Below are positions 1-64,000 of a stretch of DNA of 64,000 bases, in pieces. The position numbers were made by a program, and so were the translations under genes. The stretch comes from an uncultured Bacteroidales bacterium (lineage in GTDB: Bacteria; Bacteroidota; Bacteroidia; Bacteroidales; Bacteroidaceae). Location: the NCBI GenBank assembly GCA_902788315.1, contig CADAJS010000004.1, forward strand, positions 1-64,000, in the 5' to 3' direction. The stretch's first letter is position 1. Each line of letters begins with the position of its first letter. The notes beneath the pieces were generated by a model, which saw only the letters and a list, made by a program, of their open reading frames with translations, did not search any database and was not told the DNA's origin.

Positions 1-260
1 TACCTTCTTATGGCATCCGCATAGAACAATTACACACATCAGGCAGAATGTTACATTCTGGCTCCATCGAGTTAAAGGAAATCCTTTCATAATACATTCT
101 ATTTGTTTCTACACTTCATTACTTATATACGAATAGTTCGGAAATTTAACATCTCCTTCGTAAGTTTTAATAATTTATAGCGCAGGGAGAAGGCCGTGCT
201 CCTATTCTGTCCATTTTATATTATATCGAATGGTTAATTGATACATGTTGTGCGCCAATG

Positions 261-1319
261 CTATTCGGGAAATACTACTTTTGACCAATCCACGAGCATA
301 TTGGATGCCATATGAGTCATATATGTCGTCTCCTTGCAAGACAATTGGGATTCCAAAGCATCCCATTGCCGGATCCACTCTTTCAATAAAAAACCTATAT
401 TTACAATATCTCTTTCTGTGTCCTTCGCCAGTTCTTTATATTCTGTCCATTCTTTTTCATTCATGAGTGGAGCCGCTCCTAACTGTTCCTTCTTCATTTC
501 CGAATACAAATCTCTTGCCACCTTTGTTAAATGATCAATTAGGAATTGGACGGCATCATCCTTGTAATTCGCGTTTTCATCCGAAGAAGTATTATTCTCA
601 GTCATTAATAGTTGCTGATACATCTTCTTCCTTAGGTTAGAAGACTTCAACCATTGCTCGCTACTCAGAGGGATGCCAGCAGAACCTCTCCAGAAGCGCA
701 ACCTAACAAGATCATATCCTATCCCAGTCATAGCCTGACGAACATCCTCAAACAGTTCCCATTCCTTATATACTATTTTTTTCGTGCTTTCGCATTTACA
801 CTTACTTATCATCAGCGAAAGAAGACTATATTCACTTAATCGTTCAAAAGTAACGTTCACACTATTCTTCACGAGCATTCCAATTGTGGAATCGTCGTTA
901 TCCAAAGCAATTAAACACTTGCTCTCCCTCAACACCTCTTCTACTTTTTCTAATTCAGATTTACCTTCTACTCCTTTATTATGTCTATCATAGTAGGTAC
1001 ATATCCTCGCTCGATACGAGTTCATCCATTCTTCTTCATTTCTTGCAGAATAAGAGAAATCATCACTTCTAACATGCTGATATAGTGTGTCAAGCAATAA
1101 CAAAAGTTCTGGATTTGAAGAATAGACAGTATCTGATACCAAGCAGACCAAGCTCTCGCTACTCTGTGTGACTCCAATGACGGACAGTAACGAATCCAAG
1201 GAACCATCACATTGAGATTCGTCACAATCTCTCAGCACCTGTTCCGTCCCAGTTTTGCCACAACAGCAGAACAAGGCGATTAAGGACAAAAGTATAATAG
1301 GGTGCTTTCTCATACTCAT
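261..1319 (-). CDS. Predicted lipoprotein of unknown function
   Basis: I do not recognise a family. The protein is about 352 aa and starts with a short basic N-terminus, a hydrophobic stretch (LLSLIALFCCC) and Cys residues that look like a relaxed lipoprotein signal (signal peptidase II), so it is probably anchored in the envelope. The rest is polar, rich in Glu/Lys/Ser and helical-looking, with no motif I can name. In-frame codons continue upstream of the start, but a -7 promoter element at 1343-1350 lies inside that extension, so I place the start at the ATG ending at 1319 (a second ATG ends at 1313). The gene is AT-rich like its neighbours and stands alone downstream of the helicase gene on the same strand. 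Confidence 0.6.
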   Translation of the reverse strand: MSMRKHPIILLSLIALFCCCGKTGTEQVLRDCDESQCDGSLDSLLSVIGVTQSSESLVCLVSDTVYSSNPELLLLLDTLYQHVRSDDFSYSARNEEEWMNSYRARICTYYDRHNKGVEGKSELEKVEEVLRESKCLIALDNDDSTIGMLVKNSVNVTFERLSEYSLLSLMISKCKCESTKKIVYKEWELFEDVRQAMTGIGYDLVRLRFWRGSAGIPLSSEQWLKSSNLRKKMYQQLLMTENNTSSDENANYKDDAVQFLIDHLTKVARDLYSEMKKEQLGAAPLMNEKEWTEYKELAKDTERDIVNIGFLLKEWIRQWDALESQLSCKETTYMTHMASNMLVDWSKVVFPE

Positions 1320-1342
1320 ATTATAGTAGTTAACTCTAGCTG

Positions 1343-1350
1343 CAAAGATA
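1343..1350 (-). promoter_or_regulatory. Bacteroidetes-type -7 element
   Basis: On the minus strand this reads TATCTTTG, an exact match to the TAnnTTTG consensus of the Bacteroidetes primary sigma factor. A TTTG-like -33 sits near 1375-1378, with slightly long spacing (24). It lies about 24 bases upstream of the chosen lipoprotein start. Confidence 0.5.
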
Positions 1351-1420
1351 TTACGTTTCATTAAAAGTAACAAGCAAAATAACCTTTAATCCATGAAATG
1401 GCCTCATGACTGTACGAAAT

Positions 1421-3487
1421 CTATAGTTCCATAGCTTTAATACTTCTTCTCAAATGCAATACTGCTAATGCGTTGTTCGTGCGCCCCTCTTGAAGGAGAG
1501 ACAGAAACTCCCCATCTTTCATATCAGAATTGAATGCATCAACTAAGTTATGATGATTCATGGTTCGGGCACTCAGGTATAGTCCATGCTTCTTCATCAA
1601 TCGCCTTAATTCCAAGATTCCATGATTATATTTAGGTCGTGCCATCACTACAGAACGCAGGTCCTTCAAACCTGACTTGTTCAGATATAACTCATTAAGG
1701 AAGGCACATGCATACTGAACCTTGAAGTCTGGGGCATTCTCATTCATACGTTCTGAAAGTATCATGTTCACCCTCTCAGCCTCAGCATATCGCCCCAATT
1801 TTGTCAGAGTACGAGACTTTACATAAAGAGCCTCTGAACAATTATGGCATGAAAGTACCTCTTCGATATATTCTAACGATTGCTCATACTGTTCCGCATA
1901 TAGACTAAGTAATGCTACAAGAAAACGCGGTGCCCAATGTTCTGAGCACCTCAACATCTCAGGAATCTGGTGAATGGTTCCGTAGAGATGCTCGTCACAT
2001 ATCACAGTATCCAGCATCTGTTTTGACAAATACATCGCTTCACGTATATCGCCCCCCCGTGCTTTTCTCTCCAAAAGCACGAGATATTGATATGCAGCCC
2101 CATCATAATCTCCCTGCTGCAACATGTCATACACCGCTTTGCCACTTTCTATAGCACTGTCAATATGGCGCACATCATTATATGTACTGGCAAATGAAAG
2201 AATTTCGGGGTTTGTCCTTGCATAAAAGGAAAAGATTCTGCTTGACAGATAGAGACCGTTTAAGCTACGCACACGGCTCAGGGCCACATACAACTGACCA
2301 TCAGCAAACATGCCTCGACTAAGGTCTATAGACATTTTATCAAAAGTCATACCCTGGCTTTTGTGGATGGTGATTGCCCATGCCAATCTTAATGGGAATT
2401 GCGTAAAACTGCCTGCTATCTCTTTTTTCAACGTCCGTGATTCATCATCATATTCGTATGTATAAGAATCCCAAGTACACGGGGAAACGGAATGGACCTC
2501 CCCAGATTCCAATTTGACATAGATTTCTTCATCCGTCAGTTTGTCTATTATCCCAAGCGTCCCATTCACCCAACGACGCTGTGCATCATTACGAATATCA
2601 TTCCGCACAAACATCACCTGCGCACCGACTTTTAGATGCAGCAATAGATCCGTCGGGCAATTCTTCTCCTCCATCTTTCCCTCCAGTTTGCCTTTATAGA
2701 CGAACTCTTTACCATCTATCTCAGACAGACGCTGACTGTTTATCATATTAGCAGAATCCTTTCGGGCCGATAGAGTAATCACCATACCGTCATCCTTACC
2801 TGGTGTGCATATACGACTGTTCAGCAGTCGTTGATCTTCTGCATTCATACGGTTTAGACGTATATCCTCCAGAATCTGGAGAAAACGATCATCATCCTGC
2901 CGATAAACTTTCCTTAGTTCTATCTTTGGCAGACGCATGCGCTTTATCACCCTTGACTTATAGAAGTAATAAGAGCCTTCTGGGTAAATCATTGAGAGGA
3001 ATTCCTTGTCACCCGCCGTTACCACTGGAGGCAACTGAAACATATCTCCTACAAAAACCATCTGTTTCCCCCCGAAGGGCTGGTTGTTACGTAGAATCTT
3101 ACGCATAGTCAAGTCCACCGCATCCAACATATCGCAACGCACCATAGAGACTTCATCAATTATCACAGTGTCCACATGGAGAAGGACTTTTATGAACGTC
3201 TGGTTCATGCCCCCGTATGTACCTAAGTCGCACACCCCGATGGGAAGACCGAAGAAAGAGTGGATGGTTTCGCCACCAGCCAGAATAGCAGCTATGCCTG
3301 TGGGAGCGACAACGAGGAATTCTTTCTTCACTAGTTTTTGCACATTATGCAAGAAAGTAGTTTTGCCTGTTCCCGCTCTCCCGGTTAGGAAGAAACTGAT
3401 GTTCGTATGGGCAATGAGGTCATACGCCATCTGTTGTTCACGGTTCTGTGGGTCAATCCCATACTGTTCTTCTTGCATATTCTGCAT
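1421..3487 (-). CDS. PIF1-family DNA helicase with C-terminal TPR-like tail
   Basis: A superfamily 1B helicase of the PIF1/RecD2 type, expected to unwind DNA 5' to 3' using ATP. From the chosen ATG (688 aa) the Walker A motif GRAGTGKTT is at about residues 36-44. It is followed by the motif APTGIAA, a Walker B segment IIDEVSMV, the motif GDMFQLPPV and, near residue 400, a conserved helicase segment TIHKSQGMTFD with ALSRV. The C-terminal third (about 470-688) is made of degenerate helical repeats resembling TPRs, which suggests a protein-binding tail. I chose the ATG ending at 3487 because a promoter element lies at 3560-3567, inside the longer open frame. It may serve plasmid, phage or replication-stress functions; its position beside defence-type genes is suggestive only. 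Confidence 0.85.
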   Translation of the reverse strand: MQNMQEEQYGIDPQNREQQMAYDLIAHTNISFFLTGRAGTGKTTFLHNVQKLVKKEFLVVAPTGIAAILAGGETIHSFFGLPIGVCDLGTYGGMNQTFIKVLLHVDTVIIDEVSMVRCDMLDAVDLTMRKILRNNQPFGGKQMVFVGDMFQLPPVVTAGDKEFLSMIYPEGSYYFYKSRVIKRMRLPKIELRKVYRQDDDRFLQILEDIRLNRMNAEDQRLLNSRICTPGKDDGMVITLSARKDSANMINSQRLSEIDGKEFVYKGKLEGKMEEKNCPTDLLLHLKVGAQVMFVRNDIRNDAQRRWVNGTLGIIDKLTDEEIYVKLESGEVHSVSPCTWDSYTYEYDDESRTLKKEIAGSFTQFPLRLAWAITIHKSQGMTFDKMSIDLSRGMFADGQLYVALSRVRSLNGLYLSSRIFSFYARTNPEILSFASTYNDVRHIDSAIESGKAVYDMLQQGDYDGAAYQYLVLLERKARGGDIREAMYLSKQMLDTVICDEHLYGTIHQIPEMLRCSEHWAPRFLVALLSLYAEQYEQSLEYIEEVLSCHNCSEALYVKSRTLTKLGRYAEAERVNMILSERMNENAPDFKVQYACAFLNELYLNKSGLKDLRSVVMARPKYNHGILELRRLMKKHGLYLSARTMNHHNLVDAFNSDMKDGEFLSLLQEGRTNNALAVLHLRRSIKAMEL

Positions 3488-3559
3488 TTTTCTCTCTATT
3501 ATATACCACCATATACTCTTGCAGCGCCAATCTCGAGGTGGTTTCGAAGATTGACGCTG

Positions 3560-3567
3560 CAAAGGTA
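3560..3567 (-). promoter_or_regulatory. Bacteroidetes-type -7 element for the helicase gene
   Basis: The minus strand reads TACCTTTG, matching TAnnTTTG. It lies 73 bases upstream of the chosen helicase start. No convincing -33 element was seen. Confidence 0.45.
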
Positions 3568-3607
3568 AGGCGTTTTACGAAGGCACGCAAGAAAAATGAA
3601 CTTATGA

Positions 3608-3637
3608 ATGGTTCCAATCTACTTGGAACCATTTTTT
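3608..3637 (-). terminator. Hairpin terminator at the end of the AAA/effector operon
   Basis: A perfect 10-bp stem (ATGGTTCCAA / TTGGAACCAT) with a 5-base loop, followed by a T-run on the plus strand and preceded by an A-run on the minus strand. The stop codon of the effector gene (3619-3621) lies inside the loop region. A close relative of this hairpin occurs at 6275-6306. Confidence 0.6.
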
Positions 3638-4617
3638 GAGTCTTTTACTAATTCAAACAATCTGTTTTCTCGTGTTCCCCAAAAATGTTTTTCATATTGA
3701 TTATGGCTTCTATCTCTTGTAATTTTAATCCATCTTAGATAGTTATTCATGTCTTGTCGATTATTTCCCATCAGTCTTGGTATAACTATGTCAAACGATG
3801 CATTCTTAGATGCTTGCCCATTATCTTTGAATATGTCAAACCCATCATAGGCGCTAAAGAATACATTATTAGTAAGAATCATTCTACTATGGAATTCTTC
3901 GGCACTACCAATAGCATATAGTGTTAAACTAAATTCTAATTTGTCTCTTATAGTTTGAATCATTTCGGAAATTTCGCTATGATATTCTTTTACATTCAAA
4001 GCATCATTATTTCTATTTCCCAACATACTAAATATTGATATGTGGAATATGATATGTTGCTTTCGAAGAGGCAGCATCGCATCCAATAGAGTTATCAGAT
4101 TATTTTTAATATTCTGTTTGTTAGTCAGCAAGTAAGGATCGACCAAAATCATTGAATTACATGGGTAGTATATTTTCGATTTAAAATGAAGATACCCATC
4201 CACATAGCGTTTCGAATTTTTCTCCAGCAAAAAAGCATTTCCTTTGAAAAGATATTCCTTTTCAGACAATCCAGAGTTATTGATTGCTATAATTCCATAA
4301 TCAGAGCCTAAATTATTGCAAGTTTGAGTATCACAATCCATTAAGTATATTGCGGACAAGTTTTCTATATTCTCTTCAGGTTTATCTATTGAGATATTAT
4401 CAAATAACTCAATCTCATATTGATTCTCTAAATACCTTTTCCACAAAAAAGACAGAAAAGGATCAGTATCCCATACCTCATCCTCTATATCCGTATGGAG
4501 ATCTGCATTTAAGATAGCTTCAAACACATTCATCTGACATTGACGACCTGAAATGGATGTGTCTGCCTGCAACTGCTTCCAAAAGCCTGATTGCAAATAT
4601 ATGACACTGGTTCTCAT
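3619..4617 (-). CDS. Unknown partner/effector of an AAA ATPase module
   Basis: A 332-aa protein I cannot assign to a named family. Its ATG overlaps the stop of the upstream ATPase gene by four bases (ATGA), so the two are almost certainly translated together. Visible features are a hydrophobic strand ending in MILVDPYLL (about residue 150), a strand IIFHISIFSML, and the segment FHSRMILTNNVFF followed by DGFDIFK. That order (strand-D, then H-x-R, then a Gly/Asp-rich turn) loosely recalls phospholipase-D-like or MIT-C-terminal folds, but no HKD motif is present, so this is only a fold hint. The C-terminus is basic and aromatic (HNQYEKHFWGTREN). In two-gene ATPase modules of this design the second protein is usually the toxic effector; that role is inferred from context. 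Confidence 0.6.
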   Translation of the reverse strand: MRTSVIYLQSGFWKQLQADTSISGRQCQMNVFEAILNADLHTDIEDEVWDTDPFLSFLWKRYLENQYEIELFDNISIDKPEENIENLSAIYLMDCDTQTCNNLGSDYGIIAINNSGLSEKEYLFKGNAFLLEKNSKRYVDGYLHFKSKIYYPCNSMILVDPYLLTNKQNIKNNLITLLDAMLPLRKQHIIFHISIFSMLGNRNNDALNVKEYHSEISEMIQTIRDKLEFSLTLYAIGSAEEFHSRMILTNNVFFSAYDGFDIFKDNGQASKNASFDIVIPRLMGNNRQDMNNYLRWIKITRDRSHNQYEKHFWGTRENRLFELVKDSKNGSK

Positions 4618-6194
4618 TTTCTCCGAATCTTATATCTCATAATTTCCATTGCAAGTGTATCTGCAACATCAAAGAAACCTGATCCGAAAGGTGCACTTAA
4701 TCTGCCATCCTCTTGAATCTTTATCTGCCTATTATGAGAGGTACCGTGTTCATCTTTCTCCACATAGTTTAAAGAAACATCACCTGATACAAGGTTGTTT
4801 TCCTTATCAGCCACCAGTACCTGGAGTTTACGTATCAAGTACTCGCTGTGAGTCTCGATGATAAAGCGTATGTTATACTTCTGATAAGCCTCCACAAACA
4901 AATCAGCCAACATCGATTGGTATTTTGGATGTAAATGAACCTCTGGTTCTTCAATACAAACAACCGACTTCTCATATACAACAATTTCATCAAGATGTGT
5001 GATTCTACTATGGCGTTCCTTCATTCTATCAACCTGAAGAAGAATAGATATAATTTGAGTCAAGCCACAACCTTCGTCAGCTAACAGCCTCCTTTCACCG
5101 TTATTCCCTATAAAGATACGAACACCATAACCCTCTTCAGTCCCTTCAATTTCTACATAATCACCAATTTCAAACGCTTTTAGCCATTTATTGACGAAAG
5201 CATCCGAACGATATCTATACGTAGATGTATGATTGACTATATCACACAGAAGAGCACTCAATTTATCAGGGTCGTCAACATTATAGACCCTACTTATTTT
5301 ATTTGTCGAAGAGTCAATTGAGGCAAGCCTACGGATAAACCATGGAGAAACTATTTCATTAACGAAACATGTATAATAAGTCTCCTGCAAGATATCTTCT
5401 TTGGACACTCTGACACTCACAAAGTCATCAACATGAGATTTTGCTTTATGCCATTCCATGATAGCCTCTATGTCATATTTCTCGGCTTCCTCAATTGTCA
5501 TTCCTACTTTTTTCAATCCTTCTTTCCCCTCTTCTATCCTTGCGATAAGGCGGTTATAAAAGCCATCCTCTTTATCATCAATAGTTATATTTCGACCATA
5601 TACATTTTTTTTCATTGATGCATAATATGAATATCCATAAGCCGCCACAAACCTTTCATAATTGTCTTTGATAGTATCAAAATGTTCTTCCTCAAGGAAA
5701 AACTCATCGACAACGAATTTGCCGTTCTCAATAAAAGGTTCAACGATATCAGGCAGCCCTCCATATATAACGGTGCCGTCTTTTTTCTCAATAGAAAAAC
5801 GGCTTATAATGCCGTCATTAAGAACAGCCTTATTTAAACGGAAGATTCTTCTACAAACAACCTCTTCATGCAAAAACGATGACCAGATGCTGTAACTAAA
5901 CTCAATCTTTCCATCTTTGTTCATAGAGTGAGTTACATTATTATATCCACCAAGCATCAGATCCTTAGTCGATACTTTTAGGTACATATAAGGTAGATTA
6001 CGTTTCCCTAGATAATCCTCTCGAGTTCCCCCCACAAGTCGCTTGGCTAACAGCATCAATGCCTTCACAAGTGAACTTTTACCTGCGCTATTGCAACCAG
6101 TCAACACTGTGATAGGAGCAAGTTCAAAATCTGCACCGTCTTCGCCAAAGGAGCGGAAGTTCTTTAAACTAAATATCGGGCTCATATTACTCAT
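4614..6194 (-). CDS. AAA family ATPase (OLD/DUF3696-like), sensor half of a two-gene module
   Basis: A 526-aa SMC/ABC-like ATPase. Walker A is TGCNSAGKSS at about residues 32-41. The middle is a helical insertion. An ABC-signature-like segment ADEGCGLTQII precedes Walker B VVCIEEPEVHLHP, and the switch His is in IIETHSEYLIRKL. The C-terminal stretch after that resembles DUF3696-type ATPases. It has no TOPRIM domain, so it is not a complete OLD nuclease; the catalytic activity is expected to reside in the overlapping downstream partner. Known relatives of this architecture (for example the ATPases of the Septu and PARIS systems) sense phage infection and license an effector. Here that is inference. 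The gene is AT-rich, has its own promoter at 6226-6233 and starts with two closely spaced ATGs. Confidence 0.85.
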   Translation of the reverse strand: MSNMSPIFSLKNFRSFGEDGADFELAPITVLTGCNSAGKSSLVKALMLLAKRLVGGTREDYLGKRNLPYMYLKVSTKDLMLGGYNNVTHSMNKDGKIEFSYSIWSSFLHEEVVCRRIFRLNKAVLNDGIISRFSIEKKDGTVIYGGLPDIVEPFIENGKFVVDEFFLEEEHFDTIKDNYERFVAAYGYSYYASMKKNVYGRNITIDDKEDGFYNRLIARIEEGKEGLKKVGMTIEEAEKYDIEAIMEWHKAKSHVDDFVSVRVSKEDILQETYYTCFVNEIVSPWFIRRLASIDSSTNKISRVYNVDDPDKLSALLCDIVNHTSTYRYRSDAFVNKWLKAFEIGDYVEIEGTEEGYGVRIFIGNNGERRLLADEGCGLTQIISILLQVDRMKERHSRITHLDEIVVYEKSVVCIEEPEVHLHPKYQSMLADLFVEAYQKYNIRFIIETHSEYLIRKLQVLVADKENNLVSGDVSLNYVEKDEHGTSHNRQIKIQEDGRLSAPFGSGFFDVADTLAMEIMRYKIRRK

Positions 6195-6225
6195 AGATTC
6201 TACTCGTTTATTTGTTTTTGCGCTG

Positions 6226-6233
6226 CAAAGTTA
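6226..6233 (-). promoter_or_regulatory. Bacteroidetes-type -7 element for the ATPase/effector pair
   Basis: The minus strand reads TAACTTTG, matching TAnnTTTG, 31 bases upstream of the ATPase ATG. It sits between the 6275-6306 hairpin and the ATPase gene, so the pair appears to be its own transcription unit. Confidence 0.5.
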
Positions 6234-6274
6234 CAACTATTTATTCTTATGTCGCAAGTAATTCTTTTTAAAGG

Positions 6275-6306
6275 ATGGTTCCGTTCTGCCTGGAACCGTT
6301 TTTTTA
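6275..6306 (-). terminator. Hairpin terminator at the end of the WYL/DUF1016 operon
   Basis: Stem ATGGTTCC/GGAACC with a 9-base loop and a run of seven T on the plus strand, three bases beyond the stop of the DUF1016 gene. Sequence and layout closely resemble the hairpin at 3608-3637, so the ATPase/effector pair is bracketed by two copies. Confidence 0.5.
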
Positions 6307-6308
6307 CG

Positions 6309-7430
6309 CTATTCACCACTTAATTCTGCCTTTAGGAACCGTTCCAGTGTTGCTTTATCAGGCAGCTGAAGCATATAAGTAGAGACAAAAAGGCTGTTAT
6401 CCATACCTGCAATGGCATATTCGACCATTTTCTTACCTCTTTGAGTACAGAGGAGGATGCCAACAGGAGGATTGTCGCCAGGGTGCATCTCATTCTCCTT
6501 ATAGTAAGAGACATATGCATTGAGCTGCCCCAAATACTCATGTCTGAACTCGTCATTCTTCAATTCCACAATAACGTTACAGTGAAGTATTCGGTTATAG
6601 AATATCAAATCAGCGAAATAGTATTCATCATCAATAATCATACGTTTCTGCTTGTGTTCGAAGCAGAAACCTTTGCTCAATTCAAGAAGGAATTCCTGAA
6701 GATGATCAATGAGCGCATCTTCGAGATCGTTTTCCGTAACAACATCTTTGGCATCGAGTCCTAAGAACTCGAATGTGAACGGCTGCCGGATGGCGAGGGT
6801 GGGTGAATTGATTTCCGGCGTAATGATAGCCAGCAGTTTCTTCGGATCTTTGCTCACTCCACTGCGGAAATATAAGTTTGTAGCTATCTGACGGCGCAAT
6901 TCTTTTACAGACCATGTTCCTTTAATGCACTCCGTTTCGTAGAAGAAACGAGCAAGAGGGTCATTCTGAGTCATAATCTCTCTAATGTGAGAGAATGAAA
7001 GCTTGCTAAGAATCTCATTTGCTGACGTCACGAATTTGTGCGATGTCGTCGCACAAATTGGCTCAGTTTGCAATTTATGCGATGATGTCGCATAAATTAG
7101 GCTTGCGACCTGAGGATAATAATTATAAAAGAGTCGAGAAGTCTGGAACAGCGTCACATTAAGTCCCTTTGTGTTCACTTTCTCCTCCAGCCGTTTCAAC
7201 AGTCTATCACCATATTTAGCTCTATCACTTCCTTTTTGCTCATATTCAACGATGTAACAACCAATAAGCCAGTTGCGAAGTGTGGCCATTTGATTGACGG
7301 CCTTGAAGGCATTGGACTGTGCAGAATGGTGAGTCTTTAGGATGGAGGCTGATAGCTCCTCAAAGGATGGCGCGTCTTTTTGCAGCCAGCCATCTGCTAT
7401 GGATGAAAGTTGCTCAGTATTCATATCCAT
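6309..7430 (-). CDS. DUF1016 / YhcG-family PD-(D/E)XK nuclease
   Basis: A 373-aa protein with the two-domain layout of the YhcG family. The N-terminal helical DUF1016 domain (about residues 25-130) contains NWLIGCYIVEYEQ, and the C-terminal PD-(D/E)XK nuclease domain (about 215-360) contains DLIFYNRILHCNVIVELK, where the Asp, Glu and Lys form the expected active site, followed by GQLNAYVSYY. Family members are thought to be DNA nucleases associated with restriction and accessory loci; the exact substrate is not known to me. The linker between the domains carries two short peptide repeats (ATSSHK and ATTSHK) encoded by two palindromes at 7033-7098. It starts five bases after the WYL gene stops, so the two probably form one operon. 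Confidence 0.85.
   Translation of the reverse strand: MDMNTEQLSSIADGWLQKDAPSFEELSASILKTHHSAQSNAFKAVNQMATLRNWLIGCYIVEYEQKGSDRAKYGDRLLKRLEEKVNTKGLNVTLFQTSRLFYNYYPQVASLIYATSSHKLQTEPICATTSHKFVTSANEILSKLSFSHIREIMTQNDPLARFFYETECIKGTWSVKELRRQIATNLYFRSGVSKDPKKLLAIITPEINSPTLAIRQPFTFEFLGLDAKDVVTENDLEDALIDHLQEFLLELSKGFCFEHKQKRMIIDDEYYFADLIFYNRILHCNVIVELKNDEFRHEYLGQLNAYVSYYKENEMHPGDNPPVGILLCTQRGKKMVEYAIAGMDNSLFVSTYMLQLPDKATLERFLKAELSGE
7033..7098. repeat. Two 11-bp-arm palindromes inside the DUF1016 gene
   Basis: The arms AATTTGTGCGA (7033-7043) and TCGCACAAATT (7049-7059) form the first hairpin. AATTTATGCGA (7072-7082) and TCGCATAAATT (7088-7098) form the second. Each has a 5-base loop and they are 39 bases apart. 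The two copies differ at one base pair, changed on both arms, so the pairing is preserved. They encode the linker between the two protein domains. Confidence 0.8.
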
Positions 7431-7434
7431 TAGA

Positions 7435-8520
7435 TTATTCTTTTATATCGTCGTATTGTTCTATTTGTTGCTTCAAAATTTCTTTTATCTGCTCTCGTAA
7501 TGACTGAGGTTGCATAACTTCAAGGTATTGACCGAAGGAGAGTATCTTTCCCAGTAGTTCACGATTGGATTCAACAGTCAAGGTGAGTTCGCCATAAGTT
7601 CCGTCTTGGTGTTCATCAAAGGGCAATGTCTCTGACTGCGAATGGTGGAGTGGTTTGGTCAACATAAGTCCGTGCTGATACCTTGACTTGGTTCTAATCA
7701 CGACCATCTCTGCCTTGGCATCCTTCTTATGAGTCACTCCTATTATACTATGGAAGAACTGTTGATAAAAACCTTTCTCGGCAGGAATGTAATCTACACC
7801 ATCTGCAACAGATACTTCGCCACAGATTCTATCCAGCGGAACATTATATGCCTTGAATGGCTCGCGGTCAGCATCACCGAATACAAACCACCGCCCATTA
7901 TATTCTTTGAGGAACTGGGGATGAAAAGTCAATTCGAATGGTTCCTGTCCGAATCGATGATAGGAGAAACGAAGCACTTGTCTATCGGTAATAGCTTTGT
8001 AGAAACGAGGCAGAAGATGAATGTTGGTCAGGTTCTGATCAAGGCTGGAACAGATCTGGGCCGTTCCCTCTTGTGACTCTCTGTTAATATCAAGTAAGAG
8101 TTGTGTATTCTCAAAGAAGGATGAAAACCAACTCGCCGGCATGATGTTGGCAGAGGCTTTGCAAAACTGCACATAGTCCTCCAACGATTTCTGCACAACA
8201 GCCTTTCGCTCTTCAAAAAGAGGATCTTCGTCACAGCCCACATATTTAAATGCCTTACCCTTGCCTTTTTTCCCATTGTCAATCACACAACCTGGGCAAC
8301 AATTCATCAAGGCTCGGACAACTTCCGGGAATGCCTTTTTCAGTTCCCCATAACCAGCCTCACTTGTCGGAGTATGGGTCAAATAGTAAGAGGTATCTCT
8401 TCCATGATACAGGCTCAGAATATCGGTAAGCGATACCCAACCTCCTTTTATCAGTTCTTGATAGATAAGATTCACGAACTGCGCTTTAACACCATAGCCG
8501 CCAAAAATATTCTTGCTCAT
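7435..8520 (-). CDS. WYL-domain transcriptional regulator
   Basis: A helix-turn-helix regulator with a WYL sensor domain. From the internal ATG the protein is about 361 aa and opens MSKNIFGGYGVKAQF, typical of Bacteroidetes WYL regulators. A winged-helix region follows (about 1-60, with GGWVSLTDILSLY), and then the WYL domain near residues 190-290 (RFSYHRFGQEPFELTFHP, then RWFVFGDAD). A longer frame reaches 8721 and would add a false membrane segment. A canonical promoter at 8544-8578 lies inside that extension, so I chose the start at 8520 (ATG at 8523 is equally possible). WYL proteins often control defence genes by binding nucleotides or nucleic acid. Here the obvious target is the downstream DUF1016 nuclease gene and possibly itself. 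Confidence 0.85.
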   Translation of the reverse strand: MSKNIFGGYGVKAQFVNLIYQELIKGGWVSLTDILSLYHGRDTSYYLTHTPTSEAGYGELKKAFPEVVRALMNCCPGCVIDNGKKGKGKAFKYVGCDEDPLFEERKAVVQKSLEDYVQFCKASANIMPASWFSSFFENTQLLLDINRESQEGTAQICSSLDQNLTNIHLLPRFYKAITDRQVLRFSYHRFGQEPFELTFHPQFLKEYNGRWFVFGDADREPFKAYNVPLDRICGEVSVADGVDYIPAEKGFYQQFFHSIIGVTHKKDAKAEMVVIRTKSRYQHGLMLTKPLHHSQSETLPFDEHQDGTYGELTLTVESNRELLGKILSFGQYLEVMQPQSLREQIKEILKQQIEQYDDIKE

Positions 8521-8543
8521 CATTCCTGCAACGATTATCACTG

Positions 8544-8578
8544 CAAATATAGATAAAAATACGGGAATTATCCAACAA
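8544..8578 (-). promoter_or_regulatory. Bacteroidetes promoter for the WYL/DUF1016 operon
   Basis: The minus strand has -7 TATATTTG (8544-8551) and a TTG -33 at 8573-8578, about 21 bases upstream, matching the expected spacing. It lies 21-24 bases upstream of the internal WYL start codons and decides that start. Confidence 0.6.
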
Positions 8579-9057
8579 GCAGGGGAGGATTTCTCACTTT
8601 TCTGTGCCCTAAGGGCTTGCGAATGACAATTTGGCCCTATAATCCCTGACTTCAGCGATGCTTCCCACTGATGGCACGTGCACTTTATAGTTTCATTCTG
8701 ATTCTTGTCGTGGGTGGACATGAGGCATCATCCGACTCCAAACGGCACGTTGCAGGATGCTTTCCACGATGTATCAAGAAAATACTCAAACCTAATTCAG
8801 AGAAGAAGTAACATCCATGTAATCAAAGTAACAATGATAGAAGTTCGATAAAAGATCGATAAATGAGCCTTATAAAGAGAATATAAGAAAACGTTAAATG
8901 AATCTATAAAATATCCTAAACGCCTGCGTAATGGCGGAGCAAGATGGAAGTGTACCAAAACTGTGAGACAAAGGGGTAAAAAGCCAAGGCACGGAGCGAC
9001 TGACACCGCTCCGTGCTTCGTTTTATTTCATGGGGCGATCTGTCCCCTGACAGTTGC
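8579..9057. other. Intergenic region between the accessory island and core genes
   Basis: AT-rich from 8770 to about 8930, with no credible gene on either strand. Apart from the terminator hairpin at 8989-9016 I see nothing else in it. The change to GC-rich sequence at about 8930 marks the edge of the accessory island. Confidence 0.5.
8989..9016 (-). terminator. Terminator after the GDPD gene
   Basis: Perfect 10-bp stem GCACGGAGCG/CGCTCCGTGC with an 8-base loop. On the minus strand it follows the GDPD stop by about 40 bases and is followed by a short T-rich tract; a TTTT also follows on the plus strand, so it may work in both directions. Confidence 0.65.
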
Positions 9058-9960
9058 TTATTTCAGCTTATGCTTCTTGTGTTTCTTGAGATACTGAATG
9101 AGCGGGCCGGGACGGTCGCTCTGGATGAGCGTAGCGCCGCGGTCGAGGATCCATCCCCAAGCCTCATCGGGCTCGTTCATCTCCACGGCGCGGTCATCGT
9201 CATGATAGGCACAGAGGGAGCCCCAGATGCTGTTGATCCATACCTTCACTCCCGCATCGCGAATCTGCTGGAAGCGTGCCTCGACGTCGGCATTGTAGGT
9301 CTTGAGACAGCACTCGATGGCCACGGGATGAAGCGCCAGGTTGGCCTCGATAACCTCCCGTGCATTGGGAGCGTCCACCTGCACGATGGGCATGTAGATG
9401 GTGTTCTTCACGACGTCGGCATTCTCGCGGAGTACCTTCTCCGGCGCGTGGCCCGACTTGATGATGATCTGCTGGGTGGTACCCGTGCGCTCCATAATCT
9501 CGTACACCTCCTGGAAATAGTCGTAGCCCTTGTCAATGTTCACCATAATCTTGTCCTTGCACAGCAGGAGGGCCTCCTCGAGTGTGGGAATCTTGTGGCG
9601 AGTGATCGACGCAGCGTGCTGCGGCTTGAGGTAGAGTTGCTGCAGCTCGGCATAGGTGTGGTCGCTGATCTTACCCTTACCGTTGGAGCAGCGGTCGAGC
9701 GTGCGATCGTGCATAACGACGAGCACACCGTCGCTGGTGCGCTGCAGGTCGAGCTCAATCATATCGACTCCCATGTCGATGCAGTTCTGGAAGGCCTGGA
9801 GAGAGTTCTCGGGCGCACTGCGCCAGTCGCCTCGATGGGCCACGACGGTGACATACTTGGGATTATGCAACAGATTGTCGCGCAGCTTCTCGGCGCGTGA
9901 CTCGGCCCATACCTGACCGGCCACCAGGAGAGAGAGCAGGAGGAAAAGTGTCTTCTTCAT
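9058..9960 (-). CDS. Secreted glycerophosphodiester phosphodiesterase
   Basis: A GDPD-family TIM-barrel enzyme that would release glycerol-3-phosphate from glycerophosphodiesters. The start at the ATG ending at 9960 gives a 300-aa protein with a clear Sec signal peptide (MKKTLFLLLSLLVAG, cleavage after VWA), so it acts in the periplasm or at the surface. The family motif AHRGDWRSAPENS carries the catalytic His, IELDLQRTSDG carries the metal-binding Glu/Asp pair, and VVMHD the second His. The C-terminus ends in a basic KKHKKHKLK tail. It follows the Gfo/Idh/MocA gene across a 103-base gap containing a strong hairpin, so it may be read only partly with that operon. Confidence 0.9.
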   Translation of the reverse strand: MKKTLFLLLSLLVAGQVWAESRAEKLRDNLLHNPKYVTVVAHRGDWRSAPENSLQAFQNCIDMGVDMIELDLQRTSDGVLVVMHDRTLDRCSNGKGKISDHTYAELQQLYLKPQHAASITRHKIPTLEEALLLCKDKIMVNIDKGYDYFQEVYEIMERTGTTQQIIIKSGHAPEKVLRENADVVKNTIYMPIVQVDAPNAREVIEANLALHPVAIECCLKTYNADVEARFQQIRDAGVKVWINSIWGSLCAYHDDDRAVEMNEPDEAWGWILDRGATLIQSDRPGPLIQYLKKHKKHKLK

Positions 9961-10012
9961 TATGTATGATTGATGAGTGGTAATGTCTTTGTTTAAAGTG
10001 GTACCAATATAC

Positions 10013-10046
10013 ATACGCACGCGCAGCCTTTCGCGCGCGTGCGTAT
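10013..10046 (-). terminator. Strong hairpin between the oxidoreductase and GDPD genes
   Basis: A perfect 12-bp stem ATACGCACGCGC/GCGCGTGCGTAT with a 10-base loop, 17 bases past the oxidoreductase stop. There is no clear T-run, so it could be an attenuator or mRNA-processing structure rather than a full terminator. Confidence 0.45.
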
Positions 10047-10063
10047 ATATAAATAAGGTAGGT

Positions 10064-11440
10064 TTATCCGCGACGCTCCAGATAAGGCAGCGTGTAGGGA
10101 CGGCGATACTCGTAGTAGTAGAGACGATGGGCAAAGGCCTCCTTGTCGTCGCCGAAGGAGAGCGTGGCGGGATTCCACTTCACGGGGCGCTTCAGCTCGC
10201 GGGCGATGTTCGTGATGCAGCACAGGGTGTTCGTGCTGCAGCCGTACTCGACGGGAGCATTGGGATCCTTGTGCTCGCGAATACCGTCGATGAAGTGCTG
10301 CATGTGGGGCGAGCTCACCTCGTATTGTCCGGCAGCCACCTCTTCCTGCTGCTTCTTCAGCAGTTTGCTGTCGGAGCACTCGATGTAGCCACGGGCCACC
10401 TTGAGCCAGCCCTTGTCGCCGATGAACTTGATACCCTGTGCGCCGGCATTGTCCTCGCGATAGGGACGCTCCTGCATGATGATGCCGTTGGCATACTTCA
10501 TGGTGAGCCACTCGGCACCGTTGTAGCCCTTGGGGATGAACTCCACGGGGCCCAGTCCGTCCATACCGATGGCAGCCTGTGCGATGTCGTACATGTGGGC
10601 ACCCCAGTCGGCGGGATAGCCGTTGCCGGTCTCTTCGTACCAGCGCCATGCACCCCAGAGCTTCTCGTTCTGGTCGGGATCGAGGGTCACCACGGGGCAG
10701 ATGTCGGTGTGATAATGAATCTTCGGGTTATTGAGCGGGCCCAGCCAGAGGTTGAAGTTCAGGTTGTCGGGCACAGGCATCTCGGGCAGGTCGAAGGGCT
10801 TTGGAGGATCGCCCACACGGCACCAGATCTCCTTGATGTCGCCCAGTGCACCGGAGCGCACCAGCTGGATGGCGGTGATGAACTCCTGGCTGCTGCGCTG
10901 CTGGCTACCCATCTGCAGGATGCGGTTGTTAGCACGCACGGCACGCTGTACGGCCAGTCCCTCGGTGATGGTATAGGCCAGAGGCTTCTGCAGATAGACG
11001 TCCTTGCCGGCCTGGAGCGAATGGATGGCCACGAGGGCATGCCAGTGGTCGGGCGTGGCAATCTCGATGGCATCGATATCCTTACGCTCGAGCATACGCT
11101 CATACTCTTCATAGACGTCGCAGCGCACAGGCATGCTCTTCTCCTTCTGCCACTTGGTCACATAGCGACGGAAGCGCTCGCGCTTGATGCTGTCCACATC
11201 GCAGCAGGCAGCCACCTGCACGCCCGGACAGCCCGTGAAGCTGCGGAAGTCGCTGCAACCCTGCTGACCCAGGCCGACAAAGCCCAGGACAACACGGTCG
11301 CTGGGTGCTACGCGCACACCATCCACCGTGAAGCTCGGGAGAATCATGAAACCAGCGATGCCAGTGGCGGCAGTCGCAAGGAAGTCGCGGCGCGACATCC
11401 CTTTCTCGGAAACCGAAGTCTTCTTTACTTTCTTTTCCAT
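10064..11440 (-). CDS. Gfo/Idh/MocA-family oxidoreductase with Tat-type signal
   Basis: A 458-aa NAD(P)-dependent sugar oxidoreductase or glycosidase-like enzyme. The N-terminus has a twin-arginine signal (SRRDFLATAATGIAGF), so the folded protein is exported. The Rossmann nucleotide-binding segment is VLGFVGLGQQG. The dinucleotide domain motif DIDAIEIATPDHWH and the catalytic-region EKPLA equivalent (here YLQKPLAYT, Gln replacing Glu) follow. The C-terminal half is the usual beta-sheet substrate domain. Substrate unknown; the family acts on sugars and inositols. It is 16 bases downstream of the flippase gene and probably shares its transcript. Confidence 0.9.
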   Translation of the reverse strand: MEKKVKKTSVSEKGMSRRDFLATAATGIAGFMILPSFTVDGVRVAPSDRVVLGFVGLGQQGCSDFRSFTGCPGVQVAACCDVDSIKRERFRRYVTKWQKEKSMPVRCDVYEEYERMLERKDIDAIEIATPDHWHALVAIHSLQAGKDVYLQKPLAYTITEGLAVQRAVRANNRILQMGSQQRSSQEFITAIQLVRSGALGDIKEIWCRVGDPPKPFDLPEMPVPDNLNFNLWLGPLNNPKIHYHTDICPVVTLDPDQNEKLWGAWRWYEETGNGYPADWGAHMYDIAQAAIGMDGLGPVEFIPKGYNGAEWLTMKYANGIIMQERPYREDNAGAQGIKFIGDKGWLKVARGYIECSDSKLLKKQQEEVAAGQYEVSSPHMQHFIDGIREHKDPNAPVEYGCSTNTLCCITNIARELKRPVKWNPATLSFGDDKEAFAHRLYYYEYRRPYTLPYLERRG

Positions 11441-11456
11441 AGGATTTTGTGTTAGA

Positions 11457-12911
11457 TTAGTTAATATTTGAGAAGAATCTCCCCACGAAGGGCAGGTTCT
11501 TCAGAGGTATGTCGTAATGTATGGCGTAGGCCGTAAAGACCAGGATGAGCAGGGTGTTGAGGGCCATCCGTGTCCACTCGTTCCACGCGGCAGGTTCCAG
11601 CTCCATCAGCCCGAAGAGGACGAGTGTCAGGACGAGGTACAGGGCGATGTCCCTCATCGGATAGCGGATGGGGTTCTTCTGCTGCCCCACTATGTAGCTG
11701 AGCACCATCGCCGTAGCATATCCCGCAAAGCCGCCCCACGCACAGGCCATATAGCCATAGCGAGGGATGAACAGGATGTTCACGGCAAACAGCACGATGC
11801 ATCCTGCCAGCGAGAACAGGGCTCCGTAGATGGTACGGTCAATCAACTTGTACCAGAAAGAGAGGTTGAAATAGACGCCCATCATAATCTCTGCCGCCAT
11901 GACGATGGGTACCACACGCATCCCCTCGCGATAGTCCTCGCCAATGATACGCTGCAGGAGCGGCATATAGGCCTCGACAGCAAGGAAGGCCAGAAAGGTA
12001 AAGATGAGGAAGTACTTCATGGCCTGGGCATAGTACTCCTTCTGGTCGCCGTCGCGGCTGATGGCAAAGACGATAGGCTCGTAGGCATAGCGGAATGCCT
12101 GTGTGATCATGGACATTATCATGGCAATCTTCACACAGGCGCCATAGATACCCAGCAGGACATTGGCATCGGCCTTCACGGGATATACCAGCGGGAAGAG
12201 AATCTTGTCCGCCACCTGGTTCAGGATGCCGGCAACGCCCAGGACGAGGATGGGCCACGAATAGGCGACCATCCGGCGCAGCAGGCGACCGTCGAAGTGC
12301 CAGCGAATGCGGAACAGTTGGGGGACGAAGAGCAGGGAAATGATGCCCGTACAGAGCAGGTTGATAAAGAAGACGTAGAACACGGATGTCTTATGCAGCA
12401 CCACAAAGTACAGCACATTCAGCCCGATATTCAGGAAGATGAAGAGCAGCTTCAGCGTGGCAAATCGGATGGGACGCTTCTGGAAGCGCAGATACGAGAA
12501 GGGCAATGCCTGCAGGGCATCCATTGCCACCACAGACGCCATCATCAGCAAATACTCGGGATGCGCGCCATAGCCGAGGGCGTCGGAAATCGGTGTGATA
12601 AAGCCAAAGATAATCAGGAGGAACAGGGCAGTGAGAGCCCCTATCAAGGCAAAGCCCGTGGAGAACACGGTATCGGGCTGCTCGTCCCGGTCGTTGGCAT
12701 AGCGGAAGAGGGTGGTCTCCATGCCGAAAGTGAGCAGCACCAGAATAAGTGCCGTATAGGCATACATATTGGTAGAGACACCGTAGTCGCCCGACTCCGC
12801 TGGCATATAACGGGTGTAGAGCGGCACCAGCCAATAGTTGAGGAAGCGCCCCACTATGCTGCTCAAGCCGTAGATGGCTGTGTCTCTTGCCAAAGATTTC
12901 AAGTTTGCCAT
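11457..12911 (-). CDS. Polysaccharide flippase (MATE/Wzx-like)
   Basis: A membrane protein of about 484 aa with 12-14 predicted transmembrane helices (for example FLLIIFGFITPI, ILVFTAYAIHY) and the N-terminal pattern of the polysaccharide biosynthesis/Wzx family (ARDTAIYGLSSIVGRFLNYWLVPLYTR). It probably flips lipid-linked saccharide units across the inner membrane. The start is placed at MANLKSLARD: the ATG is one base past the TGA stop of the upstream gene, indicating translational coupling. No glycosyltransferases lie next to it, so its substrate cannot be read from context. Confidence 0.9.
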   Translation of the reverse strand: MANLKSLARDTAIYGLSSIVGRFLNYWLVPLYTRYMPAESGDYGVSTNMYAYTALILVLLTFGMETTLFRYANDRDEQPDTVFSTGFALIGALTALFLLIIFGFITPISDALGYGAHPEYLLMMASVVAMDALQALPFSYLRFQKRPIRFATLKLLFIFLNIGLNVLYFVVLHKTSVFYVFFINLLCTGIISLLFVPQLFRIRWHFDGRLLRRMVAYSWPILVLGVAGILNQVADKILFPLVYPVKADANVLLGIYGACVKIAMIMSMITQAFRYAYEPIVFAISRDGDQKEYYAQAMKYFLIFTFLAFLAVEAYMPLLQRIIGEDYREGMRVVPIVMAAEIMMGVYFNLSFWYKLIDRTIYGALFSLAGCIVLFAVNILFIPRYGYMACAWGGFAGYATAMVLSYIVGQQKNPIRYPMRDIALYLVLTLVLFGLMELEPAAWNEWTRMALNTLLILVFTAYAIHYDIPLKNLPFVGRFFSNIN

Positions 12912-12912
12912 A

Positions 12913-14142
12913 TCAACCGAAGAATATGTATGCCACCACAATGGCGGCGATGACACCGCAGAGGTCGGTCAGGAGGCCGGCCGAAACAGCATGGCGCGTA
13001 TGACGTACCCCCACCGAGCCGAAGTAAACGGCCAGGATGTAGAATGTCGTATCAGTGGCTCCCTGGAAGATACAGGAGAGGCGTCCGATAAACGAGTCGG
13101 CACCATACGTCTGCATGGCATCCACCATCATTCCGCGTGCACCGCTGCCGCTGAGGGGCTTCATCAATGCCGTGGGCAGTGCTGCCACATAGTCGGAATT
13201 GCCGCCGCACCACTCCACCAGCCGACCCAGTCCGCCAACGACAAAGTCCATCGCTCCGCTGGCACGGAACACACCGATAGCCACCAGGATGGCCACCAGA
13301 TAGGGGATGATTCTCACGGCAGTCTCGAAACCGCCCTTGGCACCCTCGACAAAGGCATCATAGACATTGATCCGGCGACGCAGGCCGCTGAAGAGGAAGG
13401 CTACGATAATCGTGAACAGGACGACATTGGCCACCACGGTGCTCCAGGTGTTCATCGTCTCGCGGTCCACCTGCGACCCCATCCAGATGATGCCGCTCAC
13501 CAGGAGGCACAGGCCAAGCATGGTGGCCACGATGGCACGGTTCATCAGGTTGATACGCTGATAGAGGCTGGTGATGATGATGCCGGAGAGGGTGGCGATG
13601 GTGGTGGCGATGAGGATGGGGATAAAGACATCGGTGGGCTGTGCGGCACCCAGCTGTGCCCGATAGACCAGGACGCCTACGGGAATCAGCGTCAGGCCGC
13701 TGGTGTTCAGCACGAGGAACATGATCATGGCGTTGGTGGCCGTGTCCTTCTTTTGGTTCAGTTCCTGCAGACCCTCCATCGCCTTCAAGCCAAGGGGTGT
13801 GGCGGCATTGTCCAGGCCCAGCATGTTGGCACTGAAGTTCATGAAGATGTGACCGAAGACGGGATGGCCTGCCGGAATCTCGGGGAAGAGGCGCACCATC
13901 AGCGGTGAGAGCAGGCGCGACATGCGGTCCACCAGACCGCTACGCTCCCCTATCTTCATCACACCCATCCAGAGGCTGAGCACACCGGTCAGGCCGATGG
14001 AAATCTCGAATGCCGTCTTAGCCGAGTCGAAGGTGCTCGACATAATAGCGGGAAAAACGTCGGTATTGCCCAGCATCAGCTCCACCAGAGCGATGAGGAA
14101 GGCAATGAAGAAGAATGCAATCCAAATATAGTTCAGTACCAT
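12913..14142 (-). CDS. Nucleoside-recognition (SpmA/SpmB-fusion-like) membrane protein
   Basis: A 409-aa integral membrane protein with two nucleoside-recognition (Gate) domains in tandem, like the fused SpmA-SpmB proteins of Bacteroidetes. The first domain carries ISIGLTGVLSLWMGVMKI and GLDNAATPLGLKAME; the second carries AIRIIPYLVA-type and GSGARGMMVDAM sequences with a DTTFYILAVYFGSVG segment. Biochemical role is not established; Gate-domain proteins are related to nucleoside transporters. It starts 13 bases after ruvB and its stop is one base before the flippase start, so it lies in the middle of an operon. Confidence 0.9.
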   Translation of the reverse strand: MVLNYIWIAFFFIAFLIALVELMLGNTDVFPAIMSSTFDSAKTAFEISIGLTGVLSLWMGVMKIGERSGLVDRMSRLLSPLMVRLFPEIPAGHPVFGHIFMNFSANMLGLDNAATPLGLKAMEGLQELNQKKDTATNAMIMFLVLNTSGLTLIPVGVLVYRAQLGAAQPTDVFIPILIATTIATLSGIIITSLYQRINLMNRAIVATMLGLCLLVSGIIWMGSQVDRETMNTWSTVVANVVLFTIIVAFLFSGLRRRINVYDAFVEGAKGGFETAVRIIPYLVAILVAIGVFRASGAMDFVVGGLGRLVEWCGGNSDYVAALPTALMKPLSGSGARGMMVDAMQTYGADSFIGRLSCIFQGATDTTFYILAVYFGSVGVRHTRHAVSAGLLTDLCGVIAAIVVAYIFFG

Positions 14143-14155
14143 AAAGCCCGTTTTG

Positions 14156-15214
14156 TCAGTTAAACAAATCTCCTTGTAGTGGGTTGCCGTAGCGCGGGGA
14201 CAGGCTTCGCCCCAAATGAGTATAGGCCAGCTCTGTCACCTCGCGGCCTCGGGGGGTACGTTTGATGAAGCCCTCCTTGATGAGGAACGGTTCATAGACC
14301 TCCTCCACCGTACCGCCGTCCTCGCCAATGGCTGTGGCGATGGTGTTGATGCCCACTGGGCCGCCACGGAACTTGTCGATGATGGTGAGCAGGATCTTAT
14401 TGTCTATCTCGTCCAGACCGTAGCGGTCGATGTTCAGCGCCTCGAGTGCCACCCGTGCGATACGCAGGTCGATGCGTCCGTCGCCCTTCACCTGGGCAAA
14501 ATCACGCACACGGCGCAGCAGGGCATTGGCGATACGCGGCGTGCCGCGGCTGCGGCTGGCTATCTCGCCGGCGGCTTCTACATCTATGGGGAGCCCCAGG
14601 ATGCCGGCACTGCGGGTGACGATCTTCTGCAGCGTGGGGGCATCGTAGTATTCCAGGTGCAGGTTGATGCCGAAGCGGGCACGGAGCGGTGCTGTAAGCA
14701 ATCCGCTGCGCGTGGTGGCTCCGACGAGGGTGAAGGGGTTCAGGTCGATCTGAATACTGCGAGCCGAGGGCCCCTTGTCTATCATGATGTCGATGCGATA
14801 GTCCTCCATGGCCGAGTAGAGATACTCCTCCACGACGGGCGAGAGGCGATGAATCTCATCGATGAAGAGTACATCGTTAGGCTCCAGACTGGTCAGGATG
14901 CCAGCCAGGTCTCCGGGCTTGTCCAGCACCGGGCCGCTGGTGAGCTTGAATCCCACGCCCAGCTCGTTGGCAATGATATTGCTCAGGGTGGTCTTGCCCA
15001 GTCCTGGAGGGCCATGAAGCAGCGTATGGTCGAGCGGCTCGCCACGATAACGTGCTGCCTCCACGAAGATGCGAAGGTTGTCCACCACCTTCTGCTGTCC
15101 GCTGAAATCCTCAAAGCGCAGGGGGCGCAGGGCATTCTCAAAGTCCTTCTCCTTCATCCGTCCTTCTTCGCGGATGTCAAAGGAGCCAGCCTCATGCGTA
15201 TATTCGTCTGTCAT
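14156..15214 (-). CDS. ruvB: Holliday junction branch migration ATPase RuvB
   Basis: The hexameric motor that drives branch migration of Holliday junctions with RuvA. Full length (352 aa). Walker [10 protein letters not shown] at about residue 69, Walker [19 protein letters not shown], sensor 1 [18 protein letters not shown] with the Arg finger, and the C-terminal winged helix ending [20 protein letters not shown]. It is separated from ybeY by 34 bases containing a short TAATTGATAATA tract and from the next gene by 13 bases. ruvA and ruvC are not in the window. Confidence 0.97.
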
Positions 15215-15248
15215 ACCTTATGTCAATTCATAATTGATAATACGCGCT

Positions 15249-15671
15249 TCACCACAGGTCTTGCCTCAGTCTGAGCGCTTCGTCCTCGGCCGCCTCCATG
15301 ATTTCGCGCTCGCCGGGTCCCTTGTCGTTGATGCCACACAGATGGAGGATGCCGTGGACCATCACCCGATGCAATTCCTCGTCATAGCTGGCCCCCACCA
15401 GTTCGGCATTCGAGCTTACGGTGTCCAGGCTGATGAAGAGGTCGCCGCTCAGGATGTCACCCTCCGTATAGTCGAAGGTGATGATGTCCGTGTAATAGTC
15501 GTGCCCCAGGAACTGGCGATTGACGGCCAGGATGCCAGGGTCGTCCATGAAGATGTAGTTCACCTCGCCCAACCGCCGTCCGTGAGAGGCGGCCACAGCG
15601 TCGATCCACTGCGATATCCGCTGTGGGTCGATGGCTGGCATCGGTACATCCTGTGTGTGATAGCGGATCAT
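15249..15671 (-). CDS. ybeY: Endoribonuclease YbeY (16S rRNA maturation)
   Basis: A 140-aa zinc-dependent endoribonuclease needed for 16S rRNA 3' processing and ribosome quality control. The signature HGILHLCGIND (three metal-binding His pattern, third position His-to-Asp-neighbour as usual HxxxHxxxxxH partly altered: the last ligand here reads as Asp) lies near residue 109, and the substrate-groove segment FDYTEGDILSGDLFIS is intact. Its ATG lies three bases past the S41 peptidase stop, so the two are co-transcribed. Confidence 0.93.
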   Translation of the reverse strand: MIRYHTQDVPMPAIDPQRISQWIDAVAASHGRRLGEVNYIFMDDPGILAVNRQFLGHDYYTDIITFDYTEGDILSGDLFISLDTVSSNAELVGASYDEELHRVMVHGILHLCGINDKGPGEREIMEAAEDEALRLRQDLW

Positions 15672-15674
15672 CTC

Positions 15675-17273
15675 TCACTCTCCTTTCGACAGCAGTTCCA
15701 CGGCCTTCTTCACTACATCATCGTCGGCATAGATGATGGCAAAATATTCGCTCATATCCCAGAGGTCGCGGGCTACGAGCGCCTTCACCATGCGGCGGAT
15801 GTTGCCCACGGTGTTCTGTCGTTCTGCCTCGTCCTTCGGTTCTATCTTCTGCTTCTTGGCCTCCTTGAAAAGGTCTTCTATCACCTTATCGGGCACCTCA
15901 AAGTCTGCCTTGAAGCGCTTGAAGGTGGGATAGGCCGAGGCCAGCTTCTTGCGGTTCTTGTCCGTATAGTGCAGGCTGGCATTGATGATCAGTCCCTTGG
16001 CCGACATCTCGCGGTAGCACTTCGAGTACTTTGTCGTGTCCAAGGGCACGAAATAGTCGGGCATGATACCTCCGCCGCCATAGACGGTACGTCCGCGGCG
16101 CAGGGTCTTGTAGCGCAGCGAGTCGGGGAAATGGATACTGTCGGCATTCGTCAGCTCGCCATTGTTATAGCGGTTGATGACGTCCTTGGCATAGCTCTGG
16201 CGGTCGCCCTTCTCATAGGGTTTCTGGATGCAGCGTCCGCTGGGCGTATAGTATCGCGCCACGGTGAGGCGTATCATGCTGCCGTCCTCCATCGTGATGG
16301 GACGTTGCACGAGGCCCTTGCCGAACGTTCTCCGCCCCACGACGATGCCCCGGTCCTGATCCTGAATGGCACCCGAGAGAATCTCCGAGGCTGAGGCACT
16401 GTACTCGTCCACCAGCACGGCCACCTTGCCTGTAGTGAACGCCCCGCCGCCCTTGCTGCGGAACTCCTGGTCGGGCACGCTGCGGCCGCGGGTATAGACA
16501 ATCATGTCACCCTTCTCCAGAAACTCGCTGGCGATGTCGGCCGCAGCCTGCAGGTATCCGCCGCCGTTCTGTTGGAGGTCGATGATAAGGTCTTTCATAC
16601 CCTGCCCCTTGAGTGTATCGAGTGCGTGGAGCACCTCCTTGGGAGTGGTCTCGGCAAAGTTATTGAAACGGATGAGTCCGATGGTGGGGGTCACCATGTA
16701 GGCAGCGTCCACCGAGTTCACCGGAATCTTGTCACGCTTCACGTCGAAGGAGAGCGTATCGCGGATGCCCAGCCGCACCACCTTCAGATGGGCGATAGTG
16801 CCCTTGGGACCGCGCAGGCGCCGCATGATCTCCTCTTTGCTCATCTTCACACCGGCAATCGCCGTGTCGGCTACGCTCACGATGCGGTCGCCAGCCTGGA
16901 TGCCCACTCGCTCGCTGGGTCCCTTCGGAACAGGCTGAATGACTACGAGCGTGTCCTCCAGCATATTGAACTGCACGCCGATTCCCTCAAAGCTGCCTGC
17001 GAGCGGCTCGGTCAGCTTCTTGGTCTCGCTGGCGTTCGTATAGGCCGAGTGGGGGTCCAGCTTCGAGAGCATGCCATTGATGGCACCCTCCACCAGCTTC
17101 TTGTTATCCACCGTGTCCACATAGAGGCTGGTGATAGCCAGCACGGCATTCGCCAGCTTGTTCATCTGTTCGCGCATCGGGTCTCGGCGCGGGGTGTTCG
17201 TGAAATGCACTCCCTGCGCCGCAGCACACAGGCCGGCACACAGGAGGCAGAAGGATATAAAGGCTCTTTTCAT
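15675..17273 (-). CDS. S41-family C-terminal processing peptidase
   Basis: A 532-aa secreted or periplasmic Ser/Lys protease of the Ctp family. Signal peptide MKRAFISFCLLCAGLCAAAQG. A PDZ domain (about residues 90-175) contains GSFEGIGVQFN and ERVGIQAGDRIVSV. The peptidase domain has the nucleophile Ser in DEYSASASEIL and the general-base Lys in RTFGKGLVQ. The C-terminal extension after residue 400 (HFPDSLRYKTLRRGR...) is typical of Bacteroidetes members. It likely degrades or trims envelope proteins. A -7 element upstream suggests it heads the operon that includes ybeY and ruvB. Confidence 0.93.
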   Translation of the reverse strand: MKRAFISFCLLCAGLCAAAQGVHFTNTPRRDPMREQMNKLANAVLAITSLYVDTVDNKKLVEGAINGMLSKLDPHSAYTNASETKKLTEPLAGSFEGIGVQFNMLEDTLVVIQPVPKGPSERVGIQAGDRIVSVADTAIAGVKMSKEEIMRRLRGPKGTIAHLKVVRLGIRDTLSFDVKRDKIPVNSVDAAYMVTPTIGLIRFNNFAETTPKEVLHALDTLKGQGMKDLIIDLQQNGGGYLQAAADIASEFLEKGDMIVYTRGRSVPDQEFRSKGGGAFTTGKVAVLVDEYSASASEILSGAIQDQDRGIVVGRRTFGKGLVQRPITMEDGSMIRLTVARYYTPSGRCIQKPYEKGDRQSYAKDVINRYNNGELTNADSIHFPDSLRYKTLRRGRTVYGGGGIMPDYFVPLDTTKYSKCYREMSAKGLIINASLHYTDKNRKKLASAYPTFKRFKADFEVPDKVIEDLFKEAKKQKIEPKDEAERQNTVGNIRRMVKALVARDLWDMSEYFAIIYADDDVVKKAVELLSKGE

Positions 17274-17295
17274 ATTAAATTGCTTGTTTCATCTG

Positions 17296-17303
17296 CAAAT
17301 TTA
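17296..17303 (-). promoter_or_regulatory. Bacteroidetes-type -7 element upstream of the S41 peptidase
   Basis: Minus strand TAAATTTG matches TAnnTTTG, 23 bases upstream of the ATG. No clear -33. Confidence 0.45.
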
Positions 17304-17486
17304 GCGATTTTTTTTGGCTTATCACTCGTTTATACACACTTTTGTGCCGTGAAACGGCAAATATTCCTATTCACGTGCCATTATCCCGAATTGCACGAGG
17401 GAGGCGATGCGCCTCGGAAAAGGAGAGATGCATATTGTCGGCCAACCCGAGAGAGGGGTAAAGCAGACGAGGAGGGAAAGAAAGGA

Positions 17487-17999
17487 TTACCTATAACGAA
17501 GTCCCTGGGGAAGGAACGGGACAATGTCGCGACCGAAATGGGCGAGTTCTCGCACCATGCTGCTGCTGATGCAGGCCAGTTCGGGGCGTGTGGGCAGGAA
17601 AATGGTATCGACGCCCGAGAGGCGGCGGTTCACCTCGGCCTGCTGCTCTTCATAGAGGAAGTCCTGAGAGTTGCGCACGCCACGTATGATGGCAGTGGCT
17701 CCGAGCTGTCCGGCCAGTTCAATCGTGAGCCCCGAATAGCTGACCACCCTGACTCGCGGTTCGTCACGGTACAGTTCGGTCAATGCCCGCACGCGCTCCT
17801 CCACAGGCAGCCATCCCGCCTTCCGCTCGTTATAGCCCACGGCGACTATCACTTCCCCGAAGAGCCGCAGGCTGCGCTCCACGATATCGGCATGGCCGAG
17901 GGTAAAGGGATCGAAAGAACCGGGGAAAAGCCCCCTCCCCCGCCCCTCTCCCATAAGGGAGGGAGTTATATGTTTTGACTCTTTTGCGTTATTATCCAT
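17487..17999 (-). CDS. coaD: Phosphopantetheine adenylyltransferase CoaD with repeat-derived N-terminus
   Basis: Transfers AMP from ATP to 4'-phosphopantetheine in coenzyme A synthesis. The conserved core begins at GLFPGSFDPFTLGH, containing the nucleotidyltransferase signature, and includes AIIRGVRNSQDFLYE and the C-terminal SSSMVRELAHFG. Normal family members begin two to four residues before the FPGSFDPF motif. Here the only upstream ATG adds about 24 residues, including TPSLMGEGRGRG, which are encoded by the GC-rich palindromic repeat at 17931-17965. The enzyme therefore appears to have acquired an N-terminal extension when a repeat inserted at its start. Confidence 0.93.
   Translation of the reverse strand: MDNNAKESKHITPSLMGEGRGRGLFPGSFDPFTLGHADIVERSLRLFGEVIVAVGYNERKAGWLPVEERVRALTELYRDEPRVRVVSYSGLTIELAGQLGATAIIRGVRNSQDFLYEEQQAEVNRRLSGVDTIFLPTRPELACISSSMVRELAHFGRDIVPFLPQGLRYR
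17931..17965. repeat. GC-rich palindromic repeat fused into coaD
   Basis: On the minus strand the element reads CTCCCTCCC-TTATG-GGAGAGGGG followed by a G-rich tail. Related copies lie at 18248-18298, 52764-52797, 52891-52928 and, more diverged, 56362-56416. In coaD it is read in frame as TPSLMGEGRGRG. Confidence 0.75.
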
Positions 18000-18186
18000 C
18001 TGACAATGCTTGTTCTATCTGTTCCATATGCTGACGACGAAACGTGTAGGACATCCTCTCACCCCGTAGGCACTCCCAGAGGAGTTGCTCCGCAGGCGTC
18101 TGTTTCTTACGGTTCTCGAATGCGAAACGCCTCAGAAGTTCGTGGCGGTCGGGCGATGCCGTTTCATACCTGAAAGGCTCTCTCAT
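17992..18186 (-). pseudogene. Truncated DUF559 (Vsr-like endonuclease fold) gene
   Basis: About 64 residues matching the N-terminal part of DUF559 proteins: LLRRFAFENRKKQTPAEQLLW then TFRRQH. A full-length family member would continue with the catalytic VDFYC...EVDG segment, but here the frame continues only 13 unrelated residues and stops. The stop overlaps the start of coaD. It is most likely a gene remnant truncated by rearrangement near the palindromic repeats on both sides. Confidence 0.65.
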
Positions 18187-18247
18187 CGTCTTCACTATTA
18201 CCCTCTAATTCATAGGTCCATCCAGCATCTAATCCAGTCTGTACATT

Positions 18248-18298
18248 CTCCTCCCTCCCCTTTGGGGGTTGGTTAGGAAGGGGGCTGTCGGGAGGGGG
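18248..18298. repeat. GC-rich palindromic repeat downstream of parE
   Basis: CTCCCTCCCCTTTGGGGG core followed by a second G-rich arm. Same family as the elements at 17931 and 52764. It fills the gap between the parE stop and the DUF559 remnant. Confidence 0.65.
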
Positions 18299-18302
18299 AA
18301 CC

Positions 18303-20309
18303 TCACCCCTCCTCTTCTTCCGCCAGATCCTCCTCGATGACGAGGTTGTCGATGATGAAGTTCTGACGTTCGCTGGTATTCTTGCCCATGTAGTACTCGA
18401 GAAGTTCGGCCACCTGGTCGCTCTTATTAAGCGTCACCTGCTCAAGGCGTATGTCTGGGCCGATGAAATTGCGGAACTCATCGGGGCTGATCTCGCCCAG
18501 TCCCTTGAAACGCGTAATCTCGGGGTCTGGGCCGAGGTCTTCGATGGCCTGGAGCCGGTCCTCCTCGGTGTAGCAGTACTGGGTGATGAAATCGGCGGTC
18601 ATGCTCAGGTGGCGCCCATGCTTCTTATCCTCATTGCCATCCTCGTCCTTCTCGGCTGCGCGGGCAGCAATTTCCTCCTCGAGGGCACGCAGCTTCTGCT
18701 TGGCAATCTTGGTCTTCCGTCCCCTCACGCGGAACAGCGGCGTCTGCAGGATGTGTACGTGGCCCTTCTTGATCAGGTCGGGGAAGAACTGGAGGAAGAA
18801 GGTGATCATCAGCAGGCGGATATGCATACCATCGACATCGGCATCCGTAGCCACGATGACCTTATTATATCGCAGCCCGTCGAGACCATCTTCGATGTTG
18901 AGGGCAGCCTGCAGGAGGTTGAACTCCTCGTTCTCATAGACCACCTTCTTGGTCATGCCATAGCAGTTGAGTGGCTTGCCGCGAAGGGAGAAGACGGCCT
19001 GTGTGTTCACATCGCGGCTCTTGGTGATGCTTCCGCTGGCCGAGTCGCCCTCGGTGATGAAGATGCAGGACTCCTCCTGCTGGGTGCCCTTGGGGTCGGT
19101 GAGATGGATGCGGCAGTCGCGCAGCTTGCGGTTGTGCAGATTGGCTTTCTTCGACATCTCGCGTGCCTTCTTTGCCACGCCGGCCATCGCCTTGCGTTCG
19201 CGTTCGCTCTCCTGCACCTTCTGCAGGATGACGTCGGCCACATCGGTGTTCTTGTGCAGGTAGTTGTCCACTTGTTCCTTGACAAAATCGCCGATAAACT
19301 TGTCTATGCTGATGCCGTCGTCCGGTGCCGTGGTGAGGGAGCCCAGCTTCACCTTGGTCTGGCTCTCAAAGAGGGGTTCCTGGATGTTGATGCTGATGGC
19401 AGCCACCAGTCCGTTGCGTATGTCGCTGTACTCGTAGTTCTTGCCACTGTAGTCCTTGATTACCTCGGCGATATATTTCTTAAAGGCAGCCTGATGCGTA
19501 CCGCCCAGCGTGGTGTGCTGTCCGTTGACGAAGCTGTAATACTCCTCGCCGTTCTGGTTGCAGTGGGTAAAAGCTATCTCGATGTCCTCCCCGCGCAGGT
19601 GGACGGTCTCATAGAGGGGCTGGGACGTCATGCGGTCGGAGAGCAGGTCGGAGAGTCCGTTGCGCGAGAGGATGCGCCGTCCGTTGAAGAGGATGGTAAG
19701 GCCGGTGTTCAGGTAAGTGTAGTTGCGCAGCATCTCCTCGATGAACTCGCCATGGAAGGAGTAGTGCTTGAAGAGCGTGGGGTCCGGCTCAAAGTAGATG
19801 TAGGTTCCGTTCTCGTCGGGCGTAGTCTCGGTGGTGTCGCTCTGGAGCTGCCCTTCGCTGAAAACGGTGCGGCGCACCTGTCCGTCGCGATAGGAATGAG
19901 CCTCGAAGCGCACGCTCAGGGCATTGACAGCCTTGAGTCCCACTCCGTTCAGCCCGACACTCTTCTTGAATGCCTTGCTGTCATACTTTCCGCCAGTATT
20001 CAGCATGCTGACAGCCTCCACCAGCTTGCCCAGAGGGATGCCGCGGCCATAGTCGCGCACGGAGACCCGCAGGTTGTCCTCCACCGTGACCTCGATACGC
20101 CGGCCGGCATTCATCTTGAACTCGTCGATACTATTGTCTATCACCTCCTTGAGTAGCACATAGATGCCATCCTCGGCATGCGAGCCGTCGCCCAGACGAC
20201 CGATATACATGCCAGGACGGGTGCGCACATGCTCCATATCGGAGAGGTGGCGTATGTTCTCTTCGTCGTAATTGACTGTCTGCTGTGGGATGATTTCTTC
20301 TTCCGTCAT
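18303..20309 (-). CDS. parE: DNA topoisomerase IV subunit B (ParE)
   Basis: ATPase subunit of topoisomerase IV, which decatenates chromosomes with ParC. The protein is about 668 aa from MTEEEIIPQ. The GHKL ATPase has [19 protein letters not shown] and [14 protein letters not shown] motifs. The TOPRIM domain has [11 protein letters not shown] and [10 protein letters not shown]. The C-terminal [11 protein letters not shown] segment and the Bacteroidetes-type N-terminus point to ParE rather than GyrB. The last residues are an acidic tail. It lies 13 bases downstream of the GNAT gene on the same strand. Confidence 0.93.
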
Positions 20310-20322
20310 GTGTGTAGGGTTT

Positions 20323-21474
20323 TTATATGTCCTTGCCGAATGCAGCACGGCGTTTGTGAATCACGCAGTCGAGGTTCTTCCACTGCGCCTGGCTGGGTAT
20401 GTTGTCCTCGAGCTGATGGTGTGTCTCGGCCCAGAGATAGCCGTCCTTGGTGCCCTCGGGAATCAGGTCGGCAAAGATGAGGGCATTGGCGCCCTTCTCC
20501 TGATATTCGGGCAGGACACCCACGAGCAGCATATCCAGCGTCTCGGGGTGGCGGTTGAACCACAGCGCCTTGGCCATATAGTACCAGCCGAAGGGGAACA
20601 GCTTGGCCTTGGCCTTCTGAATGGCCCGGCTCAAGCTGGTGATGCAGATACCCATGCCGATGACCTCACCCTCGGCCGTCTCCACCACGCTAAGGTAGCG
20701 CTTGTCCAGGAACGGCAGGTATTGCTTGGCATAGGCCTCCATCTGAGCCTGGTCCATCTCGCTGTATCCGTAGAGGTTGGCATAGGCACGGTTCACCACG
20801 CCCAGCACCTTGGGGATGTATCCTTCGCGCATGATTTCCTTCTTGCTCTTGAACTTGCGGATGCGGAAGCCATAGCGACGCTTCACCAGCTCGGCCACCT
20901 TGAAGTACTTCTCCTGATTGGCCTCGTGGCCCTTACGGGGCACGGCCACCTTGCGTTCCACCCAGCCCACTTCCTTCTGATAGCCCAGCCGAGCCATGTG
21001 TTCGGGATAGTAGGGATAGTTGTATATGCTGTTCATCGTGCTCAGCTGGTCGTAGCCATCGGTGAGCATTCCCTCGAGGTCCATATCGGTGAATCCCAGG
21101 GGCCCTACGATGTGGGTCATACCCCGCTCGCGCCCCCACTCCTCCACCGCATGGAGCAGCGCAGCGCTCACCTCCAGGTCGTCGATGAAGTCGATCCAGC
21201 CGAAGCGCACGTGCTTCTCGTGCCACGTCTCGTTGGCCCGCCTGTTGATAATGGCAGCCACACGCCCCACAATCCGCCCGTCGCGGCGTGCCAGGAAGAA
21301 CTCGGCCTCGCAGAAACGGAAGGCAGGATTCTTCTGAGGGTTGAACGTGTCCAGCGTATCCTCCAGAAAGTCGGGCACGGCATACGGGCAGTCCTTATAT
21401 AATTCGTAGTTGAAGCGAACAAAAGTTCTCAATTCTCTCCGCCCCCTGACGGGAGCAACCAGAAGTTCCGACAT
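20323..21474 (-). CDS. GNAT-fold N-acetyltransferase-like protein
   Basis: A 383-aa protein of a family common in Bacteroidetes, with an N-terminal GNAT-like half ([44 protein letters not shown]) and a second GNAT-like half ([19 protein letters not shown], then [16 protein letters not shown]). The [34 protein letters not shown] stretch includes the acetyl-CoA loop region. Substrate not known. I chose the ATG ending at 21474; a TTG two codons upstream is also open. A -7 promoter element lies at 21508-21515. Confidence 0.85.
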
Positions 21475-21507
21475 TTTCAAATGATGCTTTTAGTGACATT
21501 TAGGTGA

Positions 21508-21515
21508 CAAAGATA
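21508..21515 (-). promoter_or_regulatory. Bacteroidetes-type -7 element for the GNAT/parE unit
   Basis: Minus strand TATCTTTG, 33 bases upstream of the GNAT ATG. It is divergent from the OmpA promoter at 21598-21629. Confidence 0.5.
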
Positions 21516-21597
21516 CGAAAAAAAGGCGAAACAAAGGGGGCAAAACGGAATAAAAAGTTTGTTTTTACGCTTTCTACGCTGAAAAAACGCGAAAACC

Positions 21598-21629
21598 TTT
21601 GCGCGAAACGCTAAAAAGTGTTACATTTG
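21598..21629 (+). promoter_or_regulatory. Canonical Bacteroidetes promoter of the OmpA-like pair
   Basis: TTTG at 21598-21601, 20 bases, then TACATTTG at 21622-21629. This matches the -33/-7 consensus and spacing, about 42 bases upstream of the first OmpA-like ATG. Confidence 0.75.
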
Positions 21630-21671
21630 CACAAATTATGCTTAAATAAAAACGTTTTTATAAAAAGAATT

Positions 21672-22838
21672 ATGACTAAGTTTACCAAATTAGTCGCTCT
21701 GGCATCCATCATGCTGAGCGTTTCTGTGGCCACAAATGCCCAGACAAACGAGAAGGACTATGAGCCCTATCCCCACATGTTCGTGGGGGTACAAGGTGGC
21801 GTTCAGAACACCTTCAACAAGGAGTTCAACAACTGGAAGACCTTCACGCCGACAGCCAGCCTCAGCTTTGGCTCATGGTTCATCCCGCAGGTAGGTGCAC
21901 GCCTCCACTTCAACGGTCTTTGGAACAAGTCGGGCGTGGATTATCTGGACGATACGGAAGACGGCCACTACAAATACAACTACCTGACCAGCAGCGCCGA
22001 CCTGCTGCTGAACCTGTGCACCATCTTCGGCAAGAAGGACTACTACCCCGTGAACCTCTACTATGTGATGGGTCTCGGAGCCAACTATGCATGGGAGGGA
22101 AGAGGCCGTGCCGAGGATGCCGCCGCCACCTATCTGGCCAACATGAAGTATGCCGACAATGACAACCGCTGGGCATTCAACGGCCGCGTAGGTCTGGGCC
22201 TGGACATCCCCGTATGCAAGAACCTCAGCGTCAACGTGGAGGGCGACCTCAACCACATCGTACCCGGAAAGAGCACGAAGTTCAATACCGACCTGCTGCA
22301 GCTCACCGTACAGGCTGGCCTGGCTTACAAGTTCGGATTCAAGAAGAAGCCCGCTCCCGAAGAGGTATGGGAGACCCGCATAGACACCATCTGGTACGAC
22401 GACATCGCCTACACGCCGCGCGTGGAGGACGGCTCCATCACATGGAACGTCTTCTACAAGATTCGCGAGAGCGATTTCAACGACCCCGACGTGAACGATC
22501 CGGCCGAGGCTCAGCTGGCAGCCATCGGTGCGTTCCTCAAGGACCACCGCGAGTGCACCGTGAGCATCAAGTCGTATGCCGACGTGCAGACGGGCAACCC
22601 CAAGATCAACATGGGCTACTCCCAGCAGCGCAGCGAGAAGGCCGTCAAGGCACTCACCGAGGCTGGCGTGGATCCCTCCATCATCACAGCCGAGTACTTT
22701 GGCGACACCGTACAGCCCTTCGCCGAGAATGACAAGAACCGCGTGTCCATCATCAAGGCCACCGGTCTGAAGGACGTCAAGGATCAGTACACCGTAAAGA
22801 AATTCCGCACACGCGAGGTGCGCGAGCTCGTTAAGTAA
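21672..22838 (+). CDS. OmpA-family outer-membrane protein, first tandem copy
   Basis: A 388-aa outer-membrane protein. Signal peptide (MTKFTKLVALASIMLS, cleavage after NAQ). An N-terminal eight-stranded-barrel-type domain (FVGVQGGVQNTFNKEF, SFGSWFIPQVGARLHFNG) covers about residues 35-225. A linker with AYTPRVEDGSITWNVFY leads into a C-terminal OmpA-like peptidoglycan-binding domain (about 270-375) with NPKINMGYSQQRSEKAVKAL and GDTVQPFAENDKNRV. It likely links the outer membrane to the cell wall. The start is fixed by the promoter at 21598-21629. The next gene is a paralogue 28 bases downstream. Confidence 0.9.
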   Translation: MTKFTKLVALASIMLSVSVATNAQTNEKDYEPYPHMFVGVQGGVQNTFNKEFNNWKTFTPTASLSFGSWFIPQVGARLHFNGLWNKSGVDYLDDTEDGHYKYNYLTSSADLLLNLCTIFGKKDYYPVNLYYVMGLGANYAWEGRGRAEDAAATYLANMKYADNDNRWAFNGRVGLGLDIPVCKNLSVNVEGDLNHIVPGKSTKFNTDLLQLTVQAGLAYKFGFKKKPAPEEVWETRIDTIWYDDIAYTPRVEDGSITWNVFYKIRESDFNDPDVNDPAEAQLAAIGAFLKDHRECTVSIKSYADVQTGNPKINMGYSQQRSEKAVKALTEAGVDPSIITAEYFGDTVQPFAENDKNRVSIIKATGLKDVKDQYTVKKFRTREVRELVK

Positions 22839-22866
22839 TCATACAACACTAAAAAAATAAAACGAA

Positions 22867-24018
22867 ATGATCAAGTTTAGAAACCTGTTGGCCGCAGCAG
22901 TATTGCTCAGCGCCAGTGCAACTGCCTATGCGCAGGACACCACCGAGGACGGTCTGGACTACAAGCCCTATCCCCACATGTTCGTGGGCGTACAGGGCGG
23001 AGCTCAAACCACATTTACCAACTACGACAACCTGAAGCTGATCACCCCGACGGCAAGTCTCAGCTTCGGTAGTTTCTTCACTCCCGTAGTAGGTGCACGC
23101 CTCCACTTCAACGGTATGTGGAACAAGGGCGGCTTCGAGAACGCCACGATGGACCAGAAGTACGACTACAAGTACCTCACCTCCGACCTCGACCTGATGC
23201 TCAATCTGGTCACCCTCTTCGGCAAGAAGAACTACTATCCCCTCAACGTGTACCTCATTGGCGGTATCGGACTCAACTACGCTTGGGACAATGACGATGC
23301 CTATGCCATGAAGGCCGTGATGCCGATGGCTTACAAGAAGGACCGCTTCAGCCACAATGGCCGCATCGGCGCCCAGCTGGACTGGAACGTGGCCAAGCAC
23401 CTCAGCCTGAACCTCGAGGTGGACGCCAACAGCCTGAGCGACCGCTACAACAGCAAGACCAACAACAAGGACGACTGGCAGCTCACCGTACAGGCTGGTC
23501 TCGCCTTCAAGTTCGGCTACAAGAAGAAGCCCGTACAGGAAGAGGTATGGGAGACCCGCGTGGACACCATCTGGTACGACGACATCGCCTATACTCCGCG
23601 TGTTGAGGACGGCACCATCACATGGAACGTCTTCTACAAGATTCGCGAGAGCGACTTCAACGATCCCGACGTGAACGATCCAGCCGACGCACAGCTCTCC
23701 GCTATCGGTGCCTTCCTGAAGGATCACCGCGAGTGCAAGGTTTCCCTCAAGTCGTATGCCGACGTGCAGACGGGTAACCCCAAGATCAACATGGGCTACT
23801 CGCAGCAGCGTAGCGAGAAGGCCGTCAAGGCACTCACCGACGCAGGCGTAGATCCCTCCATCATCACAGCCGAGTACTTCGGTGACACCGTACAGCCCTT
23901 TGCCGAGAACGACAAGAACCGCGTGACCATCATCACCGCCACCGGTCTGAAGGACGTCAAGGATCAGTACACCGTCAAGAAGTATCGCACGAAGGAAGTA
24001 CGCTATCGCGTGAAGTAA
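22867..24018 (+). CDS. OmpA-family outer-membrane protein, second tandem copy
   Basis: A 383-aa paralogue of the preceding gene, probably in the same transcript (28-base gap, no promoter or terminator seen between). Signal peptide MIKFRNLLAAAVLLSASATA, cleavage after AYA. The barrel half has diverged, while the linker and OmpA-like C-terminal half (from about residue 225) are almost identical, including at the nucleotide level. This points to recent duplication or gene conversion limited to the 3' half. Role as for the first copy; the two barrels may differ in exposed loops. Confidence 0.9.
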   Translation: MIKFRNLLAAAVLLSASATAYAQDTTEDGLDYKPYPHMFVGVQGGAQTTFTNYDNLKLITPTASLSFGSFFTPVVGARLHFNGMWNKGGFENATMDQKYDYKYLTSDLDLMLNLVTLFGKKNYYPLNVYLIGGIGLNYAWDNDDAYAMKAVMPMAYKKDRFSHNGRIGAQLDWNVAKHLSLNLEVDANSLSDRYNSKTNNKDDWQLTVQAGLAFKFGYKKKPVQEEVWETRVDTIWYDDIAYTPRVEDGTITWNVFYKIRESDFNDPDVNDPADAQLSAIGAFLKDHRECKVSLKSYADVQTGNPKINMGYSQQRSEKAVKALTDAGVDPSIITAEYFGDTVQPFAENDKNRVTIITATGLKDVKDQYTVKKYRTKEVRYRVK

Positions 24019-24050
24019 GGATAGCCTCCCCACTATACCTTATTATATAT

Positions 24051-24082
24051 ATATAGGCCTGCCACTACCGGCAGGCCTATAT
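24051..24082 (+). terminator. Terminator after the OmpA-like pair
   Basis: Perfect 13-bp stem (ATATAGGCCTGCC / GGCAGGCCTATAT) with a 6-base loop, followed by TATTTCC. Located 33 bases after the stop. Confidence 0.8.
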
Positions 24083-24506
24083 TATTTCCGTCTCACTGAC
24101 ATGAAAGTGCTTTCCGTGAGAATGCAACCCGACAACTTGGAACAGTCATAAGAGCGGAAAAAAGCGGATAATAAGGTAGCCGCGCGCCTCAAAACGGCGT
24201 TTCGGAAGCTCTTAACTCGCCATTATTTCCCATGACGTGTTCCTGTGGACTTTATCACGTGTGATAAACTTTTTATCACGCGTGATAAAGCGCTGCGCGG
24301 CACGCCATGTAACTCGACAGAGTGTTGTCAAGTGGTTCTTGGACGAGCCAAGCGGCATAGCCGATTACTTTGACGAGCCAAGAACTATGAACTACAAAGA
24401 CTGACCGCCTCGGGTTAAAAATAGTTAAAGAATACGACGCTTTGGTATAACGGAAAGGATTTTTTTGTAATATTGCAGTGCGAATAACCCATAAAGCAAG
24501 AAGAAT
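24083..24506. other. Intergenic region with palindromes and a weak promoter
   Basis: No gene seen. It contains the TTTATCAC palindrome pair at 24251-24289 and, just upstream of the next gene, TTTG (24441-24444) and TAATATTG (24468-24475), a poor match to the promoter consensus with 23-base spacing. Confidence 0.4.
24251..24289. repeat. Pair of phased TTTATCAC-N2-GTGATAAA palindromes
   Basis: TTTATCACGTGTGATAAA (24251-24268) and the perfect palindrome TTTATCACGCGTGATAAA (24272-24289), centres 21 bases apart. They are followed by GCGCGGCACG and, 10 bases on, AACTCGACAG. The same order (palindromes, TGCGGCACG, AACTCGGACAG) occurs at 41723-41816. Confidence 0.8.
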
Positions 24507-25310
24507 ATGAAGAAAACTACGCTTTTGCTGCTTGCTGCAGCCATGTGCACCCAAGTGTTTGCACAGACAAAAGTACGGAACCTCTACACCAGTACGGAAA
24601 AACTGAACCTCGCAGTGCTCGAGCAGGAGAACACCGCCGTACAGCTGAACCGCACGTTGCTCGCCGGCTACAACACCATCTGCCTGCCCTTCACGCTGAA
24701 CGCCAGCCAGCTGGCCGCATCGGCCAAGGACGTACAGGTGGAGCGCCTCGTCTCCGTGCGCCAGGAGGGCAGTACCCTCTACATGTATTTCCTGGACTGC
24801 ACCAAGGAAGGCATCCAGGCCGGCATGCCCTATCTGATCTACTCGCCCACGACCCAGACGCTCCGTGCCAAGAGCACCGAGGCTGATGCCGTGAACACAG
24901 AACTGAAGAGCGTGAGCATGACCGACGGCCAAGGCAACCGCGTGACCTTCGGCAGCAGCTGGGAGGCCCTGCGCGTGGACGGACGCTATGGCATTCCCGC
25001 CCAGCAGGACGCACTCATCCTGGAGAGCGTGCTCATCCGCACGGAGGGCGACAAGTCCTTCCTGCCCACACGCTGCGGCTTCACCTGGGACGAGCAGATG
25101 CCCACCGCCACACGCCTCGAGATCAAGCACGTGACCAGCCTGGCCGGCACACAGACCAGCATCGAGAAGCTGCAGGCAGAGGATGCCGTGGTGGACGTGT
25201 ATAACGTGGCCGGACAGATTGTCAAGAAGAGCGTGCGCGTGAACGCAGCCATGCAGAGCCTGCCCGCCGGCATCTACGTAATCGGCGGCGAGAAGGTGGC
25301 CGTGAAGTAA
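24507..25310 (+). CDS. Secreted protein with C-terminal sorting-type tail
   Basis: A 267-aa exported protein of unknown function. Signal peptide MKKTTLLLLAAAMCTQVFAQ. The body is beta-rich with no catalytic motif I recognise. The last about 45 residues (VDVYNVAGQIVKKSV, then LPAGIYVIGGEKVAVK) resemble the short C-terminal tails of Bacteroidetes secreted proteins related to type IX secretion sorting domains. A weak promoter lies upstream at 24441-24475. Confidence 0.75.
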   Translation: MKKTTLLLLAAAMCTQVFAQTKVRNLYTSTEKLNLAVLEQENTAVQLNRTLLAGYNTICLPFTLNASQLAASAKDVQVERLVSVRQEGSTLYMYFLDCTKEGIQAGMPYLIYSPTTQTLRAKSTEADAVNTELKSVSMTDGQGNRVTFGSSWEALRVDGRYGIPAQQDALILESVLIRTEGDKSFLPTRCGFTWDEQMPTATRLEIKHVTSLAGTQTSIEKLQAEDAVVDVYNVAGQIVKKSVRVNAAMQSLPAGIYVIGGEKVAVK

Positions 25311-25443
25311 AAAGCCTCACCCCCGGCCCGGCCTCCGTCGGGCAAACCCTCCCCAACGCTCAAACACTTACTCGCGTTGCCCCGAAGGGAGGGGAGACCC
25401 AAGGCGAGAGAAAACAACCTCACAACCTATAACCTCAACGACT

Positions 25444-25902
25444 ATGAAACGTATCGTGCTTTACCTCATTGTCCTCCTCTGCTGCCCCCACGTATGGGCA
25501 CAGCACATGGACTTCTGCGGCGTAGAGCTGACAGGCACTATCCGCAACGTCTCAGACAAGATGCGCAAGGCAGGCTTTAAGCTGAAGGAGAAACGTACGG
25601 ATGACTGCTTCTACATCTTCGAGGGAAAATTCTGTGGACAGACCACCTTCTTCAACGTCAACTACACGCCCAAGACGAAGACCGTCTATCAGGTGCGCGT
25701 CACCCCGCGCCACATCAACGAGGAGGCCTTCCTCGACAGCCTGATTGCCAAGTACGGCTCCGAGTATGAGAGCACGGGCGAAGGCTATTGCTGGAGCAAG
25801 GAGAACGGTGGCATCTTCTACATCAAGAAGGACCATTACGACCCCTTCGTCGTCATCATCGACGCCGAGGGAATGGAACTGCGCAAGAAGGAGGGACGGT
25901 AA
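25444..25902 (+). CDS. Small secreted protein of unknown function
   Basis: A 152-aa exported protein with signal peptide MKRIVLYLIVLLCCPHVWAQ. It contains two aromatic-rich strands with a Cys in FCGQTTFFNVNYTP and ends in a basic segment. I do not recognise a family. It is followed 25 bases later by a strong terminator, so it ends its transcription unit. Confidence 0.75.
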   Translation: MKRIVLYLIVLLCCPHVWAQHMDFCGVELTGTIRNVSDKMRKAGFKLKEKRTDDCFYIFEGKFCGQTTFFNVNYTPKTKTVYQVRVTPRHINEEAFLDSLIAKYGSEYESTGEGYCWSKENGGIFYIKKDHYDPFVVIIDAEGMELRKKEGR

Positions 25903-25927
25903 GCTCACCGCTCCCCCCCGACATAAG

Positions 25928-25966
25928 AGAGAGAGGGCATGTCTGAATTTGACATGCCCTCTCTCT
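25928..25966 (+). terminator. Strong rho-independent terminator
   Basis: Perfect 16-bp stem (AGAGAGAGGGCATGTC / GACATGCCCTCTCTCT) with a 7-base loop and a T-run directly after. Confidence 0.9.
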
Positions 25967-25981
25967 TTTTTCCCCGAATTA

Positions 25982-26013
25982 TTTGCTTTTTCGCCATAAG
26001 ATTCATACCTTTG
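25982..26013 (+). promoter_or_regulatory. Canonical Bacteroidetes promoter of a decayed gene
   Basis: TTTG (25982-25985), 20 bases, TACCTTTG (26006-26013). An ATG follows at 26017 but its frame closes after 21 codons, so this promoter now drives a pseudogene. Confidence 0.65.
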
Positions 26014-26016
26014 CCC

Positions 26017-26443
26017 ATGAAACCACGAACTAAGCCCGAATCGGTCACACGAATTATCCCGAATCGGTCAATAGCGTTATGATGATAATGGCGTTTATTT
26101 TTGAGCAGATGTCTTGTTACTTTGAGGGCGCAATGGGGTTCCATTGTAACCGAGAAGTGGCGAGACAGATGACAACCAAGTTTACTTGAGCTCTGCCGAG
26201 CGTGAGCAGGCTCGACTGAAAGTCACAAAGAAATCCCGTTTAGCGCATAACAGTCTATTGACCGATTCGGGATTATACAGCACGGATATACCCCCAGACA
26301 ATGCCTCAGGCGAGCAGCTTCTGACACGTCATCGTCTCGTGAGCGGCCGGCCCGTACGTGTAAGTTAACTGCCCCAAGGCATCTATATCGTGAAGATCGT
26401 GGCAGACAGCCAGAGCTTCGTGCAGAGGATAGTGAAGCTGTAG
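26017..26443 (+). pseudogene. Decayed secreted-protein gene, C-terminal sorting tail remains
   Basis: A promoter and ATG are followed by a frame that stops after MKPRTKPESVTRII plus seven residues. Near the far end, at 26342-26440, the same reading frame encodes SGRPVRVS, a TAA stop, then LPQGIYIVKIV and QRIVKL before a TAG. That is the typical tail of a type-IX-secretion-type substrate with one codon changed to a stop. The body is missing and a MITE-like inverted repeat (26056-26274) sits between the two ends. I read it as a gene destroyed by insertion and deletion. Confidence 0.6.
26056..26274. repeat. MITE-like element with 26-28 bp inverted ends
   Basis: The left end contains ATCCCGAATCGGTCAATAG and the right end (26255-26274) its exact reverse complement, extended on both sides by near matches ending in GTTATG. 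The interior of about 165 bases has no gene. Related CCCGATTCGGCCAATAGCG occurs at 41699-41717, after the GH30 gene. Confidence 0.65.
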
Positions 26444-26495
26444 GCGAGACGTCGTGCTTCAGGGCACGATGCTTCGTAGCATAATAAACCATCGG

Positions 26496-26530
26496 GCGCG
26501 CGGCGTGTCTAAGTAAAACATGCCGCGCCT
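26496..26530. terminator. Hairpin upstream of the DUF4832 gene
   Basis: Stem GCGCGGCGTGT/ACATGCCGCGC with one G-T pair and an 8-base loop. No T-run follows, so its role as a terminator is uncertain. Confidence 0.35.
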
Positions 26531-26589
26531 TGGTACTTCAGAGACCAAGTTCCACGTCACGCTCTACCATATAATAAACACACACGCAC

Positions 26590-28026
26590 ATGAAAGCGAC
26601 ACACACACTTCTCAGCCTCACCTGCGCCTGGCTGATGGCCTCCGCCACGATGGCACAGGAACAGACACTTGCCCCCACCGACCACGGGCGTGCCCTGGTG
26701 AATCCCGACATGGGATGGACGATGCACTTCTATTCGAACGTCCCCACCAACTATGGTTCGCAGCTCGAGCCGGAGGATGTGCTCGACGATTTCCCCGGCC
26801 TCTCGACCGTCTATCTGCGCCTGCCCTGGGCCTTCATCGAACCGGAGAAGGGGCAGTTCAACTGGGAATGGCTCGACACGCCCGCCCAGCGATGGATCAG
26901 CGTGGGCAAGAAGGTGGCCCTGCGCATCACCGCCACAGAGAACTGGACGCTCTCGGGCACGCCGGAGTGGGTGTTCCAGGCCGGTGCCCGCTACCATGAG
27001 GTGGACCATTACAAGGAGCCGGAGTATGACGACGGAATCTTCCTCTCTGCCGTGGAGCATTTCGTGAGCGAGATGGCACGGCGCTATGACGGTAACCCCA
27101 ACGTGGCGTTCATCGACATCGGACACTTTGGGATGTGGGGCGAGGGGCACACCGAGGTGACCACCCCGCGCCACCATATCTCGTGGGGCTTCGAGACACA
27201 GAAGCGCATCATCGACATCTATTGCAAGTACTTCAAGCATACGCAGCTCGTGATTTCCGACGACTTTGCCGGTCATGACCGCCCCGGCCTGCACTTCCCC
27301 ATCATCGACTATGCCCTGTCGCGAGGCGTCTCGCTGCGCGATGACAGCATTCTGGTGCAGCCCGCCCCGCGCTCCTGGTTCCACAGCGAGATGGCCAGCC
27401 TCTTCTGGCCCACGATGCCCGTGGTGCTCGAACACGAACACTATGGCGGCAGCGTCCAGCGCGGCGCCTGGGACAAGGAGCTGCTGCTCCGGGCCGTAGA
27501 GGAGTATCATGCCTCGTACCTCTCCATCCACTGGTGGCCGCGCATCGAGCTGGACGAGAACCGCGACATCATCGACCGTATCAACCGCCGCATGGGCTAT
27601 CGCATCCAGCTCTCCGAGGTGCGCTGGCCGCAGACGGTCAGGAAGGGCCAGCCCTTCCGTCTCTGTGCCAGCTGGCGCAACGCCGGTGTGGCTCCTTGCT
27701 ACCCCGGCGGCCATCCGTGCTTCACGCTGAAGAACGAGAAGGGCGGCATCGTCTCGGTGCTGGTGGACGCAGGACTGGACGTACGCAACCTGCCCGTGGC
27801 CGGACCGGAAGAGACCGCACCGGCCTGCGAGCGCGACACGTCGTTCATCGTGGCACGCCCCATGGAGAACTCCTTCGGCACCTTCACCCGCTCGTGCAAG
27901 CCCGGCCGCTATCAGATCTACTTCTCCGTAGGCACACTCGACGGCACGCCCACCCTGCAGCTACCCTACGAGGGCGACGACGGCCAGAAGCGTTATCTCA
28001 TGGGAGGCATCACGCTGACCGAATGA
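26590..28026 (+). CDS. Secreted DUF4832-family glycosidase-like protein
   Basis: A 478-aa exported protein with signal peptide MKATHTLLSLTCAWLMASATMAQ. The N-terminal two-thirds fits a TIM barrel of the DUF4832/beta-galactosidase-like type: VNPDMGWTMHFYSNVP, LPWAFIEPEKGQFNW, PNVAFIDIGHFGMWGEGH and VVLEHEHYGG. The Glu/His residues in these strand ends are where such enzymes place catalytic groups. The C-terminal third is beta-rich. The substrate is probably a plant or host glycan, inferred only from family and setting. No SusC/D pair is nearby. Confidence 0.8.
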   Translation: MKATHTLLSLTCAWLMASATMAQEQTLAPTDHGRALVNPDMGWTMHFYSNVPTNYGSQLEPEDVLDDFPGLSTVYLRLPWAFIEPEKGQFNWEWLDTPAQRWISVGKKVALRITATENWTLSGTPEWVFQAGARYHEVDHYKEPEYDDGIFLSAVEHFVSEMARRYDGNPNVAFIDIGHFGMWGEGHTEVTTPRHHISWGFETQKRIIDIYCKYFKHTQLVISDDFAGHDRPGLHFPIIDYALSRGVSLRDDSILVQPAPRSWFHSEMASLFWPTMPVVLEHEHYGGSVQRGAWDKELLLRAVEEYHASYLSIHWWPRIELDENRDIIDRINRRMGYRIQLSEVRWPQTVRKGQPFRLCASWRNAGVAPCYPGGHPCFTLKNEKGGIVSVLVDAGLDVRNLPVAGPEETAPACERDTSFIVARPMENSFGTFTRSCKPGRYQIYFSVGTLDGTPTLQLPYEGDDGQKRYLMGGITLTE

Positions 28027-28284
28027 ATGCATAATTCATAGTTTTGAACTGAAGTTCCTGAAGTGGCATCGATGTCCACTTTTCGGTATGTAAAGAATAA
28101 AATCGAGCCTCCTTTCGCACTTTTTTCCCATTTCCACCTTCAGTGTCGAGGATTTTGACTATTTTTGCACAAGGATTCCGCCTTGAATGCCTGTCCGAAG
28201 ACATATCGGCAATGAATAAGCATCCGCCATTCATTCAACACATGGAAATATAGAAGACATATTCAATAAACACAGTCAAATCGC
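28027..28284. other. Start of the second AT-rich island; promoter-like element
   Basis: AT-rich, without a gene. A TATTTTTG -7-like element lies at 28160-28167, pointing toward the DUF4160 remnant and toxin-antitoxin genes. Confidence 0.35.
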
Positions 28285-28590
28285 ATGGGTTCGATATTCA
28301 TCATACAGGGCATCCTGATATACATCTACGCCTTTGACCACCGCTCGACCCTGGTCGCTTGCCACCATAGGGACGCAAGAACCCGCCGCACATCCATGTG
28401 CGGAGCGGTACGGACAATTTCTCCATCACCATCCAGGACCGTGTCATTGAGGGAAAGGCCCGCTCCAAGTCAGTCAAGATTATCCGCTCGGCTTTGCCGC
28501 TTGCCTTAGCAAGAATGACTTCATTGACGAGCACGAGGCTGGTGCCGACATAGCTCCCGAAAGGCTTTACGAGATGGGGCATGCAGCATA
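28285..28590 (+). pseudogene. DUF4160 gene disrupted by a small repeat insertion
   Basis: The frame starting ATGGGTTCG encodes MGSIFIIQGILIYIYAFDH, the usual DUF4160 opening (small proteins often paired with toxin-antitoxin-like loci). The next expected motif, NPPHIHVRSG, follows in a different frame after about 38 extra bases containing CGCTCGACCCTGGTCGCTT. A near-identical 19-mer occurs at 29200-29218. Past the motif, ITIQDRVIEGKARSKSVKII continues, then the match ends. The simplest reading is inactivation by a small repeat insertion, with further decay at the 3' end. Confidence 0.55.
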
Positions 28591-28635
28591 GCCGTGTACA
28601 TATAACAGGAATTAAAACATTAAGCAAGGAAGAAA

Positions 28636-28839
28636 ATGACTCAACTGACAGTTTCCGTAGAAGACGTCTCGATGCTTGACCAGATACGTCAGGCCATCAG
28701 TATGCTGCGAGGGGTTGCCTCCGTTACGCTGAAGCGACAGGCAAAGACAGGTATGGATCGAGCCATTGATGACATCAAGAATGGCCGTGTCTATGAAGCC
28801 GATAGTGTGGAAGACCTTATCAAGCAGTGCAAGGCATGA
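28636..28839 (+). CDS. RelB/DinJ-type antitoxin
   Basis: A 67-aa protein just upstream of, and overlapping, a YafQ-type toxin gene. The length, N-terminal beta-strand (QLTVSVEDV) and C-terminal helix with KNGRVYEADSVEDLIKQC fit a RelB-like antitoxin that binds and neutralises the toxin and represses the operon. Its TGA overlaps the toxin ATG (ATGA), giving coupled translation in the usual antitoxin-first order. Confidence 0.8.
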   Translation: MTQLTVSVEDVSMLDQIRQAISMLRGVASVTLKRQAKTGMDRAIDDIKNGRVYEADSVEDLIKQCKA

Positions 28840-29126
28840 AATACAATCTTCGCTATACCGGCGAATTCAAGCGCTCGCTCAAACGTTGCCTCAAGCGAGG
28901 CTACGATGAGCAGTTGTTGACTGATGTGCTCAAAATTCTTGCCACTGAGGGTCGACTACCTGAGAAATATAATCCTCACATTCTTCACGGCCAATACGAA
29001 GGCTATTGGGAGTGTCACATCACCTCCAACTGGCTTCTTGTATGGGACCAAAACGACAGAGATTTGGTGTTGTTGATGACGAATACCGGCACTCATTCAG
29101 ACCTGTTCGGAAAGAATAGGAGGTAG
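28836..29126 (+). CDS. YafQ-family mRNA-interferase toxin, one catalytic position altered
   Basis: A 96-aa RelE/YafQ-fold toxin expected to cleave mRNA on the ribosome. Aligned by eye with E. coli YafQ, the His in HGQ (51), His in ECH (61), Trp66, His in GTH (87) and Phe91 are all present. The Asp that follows (Asp67 in E. coli, in PDW) is Asn65 here (SNW). That residue is one of those reported to matter for YafQ activity, so the toxin may be weakened or altered. It starts at the ATG overlapping the antitoxin stop. It lies in the same AT-rich island as cas12a. Confidence 0.85.
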   Translation: MKYNLRYTGEFKRSLKRCLKRGYDEQLLTDVLKILATEGRLPEKYNPHILHGQYEGYWECHITSNWLLVWDQNDRDLVLLMTNTGTHSDLFGKNRR

Positions 29127-29308
29127 CATATAATATAAGGTGTAACTCTAAAAACAGATAATCCGATGGACAGATAAAAGATAATAGGACATAAGACTGC
29201 GCTCGACCTTGGTCGCTTCGCTCGTCGAAGAACATCCACTTTTGATTCTTGTTGTTCGACATTTGGCGGTCTTACTGAAAGCCATAACAATGCATATATG
29301 ATTTTAAG

Positions 29309-29659
29309 ATGACGAGAAAGGAACTTGTTGACAAATTAGAGAGTGTTGAGAGAGAGGTAAAGGAGATTCGGGAGTACCTTTCTCAGAATGATGGTGAACA
29401 GGTGGCTCCTGGGGGATTTCCTTTACCTTTGGAATCTGACTTCATGGTTGGATATACGTTGGAAGATTTGTATAGGGAGTTCGGGAAAAAGAAATCTTTG
29501 GCGTACCGATTAAAGTCGGCTCTCAAAAAGCGGAACATCAAAACCTTGGAGGAATTTCTGTCACTCACGCCAGGCGAACTGTTGGATTTGGAAGGAGTCG
29601 GCTACGATACATTGCTTCGGACAAAAAAGGCGTTGAGCAAGTTGGGGGTTGACTGGTGA
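29309..29659 (+). CDS. Small RNA-polymerase-alpha-CTD-like protein next to cas12a
   Basis: A 116-aa protein with an N-terminal coiled-coil segment (about 1-35, KLESVEREVKEIREYL) and a C-terminal helix-hairpin-helix domain (about 62-116) with ALKKRNIKTLEEFLSLTPGE then LEGVGYDTLLRTKKAL. The second part matches the layout of the RNA polymerase alpha C-terminal domain, which binds DNA. It is not RpoA itself, as no N-terminal assembly domain exists. It could be a small DNA-binding regulator. It is 231 bases upstream of cas12a on the same strand; co-regulation is a guess. Confidence 0.65.
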   Translation: MTRKELVDKLESVEREVKEIREYLSQNDGEQVAPGGFPLPLESDFMVGYTLEDLYREFGKKKSLAYRLKSALKKRNIKTLEEFLSLTPGELLDLEGVGYDTLLRTKKALSKLGVDW

Positions 29660-29890
29660 GACGCTATAGAAATCCTAATTTTAACAGATTGAACTAATAA
29701 GGATTATAACCAGTTCTAAGAATTAGCTCAACGAATCACCAAACCATTGTCTGACATTGTGGAAATGGTCAGAACGTTAAGCTATAGTTGCATTAAGGAT
29801 GAACGACAACGCATAGATTCGTTAATGATTGCAGGCAACGGCGAGAAGTAAGATCTTAGAGTATTATAAAAACTTAACCGATAGTGAAGC
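29660..29890. other. cas12a upstream region
   Basis: AT-rich, with no promoter matching the consensus well; the nearest is TATAGTTG at about 29782. A frame 29724-29851 reads like coding sequence (TKPLSDIVEMVRTLSY) but is closed by stops on both sides, so it may be a gene remnant. Confidence 0.3.
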
Positions 29891-32800
29891 ATGGAACACC
29901 TGACCAATTTATTCCAAGTACATAAAACCGTAAAATTTGAACTACGAACAATAGGTAAAACTGAAGACCTAATTAATAAAAATGGCTTTCTTTTGTCTGA
30001 TGACAAGGAGAGGGCTATGGCCTATCAGGTTGTCAAATGTCTTATTGATGACTACTATCAAAAAGAAGTCATTGCCCCACTACTTGAAAAAGTAAAAGAC
30101 AATGAGGACTGGAATCACAACTTAGTCGCGTATGGCGATGCGTCTGACAGCAACACACGTCGAGCTATATCCCAAAAATTGGCTGCTATTATAATAAAAG
30201 CCAAGCCAAATGAACCATCAGCAAATTTATTGTACACACAGCTTCACAATTACTTGCAAAAGCTGAATACCGGAGATTTATGCCGTATTCTAAAAGATTT
30301 GCAATACGATGAGATTGCGATTAAGGATAGGACTTTAAAGGCGGCTTGGAATTATAAGCTTAAGGATTTTGTTCAAGATGCCATTGACAAATTCAATGGA
30401 TTTACATTATATTTTAGTGCTTTAGCGGTTAACATGAAGCAACTATTCTCAAGGAAAAAGAATGGACTTGCTCATAGAATAATCTACCAGAATCTATATA
30501 CTTTTGTCAGAAACAAGAGAGCTCTTGATGATTTAAGGGTCGTAATAGCTGAGTTTAGAGATGAAAAAGATATAGCGGTCACAGATTTTTCCAATTACCT
30601 TCTCCAAGATGGCATTGACAAGTATAACAAGTATATCGGTCAACTTATCCAAAGGCTGAAGGAATATGAAGATAGCCACCCAAATTCATCAAGGTGGCAT
30701 AGAAGATTCAAACAGCTCAACAAGCAAATTCTAAGTCCACGAATTGCTCCAGATTGGTTGCCTGCAGCATTTACGAATGACGAAATGATGGTTGTTGCCA
30801 TTGGCGCATTCATGAAAAGCGTGAATCCTCAGCTTTCTGCCTTGAAGTTAATTATAGATCAGATAGACACATATAATGGTCATATTTTCATCTATCGCAA
30901 GTCCTTGCGTTCTATCGCAGTACAGATGACAGGGGACTATAAGGGGTTGGACGATGTATTTGTTATACCCAAAGGCTATTCTAAGAGTGAAAGCTTATCA
31001 CTCCAATGGACAACACCAGAGGTTAAGCAAGAATTCTTTGGCTTTTTGAAGGACAATCTTTCCGCTAAACTCCTTTCCATACAGCAAGCATCTTGTGAAG
31101 CAGACGAATTTCTCAACCTGAAGAAGGCTGAGGGCAATGATTATCGAAGAAATAACAAGGCGTCTGTAAGTTTAAATAAACTGATGAATGCCTATAAACA
31201 GTTATATCAGCTATTACGCCCACTTACAGGAACAGGAGAAGAAGAAGAACGAGACGAAGAGTTCTATGGTAGTTTTATGCCCATCGTTGATGCACTACAA
31301 CCTATCAATGAATTGTTTGATAGTGTAAGGAATTGGCTCACAAAAAAAGCATATAGCAATGAGTCATATCCCACATATTTAGGGGTGGCAACTATTCTTA
31401 AGAATTGGAGCAGTAAGGCTGTTTATCTCAAGAAAGACAGAAAGTATTATTTTTGTTTAGCTAGCACAAAAGGCGAAGAGAAACGCGACATTCATGATAT
31501 ACTAAAAAAAATATGGATAAGCAATAATTGTCCAAAAGACGCAGTAATCTATTTAACAAGAACTCAATCTCCAGAAAGAATCACTGCAAATTTACCAAGA
31601 ATCTTTATTCGTTCTAAAGAAGCGGATAAAGTAAACTCCTTTGTAGAAAAGCATCCAGAATTGAAAACAGAATGGGAAAAACTCAAAGGAGGTGGTTATA
31701 AATCACCAGAATTGAAAAACGAGGCTATCAGTTATTTCCAGAAATGCCTCCAATTACATGATGATTATAAGTATTATAAATACCATTTTCGTCCAGCTAA
31801 AGAATACGACGACTATGATTCATTTGTTAATTCCTTAAAGAAAGAAGCTCTATCCTTTTTTGAGGAAAAACCTATTTGCTGGAATGAACTTCTCCAACTT
31901 GTTGACGATGGAAAGGTCTATCTGTTCCAACTCTATAATAAGGACTATGCAGATAATCGTCCCGGCAATTCTTCACCTAATCTACATACTCTGTATTGGG
32001 AAGCTGTTTTCAGTCAACAGAATCGTCTATCGTATGATTTTAAGTTGGAAGAGCCCAAACTATATTTCCGAGAAAAAGCAGATGTAGTACAAAGAACTGG
32101 CGACATTCATTCTGTCCCGCTACGCTACCAAAACCCTAAAATGCATTTGCACATTCCTATTTTGATGAATGCAAACGCGCAGAATACGGTAGATGTCAAT
32201 CAACTTGTTCTTGAACAGATTCAGGCAGGTACTTTTTCGCATATCATTGGAATAGACCGTGGAGAACGAAATCTGCTCTACTACTCAGTCTTGAATATGA
32301 ATGGAAGTATTGTAGAGCAGGAGAGCTTGAATGTAATCAATGACGTTGACTACCACAAGCTCTTAATGGAAAAAGAAGCAGACCTTGATGATGAACAACG
32401 GAATTGGAAGGCTCGTAGCGGAATCCGCAAATTAAAGGAAGGGTATTTAAGTCACGCCCTACACCAATTGACAAATCTGATACGCAAGTATAATGCAATT
32501 CTTGTCGTTGAAGATTTAGACAAAGCCTTCAAACATAGTCGCCAGAAGATTGATATGCAAATCTATCAGTTGTTCGAGAAGATGTTGATAGAGAAACTGG
32601 GTTTTTGGGTTGACAAGAAAGTAAGTGATGGCAATCACGCAGGCTCTACTTTCTGTGCTTTGCAATTGGCAACACCTGGGCTAAAACAAGAAGAAAAAGG
32701 AGTCAGACAAAACGGAATCTTATTCTTTGTTCCACCAGAATACACAAGTGCTATTGACCCTGTGACTGGTTTCTGCAACCTGTTCGACAGAGAACATGTA

Positions 32801-33424
32801 AAAGATGTTAGACGAATTTTCGCACACTTCAAACGTGTTTCTTATAATGTGGATAAAGATTGGTTTGAGTTTGAATGGGATTATCAGGATGTTTTGCAAT
32901 ACACAAGATTAAAGGAATGTGCTACTCCTCAACCGTGGGTGGTGTGCTCCATGGGTGAACGCATAGAGTGGACGGGCAGTGAGCGTTATAGAAATCAGAA
33001 ATGCGAGAGCGTTGACCTGACCACAGAGTTCAAGACTTTATTTGAGAAATATAATATACAATATGTGAATGGAGAGGACTTAAAAGACGCAATTGCTTCT
33101 ATAAACAAGAAGGAAGATATCAACGAACTAAAGCGTCTGTTCTTCCTGACTGTATCACTTCGCAACAAACCAAACAAGGATACTGATTATATACTTTCGC
33201 CAGTTTGCGATGCCAACGGAGTATTCTTTGATAGCAGACTTGTTAATTCAGAGGCATTGGCCAAGCTACCTGTTGATGGTGATGCTAACGGAGCCTATAA
33301 TATCGGTAGAAAAGGATTGCTTTCCATTAACAAACTAAAGAATGGTATTAATGAACCACTTTCACTTGAAGAGTGGGTTAAATCGGTGAGACTGGAGATA
33401 TGTCAAACAACAAACCAAACTTAG
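29891..33424 (+). CDS. cas12a: Cas12a (Cpf1), type V-A CRISPR effector, compact and divergent
   Basis: RNA-guided DNA endonuclease, 1177 aa versus about 1230-1310 for well-known relatives. The N-terminus LTNLFQVHKTVKFELRTIGKT is typical. RuvC I: GIDRGERNLLYYSV with Asp789. Bridge helix: IRKLKEGYLSHALH. RuvC II: ILVVEDLDKAFK with Glu874. Nuc domain: VSLRNK with Arg1091. RuvC III: GDANGAYNIGRKG with Asp1131. The catalytic set is therefore complete. Two differences stand out. The segment L724-N760, which normally holds the pre-crRNA-processing His and Lys (in THPA and KDKRF of the Francisella enzyme), is about 21 residues shorter and lacks these motifs. The PAM-contacting Lys in LPK is Arg570 (NLPRIF). 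An array follows; no cas1, cas2 or cas4 is in the window. Confidence 0.95.
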   Translation: MEHLTNLFQVHKTVKFELRTIGKTEDLINKNGFLLSDDKERAMAYQVVKCLIDDYYQKEVIAPLLEKVKDNEDWNHNLVAYGDASDSNTRRAISQKLAAIIIKAKPNEPSANLLYTQLHNYLQKLNTGDLCRILKDLQYDEIAIKDRTLKAAWNYKLKDFVQDAIDKFNGFTLYFSALAVNMKQLFSRKKNGLAHRIIYQNLYTFVRNKRALDDLRVVIAEFRDEKDIAVTDFSNYLLQDGIDKYNKYIGQLIQRLKEYEDSHPNSSRWHRRFKQLNKQILSPRIAPDWLPAAFTNDEMMVVAIGAFMKSVNPQLSALKLIIDQIDTYNGHIFIYRKSLRSIAVQMTGDYKGLDDVFVIPKGYSKSESLSLQWTTPEVKQEFFGFLKDNLSAKLLSIQQASCEADEFLNLKKAEGNDYRRNNKASVSLNKLMNAYKQLYQLLRPLTGTGEEEERDEEFYGSFMPIVDALQPINELFDSVRNWLTKKAYSNESYPTYLGVATILKNWSSKAVYLKKDRKYYFCLASTKGEEKRDIHDILKKIWISNNCPKDAVIYLTRTQSPERITANLPRIFIRSKEADKVNSFVEKHPELKTEWEKLKGGGYKSPELKNEAISYFQKCLQLHDDYKYYKYHFRPAKEYDDYDSFVNSLKKEALSFFEEKPICWNELLQLVDDGKVYLFQLYNKDYADNRPGNSSPNLHTLYWEAVFSQQNRLSYDFKLEEPKLYFREKADVVQRTGDIHSVPLRYQNPKMHLHIPILMNANAQNTVDVNQLVLEQIQAGTFSHIIGIDRGERNLLYYSVLNMNGSIVEQESLNVINDVDYHKLLMEKEADLDDEQRNWKARSGIRKLKEGYLSHALHQLTNLIRKYNAILVVEDLDKAFKHSRQKIDMQIYQLFEKMLIEKLGFWVDKKVSDGNHAGSTFCALQLATPGLKQEEKGVRQNGILFFVPPEYTSAIDPVTGFCNLFDREHVKDVRRIFAHFKRVSYNVDKDWFEFEWDYQDVLQYTRLKECATPQPWVVCSMGERIEWTGSERYRNQKCESVDLTTEFKTLFEKYNIQYVNGEDLKDAIASINKKEDINELKRLFFLTVSLRNKPNKDTDYILSPVCDANGVFFDSRLVNSEALAKLPVDGDANGAYNIGRKGLLSINKLKNGINEPLSLEEWVKSVRLEICQTTNQT

Positions 33425-33534
33425 CATTAGATAAGGAATGATTCTAGTAATTTGAATATCAACCACATGAATGAGTTAGCCTTATACGCCATATTTGCTA
33501 TTAGTTTTTTTTAACAATAGTTTTTTGTGCGTAA

Positions 33535-33568
33535 TTGTCAATATTTCAAATAGAAATGTGTACCTTTG
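33535..33568 (+). promoter_or_regulatory. CRISPR leader promoter
   Basis: TACCTTTG (33561-33568) matches TAnnTTTG exactly; a TTG at 33535-33537 lies 23 bases upstream, slightly long. Transcription would begin about 15-20 bases before the first repeat. The surrounding leader is AT-rich. Confidence 0.6.
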
Positions 33569-33591
33569 CACTCATCAACAAGTCGTATAGA

Positions 33592-33887
33592 GGCTATAAG
33601 GAATAATAATTTCTACTGTAATGTAGATAGGTCACATTGGTTTGTACACCCAGCCGGCTATAAGGAATAATAATTTCTACTGTAATGTAGATAAAAGACA
33701 AGCTGTTACCACCCCGACAGGCTATAAGGAATAATAATTTCTACTGTAATGTAGATTAGTCCCGAAATAAATAAAGTAAGGTTGGCTATAAGGAATAATA
33801 ATTTCTACTGTAATGTAGATCAACAGCTCATGGCCAATATCAATGCAGAAGGCTATAAGGAATAATAATTTCTACTGTAATATGAAT
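33592..33887 (+). CRISPR. Type V-A CRISPR array, five repeats, four spacers
   Basis: Repeats of 37 bases start at 33592, 33656, 33720, 33784 and 33851. They begin GGCTATAAGGAATAATAA and end TTTCTACTGTAATGTAGAT. The crRNA stem is TCTAC/GTAGA with a 6-base loop TGTAAT, one or two longer than usual for Cas12a. The first four repeats are identical. The fifth matches only to 33881, where the 3' arm of the stem is lost, so it is the distal end of the array. Spacers are 33629-33655, 33693-33719 and 33757-33783 (27 bases each) and 33821-33850 (30). Orientation follows the handle-then-spacer order of Cas12a guides and the leader promoter. I saw no match of any spacer to the rest of the window by eye. 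Confidence 0.97.
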
Positions 33888-34045
33888 AGACCACTAACGA
33901 TTATTGTTTTTGCCATACGATACAATTAAGGAAGTCTTGAGTCCACGGACGATAATTTAAAAAGATTACAAGCGGAATATAAAAATGTTTCCAGAAAGGT
34001 TTGATTACTAAGAGTTTGAGGACTTGCTATTCTGACCATGTAATT

Positions 34046-34909
34046 TTATTTGATTCTTCGAACGCTAACAAATTGTGTTACGTAAATACGTGAATAGCCA
34101 GTTTGAATCTCAAATGGCTCTAAATCATATAAGAATCTTTGGGATGAACGGGGAAGGTTAACACAAAGCCAATACTCATCAACATCCTTGTTCTGTTCCA
34201 TTTGCTTGTATTCTGCCAACTTGCTTTCTTTGTTTGAAATAGCATCTTTTAACGGCTCAAGTTCTATTGTTCTTGCAGGCATTGCATGTCCACCCCATCC
34301 TAATAAAACTTTTCCTTCTTGTGGCTCATCCCATAAAATATCACTGACGTATTTGTAATGTTTATTGGGTAACTCAGTTGTCATTTTATCAATTGTTTTG
34401 CAATAATGGCAATCTTCTATTCGATTTTCAATTTCTTCTATTACTTCATTTCCTATTATCTCTATATCTTTCTTTGTTAGGGATGTGTCTCTCAGTGTGT
34501 AATACAAGCCATCATAAAACCCAATAAATAATGAAATCCATTCTCCGCGTTCAGTCTTGCTTTTCTTATACCTTTTAATAATAGCATCCACTCCTTTATC
34601 TCCTATTTCATACTTATTTTGGTCTTTATTGTTCTTATGAATTAGGGCATCAGGCGGATAACACCGTGTCACTTCAAGTCCAATTCTTTTTTCTTCATAA
34701 GTAAAACGAAAGTCGGGCTTATCGCTAATACCGTCTGGCATAAGTTCAATACCAAGGCTATCAAGAATAGGCTTAATCTCAAAGTATTCGTCTCTATGTT
34801 TAGGGGATAGTTCCTGTAGGTCAAGATTAGTTTTGGAAGATGACTGACTATGCTCTAGCACACCATCTTCACTGATTTCCTGGTTGTTATTTTGTGTTGT
34901 AGAGACCAT
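34046..34909 (-). CDS. Putative PD-(D/E)XK-fold protein beside the CRISPR array
   Basis: A 287-aa protein convergent with the array. I do not recognise a named family. After an N-terminal low-complexity region of 30 residues, KPDFRFTYEEKRIGLEVTR gives an Asp, then a Glu about 14 residues on, in hydrophobic strands. A late segment with AISNKESKLAEYK and EYWLCVNL follows, an arrangement seen in restriction-endonuclease-like folds, although the usual Lys after Glu is Thr here. A central CHYC pair may bind metal. Nuclease activity is therefore only a hint. Its AT content matches the cas12a island. Promoter TATTTTTG lies at 34948-34955 (minus strand). Confidence 0.55.
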   Translation of the reverse strand: MVSTTQNNNQEISEDGVLEHSQSSSKTNLDLQELSPKHRDEYFEIKPILDSLGIELMPDGISDKPDFRFTYEEKRIGLEVTRCYPPDALIHKNNKDQNKYEIGDKGVDAIIKRYKKSKTERGEWISLFIGFYDGLYYTLRDTSLTKKDIEIIGNEVIEEIENRIEDCHYCKTIDKMTTELPNKHYKYVSDILWDEPQEGKVLLGWGGHAMPARTIELEPLKDAISNKESKLAEYKQMEQNKDVDEYWLCVNLPRSSQRFLYDLEPFEIQTGYSRIYVTQFVSVRRIK

Positions 34910-35402
34910 TGTATTGGGGTAATTTTATTATTGGGAAATGTTGGTTGCAAAAATACACAAAATACGTCAAAGTATTGCATCGTAAGCCATAAAATTCAGT
35001 TAAAAGAGGTTCTTTTCGGGCCTTTTATCTTTAAAACCGTTCTATTATTATGTTTCTTTCATTTTTTCTATATGCCTTTGCAGCGTCCAAAAGGCGACGG
35101 ACTTCAGGCAAAATGCCGCCGCCTCGAGGACTCAACGCACCACAATCCGCAAGCGGATATAGGTGAGGACCCGCATCCTGATGATGATTACTTCTATTTG
35201 CATAGTCGTAACGATTTTGGATGTCAAACACTCCTTTGGTTCGAAGTATTGACGTAAACCCTATTTATGACTAACGTCAAGTCGAGTCAACGTGAATTAA
35301 AATTAAGTTTAACCCAGGTCAACCCATATCGTGAGTAAGACCAAAAGTAGTCAACTAAAATCGTTAAACTACAGTCAAATAAATCGTCAAACTACATACG
35401 GA

Positions 35403-35524
35403 CATAACTTCGGCAGGCTACGAACATAGGTTCGGCAGACCATGAACATAGCTTCGGCAGGCCATGAACATAGGTTCGGCAGGCCATGAACATAGGTTCG
35501 GCAGGCCATGAACATAGCTTCGGA
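35403..35524. repeat. 22-bp tandem repeat, about 5.5 copies
   Basis: Units start at 35403, 35425, 35447, 35469, 35491 and 35513 (partial). The consensus opens CATAGGTTCGGCAGGCCATG and ends in AA. Units differ by at most a few bases. A related 22-mer array is found at 54120-54185. Confidence 0.9.
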
Positions 35525-35710
35525 AATCAGGAGGGAAAAACACGCTGTAACGAACCACCAAACTGCACGAAGCTCCGAGGCGAGCCATAGGCTGCGGAAA
35601 AGCATGTGAGACTTTGCAATATTGCCTATTTTTCATTCCACAGGAATGCGTCTCGGAGCATAAGAAGTACATTTTTATGGAAAAAGACATGCCGTTTGCG
35701 TTTTTTTCCG

Positions 35711-35718
35711 TAACTTTG
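35711..35718 (+). promoter_or_regulatory. -7 element of the CotH gene
   Basis: TAACTTTG matches TAnnTTTG, 44 bases upstream of the ATG. A TTTG is present at 35695 but with only 12-base spacing. Confidence 0.45.
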
Positions 35719-35762
35719 CGTGGTTTATACCCATTATATCAGATAAAGACAACACTGAAGAT

Positions 35763-38700
35763 ATGAAATTACAGCCCACTATGAGAGCCGTGGCTCTCGC
35801 CCTAATTACATATTGTTCCATGCCCGCCGCCGCGCAAATGGCCTACGAGGCGGGCAACGGCGGCACGAAACTGACCGGCACCCCCATCGGCAGCCCTGCC
35901 GTGGACTATTCGACGGGAGCCGTCTCCACCACCGTCAATCAGCCGGCGAATGCCTTCGACGGAAACACCACCACGTTCTATGCCTCCTATGACAGGTCGC
36001 GCACATGGGTGGGACTCGACCTGGGAGAGCCCCATGTCATCACGGGTGTGGGATGGTGTCCGCGCAACAGCAATGCCGGTACCACGCGCGTACAGCTCGG
36101 TCTGTTCGAGGCATCGAACAGTGCCGACTTCCTGGACGCCGTGCCCCTGTACCTGATTCCGAATACGGGCACCATCGGTGTCATAGAGCATGCCGACGTC
36201 AATGTCTCGCGAGGCTTCCGCTACGTGCGCTATGTGGGTCCCGCCAATGCCCGCTGTAACATCGGCGAGCTGGAGTTCTACGGCCGTCCGGGAGTGGGCG
36301 ATGACAGCCAGTTCTACCAGGTAACCAACCTGCCCACCGTCTCCATCCACACCTATTCGGGCCGCGACCCGGCCGACAAGGTGAACGAGCTCGAGTCGAA
36401 CATCACCATCACCTACGACGGTGGAAAGCGCATCCAGGAATACCCCATCACCACCCGCCTGCGCGGTAACGCATCGATGGGATTCGAAAAGAAGCCCTAT
36501 CGCATCAAGTTCAATGACGGCAAGAGCCACCACATGCTCAAGGACTCGCCACTGGAGAGCCCCGCCAAGGCCAAGAAATGGACCCTCATCAACAACTACG
36601 GCGACAAGACGCTCATGCGCAACGTGCTGGCATTCCGCTTCAGCACGCTGCTCGGCATGCCCTTCACCTCGTACATCCAGCCCGTGGACGTCATCATGAA
36701 CGGCGAGTACAAGGGCTGCTACCAGCTCTGCGACCAGATCAGCATCGACCCCCATCGTGTGATGATCACCGAGATGGAGCCCGAGGACATCACCGAGCCC
36801 GCACTGACGGGAGGCTATCTGATCGAGGTGGACGCATACGCCCGAAACGAGAGCTCGTGGTTCAACAGCAACCGAGGCAACCCGGTGACCATCAAGTCGC
36901 CCGACTCGGACGACATCATGCCGCAGCAGTCAAACTACATCCGCAACTACTTCAACCAGATGGAGGCGGCTCTCTTCAGCAACACCTATACCGACCCCGC
37001 CACGGGCTACCGACAGTTCCTCGACGTGGAGTCGTTCCTCAAGCACTTCATCGTGGGCGAGTTCTCGGGAAACACCGACACCTACTGGAGCACCTACATG
37101 TCCAAGGAGCGCGGCGAGGCCACCTTCATCGTCGGACCGTGCTGGGACTTCGACCTGGCCTTTAACAACGACAGCCGTATCTATCCCGTGAACAACCGCA
37201 GCACGTGGGTATATAGCACCAACGGCTCGGCAGCCGGCAACATGCGCTCCTTCGTCAGCCGTGTCCTCACGGACCCCTATGCCAACAATCGACTGAAGAC
37301 GCTCTGGAAGGAGATGCGCGACAGCGGCAAGTTCAGCGAGGAGAGACTCGTAGCCTTCGTGGACAGCATTGCCGACGACATACGCGCCTCGGCCACGCTC
37401 AACTTCATCCGATGGCCGATCCTGAGCAGCCGAGTCCACCAGAACCCCGTGGCCCTGGGCTCGTTCCAAGCCGAGGTGAACGTGCTGCGCACCTACATCC
37501 CCGAGCGCATCGACTGGATCGACAACTACCTGGGCTACAGCGAGGGCACCATCATCAACGACTCCACCTTCTACATTGAGACGCCGCAAGAGCTCATCGA
37601 CTTTGCCAAGTATGTCAAGAAGGGCGGCAACGGCAGCAAGGCTTACCTGATGGCCGACATCGACATGAACGGCCACAACGACGACTTCATCCCCATCGGT
37701 ACGGGACAGAAGCCCTTCTGCGGCACCTTTGACGGACAGGGCCACCGCGTGACGAACCTACATATCACGGGCTCCAACAACACCGGCTTCTTCAGCACCG
37801 TGACGGGCGGAGCCACCATCAAGAACTTCATCCTCGACGCCACATGCTCCGTCTCGGGCGAGTCGTATGTGGGCCTCATCGGTGTCTCCACCGGCTCGGG
37901 CGACATCGTCATGCAGTGTGTCGGGAACGAGGCTCCCATCAGTGCCTCGGGCGTCAACGCCGGAGGTATCATCGGATGCAACTATAGTTCGGGCGCCACC
38001 TTCATCATCGAGAACTGCTACAATGCCGGCACCATCGTAGGCGGACGCGAGAGCGGAGCACTCAGCGGATGGGTGGGCAACGGAGCACGCATCACCGACT
38101 CGTACAACATCGGCACCGTCAGCGGATATGACAATACCGACACCTACCTCTACCGAGGCGGAGCCACGCTGACCAACACCTACAGCACCCAGGGCACCCA
38201 GGGCATCATCATCGCAAGCGAGGCCGTGCCCTCAGGCGAACTCTGCTACAAGCTGAACCAGGGGAACATCCAGACCCCCGTATGGCGCCAGACCATCCAC
38301 ATGGACGACCATCCCACCTTCCTCGCCGGTCACGGCATAGTGAACACGGACGGCAAGTACTATTTCAACGAAGGCATCACCTATGCCCGCGGTGACATGG
38401 ACGGCAACGGATCTATCGATGCCACCGACCTGCAAGTGCTCGCCAACTATCTCATCGGCGCCCCGAACGAAATCTTCGTCCAGGAGAATGCCGATGTGAA
38501 CGAAGACGAGAAGATCGACCTGCTCGACCTTATCGCCACCGTAAAGCTCATCCAGGAGCAGAATGCAGTCAAGCGCCGTCGTGAACCCAGCACCGAGGAG
38601 GGCACATCCACATCGCTCACCCTGAACGACTTCAGCATCAAGGCCGCCTCGGACAAGGTGGCCAGCGTGACAGCCAGCCTGAGCGAGGCCATGACGGCCT

Positions 38701-40247
38701 TCTATGCCGAACTGACACCGAGCGAAGGGCTCACCATCGACCCGGCCTCCGTTGCCGGAGGCAGCATGAAGGGCAGCTCCCATGTCGTGAAGGCTCACGC
38801 CAAGGACGGCAAGGTGCGCCTCATCGGCTATTCGCCCAGCAACGAGACCTTCGGCACCCTCGCCGGAGAGCTGTTCCAGTTCAAGGCCACAGCCACCGAA
38901 GACTTCCCGGGCGGCACCGTCCAGATGAACGGCATCGTGACGGCCACGCCTGCCGGCAAGGCATATACCCCCGGCGACGTCACCGCCCAAGTGACGCTCG
39001 AGGCCACGCCCGTGAGCACCATCATCTTTGCCCAGGACACCTACATCATGAGCAAGGGCGACAAGATAACCCTCGAGGCCACCGTGCTCCCCGCCACCGC
39101 CACGATGAAGGATATCACATGGGCATGCTCTGACACCCACGTGGCCTACGTGGCCAGCGGCGGAATACTCACCGCACGCAACGCCGGACACGCACTGCTC
39201 ACCGCCAAGGCCAAGGACGGCTCGGGCGTAGTGGGCACGGCAAACCTGCGCGTCGTGGGCGACGACTTTGAGATAGCCAGCGCCATCGATCTGCAAGAGT
39301 TCTCCATGGCCGTCAATGCCGGATACACCGATATCACGGCCCACATGACTGCCGACATCAACATGGAAGGCATCGGCCTGGAGCCCATCGGTACGGAGAA
39401 GAACCTCTTCTCCGGCACCTTCGACGGCCAGGGCCACGTCATCAGCAACATGGTCATCGAGACCCCCAATGCCACCGCCGTCGGGCTCTTCGGCAACATC
39501 ACCTCGCCAGCCGCAATCAAGAACCTCGTGCTCGACAGCACGTGCATGATCGTGGGATATGAGAAGGCCGGACTCATCGGCCGCTCAGACCGTGCCGGAA
39601 ACATCTATCTGGAGAATCTGGGCAACGAAGGCAGCGTGACAGCCGACATCGCACCGGCAGGCATTATCGGAAATGCGAACAACAGCAGCGTGGCACTCAT
39701 CACCAACTGCTACTCGACGGGCACCATCACCACCATCACCGACGGCAAGACAAACGCCGATGCCGGACAGATCAGCGGATGGCTGGGCAACGTGGGAGCC
39801 GTGCTCACCAATTGCTGGTCCACCAGCGACATCACCGGATTCCAGACCTCCGGATTCGCATCGAGCACCGACCGCACCTTTGCCCGCACCGGCGGAGCCA
39901 AAAACACCTTCGTCAATTGCTACAGCCAGACGAGCAAGCAGGTGAACCTCACCGACATCGAGAAGTTCCGCTCGGGCGAAGTCACCTATCTGCTCAACAA
40001 CGGCCAGACGGAGAATCCCGTATGGCGCCAGACGCTCGGCACCGACCTCCACCCCACCCTGCTCTCCACACACAGCATCGTGTACAAGCTGGAGGACGAC
40101 ACGTATGCCAACGACCCGACGGGCATCGAAACAGTGCCCTTCGACCTGCAGGGAGCCGACGTCTATACCGTGACGGGCGTCAAGGTGGACAAGCCCCGAC
40201 ACGGTGGCATCTATATCATCAACGGAGTGAAGGTACTCATCAAATAA
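35763..40247 (+). CDS. Giant secreted CotH-kinase-like, dockerin- and GLUG-containing protein
   Basis: A 1494-aa exported protein. Order: signal peptide (1-25), discoidin/F5-8C-like carbohydrate-binding domain (about 40-175, NAFDGNTTTFY, ARCNIGELEFYG), CotH domain (about 190-590, TTRLRGNASMGFEKKPYRIKF, ALTGGYLIEVDAY, GPCWDFDLAFNND), GLUG-type repeats (about 610-850), type I dockerin-like segment with two calcium loops (about 875-935, GDMDGNGSIDATDLQVLANYL and DVNEDEKIDLLDL), a cohesin-like beta domain (about 950-1080), a bacterial Ig-like domain (about 1085-1165), more GLUG repeats, and a C-terminal sorting-type tail. CotH proteins phosphorylate proteins in spores; here the role is probably surface adhesion or protein assembly. 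The unusual mix suggests a large surface scaffold. Confidence 0.85.
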   Translation: MKLQPTMRAVALALITYCSMPAAAQMAYEAGNGGTKLTGTPIGSPAVDYSTGAVSTTVNQPANAFDGNTTTFYASYDRSRTWVGLDLGEPHVITGVGWCPRNSNAGTTRVQLGLFEASNSADFLDAVPLYLIPNTGTIGVIEHADVNVSRGFRYVRYVGPANARCNIGELEFYGRPGVGDDSQFYQVTNLPTVSIHTYSGRDPADKVNELESNITITYDGGKRIQEYPITTRLRGNASMGFEKKPYRIKFNDGKSHHMLKDSPLESPAKAKKWTLINNYGDKTLMRNVLAFRFSTLLGMPFTSYIQPVDVIMNGEYKGCYQLCDQISIDPHRVMITEMEPEDITEPALTGGYLIEVDAYARNESSWFNSNRGNPVTIKSPDSDDIMPQQSNYIRNYFNQMEAALFSNTYTDPATGYRQFLDVESFLKHFIVGEFSGNTDTYWSTYMSKERGEATFIVGPCWDFDLAFNNDSRIYPVNNRSTWVYSTNGSAAGNMRSFVSRVLTDPYANNRLKTLWKEMRDSGKFSEERLVAFVDSIADDIRASATLNFIRWPILSSRVHQNPVALGSFQAEVNVLRTYIPERIDWIDNYLGYSEGTIINDSTFYIETPQELIDFAKYVKKGGNGSKAYLMADIDMNGHNDDFIPIGTGQKPFCGTFDGQGHRVTNLHITGSNNTGFFSTVTGGATIKNFILDATCSVSGESYVGLIGVSTGSGDIVMQCVGNEAPISASGVNAGGIIGCNYSSGATFIIENCYNAGTIVGGRESGALSGWVGNGARITDSYNIGTVSGYDNTDTYLYRGGATLTNTYSTQGTQGIIIASEAVPSGELCYKLNQGNIQTPVWRQTIHMDDHPTFLAGHGIVNTDGKYYFNEGITYARGDMDGNGSIDATDLQVLANYLIGAPNEIFVQENADVNEDEKIDLLDLIATVKLIQEQNAVKRRREPSTEEGTSTSLTLNDFSIKAASDKVASVTASLSEAMTAFYAELTPSEGLTIDPASVAGGSMKGSSHVVKAHAKDGKVRLIGYSPSNETFGTLAGELFQFKATATEDFPGGTVQMNGIVTATPAGKAYTPGDVTAQVTLEATPVSTIIFAQDTYIMSKGDKITLEATVLPATATMKDITWACSDTHVAYVASGGILTARNAGHALLTAKAKDGSGVVGTANLRVVGDDFEIASAIDLQEFSMAVNAGYTDITAHMTADINMEGIGLEPIGTEKNLFSGTFDGQGHVISNMVIETPNATAVGLFGNITSPAAIKNLVLDSTCMIVGYEKAGLIGRSDRAGNIYLENLGNEGSVTADIAPAGIIGNANNSSVALITNCYSTGTITTITDGKTNADAGQISGWLGNVGAVLTNCWSTSDITGFQTSGFASSTDRTFARTGGAKNTFVNCYSQTSKQVNLTDIEKFRSGEVTYLLNNGQTENPVWRQTLGTDLHPTLLSTHSIVYKLEDDTYANDPTGIETVPFDLQGADVYTVTGVKVDKPRHGGIYIINGVKVLIK

Positions 40248-40271
40248 CACCCCACGCACACGAATTGCACT

Positions 40272-41696
40272 ATGAAACATCTCCTTTGGGTAACACTCCT
40301 GCTCTGCACGCTGGGCGTGCAGGCCAAGGGCGGCAAGGCACTCACCAGCACGGCCTCCCGCACACAGGTCTTTGAACAAAGCCGGGTAAAGAAGAGCAAG
40401 AAGGCGCTCGGCACAGTCATCCACCTCGATGCCGACCGCACCTTCCAGACCATCGATGGCTTCGGAGCTGCGCTCACCGGCTCCAGCTGCTACAACCTCA
40501 TGCGCATGACCGAGGCCGACCGCACGGCCCTCCTGCGCCGCACCTTCTCGCCCACCGACGGACTCGGCTTCAGCTACATCCGCGTCAGCATCGGGTGCAG
40601 CGACTTCTCGCTGAGCGAGTTCACGTGCTGCGACACGCCGGGCATCGAACACTTTGCCCTCACAAGCGAGGACACCCAGTACGTCATCCCTATTCTCCGC
40701 GAGATTCTGGCCATCAATCCCCGCATACTGATTCTCGGCTCGCCGTGGACCTGCCCCCGCTGGATGAAGGTGAACAACCTCGAGGACCTGCAGCCCTTCG
40801 AGTCGTGGACCAGCGGACAGCTCAACCCCAAGTACTATCAGGACTATGCCCAGTACTTCGTGCGCTGGATTCAGGCATTCGAGGCTGCCGGAGTCCCCAT
40901 CTACTCCATCACCGTGCAGAACGAACCGCTCAATCGCGGCAACTCCGCCTCCCTCTTCATGGGATGGCAGGAACAGCAGGCCTTCATCGCCCAGGCACTC
41001 GGCCCCGCCCTACAGCGTGCCGGACTCAAGACAAAGCTCTACGCCTTCGACCACAACTACAACTATGACCGCATGAAGGACCAGCAGCAGTATCCCCTCC
41101 GGGTCTATGACGACGAGACTGCCGCTGCCTTCCTCACCGGCGCCGCCTATCACAACTATGGCGGCAATCGCAGCGAGCTGCTGCGCATCGGCGAGGCACG
41201 CCCCGACAAGGAACTCATCTTCACCGAGACCAGCATCGGCATGTGGAACGACGGGCGTAATCTGGAAAAGCGCCTCACAGACGACATGCGCGAGGTAGCA
41301 CTGGGCACCGTCAACAACGGTTGCCGCGCCGTCATCGTGTGGAATTTCATGCTCGACACCGATCGCGGTCCCTTCCGTCCCGGCGGCTGTGGCACCTGCT
41401 ATGGCGCCGTCGATCTGGACAAGGACGACCTGAAGACCATCACCCTGAACTCCCACTACTACATCATCGGCCATCTCTCCTGCGTAGTCCGCCCTGGAGC
41501 CGTGCGCATCGCTGCCGACTATGAACAGCCCCGCGACGGCCTCATGTGTTCAGCCTTCCGCAACACCGACGGTACCACGGCTGCCGTCATCCTCAACGAG
41601 AAGGAACAGCAGCAGACCGTCAGCCTCACGGCCGACAAGGGACGGTACATCAACGTCCGCATCCCCGCCCGTGCCGTCTGCAGCCTCCTGTGGTAA
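40272..41696 (+). CDS. GH30-family glucosylceramidase-like glycosidase
   Basis: A 474-aa exported enzyme of glycoside hydrolase family 30. Signal peptide MKHLLWVTLLLCTLGVQA. The TIM barrel starts at TIDGFGAALTGSSCYNL. The acid/base is Glu218 in TVQNEP, and the nucleophile Glu319 in IFTETS. The barrel is followed by the small beta-domain (about 400-474). Members cleave beta-glucosides, beta-xylosides or related links. It starts 24 bases after the CotH-type gene stop, so both may be transcribed together. Confidence 0.92.
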   Translation: MKHLLWVTLLLCTLGVQAKGGKALTSTASRTQVFEQSRVKKSKKALGTVIHLDADRTFQTIDGFGAALTGSSCYNLMRMTEADRTALLRRTFSPTDGLGFSYIRVSIGCSDFSLSEFTCCDTPGIEHFALTSEDTQYVIPILREILAINPRILILGSPWTCPRWMKVNNLEDLQPFESWTSGQLNPKYYQDYAQYFVRWIQAFEAAGVPIYSITVQNEPLNRGNSASLFMGWQEQQAFIAQALGPALQRAGLKTKLYAFDHNYNYDRMKDQQQYPLRVYDDETAAAFLTGAAYHNYGGNRSELLRIGEARPDKELIFTETSIGMWNDGRNLEKRLTDDMREVALGTVNNGCRAVIVWNFMLDTDRGPFRPGGCGTCYGAVDLDKDDLKTITLNSHYYIIGHLSCVVRPGAVRIAADYEQPRDGLMCSAFRNTDGTTAAVILNEKEQQQTVSLTADKGRYINVRIPARAVCSLLW

Positions 41697-41722
41697 ACCC
41701 GATTCGGCCAATAGCGCCCGAT

Positions 41723-41784
41723 TTTCTCACACGTGATAAACTCTTTTATCATGTGTGATAAACTATTTTATCACGTGTGATAAA
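41723..41784. repeat. Three phased TTTATCAC-type palindromes
   Basis: Centres at 41731/32, 41753/54 and 41775/76, exactly 22 bases apart. The third is TTTATCACGTGTGATAAA; the other two carry one or two changes. Followed by TGCGGCACG and AACTCGGACAG as at 24251-24320. It lies between the convergent GH30 and kduI genes. Just before it, 41699-41717, CCCGATTCGGCCAATAGCG resembles the ends of the MITE-like element at 26056. Confidence 0.8.
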
Positions 41785-41835
41785 GTTCCGTGCGGCACGT
41801 TATTAACTCGGACAGGAGGGAGACGGAGGAAAAAG

Positions 41836-41879
41836 GAACAGGCCCGAGGCATCCGCTCAAAGGAACCTCGGGCCTGTTC
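41836..41879. terminator. Bidirectional terminator between GH30 and kduI
   Basis: 14-bp stem (GAACAGGCCCGAGG / CCTCGGGCCTGTTC), 16-base loop. On the minus strand a T-rich tract follows, suiting kduI; the plus strand lacks a long T-run. Confidence 0.8.
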
Positions 41880-41903
41880 TCCCTGCACGGAGGGAAGAGA
41901 GGG

Positions 41904-42806
41904 TCAGCGCAGCTCGGTGGGCTGTACGGCGTCCATGTCGCCATAGTCGAGGTTCTCCCCCGCCATGCCCCAGATGAAGGTGTAGCTGGCGGTGCCTGCT
42001 CCGGCATGGATGGACCACTCGGGCGAGATGACAGCCTGCTCGTTGTGCAGCCACACGACGCGCGTCTCCTGCGGCTCGCCCATGAAATGGCTGACGGCCT
42101 GCGACTCGGGCAGGTCGAAGTAGAAATAGGCTTCCATGCGGCGCGAATGGGTGTGGGCCGGCATGGTGTTCCATACGGAACCCGACTTCAGCTCCGTCAT
42201 GCCCATCTGCAGCTGGCAGGTCTTCACCGTCTTCTGCACGATGAGGCGGTTGATGACACGGTCGTTGGACTCGGCCGCACTGCCTGCCTTCAGCACGTCG
42301 GCATCGGCCAGCGTGACCTTCTTGGCGGGATAAGACGTGTGGGCCGCAGCGCTGTTGAAATAGAAGTGAGCCGGATGGTTAGCATCGGCCGAGGAGAAGA
42401 AGACCTCGTGGTCTCCGCTGCCCACATAGAGCGCTTCGCGGTTCTTGAGTTCATACTTCTTGTCGCCCACGGTGACGGTGCCCGTGCCGCCCACATTGAT
42501 GATACCGATCTCACGGCGGTGGAGGAAGTTGGGAGCCTTGAGCGGATCGATGGTCTCCAACTTCACGCGCTCCTTGACTGGCATCACGCCGCCCACGATA
42601 AAGCGGTCATGAATGGAATAGACGAGGTTTACGGAGTCGGGCGAGAAGAGTTTCTCGACCACAAAGCGGCTGCGCAAGGTCTGCGTGTCATAGTGCTTTA
42701 CGTCCTCCGGATGAGTGGCGTAACGCAGTTCGTAGTTGGTGTGTGTCTGTGCCATAACAGATGCTGATGTAAGGGCAATGCCCAGCAAAAATAATTTAAT
42801 TTTCAT
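41904..42806 (-). CDS. kduI: 5-keto-4-deoxyuronate isomerase KduI with a signal peptide
   Basis: Isomerises 5-keto-4-deoxyuronate to 2,5-diketo-3-deoxygluconate, a step in pectin and glycosaminoglycan breakdown. Length 300 aa. The zinc-binding region WNTMPAHTHSRRMEAYFYF and HNEQAVISPEWSIHAG are intact and match the E. coli enzyme well by eye. It differs from the E. coli enzyme by starting with a signal peptide (MKIKLFLLGIALTSASVMAQ), so it may act in the periplasm. Its ATG overlaps the TGA of the permease gene (ATGA). Confidence 0.95.
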   Translation of the reverse strand: MKIKLFLLGIALTSASVMAQTHTNYELRYATHPEDVKHYDTQTLRSRFVVEKLFSPDSVNLVYSIHDRFIVGGVMPVKERVKLETIDPLKAPNFLHRREIGIINVGGTGTVTVGDKKYELKNREALYVGSGDHEVFFSSADANHPAHFYFNSAAAHTSYPAKKVTLADADVLKAGSAAESNDRVINRLIVQKTVKTCQLQMGMTELKSGSVWNTMPAHTHSRRMEAYFYFDLPESQAVSHFMGEPQETRVVWLHNEQAVISPEWSIHAGAGTASYTFIWGMAGENLDYGDMDAVQPTELR

Positions 42807-44161
42807 ACGTTATTATTTATTTTCTTGTAGTTCCAAAGGACAAGGACACCCGTACAGAGTGCGGCAGCGGCGATACCGACATAGCGCAGGGTGGTGAAGA
42901 GATGATAGGTGGCCCAGCAGAAGAGGCTGGAGGCAAAGTCCAGTGCGGCGCCGGCACTGAAGCCCTCGGGGATGCGCACGGAGGCGTCCTCGGGATGAAT
43001 CTGGGCTACGGAGTTGGCCGCCACGGTGAATGCCTCGGCAATATTCGTGGCAAAGTAGAGCCCCACGACGAGCGCAACGAGACCGATGAGGAAGGTCTTC
43101 AGGACATTGCCTCGCGTGATGGGCAGCACCACGGGGAACAGATAGAACAGACCGGCCAGCGACGCCAGGGGCAGGAACTTATTGCCGGGCAGCACCACGG
43201 CAAGCAGCAACACCACCGGAATCAGAAGCAGCGAGACGACGAGCGTGGTGGGATGGCCGATGACGAGGGCAGGACTCATGCCGATGTGCAGGCGGGCCTT
43301 CTCGCCGAAGCGGCGTGAGATCATCTGCTTCGTAGCCTCGGAGATGGGGATGAGCCCGTCGATGAAGAGGCGTGTGATGCGCGGAATGAGCTCCATCACA
43401 GCTCCCATCTTGACACCCAGGAGCAACGTGGCGGCCACATCGTAACGTGCCAGCACGCCGATGGCACAGCCCACGATGACGCCGAGAAAGAGCGGTTCGC
43501 CCAGCACGCCGAAGCGGCGTTTCAGCCCGTCGGCATCGACATCCAGGCGGTCGAAGCCCGGGATGCGGTCGAACACCTTGCCCAGCACCACGGCAAAGGG
43601 CACAAAGCTCTGGCAGAAAGGCTGCGGGATGGAGATGCCGTCCATGCCGTCGTAGTAAGACTGGAATCCATCGGCAGTGCGGTCGGCCATGACAAGCGTC
43701 ACGATGAAACAGAAGATGGCTGCAGCAAAGCCATAGGCCAGACTGTCGGTGGCGAAATAGACAATGGCGCCGATGAAGGCGTAGTGCCAATAGTTCCACA
43801 GGTCGATGTTCACCGTGCGAGTGGTGCGCGTCAGGAGCATCAGCACATTGATGCCCAGGCAGACGGGGATGATGAGCGCACCCACCGCCGTGTTATAAGC
43901 CACCGCAGCCGCGGCAGGCCAACCCATATCGAAGATGTCCAACTGGAGCCCATAGACGCCCACCACCGTCTCGAGCGCCGGACCCAACGCGCTGGTGAGC
44001 AGCCCCGTGACCACACTCAGCCCTACGAAGCCCACTCCGACATAGAGGCCGGAGAGCAGCGCCTTGCCGGGCTTAATCTTGAGCAGGATGCCGAGCAGGG
44101 TGAAGATGATGGGCATCATCACCGAGGCACCGAGCGAGATAATGTATGCAAAGATATTCAT
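42803..44161 (-). CDS. GatC-like permease (PTS EIIC family), uronate transport candidate
   Basis: A polytopic membrane protein of about 452 aa with the GatC/EIIC fold: N-terminus MNIFAYIISLGASVMMPIIF, then MGWPAAAAVAYNTAVGALIIPVCLGIN and the repeated IGHPTTLVVSLLLIPVVLLLAV. Start fixed at MNIFAYII. It sits between kduD and kduI, overlapping kduI by four bases. I see no EIIA, EIIB, HPr or EI gene near it, so it may work without phosphorylation as a permease for an unsaturated or keto-deoxy uronate. Substrate inferred from the operon. Confidence 0.85.
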   Translation of the reverse strand: MNIFAYIISLGASVMMPIIFTLLGILLKIKPGKALLSGLYVGVGFVGLSVVTGLLTSALGPALETVVGVYGLQLDIFDMGWPAAAAVAYNTAVGALIIPVCLGINVLMLLTRTTRTVNIDLWNYWHYAFIGAIVYFATDSLAYGFAAAIFCFIVTLVMADRTADGFQSYYDGMDGISIPQPFCQSFVPFAVVLGKVFDRIPGFDRLDVDADGLKRRFGVLGEPLFLGVIVGCAIGVLARYDVAATLLLGVKMGAVMELIPRITRLFIDGLIPISEATKQMISRRFGEKARLHIGMSPALVIGHPTTLVVSLLLIPVVLLLAVVLPGNKFLPLASLAGLFYLFPVVLPITRGNVLKTFLIGLVALVVGLYFATNIAEAFTVAANSVAQIHPEDASVRIPEGFSAGAALDFASSLFCWATYHLFTTLRYVGIAAAALCTGVLVLWNYKKINNNV

Positions 44162-44180
44162 ATTCAGGAGGCGGGAGGGG

Positions 44181-44972
44181 TTATGGCTGTTTGCCGATGT
44201 AGGCCAGAATGCCGCCATCGACGTATAGGACATGGCCGTTCACGAAGTCGGAGGCCGAGGAAGCCAGGAAGACTGCCGGCCCCTCGAGGTCGGCCGTAGT
44301 ACCCCAGCGGGCAGCGGGAGTCTTGGCCACGATGAAGGCATCGAAGGGGTGGCGGCTGCCGTCGGCCTGACGTTCGCGCAGGGGTGCAGTCTGCGGCGTG
44401 GCTATATAGCCGGGACCTATGGCGTTGCACTGGATGTTATAGGCACCATACTCGGATGCCATGTTACGCGTAAGCATCTTCAGTCCGCCCTTGGCTGCCG
44501 CGTATGCCGAGACCGTCTCGCGCCCCAGCTCGCTCATCATGGAGCAGATGTTGATAATCTTGCCATGTCCCAGGCGCATCATGCCGGGCAGGACGGCCTT
44601 GCTCACGATGAAGGGCGCCACGAGGTCGATGTCGATTACCTGCTGATATTCCTCCACCTTCATCTCATGCATGGGGATGCGCTTGATGATGCCGGCGTTG
44701 TTGACCAGAATGTCAATGGTGCCCAGCTTCTGCCCGATGTCGGCCACCATCTTCCCGACGCCGTCCTCGTCCGTCACATCGCAGATATAGCCCTGCGCTT
44801 CGATGCCCAGCGCTTCATAATCGCGGAGCGCCTGCTCCAGATGGGCCTGGCTGCGACAATTGAAAGCCAATCGTGCGCCAGCCTCGGCCAATGCCTTGCC
44901 GATGGCAAAGCCAATGCCGTAGCTGCCGCCCGTCACAAGCGCCACACGGCCTTTCAGCGAAAAGTCTGTCAT
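44181..44972 (-). CDS. kduD: 2-deoxy-3-keto-D-gluconate (KduD-type) dehydrogenase
   Basis: A 263-aa short-chain dehydrogenase that reduces 2,5-diketo-3-deoxygluconate with NAD(P)H in the uronate pathway. NAD motif TGGSYGIGFAIG (about residue 15), NNAG, catalytic Ser in INICSMMSELG, and YAAAKGG with Tyr and Lys. The C-terminus ends VNGHVLYVDGGI. First gene of the kdu operon; the promoter TAAATTTG lies at 45001-45008 (minus strand). Close relatives are annotated gluconate 5-dehydrogenase, so the kdu role rests on context. Confidence 0.93.
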   Translation of the reverse strand: MTDFSLKGRVALVTGGSYGIGFAIGKALAEAGARLAFNCRSQAHLEQALRDYEALGIEAQGYICDVTDEDGVGKMVADIGQKLGTIDILVNNAGIIKRIPMHEMKVEEYQQVIDIDLVAPFIVSKAVLPGMMRLGHGKIINICSMMSELGRETVSAYAAAKGGLKMLTRNMASEYGAYNIQCNAIGPGYIATPQTAPLRERQADGSRHPFDAFIVAKTPAARWGTTADLEGPAVFLASSASDFVNGHVLYVDGGILAYIGKQP

Positions 44973-45000
44973 ATCGTATCATTTAATGGTTAGTCTGATG

Positions 45001-45008
45001 CAAATTTA
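45001..45008 (-). promoter_or_regulatory. -7 element of the kdu operon
   Basis: Minus strand TAAATTTG, matching TAnnTTTG, 28 bases upstream of the kduD ATG. Confidence 0.45.
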
Positions 45009-45278
45009 TATTTTTTTATCCGTTCTGCGCTCACTCGGGCAGAAAAATGTGATTTTTTACGTCGCATTATGGCAAATATTCGACCTCGGACGCGTCTTTC
45101 ATGCTGACTCTCCCCTGTTTTGTCATCGGTTCGGCATGCATCCGGCTCCCCAAGACGCCCGAGGCGGCACGCAGTGCTTTACGTCAAAATATGACCGGAA
45201 AGCGCATCTAACAAGAGAATTTCGCCCCACGATGCAGATAATCCCACGCTGCGGCGTGGAGGTTTGAAGAAAATGTTG

Positions 45279-45286
45279 TACCTTTG
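45279..45286 (+). promoter_or_regulatory. -7 element of the following lipoprotein gene
   Basis: TACCTTTG, 40-54 bases upstream of the possible ATGs. It rules out a start as early as 45284. Confidence 0.5.
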
Positions 45287-45325
45287 CCAGCAAAACAAGA
45301 ATCCACACATAGTGAATTGCGAATT

Positions 45326-46996
45326 ATGACCCCTACACAGATGAACAAGATGCTTGCCATCGTGACGTGCGCGATGTGTCTGAGCATAGCGGGATGTAAG
45401 GAAACCGACAGTACGGAAACGCCCCGCATCGTGAACTTTATCAATTTCGTGCGCGACATAGAACCGCGCATCGAGAGTATTACTCCCGAAGTTCTTTTCG
45501 AAACCACACGCCAAGAAGCACTGGCCATCCATCAGTATGGGTTCAAGGGTACCTGGCTGTTGCAGTATGACGCCCTCATCGACCCGCGATATCAAGATAT
45601 GATGCGCGAGGAGATAGCCCACGGATGTGAGGTGGGCGGATGGTGGGAGATCACCCAACCCCACGTGGAGGCTGCCGGCCTGACGTGGCGCGGACGCTAC
45701 CCCTGGGACTGGCATGCCGACAAGGGCTTTGCCGTGGGCTACACACAAGAAGAGCGCGAACGCCTGGTGGACGTCTATATGGAAAAGTTCAAGGAGATAT
45801 TCGGCCAGTTGCCGCAAAGCATCGGCTCGTGGTTCATCGATGCCCACTCGCTGGCCTACATGCGCGAGAAATATGGTATCGAGGGCTGCTGCATCTGCCG
45901 CGACCAGGTGGGGACGGACGGCTACACGCTATGGGGCGGATACTGGCACGGTGCCTACTATCCCTCACGTGTGAATGCCTATATGCCGGCACAGACCCGC
46001 GAGGGGGGAATCGACCTGCCCGTCTTCCGCATGCTGGGCAGCGACCCGCTGTATCAGTACAGCGCCGGCGTGGGCGGCTCGGTGCAGAGCGTCTGCACGA
46101 TGGAACCCACGTATGGCAATGCCCAGAAGCCCGAATGGGTGAGCTGGTATCTGCGCTGCCAGACAGAAGACCCCGCACTGGGCTACACATACTTCCAGGC
46201 CGGACAGGAGAACTCCTTCACCTGGCCCGTGTTCCAGAAAGGCTATGAAGTGCAGCTGCCGCAGATTGCCGAACTGCAGAAGCAGGGCAAGCTGCGCGTG
46301 GAGACACTGATTGAATCGGCCCGTAACTTCCGCAAGCAATACCCCATCACGCCCGCCACGGCCTGCACCGCCATGAGCGACTACACCGACCTCGACGGCA
46401 AGACCATCTGGTTCAACAGTCGTTTCTATCGCGCCAACGTGCTATGGGAGGGCGACCGCATGAACATTCGCGACATCCATCTCTTCGATGAGCGAGTGGT
46501 CTCGCCGTACTATGAGAAAGTGTGCACCTCCAACCAGTGTATCTACATGACACAGCCCATCGTCGATGGCTGCCTCTGGAGCATCGCTACAGACATGGCC
46601 GGCCTGCGCTTCTACAGCCAGCAGGCCGACGGCACAATCAGCGAGCTGCACGGACAGACGCCCGTAATCACCACGGGAAAGAAGCGGGCACAGATTAGCT
46701 GGCCGCTGAAAGAGGCTGAGGGAGAGATACGCATATCCTTCGATGAGCGCGAGATGAAAATCAGCTGTACGGCCAAGGGGCTCGACTGGTGCATGATGCT
46801 CCACACACAGCCTCAAGCCAAGTTGCCGTTCACACAAATCGAAGAGAAGCGAATCGCCGGCGAGCAGGAAGGCTATGCCTATCAAGCACTGCTCAAGAAG
46901 GGACGGGCCACCGACCAACGCTCCAAGGGCGACGGCTCGGTGTTCCTCATCACACCCGAGAAGAACCAGGTGCAGATATGCTGCGACGTGAGATGA
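45326..46996 (+). CDS. Lipoprotein with a polysaccharide-deacetylase/glycosidase-like fold
   Basis: About 556 aa, exported as a lipoprotein (MNKMLAIVTCAMCLSIAGC; the second ATG at 45341 is equally possible). The core has the order of NodB/GH-like barrels: ALAIHQYGFKGTWLLQYDA, GCEVGGWWEITQ, GSWFIDAHSLAYMREKYGI and CRDQVGTDGYTLWGGYWHG, with Asp, His and Glu at strand ends. I am not sure of a family name. The C-terminal 150 residues are beta-rich. The most likely role is surface glycan processing. It follows the kdu operon in divergent orientation, so a link to uronate degradation is possible. Confidence 0.7.
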   Translation: MTPTQMNKMLAIVTCAMCLSIAGCKETDSTETPRIVNFINFVRDIEPRIESITPEVLFETTRQEALAIHQYGFKGTWLLQYDALIDPRYQDMMREEIAHGCEVGGWWEITQPHVEAAGLTWRGRYPWDWHADKGFAVGYTQEERERLVDVYMEKFKEIFGQLPQSIGSWFIDAHSLAYMREKYGIEGCCICRDQVGTDGYTLWGGYWHGAYYPSRVNAYMPAQTREGGIDLPVFRMLGSDPLYQYSAGVGGSVQSVCTMEPTYGNAQKPEWVSWYLRCQTEDPALGYTYFQAGQENSFTWPVFQKGYEVQLPQIAELQKQGKLRVETLIESARNFRKQYPITPATACTAMSDYTDLDGKTIWFNSRFYRANVLWEGDRMNIRDIHLFDERVVSPYYEKVCTSNQCIYMTQPIVDGCLWSIATDMAGLRFYSQQADGTISELHGQTPVITTGKKRAQISWPLKEAEGEIRISFDEREMKISCTAKGLDWCMMLHTQPQAKLPFTQIEEKRIAGEQEGYAYQALLKKGRATDQRSKGDGSVFLITPEKNQVQICCDVR

Positions 46997-47082
46997 ATGT
47001 AGGCATAAGGCATGGACTACCGACAGTTCTCTCTGATCCACACATCCAATAATAATCCCGTAATCCCCCAAACAGATTCGAT

Positions 47083-48798
47083 ATGTCCTTAATGATTATC
47101 TTAAAGCTCCTGGGTTCGCTGGCGCTTCTAATGTTCGGTATGAAGTCCATGAGCGAGGCTCTGCAGAAGATGGCAGGCCCGCAGCTGCGCCACGTTCTGG
47201 GCGCCATGACCACAAACCGCTTCACTGGTGTGCTCACCGGAATGTTTGTTACCGCTGCCGTACAGAGTTCCACAGCCACCACGCTGATGACCGTCTCATT
47301 TGTCAATGCCGGACTGCTCACGCTGGCCCAGGCCATCTCGGTCATCATGGGTGCTCACATCGGTACCACCGTCACGGCGTGGATTATGTCGCTGACCGAT
47401 GTGTTCAACGTGCAGAATCTGGTATATCCGGCCTTCTTTGCAGGCATCATCCTAATCTATATGAAGAAGCGCCGCATCATCGGCGACTTCCTCTTTGGCG
47501 TGGCCTTCCTCTTCCTGGGCCTCGGCACGCTGAAGGAGACAGGCTTCTCGCTGGTGGACGACCCACAGGCAAACGCCGCCATCAGTGCCTTCTTCCAAAA
47601 GTTCAACGAGACGAGCTTCTGGAGCTCGTTCTTCTTCCTCTTCATGGGTACGCTGCTCACGCTCTGCGTACAGTCGTCGGCCGCCATTATGGCCATCACG
47701 ATGACGCTCTGTTCCACTGGCGTGCTTCATATTGACCAAGGCATCATGCTGGTACTGGGCGAGAACATCGGCACCACCATCACGGCCAACATCGTGGCCA
47801 TCGGTACGACGACGCAGGCACGGCGGGCAGCCTTCGCCCACCTGAGCATCAACGTGCTGGGCGTCACCTGGGCTCTGATTCTGCTTCAGCCCTTCGTTAA
47901 CCTCATATGCTCCTTTGTAGGCTTCGACCGCACCATCCAACCGGGCGACGCCGGCTATGCCGCAAACCTGGCCAAGATTTCCTTCGTGCTGGCCACGTTC
48001 CACTCCACGTTCAACGTCACGAACACACTCCTCCAGATATGGTTCATACCACAGATTGAAAGGTTCGTATGCAAGGTCATTAAGCCGAAGAACAGCGAGG
48101 AGGAGGAGGACTTCCGCCTGCACTTTATTACTTCTGGCATCATGAAGACCCCCGAGCTCTCGGTGCTGGAGGCACAGAAAGAGATTCAGGCGTTCAGCGA
48201 ACGTATCCAAGTGATGTTCGGCATGGTACGTGAATTACTCACGGAGAAGGACGCCCAGAAGTTTAACAAGCTGTACAGCCGAATCGAGAAGTACGAAGAC
48301 ATCTCGGACAACATGGAGATAAGCATTGCCAACTATCTGGACCACGTGAGCGACGCCCACCTGAGCGACGAGACGAAGGCCAAGATACGCGCCATGCTGC
48401 GTGAGATTTCGGAAATCGAGAGCATCGGCGACTCGTGCTACCATATGGCACGAACCATCAATCTCAAGGTACAGGGCAAGAAGGAACACTTCACCCCCGA
48501 GCAGTACAAGCACCTGCACGAGATGATGGGACTCACCGACCAGGCCCTCACTCAGATGAACCAGCTCATCAGCGGACGCAAGGAGGCCTTCGACATGAAC
48601 CGCACCATCAACATCGAGAACGAAATCAACAGCTATCGCAATCAGATGAAGTCGCAAAACATCAGCGATATCAACAGCCACGAGTACACCTACGCCGTGG
48701 GCACCATCTACATGGATATCATCAACGAGTGCGAGAAGCTGGGCGACTATGTGGTAAACGTAGTGGAGGCCCGCATGGGTATGCGCATGAAGGGCTGA
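47083..48798 (+). CDS. Na+/phosphate cotransporter (NptA-like) with PhoU-like C-terminus
   Basis: A 571-aa protein: an N-terminal Na/Pi-cotransporter domain with two inverted repeats, marked by AAVQSSTATTLMTVSFVNAG and VQSSAAIMAITMTLCSTG (the QSSTA/QSSAA motifs that line the path), and GAHIGTTVTAW and GENIGTTITANIV. The C-terminal region (about 360-571) is a helical PhoU-like domain (IQAFSERIQVMFGMVRELL, EISEIESIGDSCYHM). It imports inorganic phosphate with sodium. It lies 86 bases downstream of the lipoprotein gene. Confidence 0.93.
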   Translation: MSLMIILKLLGSLALLMFGMKSMSEALQKMAGPQLRHVLGAMTTNRFTGVLTGMFVTAAVQSSTATTLMTVSFVNAGLLTLAQAISVIMGAHIGTTVTAWIMSLTDVFNVQNLVYPAFFAGIILIYMKKRRIIGDFLFGVAFLFLGLGTLKETGFSLVDDPQANAAISAFFQKFNETSFWSSFFFLFMGTLLTLCVQSSAAIMAITMTLCSTGVLHIDQGIMLVLGENIGTTITANIVAIGTTTQARRAAFAHLSINVLGVTWALILLQPFVNLICSFVGFDRTIQPGDAGYAANLAKISFVLATFHSTFNVTNTLLQIWFIPQIERFVCKVIKPKNSEEEEDFRLHFITSGIMKTPELSVLEAQKEIQAFSERIQVMFGMVRELLTEKDAQKFNKLYSRIEKYEDISDNMEISIANYLDHVSDAHLSDETKAKIRAMLREISEIESIGDSCYHMARTINLKVQGKKEHFTPEQYKHLHEMMGLTDQALTQMNQLISGRKEAFDMNRTINIENEINSYRNQMKSQNISDINSHEYTYAVGTIYMDIINECEKLGDYVVNVVEARMGMRMKG

Positions 48799-48850
48799 TA
48801 CGACATACAGGACATTATCAACCGCAACCAAAAACCACTAACGACACAAT

Positions 48851-49849
48851 ATGATGAAAAGAATTCTTTCACTTCTGGCGGTGCTCTTCGTCACCGCAGG
48901 AATCCGGGCAGAGAAGATGAACGTCATCTTCGAGACCGACATGGGAAACGATGTCGATGACGCCCTTGCCATTGACATGCTCTACAAGTACAACAAGCAG
49001 GGACGCATCAACCTGATGGCCGTCATGCTGAACAAGGAGGGCGAGTTTCCCTCCAAGTACATCGACCTGCTGAACACATGGTACGGACAGAAGCGCATCC
49101 CCATCGGCGTCAGCCCTCGCGACGACCGCAGCCGGGTGGCAGGAGCCAACTATACACAGGTCATTGTCGAATCGAAGGACGAGAAGGGCAAACCGCTCTA
49201 CAAGCGCAGCATCAAGGACTACAGCACCCTGCTTCCCGCCGTCAAGCTCTACCGCAAGCTGTTGGCCAAGGCCGACGACGCCTCGGTGACCATCGTCTCG
49301 GTGGGTTTCAGCACGAACCTCGCCCTGCTCATGGACTCGCAAGCCGATGAATACTCGACGCTCTCGGGCATGGAACTCATCAAGAAGAAGGTGGCACGAC
49401 TCGTGACGATGGCCGGACACATGGAGAACCCGAAGTATGCCGAATATAATGTCGTCAACGACATCAAGGCCTGCCAGCGCGTCTATGCCGAATGGCCTAC
49501 GCCTATCTACACCTCACCCTTCGAACTGGGCTTGCAGATACGCTACCCCGCACGCAGCATCGAGAACGACTTCACATGGACGGCACATCACCCCATCGTG
49601 GACTCCTATAAGGCATATCTGAAGAAGATCGAGGACCGTCCCACATGGGACCTCACGGCTGTCCTCTATGCTATCGACCCGCAGCAGTTCTTCAACATCT
49701 CGCCCGCCGGACGCATCGTGGTGACCGACGAAGGATACACCCACTACACGAAGGAAGCCGGCGGCAATCACTTCTACCTCTTCGTCACACCCGAGCAAGC
49801 CAAGGCCATCCTGGACTACTTCGTGACGATGATTACCAAGAAGCCCTGA
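48851..49849 (+). CDS. Secreted nucleoside hydrolase family protein
   Basis: A 332-aa member of the inosine/uridine-preferring nucleoside hydrolase family, cleaving nucleoside N-glycosidic bonds. Signal peptide (MMKRILSLLAVLFVTAGIRA) puts it in the periplasm. The calcium/ribose-binding N-terminal motif reads FETDMGNDVDDALAID (usual DTDxGxDDxxA). The C-terminal Asp/His region contains FTWTAHHPI. Two adjacent ATGs; the first is used here. It is followed by a strong inverted-repeat terminator. Confidence 0.88.
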   Translation: MMKRILSLLAVLFVTAGIRAEKMNVIFETDMGNDVDDALAIDMLYKYNKQGRINLMAVMLNKEGEFPSKYIDLLNTWYGQKRIPIGVSPRDDRSRVAGANYTQVIVESKDEKGKPLYKRSIKDYSTLLPAVKLYRKLLAKADDASVTIVSVGFSTNLALLMDSQADEYSTLSGMELIKKKVARLVTMAGHMENPKYAEYNVVNDIKACQRVYAEWPTPIYTSPFELGLQIRYPARSIENDFTWTAHHPIVDSYKAYLKKIEDRPTWDLTAVLYAIDPQQFFNISPAGRIVVTDEGYTHYTKEAGGNHFYLFVTPEQAKAILDYFVTMITKKP

Positions 49850-49865
49850 TACATATATATATTAT

Positions 49866-49905
49866 AACGTACGCGGGCGGGGAAGGTTCCCCGCCCGCGT
49901 ACGTT
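49866..49905. terminator. Bidirectional terminator
   Basis: 17-bp perfect stem (AACGTACGCGGGCGGGG and its complement) around an AAGGTT loop, between two convergent genes. Confidence 0.85.
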
Positions 49906-49928
49906 TATCGTCTCCCCCCTCTCCAATC

Positions 49929-50636
49929 TTATTCCTCCACGACACCCCTCACCTGCTGGTCGCGCAGTACACGCCACCCCGTTGGCGAGCATGTCATGCG
50001 CCACGACGTGCTGGGAACACGTACGAAGAAGCGTATGTCTCGATTCCGATACTGACGCCGCAGGATGCCATACCAGCTGCGCGGCATGTCAATAGCCGAG
50101 ACGCGACCACTCTCCACCACACGGTCGAGCCGCGTGACCACACTGTCCTTCTGCCGCTCCGTGAGAGTCGAAGGGTCGTCGGCCGCAAGCTGGTAAGCCA
50201 CACAGAGGTGGTATTTCGTGAGCGACCCCAGCAACGACCAGTCACTGTCCTCGAGGATGAACTGGTTATCGCGCACCCCACACTCCCATCCCTTATGTCC
50301 GAAGGAACGGACAAACTGGGGCATATTGTCATCGGTAAGGCCATGAAGCCTCATCCACAACTTGCCCTGCGCCTCGTCTCCAAGGTAGCGCAGGTAGCTG
50401 TCGATGGGCACCACGTCGGTGGTATCCGCTGAACGCATCAGCATCGGGGTGCCGTCGGCTTTCACATACACATCCACACAATAACGTCCGACATCGGCTG
50501 GCACGCACGCCAGCGTGTCGTTCTGTCGTGTCCATATCTTATCTGCGTATGTCGCTGCCGTACGTCGTCCCACGACGATCCATGCAACTATGGTGCACAG
50601 CAAGACGGCACACAAGGCAAGAAATATTTTCCTCAT
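49929..50636 (-). CDS. Membrane-anchored protein of unknown function
   Basis: A 235-aa protein with an N-terminal membrane anchor (IFLALCAVLLCTIVAWIVVG) and an otherwise soluble body. I do not recognise a family; visible elements are WMRLHGLTDDNMPQF and a basic C-terminal half. It is 12 bases downstream of the licD-like gene and probably co-transcribed. Confidence 0.7.
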   Translation of the reverse strand: MRKIFLALCAVLLCTIVAWIVVGRRTAATYADKIWTRQNDTLACVPADVGRYCVDVYVKADGTPMLMRSADTTDVVPIDSYLRYLGDEAQGKLWMRLHGLTDDNMPQFVRSFGHKGWECGVRDNQFILEDSDWSLLGSLTKYHLCVAYQLAADDPSTLTERQKDSVVTRLDRVVESGRVSAIDMPRSWYGILRRQYRNRDIRFFVRVPSTSWRMTCSPTGWRVLRDQQVRGVVEE

Positions 50637-50648
50637 ACTGTCGGATTA

Positions 50649-51587
50649 TTAAGTTCCACGTTTTGACATTATCTTCTCCCATCCGCGCTTCAGCACCGAG
50701 AAACGATACTGACGGCGGATCTCAGGCAGGCGTTCCACATAGCTGTGCTCCGTATCGAAGATGACCTCGCCGTGATAGGTGGGGATGCGACGTGGCCTCA
50801 TGTAGTCGTCTCCGTACTGGATGCGCAGCAGTTCATCGTAGCGGGCCGGGACAGGCACCTTCATGTCCTCGAAGTCGAGCCATAACGTCTCGTCGAAGAT
50901 ATGCTTGTCGATGACAAAGTCATAGCCGCTGAAGCATATCTCGGCCACATGCGACGCCTCCGCCACGGGTGTCTCCCGAAACACCTCCTCGCAGGGACGG
51001 AAGATGGCTTCCCAACCGCGTGTCCTCACCTGCCAGAGGCACTTCAGCTTGCGGAAGACAAGGGTCAGGCGGCCCGATGAGAGCAGATGGAGGTTCTTCG
51101 TCTTGAGGAAGCGCTGGATGCGGCGGCTCGTATGCAGTGTGCGGCGACGTCCCTCCTCGGTGGCCGGCACACCGTCCATCGGAAAGATGTCGATGAAGAT
51201 GCCCTGATGATAGGGGTTGAAACACTCTGAGGGGCGCACGCCCGTCGTGCGGCTGTCGCGCAACTGTGCGTGAGCCCGATAGTAGTCTACGTCGGTATAT
51301 GCCGTCTGGAAGAAGTATGGTTCGCAGAACTCCTCGCCCGCGACTTCCAGAAGTCGGTCATAGTCGGGCCTCATCATGCACACATCGATATCGTCGTCCC
51401 AGGGGATATATCCATGATGACGCACGGTGCCGAGCAGCGTGCCGCCGTCCACCCACACGTGCAGGCCATAGTTCTGGCACACGTCGAGCAGCCGTTGCAG
51501 CAACTCCATCTGCACCTGCCACACGCGCTTCATTTCACGGCTCACCACATAGCCACCTCGATTCTCTTCCTCCAGATTGAATGCCAT
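50649..51587 (-). CDS. LicD-family phosphotransferase
   Basis: A 312-aa protein of the LicD family, nucleotidyltransferase-fold enzymes that move phosphocholine or similar groups onto cell-surface glycans. The core motif GLHVWVDGGTLLGTVRHHGYIPWDDDIDVCM contains the metal-binding Asp-x-Asp. Neighbours upstream are glf and an LpxL-like gene, so it likely decorates lipopolysaccharide or capsule. Confidence 0.9.
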   Translation of the reverse strand: MAFNLEEENRGGYVVSREMKRVWQVQMELLQRLLDVCQNYGLHVWVDGGTLLGTVRHHGYIPWDDDIDVCMMRPDYDRLLEVAGEEFCEPYFFQTAYTDVDYYRAHAQLRDSRTTGVRPSECFNPYHQGIFIDIFPMDGVPATEEGRRRTLHTSRRIQRFLKTKNLHLLSSGRLTLVFRKLKCLWQVRTRGWEAIFRPCEEVFRETPVAEASHVAEICFSGYDFVIDKHIFDETLWLDFEDMKVPVPARYDELLRIQYGDDYMRPRRIPTYHGEVIFDTEHSYVERLPEIRRQYRFSVLKRGWEKIMSKRGT

Positions 51588-51628
51588 CTCAATATTCCCT
51601 ATAATTCCAAATCCCTAATTTCTAATCC

Positions 51629-52828
51629 CTATTCCCTAATCCCCCCAACACACTCTGCCTGCCACAGGGACATGGCACGTGCGATGGTGGGTGCCATATC
51701 ATAATACTTATACTCGGCCAGCCGTCCGGCAAAGAGCACGTTCTCCTCGCGCGCCGCCAGCTCCTGGTACTGGGCCAGCAGCTGCATGTTACGGTCGTCG
51801 TTCACCGGATAGTAAGGCTCCATGCCGGGCGTCCACTCCGTGCTGTACTCGCGGCTGATTACGGTGCAAGGGTTCTGGTACACCTCGTCGCCGAACGCCT
51901 CGAAATGCTTGTGCTCGATAATGCGTGTCCAGGGCGTCTCCCGGTCGGTGTAGTTCACCACGGCATTCCCCTGGAAGTTGGGCTGAGCGAGCACCTCGGT
52001 CTCGAATCTCACCGTGCGGTATTGCAGATGTCCCAGCCGATAGTCGAAGTAAGCATCGAGCGGTCCCGTGTACAGGATGCGACGGGCCAGCGGCACCAGC
52101 TCGGCACGGTGGGAGAGGAAGTCCACCCCGGTCCGTACCTCTACGCCTTCGAGCAGCGCATCGATCAGCGGATTGTATCCGCCAATGGGGATGCCCTGGT
52201 AGCGGTCGTTGAAGTAATTATTGTCGAAGACGAAGCGCAGGGGCAGTCGCTTGATGATGAAGGCCGGCAGTTCGGTACAGGGACGTCCCCACTGCTTCTC
52301 GGTGTAGCCCTTGATGAGACGTTCGTATATGTCGCGTCCCACCAGCCGCATTGCCTGTTCCTCCAGCGTGAGCTCGGCCTCCACCTCGCGGGGCAGCGGT
52401 GTGCCACGCTGCTTCTCGATGATGGCCTGTGCCTCCTCGGGCGTCGTCACGCCCCACATCTGGTAGAACGTGTTCATGTTAAAGGGCAGGTTGTACAGCT
52501 GGCCGCGATAGTTGGCCAGCGGGCAGTTCGTGTAGCGGTTCATCTCCACAAACTGCTTTACGAAGCGCCACACCTCGCAGTCGTTGGTGTGCAGGATGTG
52601 CGGGCCATACTGGTGGACATTGATGCCCGCCATCGTCTGGCAGTGCACGTTGCCTCCCGTGTGCTTTCGCCGCTCCACCACCATACAGCGCTTTCCTGCC
52701 TGGCGTGCCAGATGGGCAAACGTGGCACCCATCAGGCCGGAGCCCACGATGAGATAGTCAAGCCTCCGCCCCTTGCCTTCCCCCATAGGGGAGGGAGTAG
52801 CATGTTCCGACTGCTTGTTATGTTCCAT
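51629..52828 (-). CDS. glf: UDP-galactopyranose mutase with repeat-derived N-terminus
   Basis: Interconverts UDP-galactopyranose and UDP-galactofuranose for surface polysaccharide. The FAD-binding motif DYLIVGSGLMGATFAHLA, the GGNVHCQTMAGINVHQYGPHILHTN loop and FEAFGDEVYQNP are present. Normal proteins begin two to four residues before the FAD motif. This one has about 20 extra residues that include TPSPMGEGKGRR, encoded by the GC-rich palindromic repeat at 52764-52797, as in CoaD. 399 aa in total. Confidence 0.92.
   Translation of the reverse strand: MEHNKQSEHATPSPMGEGKGRRLDYLIVGSGLMGATFAHLARQAGKRCMVVERRKHTGGNVHCQTMAGINVHQYGPHILHTNDCEVWRFVKQFVEMNRYTNCPLANYRGQLYNLPFNMNTFYQMWGVTTPEEAQAIIEKQRGTPLPREVEAELTLEEQAMRLVGRDIYERLIKGYTEKQWGRPCTELPAFIIKRLPLRFVFDNNYFNDRYQGIPIGGYNPLIDALLEGVEVRTGVDFLSHRAELVPLARRILYTGPLDAYFDYRLGHLQYRTVRFETEVLAQPNFQGNAVVNYTDRETPWTRIIEHKHFEAFGDEVYQNPCTVISREYSTEWTPGMEPYYPVNDDRNMQLLAQYQELAAREENVLFAGRLAEYKYYDMAPTIARAMSLWQAECVGGIRE
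52764..52797. repeat. GC-rich palindromic repeat fused into glf
   Basis: On the minus strand CTCCCTCC-CCTATG-GGGGAAGG plus a G-rich tail, the same family as the element in coaD. In glf it is read in frame as TPSPMGEGKGRR. Confidence 0.75.
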
Positions 52829-52889
52829 ATACGAGTTATATTACTTATCTATTCTAAGCCAAGAAACCTGTCAAGGGAGTTGAAGCTAA

Positions 52890-53825
52890 TTACTCCCTCC
52901 CCTTTGGGGGAGGGCAGGTGGAGAGGGCTTTCCTTCTCTCCCACTCCTCCTTCGTCCTCTTCCAGCGGTTGTGGGTCCACAGCCAAAGCTCGGGCCTCTG
53001 GCGTATCTGCTCTTCCAGCATCTGGGCATAGCGGTCGGTGAGGGCAAACTCTGGTTCGGCCGCCGCGTCCCAACTCATCGGGACAATCTGGCAATCATAG
53101 TATCCGCGGCGCGGGCGTGTGACGTGGACATAGAAGACCACTCCACCCAGCCGGGCCGCCAGACGCTCCGTGCCTACGAAGAACGAGGTGTCGTGATGGA
53201 GGAAGCGCGTCCAATGGTGCATGGCTTCCCACTTCGGGCACTGGTCGGCAATGAAGCCTATCATCAGGCCGTGCCCCTCGCGTCGCAGGGGGATGATGCG
53301 CCGCAGCGTCTCCTTCATCGGGATGTTCACTCCGCCAAAGCGGGCACGCATCTTCAGGAAGAGGTCGTCTGCCTTCACGTTGCGCAGCGGGTGATAGATC
53401 TGGGCAGCCTGCATCCCATCGTGCATCCACAGGGAGAAGGAGGCAAGCCACTCCCAATTGCCATAATGCCCCAGATAGGCGTAAGCCATCTGAACGCCGC
53501 GACGCTCCATCTCGTCCTGCAGCTCGTCCAGACCCACGAATCGTACACGGCGATGCATCTCCTCGGGGCTCATCGTCAGCTCCTTGACAATCTCCGCCAC
53601 ATAGTCGCACAGCGTGTGATAGAATCGTCGCTCTATCTCCCTGCGCTCATTGGCAGACTTCTCAGGGAAGCAGTCGGCCAGCTGTCGTCTCACCAGTCGC
53701 CGCCGGTACCTCACCACATAATATACCACCACGAACATCACATCCGCAAGGAAGTAGTGCACCCGAAGCGGCAGCCTCGAAAGTATGCGCAGCAGCCCGA
53801 AGACAAACCATTGTCCCATTTTCAT
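52890..53825 (-). CDS. LpxL/HtrB-like lysophospholipid acyltransferase
   Basis: A 311-aa lipid A-type acyltransferase with an N-terminal membrane anchor. The catalytic segment YLGHYGNWEW (the His and Glu of the HxxxxE pattern), then FIADQCPKWEAMHHW and FVGTERLAARLGG, match the family. The last residues CPPPKGRE are encoded by the palindromic repeat at 52891-52928, so its C-terminus is repeat-derived. It likely finishes lipid A acylation. Alternative start: the third codon is also ATG (53819). Confidence 0.9.
   Translation of the reverse strand: MKMGQWFVFGLLRILSRLPLRVHYFLADVMFVVVYYVVRYRRRLVRRQLADCFPEKSANERREIERRFYHTLCDYVAEIVKELTMSPEEMHRRVRFVGLDELQDEMERRGVQMAYAYLGHYGNWEWLASFSLWMHDGMQAAQIYHPLRNVKADDLFLKMRARFGGVNIPMKETLRRIIPLRREGHGLMIGFIADQCPKWEAMHHWTRFLHHDTSFFVGTERLAARLGGVVFYVHVTRPRRGYYDCQIVPMSWDAAAEPEFALTDRYAQMLEEQIRQRPELWLWTHNRWKRTKEEWERRKALSTCPPPKGRE
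52891..52928. repeat. GC-rich palindromic repeat at the LpxL-like 3' end
   Basis: TACTCCCTCCCCTTTGGGGG arm followed by a matching GAGGG. Part encodes the last residues of the acyltransferase. Confidence 0.7.
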
Positions 53826-53829
53826 ATTG

Positions 53830-53837
53830 CAAAGGTA
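53830..53837 (-). promoter_or_regulatory. -7 element directly next to the LpxL-like start
   Basis: Minus strand TACCTTTG, immediately upstream of the ATG ending at 53825. The predicted transcript start falls at or near the ATG, so the mRNA may have almost no leader, or the second ATG (53819) may be used. Confidence 0.5.
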
Positions 53838-53996
53838 CGAATAAGCGAGCGAAGCGCAAAGGGAAAGACGAAGTTTTTCATTTTGCGATGCCGAGCGGAA
53901 GTACCTTCGACGTAGTCAGAGGTACGAATAAGCGAGCGAAGCGCAAAGGGAAAGACGAAGTTTTTCATTTTGCGATGCCGAGCGGAAGTACTTTCG
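53833..53996. repeat. 77-bp direct repeat, two copies
   Basis: Copies at 53833-53909 and 53920-53996, identical except one base near the 3' end (CCTTCG versus CTTTCG), separated by 10 bases. Each starts AGGTACGAATAAGCGAGCG. They overlap the promoter of the LpxL-like gene. Confidence 0.9.
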
Positions 53997-54416
53997 GGCT
54001 TTGTCCAAAGGTACGTGTTTTATTCCATAATTCATAATGCATAGTGCCTATTTTTATGCAAAACCCATGAGCCGTAGGGAAATAATCCTTACACAAAGTT
54101 TTCCGGAACAACAAACAATACGTTCCGGGAGGCGACGGAGCACGTTCCGGGAGGCGATGCAACACGCTGCTCCGGGCCATGGAACACGTCGCAAATTCGC
54201 GAGAGTCGCGTATTTCCGACCGAAGCTACGTTTGGCGGAGAAAAACGCAGAATTTTACATCACTGATTATCAAGCATTAAGGAGAACGGCACCACAAAAA
54301 ACGGAGCAAAAAGCGACCCCAAACGGCCATTTTTGCCCCATTTTGGGGTACCCCTCGACGAACGAAGCAAGTCAAAAATTTCCGATTTTCGGACAGCCTG
54401 GGAACAAATCTATAGA
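53997..54416. other. Intergenic region with a second 22-bp tandem repeat
   Basis: No credible gene; the open frame on the plus strand across it has repeat-like composition. It includes a TACCTTTG on the minus strand (54006-54013) and the tandem units at 54120-54185. Confidence 0.4.
54120..54185. repeat. Three 22-bp tandem units
   Basis: Units 54120-54141, 54142-54163 and 54164-54185, the first two opening ACGTTCCGGGAGGCGA, the third more diverged. The TTC-CGG-AGGC-ATG-AACA pattern resembles the array at 35403-35524. Confidence 0.7.
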
Positions 54417-56300
54417 TCACAGTCCATCGTACGAGGTTTGCAGGAGAGCCTTTGCCTTGCGGATGCGCTCCGGCGAGGGAGCGGGCTGTTCGGTAATGGG
54501 GCGATTGCTGGTAATGTCGAAGACGGAGACGCCCGTCGAGTCGGCAAACATGATGCCGCTGGGGAAGGTGCTATAGACAAAGGGATAGGCATATTGGCGG
54601 CTCAGCACATTGCGGCTCCAGGGGAAGTCGTCGTGGCGAATGCCCATCTGCGCAAGCAGCGTGGCACAGAGGTCACTCTGGTTCATGAGCACCGACATGC
54701 GGCGCGGCTCCTTGACAGCCCCACCCAACCAGAGCATGGGGCTGTGGAAGAAGGCGGGGTCCTCATAGGTAAGCTGATAGAGGAACCCGTGGTCGGGCAG
54801 CAGGATGACGAGCATGTTGTCCCACGAAGGGAGCGTCCTGAGCGAGTCCACCAACTCTCCCACACACTGGTCGGTGAAGGCAAAGGCATTGAGCACCTTG
54901 TCCTCCAGCCTGTGATACGGCACCTCGAACGGCTCGTGGCTCGAGAGCGTCTGGAAGACCAGATGCCAGGGATGGTCCTGCGGCTGCGAGGCCACCCATT
55001 GGAACATACGCCGGGCGGTGAGGCTGTCGTTGACGCCCCACTTGCTCGTATGCGCATCGGCAATCGGGAAGTCCACGTCGCTGACAAAGTGCTCGTATCC
55101 TGCGGTCACGAGGTAGCCGCGCTTGCCCATTATCTTGATGTCGCCGCCATAGAGGTAGCCCGTCGAGTAGCCCTCACGCTGCAGGCTCTGAGCCAGCGAG
55201 GGGATGCCGGCCAACTTTTCCGGCAAGCGCATCAGCGAGGCAGTGGGATAGCTCACCCATCCGCTGAAGGCAGACACCGTGCCGCGGTCGGTGCGGAACG
55301 AGTTGCTGTAATAGTTGTCCCAGAAGATGCCTTCGGGGATGAGGCGGCTCATGTTCGGCGCCACGCCCGGAACGCCTCCCAGCTCCTCGACAAACTTGCT
55401 GCCGAAGCTCTCCATGAGCACTACGAGCACGTTGGGGCGCTGGGTCGTGAGCAGGGTGTCCGTGATGTCCTCGGTCTCGTCGGGATAGAGCGGGGCAAAG
55501 ACCTCGGCACGTTCCTCCTCAGAAAGGTAGTCGAACATCTCGGTGTAATTCTCCTTGAACTCGAACGATGCCATCAGGCTGAAGGCCGGGTTTACGGCTG
55601 CGTGGTTCAAGAAGAGGCGCTGGCTGTAATACGGCACGCCCACGTTCATCACGCTGGTGCCTATGCTGCCGCGGATGCCCAGGAAGACAAAGGGGGCGAT
55701 GAGCAGATATACGATTGCCCGACGCCATTTCGGGGAAGCCTTCTCCCCCTCAGATTCGGTGGGAGACATGCCTCCGGTTCCGACTCCCTTGATAAGCAGC
55801 CAGGCGATGAGGGGAACGGCGATGAGGATGGCACCCACACGAGTGACGAGGAAAGCAGTGCTCACGCTGGCCGTGGCCCCCTCGGGATTCTGGGCATAGG
55901 AAAAGATGGCGGCGTTCAGCTTGAACTTCCAGAACTCGTAGAGCACCGTGTCGCCCCCGACGATGACGGCCATCAGCAATGCGACGAGAATATAATAAGG
56001 TATCAGTATCCACTTCATGGGCATACGCCGCCACAGGGAGGCGATGAGGCACACGAGCCACGGCAGTATCAGCAGATAGCAGCTGACACTGACGTCCATC
56101 GACAATCCGTGGCGCCAGACATCCCATACATCCCGCAGCGTGAATGCCTCGACGCTGCGGTTGTAATACATGAACACCACCTTGCCGACGGCAAAGGCAA
56201 AGAGGAGAACGAGGAAGAGACGGAGTAGAAGGAGGAGCGACTCCTTTGCCGTCCCCCGCTGACGGGAAGATGTGAAACGTACGGATTGTCTGGTATTCAT
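54417..56300 (-). CDS. LTA-synthase-like / sulfatase-family phosphotransferase, copy 1
   Basis: A 627-aa protein: five N-terminal membrane helices (about 20-215) and a periplasmic sulfatase-fold domain (about 290-600). Metal-binding Glu in LVVLMESFGSKFVEE, catalytic Thr in NSFRTDRGTV, and Asp-His in LLPDHGFLY. Such proteins transfer phosphoglycerol or phosphoethanolamine to surface molecules. The next gene upstream is a clear paralogue. Its start lies 63 bases from the paralogue stop. Confidence 0.9.
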   Translation of the reverse strand: MNTRQSVRFTSSRQRGTAKESLLLLLRLFLVLLFAFAVGKVVFMYYNRSVEAFTLRDVWDVWRHGLSMDVSVSCYLLILPWLVCLIASLWRRMPMKWILIPYYILVALLMAVIVGGDTVLYEFWKFKLNAAIFSYAQNPEGATASVSTAFLVTRVGAILIAVPLIAWLLIKGVGTGGMSPTESEGEKASPKWRRAIVYLLIAPFVFLGIRGSIGTSVMNVGVPYYSQRLFLNHAAVNPAFSLMASFEFKENYTEMFDYLSEEERAEVFAPLYPDETEDITDTLLTTQRPNVLVVLMESFGSKFVEELGGVPGVAPNMSRLIPEGIFWDNYYSNSFRTDRGTVSAFSGWVSYPTASLMRLPEKLAGIPSLAQSLQREGYSTGYLYGGDIKIMGKRGYLVTAGYEHFVSDVDFPIADAHTSKWGVNDSLTARRMFQWVASQPQDHPWHLVFQTLSSHEPFEVPYHRLEDKVLNAFAFTDQCVGELVDSLRTLPSWDNMLVILLPDHGFLYQLTYEDPAFFHSPMLWLGGAVKEPRRMSVLMNQSDLCATLLAQMGIRHDDFPWSRNVLSRQYAYPFVYSTFPSGIMFADSTGVSVFDITSNRPITEQPAPSPERIRKAKALLQTSYDGL

Positions 56301-56363
56301 CGCATTCTATGATTCATTCTATTAGAAATAACGTAGATATTAACCCGATGCAGGGCAAACCGG

Positions 56364-58199
56364 CTACTCCCTCTCCTCACGGAGGCGCGAGGCTGGGGGC
56401 ACAAGGGAGGGGGCGGCCTCTTTCAGGATGTTCTTCCCCAACAGCTCGCGCCGGCGGTCGTCGGCAGGCTGCTCCAGTATCACCTCGTCGGCCGTGAGGT
56501 CGTAGATCGTGGTGCCCTCGGCATCGCGCACCATGAAGCCCGCGGGGAAGTTGCAATAGACGAAGGGACGCGTGTAGCGACGGCTCAGCACGTTACGGCT
56601 CCAGGGATAGTCGTCATGGCGGAGACCCATCTGGGAGAGCAGCGTGGCACACAGATCGCTCTGGTTCATGAGCACCGACATGCGACGCGGCTCCTTGACA
56701 GCCCCACCCAACCAGAGCATGGGGCTATGGAAGAACTCGGGATCCTCGTAGCTCTGACGGTAGAGGAATCCGTGGTCGGGCAGTAGGATGACGAGCATCC
56801 TGTCCCACTGGGGTAACGTCTTGAGCGAGTCCACCAACTGGCCCAGACATGCATCGGTATAGGCAAAGGCATTCAGCTTCTCGTCCTCGAGCCGATGATA
56901 CGGCACTCGCCACGGCTCGTGGCTCGAGAGCGTCTGATAGGCCATGAACCAGCGCTGCGACGTGTCGCGGCGGGCAATCTCATGGTATGCCCGCATGGCC
57001 GAGGTGCTGTCATCGGCTCCCCAGCTGCCCGTCAGGCACTCGGGTGGGAAGGCGCTGCCGTCCAGCAGTTGGCGGAAGTGCATGTGCTCCAGATAGTCGC
57101 GTTTGCCCATGTTCGTCATGGCACCGGCATAGAGATAGCTGGTGGCATAGCCCTCGCGCTCCAGCGACTTGGCCAGCGAGGGCAGGCGATCGTGCCACTC
57201 GGGATGCTTCATCAACGAGACCGTAGGGTAACTGAGCCAGCCGCTATACACGGAGACGGTGCCCCGGTCAGTGCGGAACGAGTTGCTGTAGTAATTGTCC
57301 CAGAAGATGCCCTCGGGAATGAGGCGGCTCCACTGGGGCGCCACACCGGGAATACCGCCCAGTTCTTCGATGAATCGCCCGCCGAAGCTCTCGATGAGCA
57401 CAAGCAGGATGTCGGGGCGACGGACGGAGAGGAGGGAGTCGGAGACATCGTCCATGTCGGAGGGATAAAGGTCGGAGAGCGGCTCACAGACTGCCTCGTC
57501 CCCGTCATTACGATAGCGGGCGCCATAGTCCTTATCCATAGGGAACGAGGCGGCAAAGGCATAGACGGGATTCACAGCCGCATGGTTCAGGAAGAGGCGA
57601 CGGCTGTCATAGACATCGCCAACGCGCAGGAAAAAGGCGCTGCAGAAGAGCAGGAACGTCCAGATGATGCTGATGTTGCGCATCCAGAGCCGCGCAATGG
57701 GGACAGAAGGCATGCGAGACGGCGTGAGCAGGATACAGGGAATGGCGATGAGACACATCAGCGCCACGCCGGCCAGAACACGCCACAGGATGAACGACAG
57801 GCTGACGCTGTTCGTGGCACCCTCGGGAGAAGCGGCATAGCTGAGCACCACCGCACTCAGCTTGAACTGCCAGAACTCGTACATCACCGCGTCGGCCAGA
57901 ATGATGATGCCCACCACGACGGCCAGTAATATATAATAAGGTATAAGCAATCGCCGCAGGGGAAGCTGCCAGCGCAGTGCAGCGAGACTTGCAAGCCAGG
58001 GCACCGCCAGCAGGATGGCCGCCACAAAGAGGTCGTGACCCAGCAGTCCGTCCCGGCACACCAACAGCGCATCGAGAAACGAGAACGTGTCGATGTGGCG
58101 ATTGTAAAGCATGAAGCCCACACGTCCCACCAGAAAGACAAGCAACAGCAGGCAGTACAGGTACTCCAGGAAGTGAAGCTTCTTTAATTCATAATTCAT
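56364..58199 (-). CDS. LTA-synthase-like / sulfatase-family phosphotransferase, copy 2
   Basis: A 611-aa paralogue of the neighbouring gene. Membrane helices (about 10-205) and sulfatase fold with VLIESFGGRFIEE, NSFRTDRGTVSVYSG and LLPDHGFLYRQ. Both ends are repeat-like: MNYELKK comes from a short AATTCATAATTCATA repeat at 58184-58217, and the last residues PSLVPPASRLREERE come from a GC-rich palindromic element (56362-56416). It probably starts the two-gene unit. Role as for copy 1; the two may act on different acceptors. Confidence 0.9.
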   Translation of the reverse strand: MNYELKKLHFLEYLYCLLLLVFLVGRVGFMLYNRHIDTFSFLDALLVCRDGLLGHDLFVAAILLAVPWLASLAALRWQLPLRRLLIPYYILLAVVVGIIILADAVMYEFWQFKLSAVVLSYAASPEGATNSVSLSFILWRVLAGVALMCLIAIPCILLTPSRMPSVPIARLWMRNISIIWTFLLFCSAFFLRVGDVYDSRRLFLNHAAVNPVYAFAASFPMDKDYGARYRNDGDEAVCEPLSDLYPSDMDDVSDSLLSVRRPDILLVLIESFGGRFIEELGGIPGVAPQWSRLIPEGIFWDNYYSNSFRTDRGTVSVYSGWLSYPTVSLMKHPEWHDRLPSLAKSLEREGYATSYLYAGAMTNMGKRDYLEHMHFRQLLDGSAFPPECLTGSWGADDSTSAMRAYHEIARRDTSQRWFMAYQTLSSHEPWRVPYHRLEDEKLNAFAYTDACLGQLVDSLKTLPQWDRMLVILLPDHGFLYRQSYEDPEFFHSPMLWLGGAVKEPRRMSVLMNQSDLCATLLSQMGLRHDDYPWSRNVLSRRYTRPFVYCNFPAGFMVRDAEGTTIYDLTADEVILEQPADDRRRELLGKNILKEAAPSLVPPASRLREERE

Positions 58200-58262
58200 A
58201 GTTCACAATTCATAATGACGGGCTGCACCGACTCCTGCCATCGGGCGGGGAAGGCCTGAGGC

Positions 58263-60164
58263 TCAGAGCTGCTGCATGTCGTTCAGTTTGCGGTAGTATC
58301 CGCCCAGTGCCAGCAGTTCCTCGTGCGTGCCGCGCTCCACGATACGTCCCTCATGCAGGACGCATATCTCATCGGCATTCTTGATGGTTGACAGACGGTG
58401 GGCGATGGCGATGGTGGTACGCGTCTTCATCAGACGCTCCAGTGCCTCCTGCACCAGCCGTTCGCTCTCGGTGTCCAGAGCGCTCGTGGCCTCGTCCAGT
58501 ATTAATATGGGAGGATTCTTCAGTATGGCACGCGCAATGCTGATACGCTGGCGCTGACCGCCCGAGAGGCGACAGCCGCGGTCGCCCACCATGGTGTCAT
58601 ATCCCTGTTCCGTCTCCATGATGAAGGCATGGGCATTGGCTATCCGGGCTGCCTGCTCCACGCGCTGGCGCAGTGCCTCGCGTTCCTCATCGCTGGCAGG
58701 CACAGGCGCAGCAAAGGCAATGTTGTTGAATATCGTATCGTTGAAGAGAATGGCCTCCTGATTGACATTCCCTATGAGACCCCGCAGCGAACGAATGCTC
58801 AGCTGTCGGATATCCGTGCCGTCGATGGTGATACGCCCTTGCTGGATATCATGATAGCGAGGAATGAGATCGACAAGCGTGCTCTTTCCCGAGCCGGACT
58901 GTCCCACGAGAGCCACCGTCTTTCCGCGGGGCACCACGAGGTCTATATCGTGCAGTACATCCTTGTCCCCGGCATAGCCGAAGGACACATGCTCCAGCCG
59001 TATCTCCCGCTCCAAGCCCTGTACCTCCTGAGGTTGCGGAACTTCGCGGATGGGATTCTCGGCCGACAGTATCTTGTTGATACGTTCCATACTGGCCATG
59101 CCCTTCTGTATGGCATAGCCTGCCTTGGACAGGTCCTTGATGGGCTGCAGGATGGTGTAGAGGATGACGAGGTAATAGATGAACAGGTTGGCATCGATGT
59201 GACTCTTGCCAGAGAAGATGAGCCAGCCGCCAAACCAAAGAACGATGACAATCATCACCGTGCCCAGAAACTCGCTCACGGGGTGGGCCGCACTCTGGCG
59301 AATAGCCACGCGGCTGGCGATGTTGCGATACTCATTGTTCACCCGGACAAAGCGCTGCATCATCTTCTGCTCGGCGATGAAGGCCTTGATGATGCGCAGC
59401 CCGCCCAGTGTCTCCTCTATCTGGCTCATGCTGTCGGACAGTTTGCTCTGCATGAGGAGCGACTTGGACTTCAGTCGCTTGCCCACGCTGCCGATGCCCC
59501 AGGCCAGGAGGGGGACCACGAGCAGAGTGAAGAGCGTCAGCTGCCAGCTGATGCAGATGAGCGTACCCACGTACACCACGATGAATATCGGGTTCTTGAT
59601 GACCATGTCGAGCGAGCTGTTGATGCTGGCATCCACTTCATTCACGTCGGTGGAGGCGCGGGTGAGGATGTCACCCTTACGTTCATCGGAGAAGAAGCTC
59701 AGGGGCAGGCTCAGTATCTTCTGATAGAGGTCTTGACGGATGTCGCGGATAACACCGGTGCGCAGCGGCATGAGCATGGCCGAACCGCCAAAGTAGGTGG
59801 CTGTCTTGAGCAGCGTCAGCACCGAAAGGATGATACCCAGAAGCAGCAGGGTGGTGGCGGGGCCATAGGCATCGATGAGCTGCTGTGAATAATAATAACC
59901 GTTGTTCTTGGCCACATCGACAAAGCCACCCAGTCCGCCCGTTCCCCAAGGGATGAACTCGAAGCGCTCGGTGTTTACCTTGAAGAGAATCTGCAGGATG
60001 GGTAGCAGGATGGTGAAGGAGAACACGTTGAATACAGCAGCAAGCACGTTCATCACAAGCGTGCCGACGATATATCGCTTGTAATGGGCAAAGTACTTGC
60101 TCATCATGCCAAAGAACGAGGCGGTTCCGACATTCACATCACGATTGTTTGAGGAATCATTCAT
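58263..60164 (-). CDS. MsbA-like ABC transporter (fused permease and ATPase)
   Basis: A 633-aa half-transporter with six membrane helices (about 20-320) and an ATPase domain (about 380-630). Walker A GQSGSGKST, Q-loop NVNQEAILF, signature LSGGQRQRISIARA, Walker B ILILDEATSALD, and H-loop AIAHRLSTI. As a dimer it would flip lipid A-core or other lipids across the inner membrane, fitting the LPS-related neighbours. The start is fixed at MNDSSNN; the upstream lipoprotein stops 14 bases before it. Confidence 0.93.
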   Translation of the reverse strand: MNDSSNNRDVNVGTASFFGMMSKYFAHYKRYIVGTLVMNVLAAVFNVFSFTILLPILQILFKVNTERFEFIPWGTGGLGGFVDVAKNNGYYYSQQLIDAYGPATTLLLLGIILSVLTLLKTATYFGGSAMLMPLRTGVIRDIRQDLYQKILSLPLSFFSDERKGDILTRASTDVNEVDASINSSLDMVIKNPIFIVVYVGTLICISWQLTLFTLLVVPLLAWGIGSVGKRLKSKSLLMQSKLSDSMSQIEETLGGLRIIKAFIAEQKMMQRFVRVNNEYRNIASRVAIRQSAAHPVSEFLGTVMIVIVLWFGGWLIFSGKSHIDANLFIYYLVILYTILQPIKDLSKAGYAIQKGMASMERINKILSAENPIREVPQPQEVQGLEREIRLEHVSFGYAGDKDVLHDIDLVVPRGKTVALVGQSGSGKSTLVDLIPRYHDIQQGRITIDGTDIRQLSIRSLRGLIGNVNQEAILFNDTIFNNIAFAAPVPASDEEREALRQRVEQAARIANAHAFIMETEQGYDTMVGDRGCRLSGGQRQRISIARAILKNPPILILDEATSALDTESERLVQEALERLMKTRTTIAIAHRLSTIKNADEICVLHEGRIVERGTHEELLALGGYYRKLNDMQQL

Positions 60165-60178
60165 AATACAAAACACGG

Positions 60179-62407
60179 TCACTCCCGGAGGGATTCAAGG
60201 TTGATAAGTTTCTCAAGCAAATCCCGGCGGAGGAAGAAGTAATGGTTTGAGGATTCGTAACCGAAGGTTGGGTCGGCATCGCACAGGGGAAGGAACTCCT
60301 GCACGTTCCGCATCTCGCTTTCTACTATCTTGCCCATGCCTGCTGTATCCTGCCTGTCTCGGCATAGGACGTACGAGGCCTGGTTCTCAATGGAGCGGAA
60401 GACACACTTGAATCCCTGTGCCCGCCGCAGGTCTGTCTCCAGCATGGCCCTGATGTCCGAGGCGTCCTCGCCGGCCAGTGCCTGTTCAAGCCAGACGGCT
60501 CCACGGGCGAAGCCATCGGCCACCTTACGTACCTGTGCAATATAGATGTCGGCGGGATAGATGCTTCTCCACGCATCAAGGTCGTCATAAGGAAAGCCCA
60601 CCATCGAAGCATGCCACCCGGTAGGCTCAGGGTAGAACAGATTGGCAGGACCCAACTGCTGCGGGCCGTTATACAGCGTGCCGATATTGTAGGGGTACTC
60701 CGCAAAGCCGTCAGAGAACTCCTTCCAGGCCTGGCGGACAAGGGGTCCGGACTTCTCGCCGTAGAGTTCTCGGGCGATTTCGTCGAGACTTGCCGAGGGG
60801 TCGGAAAGCATCTGCTGAAACACGGTGAAGTTGATGGAGGGATAGCCTCCGAGGCTCCAGGTCATCATCACGTCCCGAACGCCCTCGCCGGCCAGGTTGC
60901 GGGCATGTGCAGCGATAAGTTCCATTGCCGGTATCACGGGGATGCAGCTCACCTCCCACGTGCTGTTCACCATCACCTTGGCAGCAGTCTTCAGCCCGGC
61001 AGCCTGGGCATACTGCCAGTGTCTGACCGCTCTGGGACCAGGGCCTACGGATGAGATGGAGTACTCGCCGACCGTCGAGGCCACTCCGCCCCTGTTGATA
61101 GGCAACGACCATTCGCTGACAGAGAGCAGCGTGCAACGTTTGTCCAGCCGGTTGATAATCTGCTCGGCAAAGGCATCATCCCAGCCCCAGTCCCACACCA
61201 GCACCTTCGCCTCGGGATTGCCTCGCAGGACACCCTCTGCAATGGTATTGTTCACCTCGGCAATCACTTCGTCATAGGGCCGCCCGCCACATCGCGGACA
61301 ATCGCCCTGATGACCGTGGGAGGCACAGTTCGTGAGGTTCTCGGACATGGAGATGATGAACACACCGCCAAGGCCGGGCACCGCCTTGAATACACTCTCA
61401 AACGAGCGGGACAGCCATTCGCGAACCCTCGTGTCAGACGTGCAAAATGTCTCAAGGTCGCCCTCGGCAATGCCCCTCAGGCTCTGCTTCTCCCCATTGT
61501 CAAACCATGACTTCGGCAAGGCACGAGGCTCATTGACGTACATCATCACGCGGATGCCATATTTTCCGGCCCGCTTCACCAATGTGTTCAGGTTGTCGAG
61601 CCGTTCCTTGTAGTGCTCATCGCCAGGGAACGGACCTTCCGGCGCCACCAGCATGCGGAGCACCGAGTGTACCCAGACGGCATTGACGCCCATCGCGCTG
61701 AGCCGTTCGAGCAGTTCGTCGGGGTATGAGGATTGTTTCGCATCCATGAGCGGATCGCCATAGACGGCATTGTACGAGAACACCATCCGCAGACCATCCT
61801 GCCCCTGTATGCTCTTTATGGGCTGAAGAGCGGGCATGTCGGCATAGAAGTCGAATCGCGGCACCACCTTGTCCGGCTTATTGGCACGCACCAGAGCGGC
61901 TATCTCTGCGGCGCGCCGGTTCATCTCGTCGGTGGGTTCCTGATAGACGAGGCGCTCACACCGAGGCTTCTTCCGTCCCATCTTGACGAACAGGAAGTCG
62001 TCCTCGTAGAGACACCATTCGAGCTGTTCCTGCGTCATGTCCAGCAGTACGAGAAGCTGCTCGTAGGGCAGGATGTGCCAGTTGCGGCGGAGCAGCGTAA
62101 TGTAACCCTTCGAGGAAGTCCAGACGGGATCCACCTCGGGCCGGGCCTCCAATCCCATGGAGACGGCCACCCGGCGCACATTCCGCTCACTGGTGGATAA
62201 CACCTTCGCCATACGCGACGCAGGCACCAGCCCCCAGTTTCGCCAAATGAAGGTGTGCATCATGGAGGGGAAATGCTCTGCCTTCACACCCTCCTGCTCC
62301 ACCCTCCCGGGCAACTTGTCGGCCGCAGGATAGTCCACGACGGAATACCTCGAGCAGGAAAGCGTGCCGAGAAGCGACAGGAAGAATATAGCCCAATACT
62401 TGTTCAT
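60179..62407 (-). CDS. Secreted glycosidase-like lipoprotein
   Basis: About 742 aa, exported as a lipoprotein (MNKYWAIFFLSLLGTLSCS). A TIM-barrel-like body of the GH20/related type contains RVMMYVNEPRALPKSWFD, VFIISMSENLTNCASHG, VWDWGWDDAFAEQI and VSEWSLPINRGG. A CPRC pair nearby may bind metal. The N-terminal domain (about 60-90, ASRMAKVLSTSERNVRRVA) looks helical and is unusual for the family. I cannot assign a substrate. Start at 62407 is set by the lipoprotein signal. Confidence 0.7.
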   Translation of the reverse strand: MNKYWAIFFLSLLGTLSCSRYSVVDYPAADKLPGRVEQEGVKAEHFPSMMHTFIWRNWGLVPASRMAKVLSTSERNVRRVAVSMGLEARPEVDPVWTSSKGYITLLRRNWHILPYEQLLVLLDMTQEQLEWCLYEDDFLFVKMGRKKPRCERLVYQEPTDEMNRRAAEIAALVRANKPDKVVPRFDFYADMPALQPIKSIQGQDGLRMVFSYNAVYGDPLMDAKQSSYPDELLERLSAMGVNAVWVHSVLRMLVAPEGPFPGDEHYKERLDNLNTLVKRAGKYGIRVMMYVNEPRALPKSWFDNGEKQSLRGIAEGDLETFCTSDTRVREWLSRSFESVFKAVPGLGGVFIISMSENLTNCASHGHQGDCPRCGGRPYDEVIAEVNNTIAEGVLRGNPEAKVLVWDWGWDDAFAEQIINRLDKRCTLLSVSEWSLPINRGGVASTVGEYSISSVGPGPRAVRHWQYAQAAGLKTAAKVMVNSTWEVSCIPVIPAMELIAAHARNLAGEGVRDVMMTWSLGGYPSINFTVFQQMLSDPSASLDEIARELYGEKSGPLVRQAWKEFSDGFAEYPYNIGTLYNGPQQLGPANLFYPEPTGWHASMVGFPYDDLDAWRSIYPADIYIAQVRKVADGFARGAVWLEQALAGEDASDIRAMLETDLRRAQGFKCVFRSIENQASYVLCRDRQDTAGMGKIVESEMRNVQEFLPLCDADPTFGYESSNHYFFLRRDLLEKLINLESLRE

Positions 62408-62451
62408 GTCTTTATTTTCATTGTGGACGGCCGTGACGAGCACAGCCCGGT

Positions 62452-62883
62452 TCACTTCTTTCGTCCGAAGTCGGCAGGAATCTCGCCCCACTCCTCAGTG
62501 TTCCATTTCCGCACCTCGGCATGCAGAGGGTTCTGCCGAAGCCATTTCTCGGCTCTGGCCACGAGGTCGAGCGCCTGCGCCGTCTGTTCGTTACGCACCA
62601 GCGTGGTCTTTGCCTTGCGGTTCCTCACCCATGCCATTCCGCTCACGCTGTCGCTATAGACCTTCATGTTCCAGTTGTTCTGCTTGATAAGCGCCAGGGC
62701 GTGGACGATAGCGAGGAATTCGCCGATGTTATTCGTGCCCTGGATGGGGCCAAAGTGGAAGAGGCGCTGCTCATTACCCAGATAAACCCCTTGATATTCC
62801 ATGGGACCTGGGTTACCGCTGCAGCCGGCGTCCACAGCAATCGCGTTGAAATCGACGATTCCCTTCAGTTTCTCGTAGTCCAT
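62452..62883 (-). CDS. rnhA: Ribonuclease HI-like enzyme
   Basis: A 143-aa RNase H fold protein that would cut RNA in RNA-DNA hybrids. The four acidic catalytic positions appear in AVDAGCSGNPGPMEYQG, GTNNIGEFLAI, VYSDSVSGMAWV and GEIPADFGRKK. It lacks the N-terminal viroplasmin domain found in some Bacteroidetes paralogues. Its ATG is three bases after the argS stop, so they are probably co-transcribed. Confidence 0.9.
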   Translation of the reverse strand: MDYEKLKGIVDFNAIAVDAGCSGNPGPMEYQGVYLGNEQRLFHFGPIQGTNNIGEFLAIVHALALIKQNNWNMKVYSDSVSGMAWVRNRKAKTTLVRNEQTAQALDLVARAEKWLRQNPLHAEVRKWNTEEWGEIPADFGRKK

Positions 62884-62886
62884 TGC

Positions 62887-64000
62887 TTACATTCTCTCCG
62901 GCACTTCGATGCCCAACAGGCTCATACCGTTCTTGACCACCTGAGCGACGGCGGCCGAGAGGGCGAGGCGTACGGCACGCTTCTCCTCGTCTTCCTCGCG
63001 CAGCACGGGGAAGTCGTGGTAGAACTGGTTGTACTCCTTGACGAGGTCGTAGCAGTAGTTGGCGATGCACGAGGGATTATAGTCCTTTCCGGCCTGGCGC
63101 ACGGCAGTGGCAAAACCTTGCAGGTGCTGGATGAGGCTCACCTCCTTCTGGCTCAGCTCACAGGCGGGCAGCTCGGCAGGGACGGCGATGCCCTGGGCCT
63201 CGGCCTTGCGCAGGATGCTGCGGATACGGGCATACGTGTATTGGATGAAGGGACCCGTATTGCCGTTGAAATCGATGCTCTCCTCGGGATTGAAGAGCAT
63301 GTTCTTGCGAGCATCTACCTTCAGGATGAAATACTTCAGCGCACCCATGCCCACGATGCGAGCTATTTCCTGTGCTTCCTCGTCGGTAATGCCTTCCAGC
63401 TTGTTCACCTTGTCCTCGCTCATCTGGCGGGCATCCTGTATCATGGTAGCTATCAGGTCGTCGGCATCGACCACAGTACCCTCGCGCGACTTCATCTTGC
63501 CGTTGGGAAGTTCCACCATGCCGTAGGAGAAGTGTACGAGATCCTTGCCCCAGCGGAAGCCAAGCTTGTCGAGCAGGATGGAAAGCACCTGGAAATGATA
63601 GTTCTGTTCGTTGCCCACGACGTAAATCATCTTGTCGATGGGATAGTCCTGAAAGCGCAACTTGGCCGTACCGATGTCCTGCGTCATATAGACGCTGGTG
63701 CCGTCGGAACGCAGGAGGAGCTTCTCGTCGAGTCCCTCTTTCGTGAGGTCGGCCCATACGGAACCGTCCTCGCGACGATAGAAGATGCCTTTCTCGAGGC
63801 CCTCCTCTACCTTCTCCTTGCCTTCGAGGTATGTCTCGCTTTCATAGTATATCTTGTCGAAGGAGACACCCAGTGCGCGATACGTCTCGTCGAAGCCAGC
63901 ATATACCCACTCGTTCATCCGACGCCACAGGGCGCGCACCTCGGGGTCGTTCTTCTCCCAACGGACCAACATTTCGTGAGCCTCACGGATGAGCGGTGCT
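62887..64000 (-). CDS. argS: Arginyl-tRNA synthetase, 3' part (cut by the window edge)
   Basis: C-terminal 371 residues of a class I aminoacyl-tRNA synthetase. Visible are the catalytic-domain segment LLLRSDGTSVYMTQDIGTAKLRF and YVVGNEQNYHFQVLSILLDKLG, the KMKSREGTVVDADDLI region that replaces KMSKS, and the helical anticodon-binding domain with NTGPFIQYTYARIRSIL. The frame is open to the right edge, so the true start lies outside the window. Confidence 0.96.
   Translation of the reverse strand, partial: APLIREAHEMLVRWEKNDPEVRALWRRMNEWVYAGFDETYRALGVSFDKIYYESETYLEGKEKVEEGLEKGIFYRREDGSVWADLTKEGLDEKLLLRSDGTSVYMTQDIGTAKLRFQDYPIDKMIYVVGNEQNYHFQVLSILLDKLGFRWGKDLVHFSYGMVELPNGKMKSREGTVVDADDLIATMIQDARQMSEDKVNKLEGITDEEAQEIARIVGMGALKYFILKVDARKNMLFNPEESIDFNGNTGPFIQYTYARIRSILRKAEAQGIAVPAELPACELSQKEVSLIQHLQGFATAVRQAGKDYNPSCIANYCYDLVKEYNQFYHDFPVLREEDEEKRAVRLALSAAVAQVVKNGMSLLGIEVPERM

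Follow-up and report, generated by a model that had tools for sequence, protein, structure and literature searches.

A CotH kinase-like protein carrying both a dockerin and a cohesin, a putative adaptor in a proposed Bacteroidales surface network

A gene in the 64,000-nucleotide stretch of contig CADAJS010000004.1 analyzed here (the window), from an uncultured Bacteroidales bacterium of rumen type, encodes a protein that combines a carbohydrate-binding domain, a CotH kinase domain, a dockerin, and a cohesin in a single chain (Table 1). Dockerin and cohesin are the plug and the socket of cellulosome assembly. On the evidence of domain matches and predicted folds, this protein is somewhat likely to be a surface adaptor that, with one plug and one socket, would recruit a lectin and a kinase to a network of cohesins and dockerins.

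Table 1. Features of the CotH/dockerin/cohesin gene and its downstream neighbor
Feature	Residues	Position in the window	Strand	Basis
CotH/dockerin/cohesin gene	1494 aa	35763..40247	+	ORF, ATG start
Signal peptide (probable)	about 1-25	35763..35837	+	By eye: hydrophobic stretch, small residues at end
CBM62-like F5/8C carbohydrate-binding domain	33-178	35859..36296	+	Pfam, PDB profile, model match
CotH kinase domain	189-592	36327..37538	+	PF08757, 5jd9 fold, motifs
GLUG-like block 1	600-870	37560..38372	+	Resembles 3n6z
Type I dockerin, two calcium loops	876-930	38388..38552	+	PF00404, loop residues
Cohesin	946-1080	38598..39002	+	AlphaFold fold match, family profile; missed by Pfam
Big_2 Ig-like domain	1081-1168	39003..39266	+	PF02368, 7quz fold
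GLUG-like block 2	1169-1450	39267..40112	+	Single block of shorter orthologs matches both; gap in alignment A2
C-terminal tail, T9SS sorting-tail-like (Y-x3-G...GxYIxxG pattern)		40113..40244	+	Conserved residues
Next gene, GH30 endo-1,6-beta-glucanase		40272..41696	+	NF053856, 8.6e-231; 24 nt downstream

Results

Domain composition of the protein

The coding status of the frame is secure, since the relative L071 aligns with it over 1494 codons with 77% identity and a pN/pS of 0.29; over nearly the full length of the protein, relatives show identities of 77%, 69%, and 61%. The order of domains is CBM62-like F5/8C, CotH, GLUG-like block 1, dockerin, cohesin, Big_2, GLUG-like block 2, and a tail resembling T9SS sorting tails. 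The initial annotation had read CotH, F5/8C, GLUG, dockerin-like, and cohesin-like domains in one protein, and this multidomain description was confirmed by Pfam and by predicted fold, the GLUG label excepted. The Big_2 domain was absent from that annotation. The protein is probably secreted and surface-attached, by a predicted route.

The F5/8C domain was matched by the Pfam F5_F8_type_C model at residues 59-161 (6.2e-7) and by CBM62 2yb7 (6.5e-22, or 1.6e-30 using the family profile), and its structural model aligned with CBM62 2yfu with a Z of 23.3 and an rmsd of 1.4 (138 residues aligned, 39% identity). By sequence and modeled fold, the domain appears nearest to CBM62, a family with a ligand preference for galactose or arabinopyranose. 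PF08757 (CotH) matched residues 232-585 at 2e-48 (166 bits versus a cut-off of 23.8), and the CotH model aligned with 5jd9 over 333 residues (Z 29.9, rmsd 3.1). Residues N437-x-D439 and W461-D462-F-D464 line up with the motifs of Bacillus cereus CotH; N437/D439 and W461-D462-F-D464 are unchanged in all 44 rows of alignment A4, which covers 43 of the 50 listed relatives (L079, L090, L091, L092, L094, L095, and L131 were omitted). We take the N-x-D and WD-x-D motifs to be those of the catalytic and metal-binding aspartates.

The GLUG label stood only in part: block 1 matches 3n6z at 2.3e-4, whereas no Pfam match to the GLUG family was found in the protein at E ≤ 1. The block occurs twice, given that each shorter ortholog has one such block and that this block matches both regions. 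The additional block 2 is present in this protein and in L071-L073 but missing from aligned orthologs of ∼1200 residues, and the shorter rows of alignment A2 are gapped at this position. PF02368 (Big_2) matched residues 1084-1155 (5.9e-7), and the model of this domain aligned with 7quz (Z 14.8, rmsd 1.2). Within the C-terminal tail, Y1468, G1472, G1482, Y1484, I1485, and G1488 are the same in all 17 aligned members. TIGR04183 does not list the tail at E ≤ 0.1, which is counted against the surface-adaptor reading, and PorV is present in the same genome, which is counted in its favor. The SprA model found no match in this genome, nor did it in any control, and is therefore uninformative.

Identification of the dockerin and the cohesin

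PF00404 (Dockerin_1) matched residues 877-923 at 4.4e-8 (33.6 bits versus a cut-off of 22.9). The calcium-loop residues D878, D889, D911, N913, D915, and D922 are identical in all 37 rows, and the positions between them vary; L090, which is cut by a contig end, was left out of alignment A3.

For the cohesin, the evidence from sequence alone is mixed. None of the 17 aligned members, this protein included, matched PF00963 (Cohesin) at E ≤ 0.1, and a profile of the 17 orthologs (A1) searched against the PDB matched dockerins and Big_2 domains but no cohesin at E ≤ 1. A cohesin-only profile of the CotH family (37 rows) directly matched cohesins called by Pfam, at C6 in the same genome (2.7e-7) and in L189 (6.3e-10); L195 and L198 were not matched by it. 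When the CotH-family cohesins were widened with Pfam-recognized cohesins to give profile A5, built partly from genomes of the same genus, the ten best PDB matches were ten cohesin chains (E 1.1e-5 to 0.027). The iterated cohesin profile recovered 8 of 20 PF00963 loci.

Structure prediction, run on the dockerin-cohesin-Big_2 region, the F5/8C domain, and the CotH domain, recovered a cohesin fold, not a generic Ig fold, for the cohesin-like segment. The AlphaFold model of residues 860-1168 had a pLDDT of 91.2; its linker was poorly predicted (block means of 66 and 55), and the model is uninformative on contacts between dockerin and cohesin. The 18 best PDB rows for residues 946-1080 were all cohesins or cohesin-containing chains, the best being 5nrk_A (Z 16.3, rmsd 2.1, 132 of 143 residues aligned), and Z values of 15.3 were obtained with both 1aoh and 2xdh. 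The idea that the cohesin-like segment is an annotation artefact, a generic Ig-like fold, draws on the failure of Pfam Cohesin and of A1 to find a match and on the cadherins, titin, and pilins that also appear in the Foldseek listing. Against it, cohesins rank first in whole-domain alignment and the family cohesin profile matches Pfam-recognized cohesins directly; already disfavored, this idea is scarcely credible. The dockerin-like and cohesin-like segments of the initial annotation are thus upheld, and the generic Ig or non-EF-hand folds that would have spoken against them did not appear, since family models, calcium-loop residues, and predicted fold back both modules.

Distribution and divergence of the layout

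A search of genome contigs with the single sequence found no relative. A profile search of the contigs with alignment A2 returned 388 relatives, of which the best 79 loci were analyzed. CotH, dockerin, and cohesin occur together in 39 ORFs, at 37 of these 79 loci, so among close relatives the layout is not the unusual one that the initial annotation had supposed. In L074 and L075, two such genes stand in tandem. The paralogues in the same genome, L063 and L064, gave no dockerin match, and their C termini differ.

Among six domains compared, the highest pN/pS belonged to the dockerin or the cohesin in 10 of 10 close, overlapping pairs, with pS near saturation in 8 of the 10. Such values are as expected for evolving specificity and could alternatively reflect relaxed constraint. 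Pairing within the chain was also sought by co-divergence (mirror-tree, partial Mantel, 36 sequences, CotH distances controlled). The partial r of 0.82 for dockerin-cohesin was not above those of neighboring-domain pairs (GLUG-cohesin, 0.88; GLUG-dockerin, 0.83), and no conclusion was drawn. The dockerin-binding sheet of cohesins is formed by strands 8-3-6-5. Strands 5 and 8 were the two most variable of the cohesin (mean entropy of 2.46 and 1.85), but the other two strands of that sheet, 3 and 6 (1.22 and 1.53), were not among the most variable; a test of the binding face from strand variability was therefore set aside as too weak.

Cohesins and dockerins in the genome and the genus

The partner search in the genome yielded candidates. 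Profile A5 found seven cohesins in five proteins, compared with one by Pfam; the genes comprise two at C6, two at C19 (one of them with three cohesins), and the CotH gene itself. The three cohesin matches in the C19 gene, a candidate multi-cohesin scaffoldin, are weaker (E 1.2e-13 to 3.5e-9 with A5). Dockerins were found in three proteins, namely the CotH protein and one each at C6 and C19, the last degenerate, in addition to one short match at E 0.27. These are a CotH protein, an LRR protein, and a 2134-residue protein; Pfam found no glycosidase domain in the CotH and LRR proteins, and the third was read by eye. Given that none of the three reads as a glycosidase, this genome appears to have no classical cellulosome. 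The many dockerin-bearing plant-cell-wall enzymes of such a system were not found here; some occur in relatives.

Across the genus, 38 of 61 genomes had a Pfam cohesin at E ≤ 0.1 and 25 had one over the cut-off, and A5, which was built partly from these genomes, placed cohesins in at least 49 of 61 at E ≤ 0.001. This suggests, on profile matches, that Pfam counts underestimate the cohesins of the group. Scaffoldin-like proteins, with three cohesins and a dockerin, are present in at least two relatives, where a three-cohesin protein with a C-terminal dockerin is followed by a cohesin-plus-tail protein. Up to about 30 dockerins are matched in the genome of a single relative, and they occur on CotH proteins, adhesins, and enzymes.

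A genus sample of 45 dockerin loci (46 dockerins, whole frames), drawn non-randomly from the matches listed, consisted of 29 new loci minus L176 (too short) plus 17 hand-picked ones; L217 and L218, chosen for their cohesins, were omitted, and L173 and L199 are one protein. At E ≤ 1e-8, the families on these 45 proteins included CotH (9), Big_2 (8), LRR_5 (6), Endonuclease_1 (5), DUF285 (5), RGL11_C (3), Glyco_hydro_cc (3), Peptidase_M60 (1), C25 (1), and M6 (1), CotH being the commonest partner family partly through recurring orthologs. A view of the genus dockerin proteins as mostly adhesins with few enzymes was withdrawn, C-terminal pieces having cut off the upstream domains.

The neighboring GH30 gene

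The CotH gene and the GH30 gene that follows it are possibly in the same transcript. A GH30 gene is likewise next in L071, L073, L074, and L075, and none was seen in the available DNA of the other 33 of 37 dockerin-cohesin loci, some of which ends close to the gene. A role for GH30 as a family-wide partner was rejected, since it adjoins the CotH gene only in these five cases. In L141, a GH30 gene is present and the CotH protein is without dockerin and cohesin modules.

Discussion

As a surface adaptor, the protein would bind a galactose- or arabinose-bearing glycan through its CBM62-like domain, and its CotH domain would phosphorylate a protein target, which may be the protein's own chain or another member of the complex. 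Through its dockerin and through its cohesin it would form one calcium-dependent contact apiece with other surface proteins of that cell that bear a dockerin or a cohesin, making the protein a one-plug, one-socket node. Counted for this reading are the domains identified by Pfam and fold, the invariant kinase and calcium-loop residues, the layout at 37 of 79 loci, the candidate partners in the genome, the three-cohesin proteins of relatives, the presence of CotH on 9 of 45 sampled dockerin proteins, the pN/pS of dockerin and cohesin, and PorV. Counted against it are the ordinary dockerin-cohesin co-divergence (partial r of 0.82 versus 0.88 for GLUG-cohesin) and the possibility that the high pN/pS, with pS near saturation in 8 of 10 pairs, reflects relaxed constraint.

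The same two modules could instead form an internal clasp, the dockerin folding onto the cohesin of its own chain, so that the pair would engage nothing outside and act as a stalk or latch that depends on calcium. Each of the three dockerins in this genome (one of them degenerate) has a cohesin on the same chain, with both module orders represented, and the pair recurs in 39 ORFs, with a linker of ∼15 residues in this protein. A same-chain cohesin is evidently not needed, however, as 42 of the 46 sampled genus dockerins had no cohesin detected within 60 residues by two profiles of limited reach (8 of 20 PF00963 loci). Almost no linker separates the cohesin from the following dockerin at C6 and in the three-cohesin proteins, and the mirror-tree gave no special dockerin-cohesin signal; such a clasp is considered rather unlikely. 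The initial annotation had seen in the two segments a hint of surface self-assembly, which is possible. Given that the genome holds seven cohesins and three dockerin proteins, its two modules are no less likely to pair with those of other proteins than with each other. Head-to-tail assembly, in which each copy would plug its dockerin into the cohesin of a neighboring copy to build a surface fiber, is consistent with the single plug and single socket of the protein, the least that such a fiber requires, and with the tandem genes of L074 and L075. It is nonetheless quite unlikely, as cohesins and dockerins elsewhere in the genome could compete for the contacts and dockerin-cohesin co-divergence does not exceed that of neighboring domains.

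Were the two modules to bind nothing now, they would serve as Ig-like and EF-hand spacers of a glycan-binding surface protein. Their status as the fastest-changing of the six domains and the other C termini of the dockerin-free paralogues L063 and L064 are compatible with this, but the fixation of six calcium-loop residues amid varying positions makes it improbable. A wider proposal, held as possible rather than probable, is that rumen Bacteroidota build their own cohesin-dockerin surface network with CotH kinases bearing both modules as phosphorylating regulatory nodes. Three-cohesin scaffoldin-like proteins and tail-bearing single-cohesin proteins would be further parts, and the dockerins, up to about 30 per genome, would sit on CotH kinases, LRR adhesins, nucleases, pectin lyases, and peptidases.

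Comparison with known systems places the protein among, and apart from, several others. The R. flavefaciens adaptor scaffoldin ScaC has one cohesin and one dockerin; both proteins thus offer one plug and one socket, to which the present one adds a kinase domain, a lectin domain, and GLUG-like blocks. Non-cellulosomal cohesins of C. perfringens glycosidases (2jh2, 2o4e, 2w1n, and 2vo8) are among the nearest by profile or fold but sit in large secreted glycosidases, differing in host protein, phylum, and domain set. The Bacillus CotH spore coat kinase (5jd9 and 5jda) shares the fold and the aligned N-x-D and WD-x-D motifs, whereas the CotH domain described here is embedded in a multidomain surface-type protein of a non-Bacillus lineage. 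Closer to hand, L235 and its relatives in the same genus (eight CotH proteins in A7 and one in A8) combine F5/8C, CotH, and dockerin, but their dockerin is the last module, and no cohesin is detected in the frame.

Cellulosomal CotH proteins are already known, as are dockerin-bearing ones in fungi: in the available parts of the sources, a table of cellulosomal proteins includes C. thermocellum Cthe_0044/CseP and Cthe_0239 (PMC6083626), and CotH proteins with dockerins are described from anaerobic fungi (PMC8665504). The likeness lies in a secreted CotH protein within a cohesin-dockerin system and, for the fungal ones, in the dockerin. The present protein differs in its Bacteroidota origin, the CBM62-like domain ahead of CotH, the same-chain cohesin, and the small number of dockerin proteins, three, in its genome. 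The roles suggested for these CotH proteins in the available text are structural, regulatory, or wall-binding (PMC12484212, a review, and PMC8665504), although their role in cellulosomes is called not clear yet (PMC12484212). The accessible open-licence literature did not contain, in that form, the statement of the initial annotation that CotH proteins of rumen bacteria have been discussed as phosphorylators of surface structures. Rumen Bacteroidetes are described as having dockerins on GH, DUF, and CBM proteins, with cohesins in certain Bacteroidetes (PMC7480376 and PMC6071333, in the portions available). Those portions describe no CotH protein with both a dockerin and a cohesin; the comparison covers open-licence literature, and no claim is made that such a protein is unpublished. 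The role of dockerins in rumen Bacteroidetes polysaccharide utilization loci is called not yet defined in the available part of PMC7480376.

The CotH-dockerin-cohesin family joins two puzzles, the role of rumen dockerins and that of cellulosomal CotH, in one protein. Given that this genome has only three dockerin proteins and that seven cohesins were found, a single experiment could cover all the pairwise contacts. With the same design in many related bacteria, the protein may link the parts of a surface complex that has received little study.

The CotH gene and its product

The open reading frame encoding the CotH protein is a genuine gene with a product of 1494 amino acids. The nearest relative found (L071, from a metagenome-assembled genome labelled Bacteroidaceae) shares 77% identity with it over a full-length alignment, with a pN/pS of 0.29. 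A Pfam scan of the 1494-residue protein returned F5/8C, CotH, Dockerin_1 and Big_2, and neither cohesin nor GLUG was among the matches. The initial annotation had placed CotH, F5/8C, GLUG, dockerin-like and cohesin-like domains in this one protein; CotH, F5/8C and dockerin are borne out by Pfam and cohesin by predicted fold, but GLUG found no Pfam counterpart. An extra GLUG-like block was observed in the window protein and in its closest relatives, L071, L072 and L073.

A structural model predicted for residues 33-600 (pLDDT 86.0) resembled both the CotH kinase of B. cereus (Z 29.9) and CBM62 (Z 23.3, 39% identity). The CotH N-x-D and WD-x-D motifs aligned with those of B. cereus CotH and were invariant in all 44 rows; from work on Bacillus CotH, their aspartates are presumably catalytic. 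Both dockerin loops are present, with D878, D889, D911, N913, D915 and D922 fixed throughout the 37 rows of A3, an alignment of the dockerin-to-Big_2 region from the window protein and 36 relatives, and the positions between these six residues variable.

Features of the window and of related loci
Feature	Location	Strand	Description
Cas12a gene	window 29891-33424	+	TIGR04330 2e-196; PADLOC Cas12a 4e-222
Short CRISPR array	window 33587-33903		after Cas12a gene; five repeats, 64-67 nt spacing, last degenerate
287-aa ORF	window 34046-34909	-	between CRISPR array and CotH gene; no Pfam, NCBIfam or PADLOC match
22-nt unit	window 35402-35523		six tandem copies, ~240 nt upstream of CotH gene start
CotH gene	window 35763-40247	+	
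KduI-type isomerase and membrane protein genes	window 41904-44233	-	overlapping
LRR/GLUG-like protein, 1474 aa	own genome, contig C6 118099-119301 (L060)		C-terminal cohesin-dockerin
2134-aa protein	own genome, contig C19 1-8608 (L070)		helical-looking by eye; degenerate dockerin, cohesin, tail
Scaffoldin-like gene pair, rumen Bacteroidota	L217:1839-5153		three cohesins and dockerin, then one cohesin and tail
Scaffoldin-like gene pair, rumen Bacteroidota	L218:2145-5453		three cohesins and dockerin, then one cohesin and tail

Among the loci compared, the core of the 22-nt unit recurred only in L006, which covers the same place. The membrane protein gene that overlaps the isomerase gene resembles the galactitol PTS EIIC family, below the cut-off (401 versus 542 bits).

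Identity of the cohesin-like segment

Structure prediction with A3 as input gave a model with a mean pLDDT of 91.2 and a pTM of 0.78. When compared with the PDB, residues 946-1080 of this model matched 5nrk_A (Z 16.3, rmsd 2.1 over 132 residues), and 1aoh, 2xdh and 3ul4 each scored Z 15.3, with nearly the whole cohesin length covered. All of the top 18 PDB rows were cohesins or cohesin-containing chains, so that solved cohesins rank first and the cohesin-like call of the initial annotation held at the level of fold. Support from sequence is weaker, given that the Pfam cohesin model matched none of 17 aligned members and that a 17-ortholog profile retrieved no cohesin from the PDB at E ≤ 1. A profile from CotH-family cohesins alone matched Pfam-recognised cohesins on contig C6 of the own genome (2.7e-7) and in L189 (6.3e-10), and left those of L195 and L198 unmatched. 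With a wider profile (A5) of 29 domains, some of them Pfam-recognised cohesins, the ten best PDB matches were ten cohesin chains (best E 1.1e-5); the 2ozn chain among the A5 matches we take to be a cohesin. On its modelled fold and these profiles, segment 946-1080 is taken to be a cohesin.

Candidate partners and spread

Pfam identified one cohesin in the own genome and A5 identified seven, the window cohesin and both C6 cohesins being themselves rows of A5. The search for partner dockerins and cohesins suggested with the initial annotation yielded, with the CotH protein's own modules counted, seven cohesins and three dockerin proteins, of which one, on C19, is degenerate (22.0 bits against a cut-off of 22.9). 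At C6, the LRR protein gene is followed by one for a 398-residue cohesin protein with a similar T9SS-like tail, and the two look like a pair; at C19, near the contig start, a three-cohesin protein comes next. All three dockerins of the genome, in the window, at C6 and at C19, thus share a chain with a cohesin. A further short dockerin match on contig C3 (E 0.27) is probably due to chance. Six more CotH genes occur in this genome; the two closely aligned paralogues (L063 and L064) gave no dockerin match, and their C termini differ from that of the window protein.

The dockerin-cohesin region was matched in 37 of 101 searched genomes at E ≤ 1e-5, many through the dockerin part only, and in 5 of the 42 that were at least 90% complete. 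Among the best 79 of 388 related loci from GTDB genomes, CotH, dockerin and cohesin occurred together in 39 ORFs at 37 loci, with Big_2 also present in 37 of these ORFs; the remaining loci carried CotH with no match to the dockerin-cohesin region. Source titles of the 79 include cattle, sheep, goat, yak, deer, reindeer and buffalo, among others.

Of 61 genomes of the genus, at least 54 carried dockerins (E ≤ 0.001; at least 30 matches in the richest) and at least 49 carried cohesins recognised by A5. In a sample of 46 dockerins from 45 loci (L235-L279), made up of best matches and hand-picked cases, 42 lacked a detected cohesin in the flanking 60 residues and 44 were no more than 30 residues from the frame end. 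Whole-frame scans of the 45 proteins found CotH (9, including recurring orthologs), LRR_5 (6), DUF285 (5) and Big_2 (8), some co-occurring, and enzymes: Endonuclease_1 (5), rhamnogalacturonan lyase domain (3), glycosidase core (3) and peptidases M60, C25 and M6 (1 each). Thus, alongside the kind in the window, the genus has CotH proteins that end in a dockerin and lack a detected cohesin. On two contigs (G005:C65 and G055:C39), a three-cohesin protein ending in a dockerin precedes a single-cohesin protein with a tail. The cohesin and dockerin proteins of the genus look like a scaffoldin set carrying mixed cargo.

Discussion

CotH modules have been described in cellulosomal proteins of Clostridium and, joined to dockerins, in anaerobic fungi (PMC6083626, PMC8665504, PMC12484212). 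Dockerins of rumen Bacteroidetes are likewise known, their role in their loci being called undefined in PMC7480376, and PMC6071333 reports cohesins in certain Bacteroidetes. No description of dockerin and cohesin in one CotH protein was found in the open-licence papers searched.

Several arrangements could account for a dockerin and a cohesin on one chain. Head-to-tail surface self-assembly, the proposal of the initial annotation, is possible but is not favoured over an adaptor role; as alternatives, the two modules may pair within their own chain as a clasp or may serve as spacers. Both modules change fast: when six domains were compared in ten close pairs of 703 (pS below 0.55), the highest pN/pS fell on the dockerin or the cohesin in all ten, a pattern and no test, given that the pairs share sequences and that pS is near saturation in eight. 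Between the window protein and L071, at similar pS, the cohesin had a pN/pS of 0.68, compared with 0.15 in the neighbouring Big_2 and 0.23 in CotH. An adaptor node is the best reading of a surface-type protein that combines a plug (dockerin), a socket (cohesin), a lectin and a kinase, with functions that we infer from the domains.
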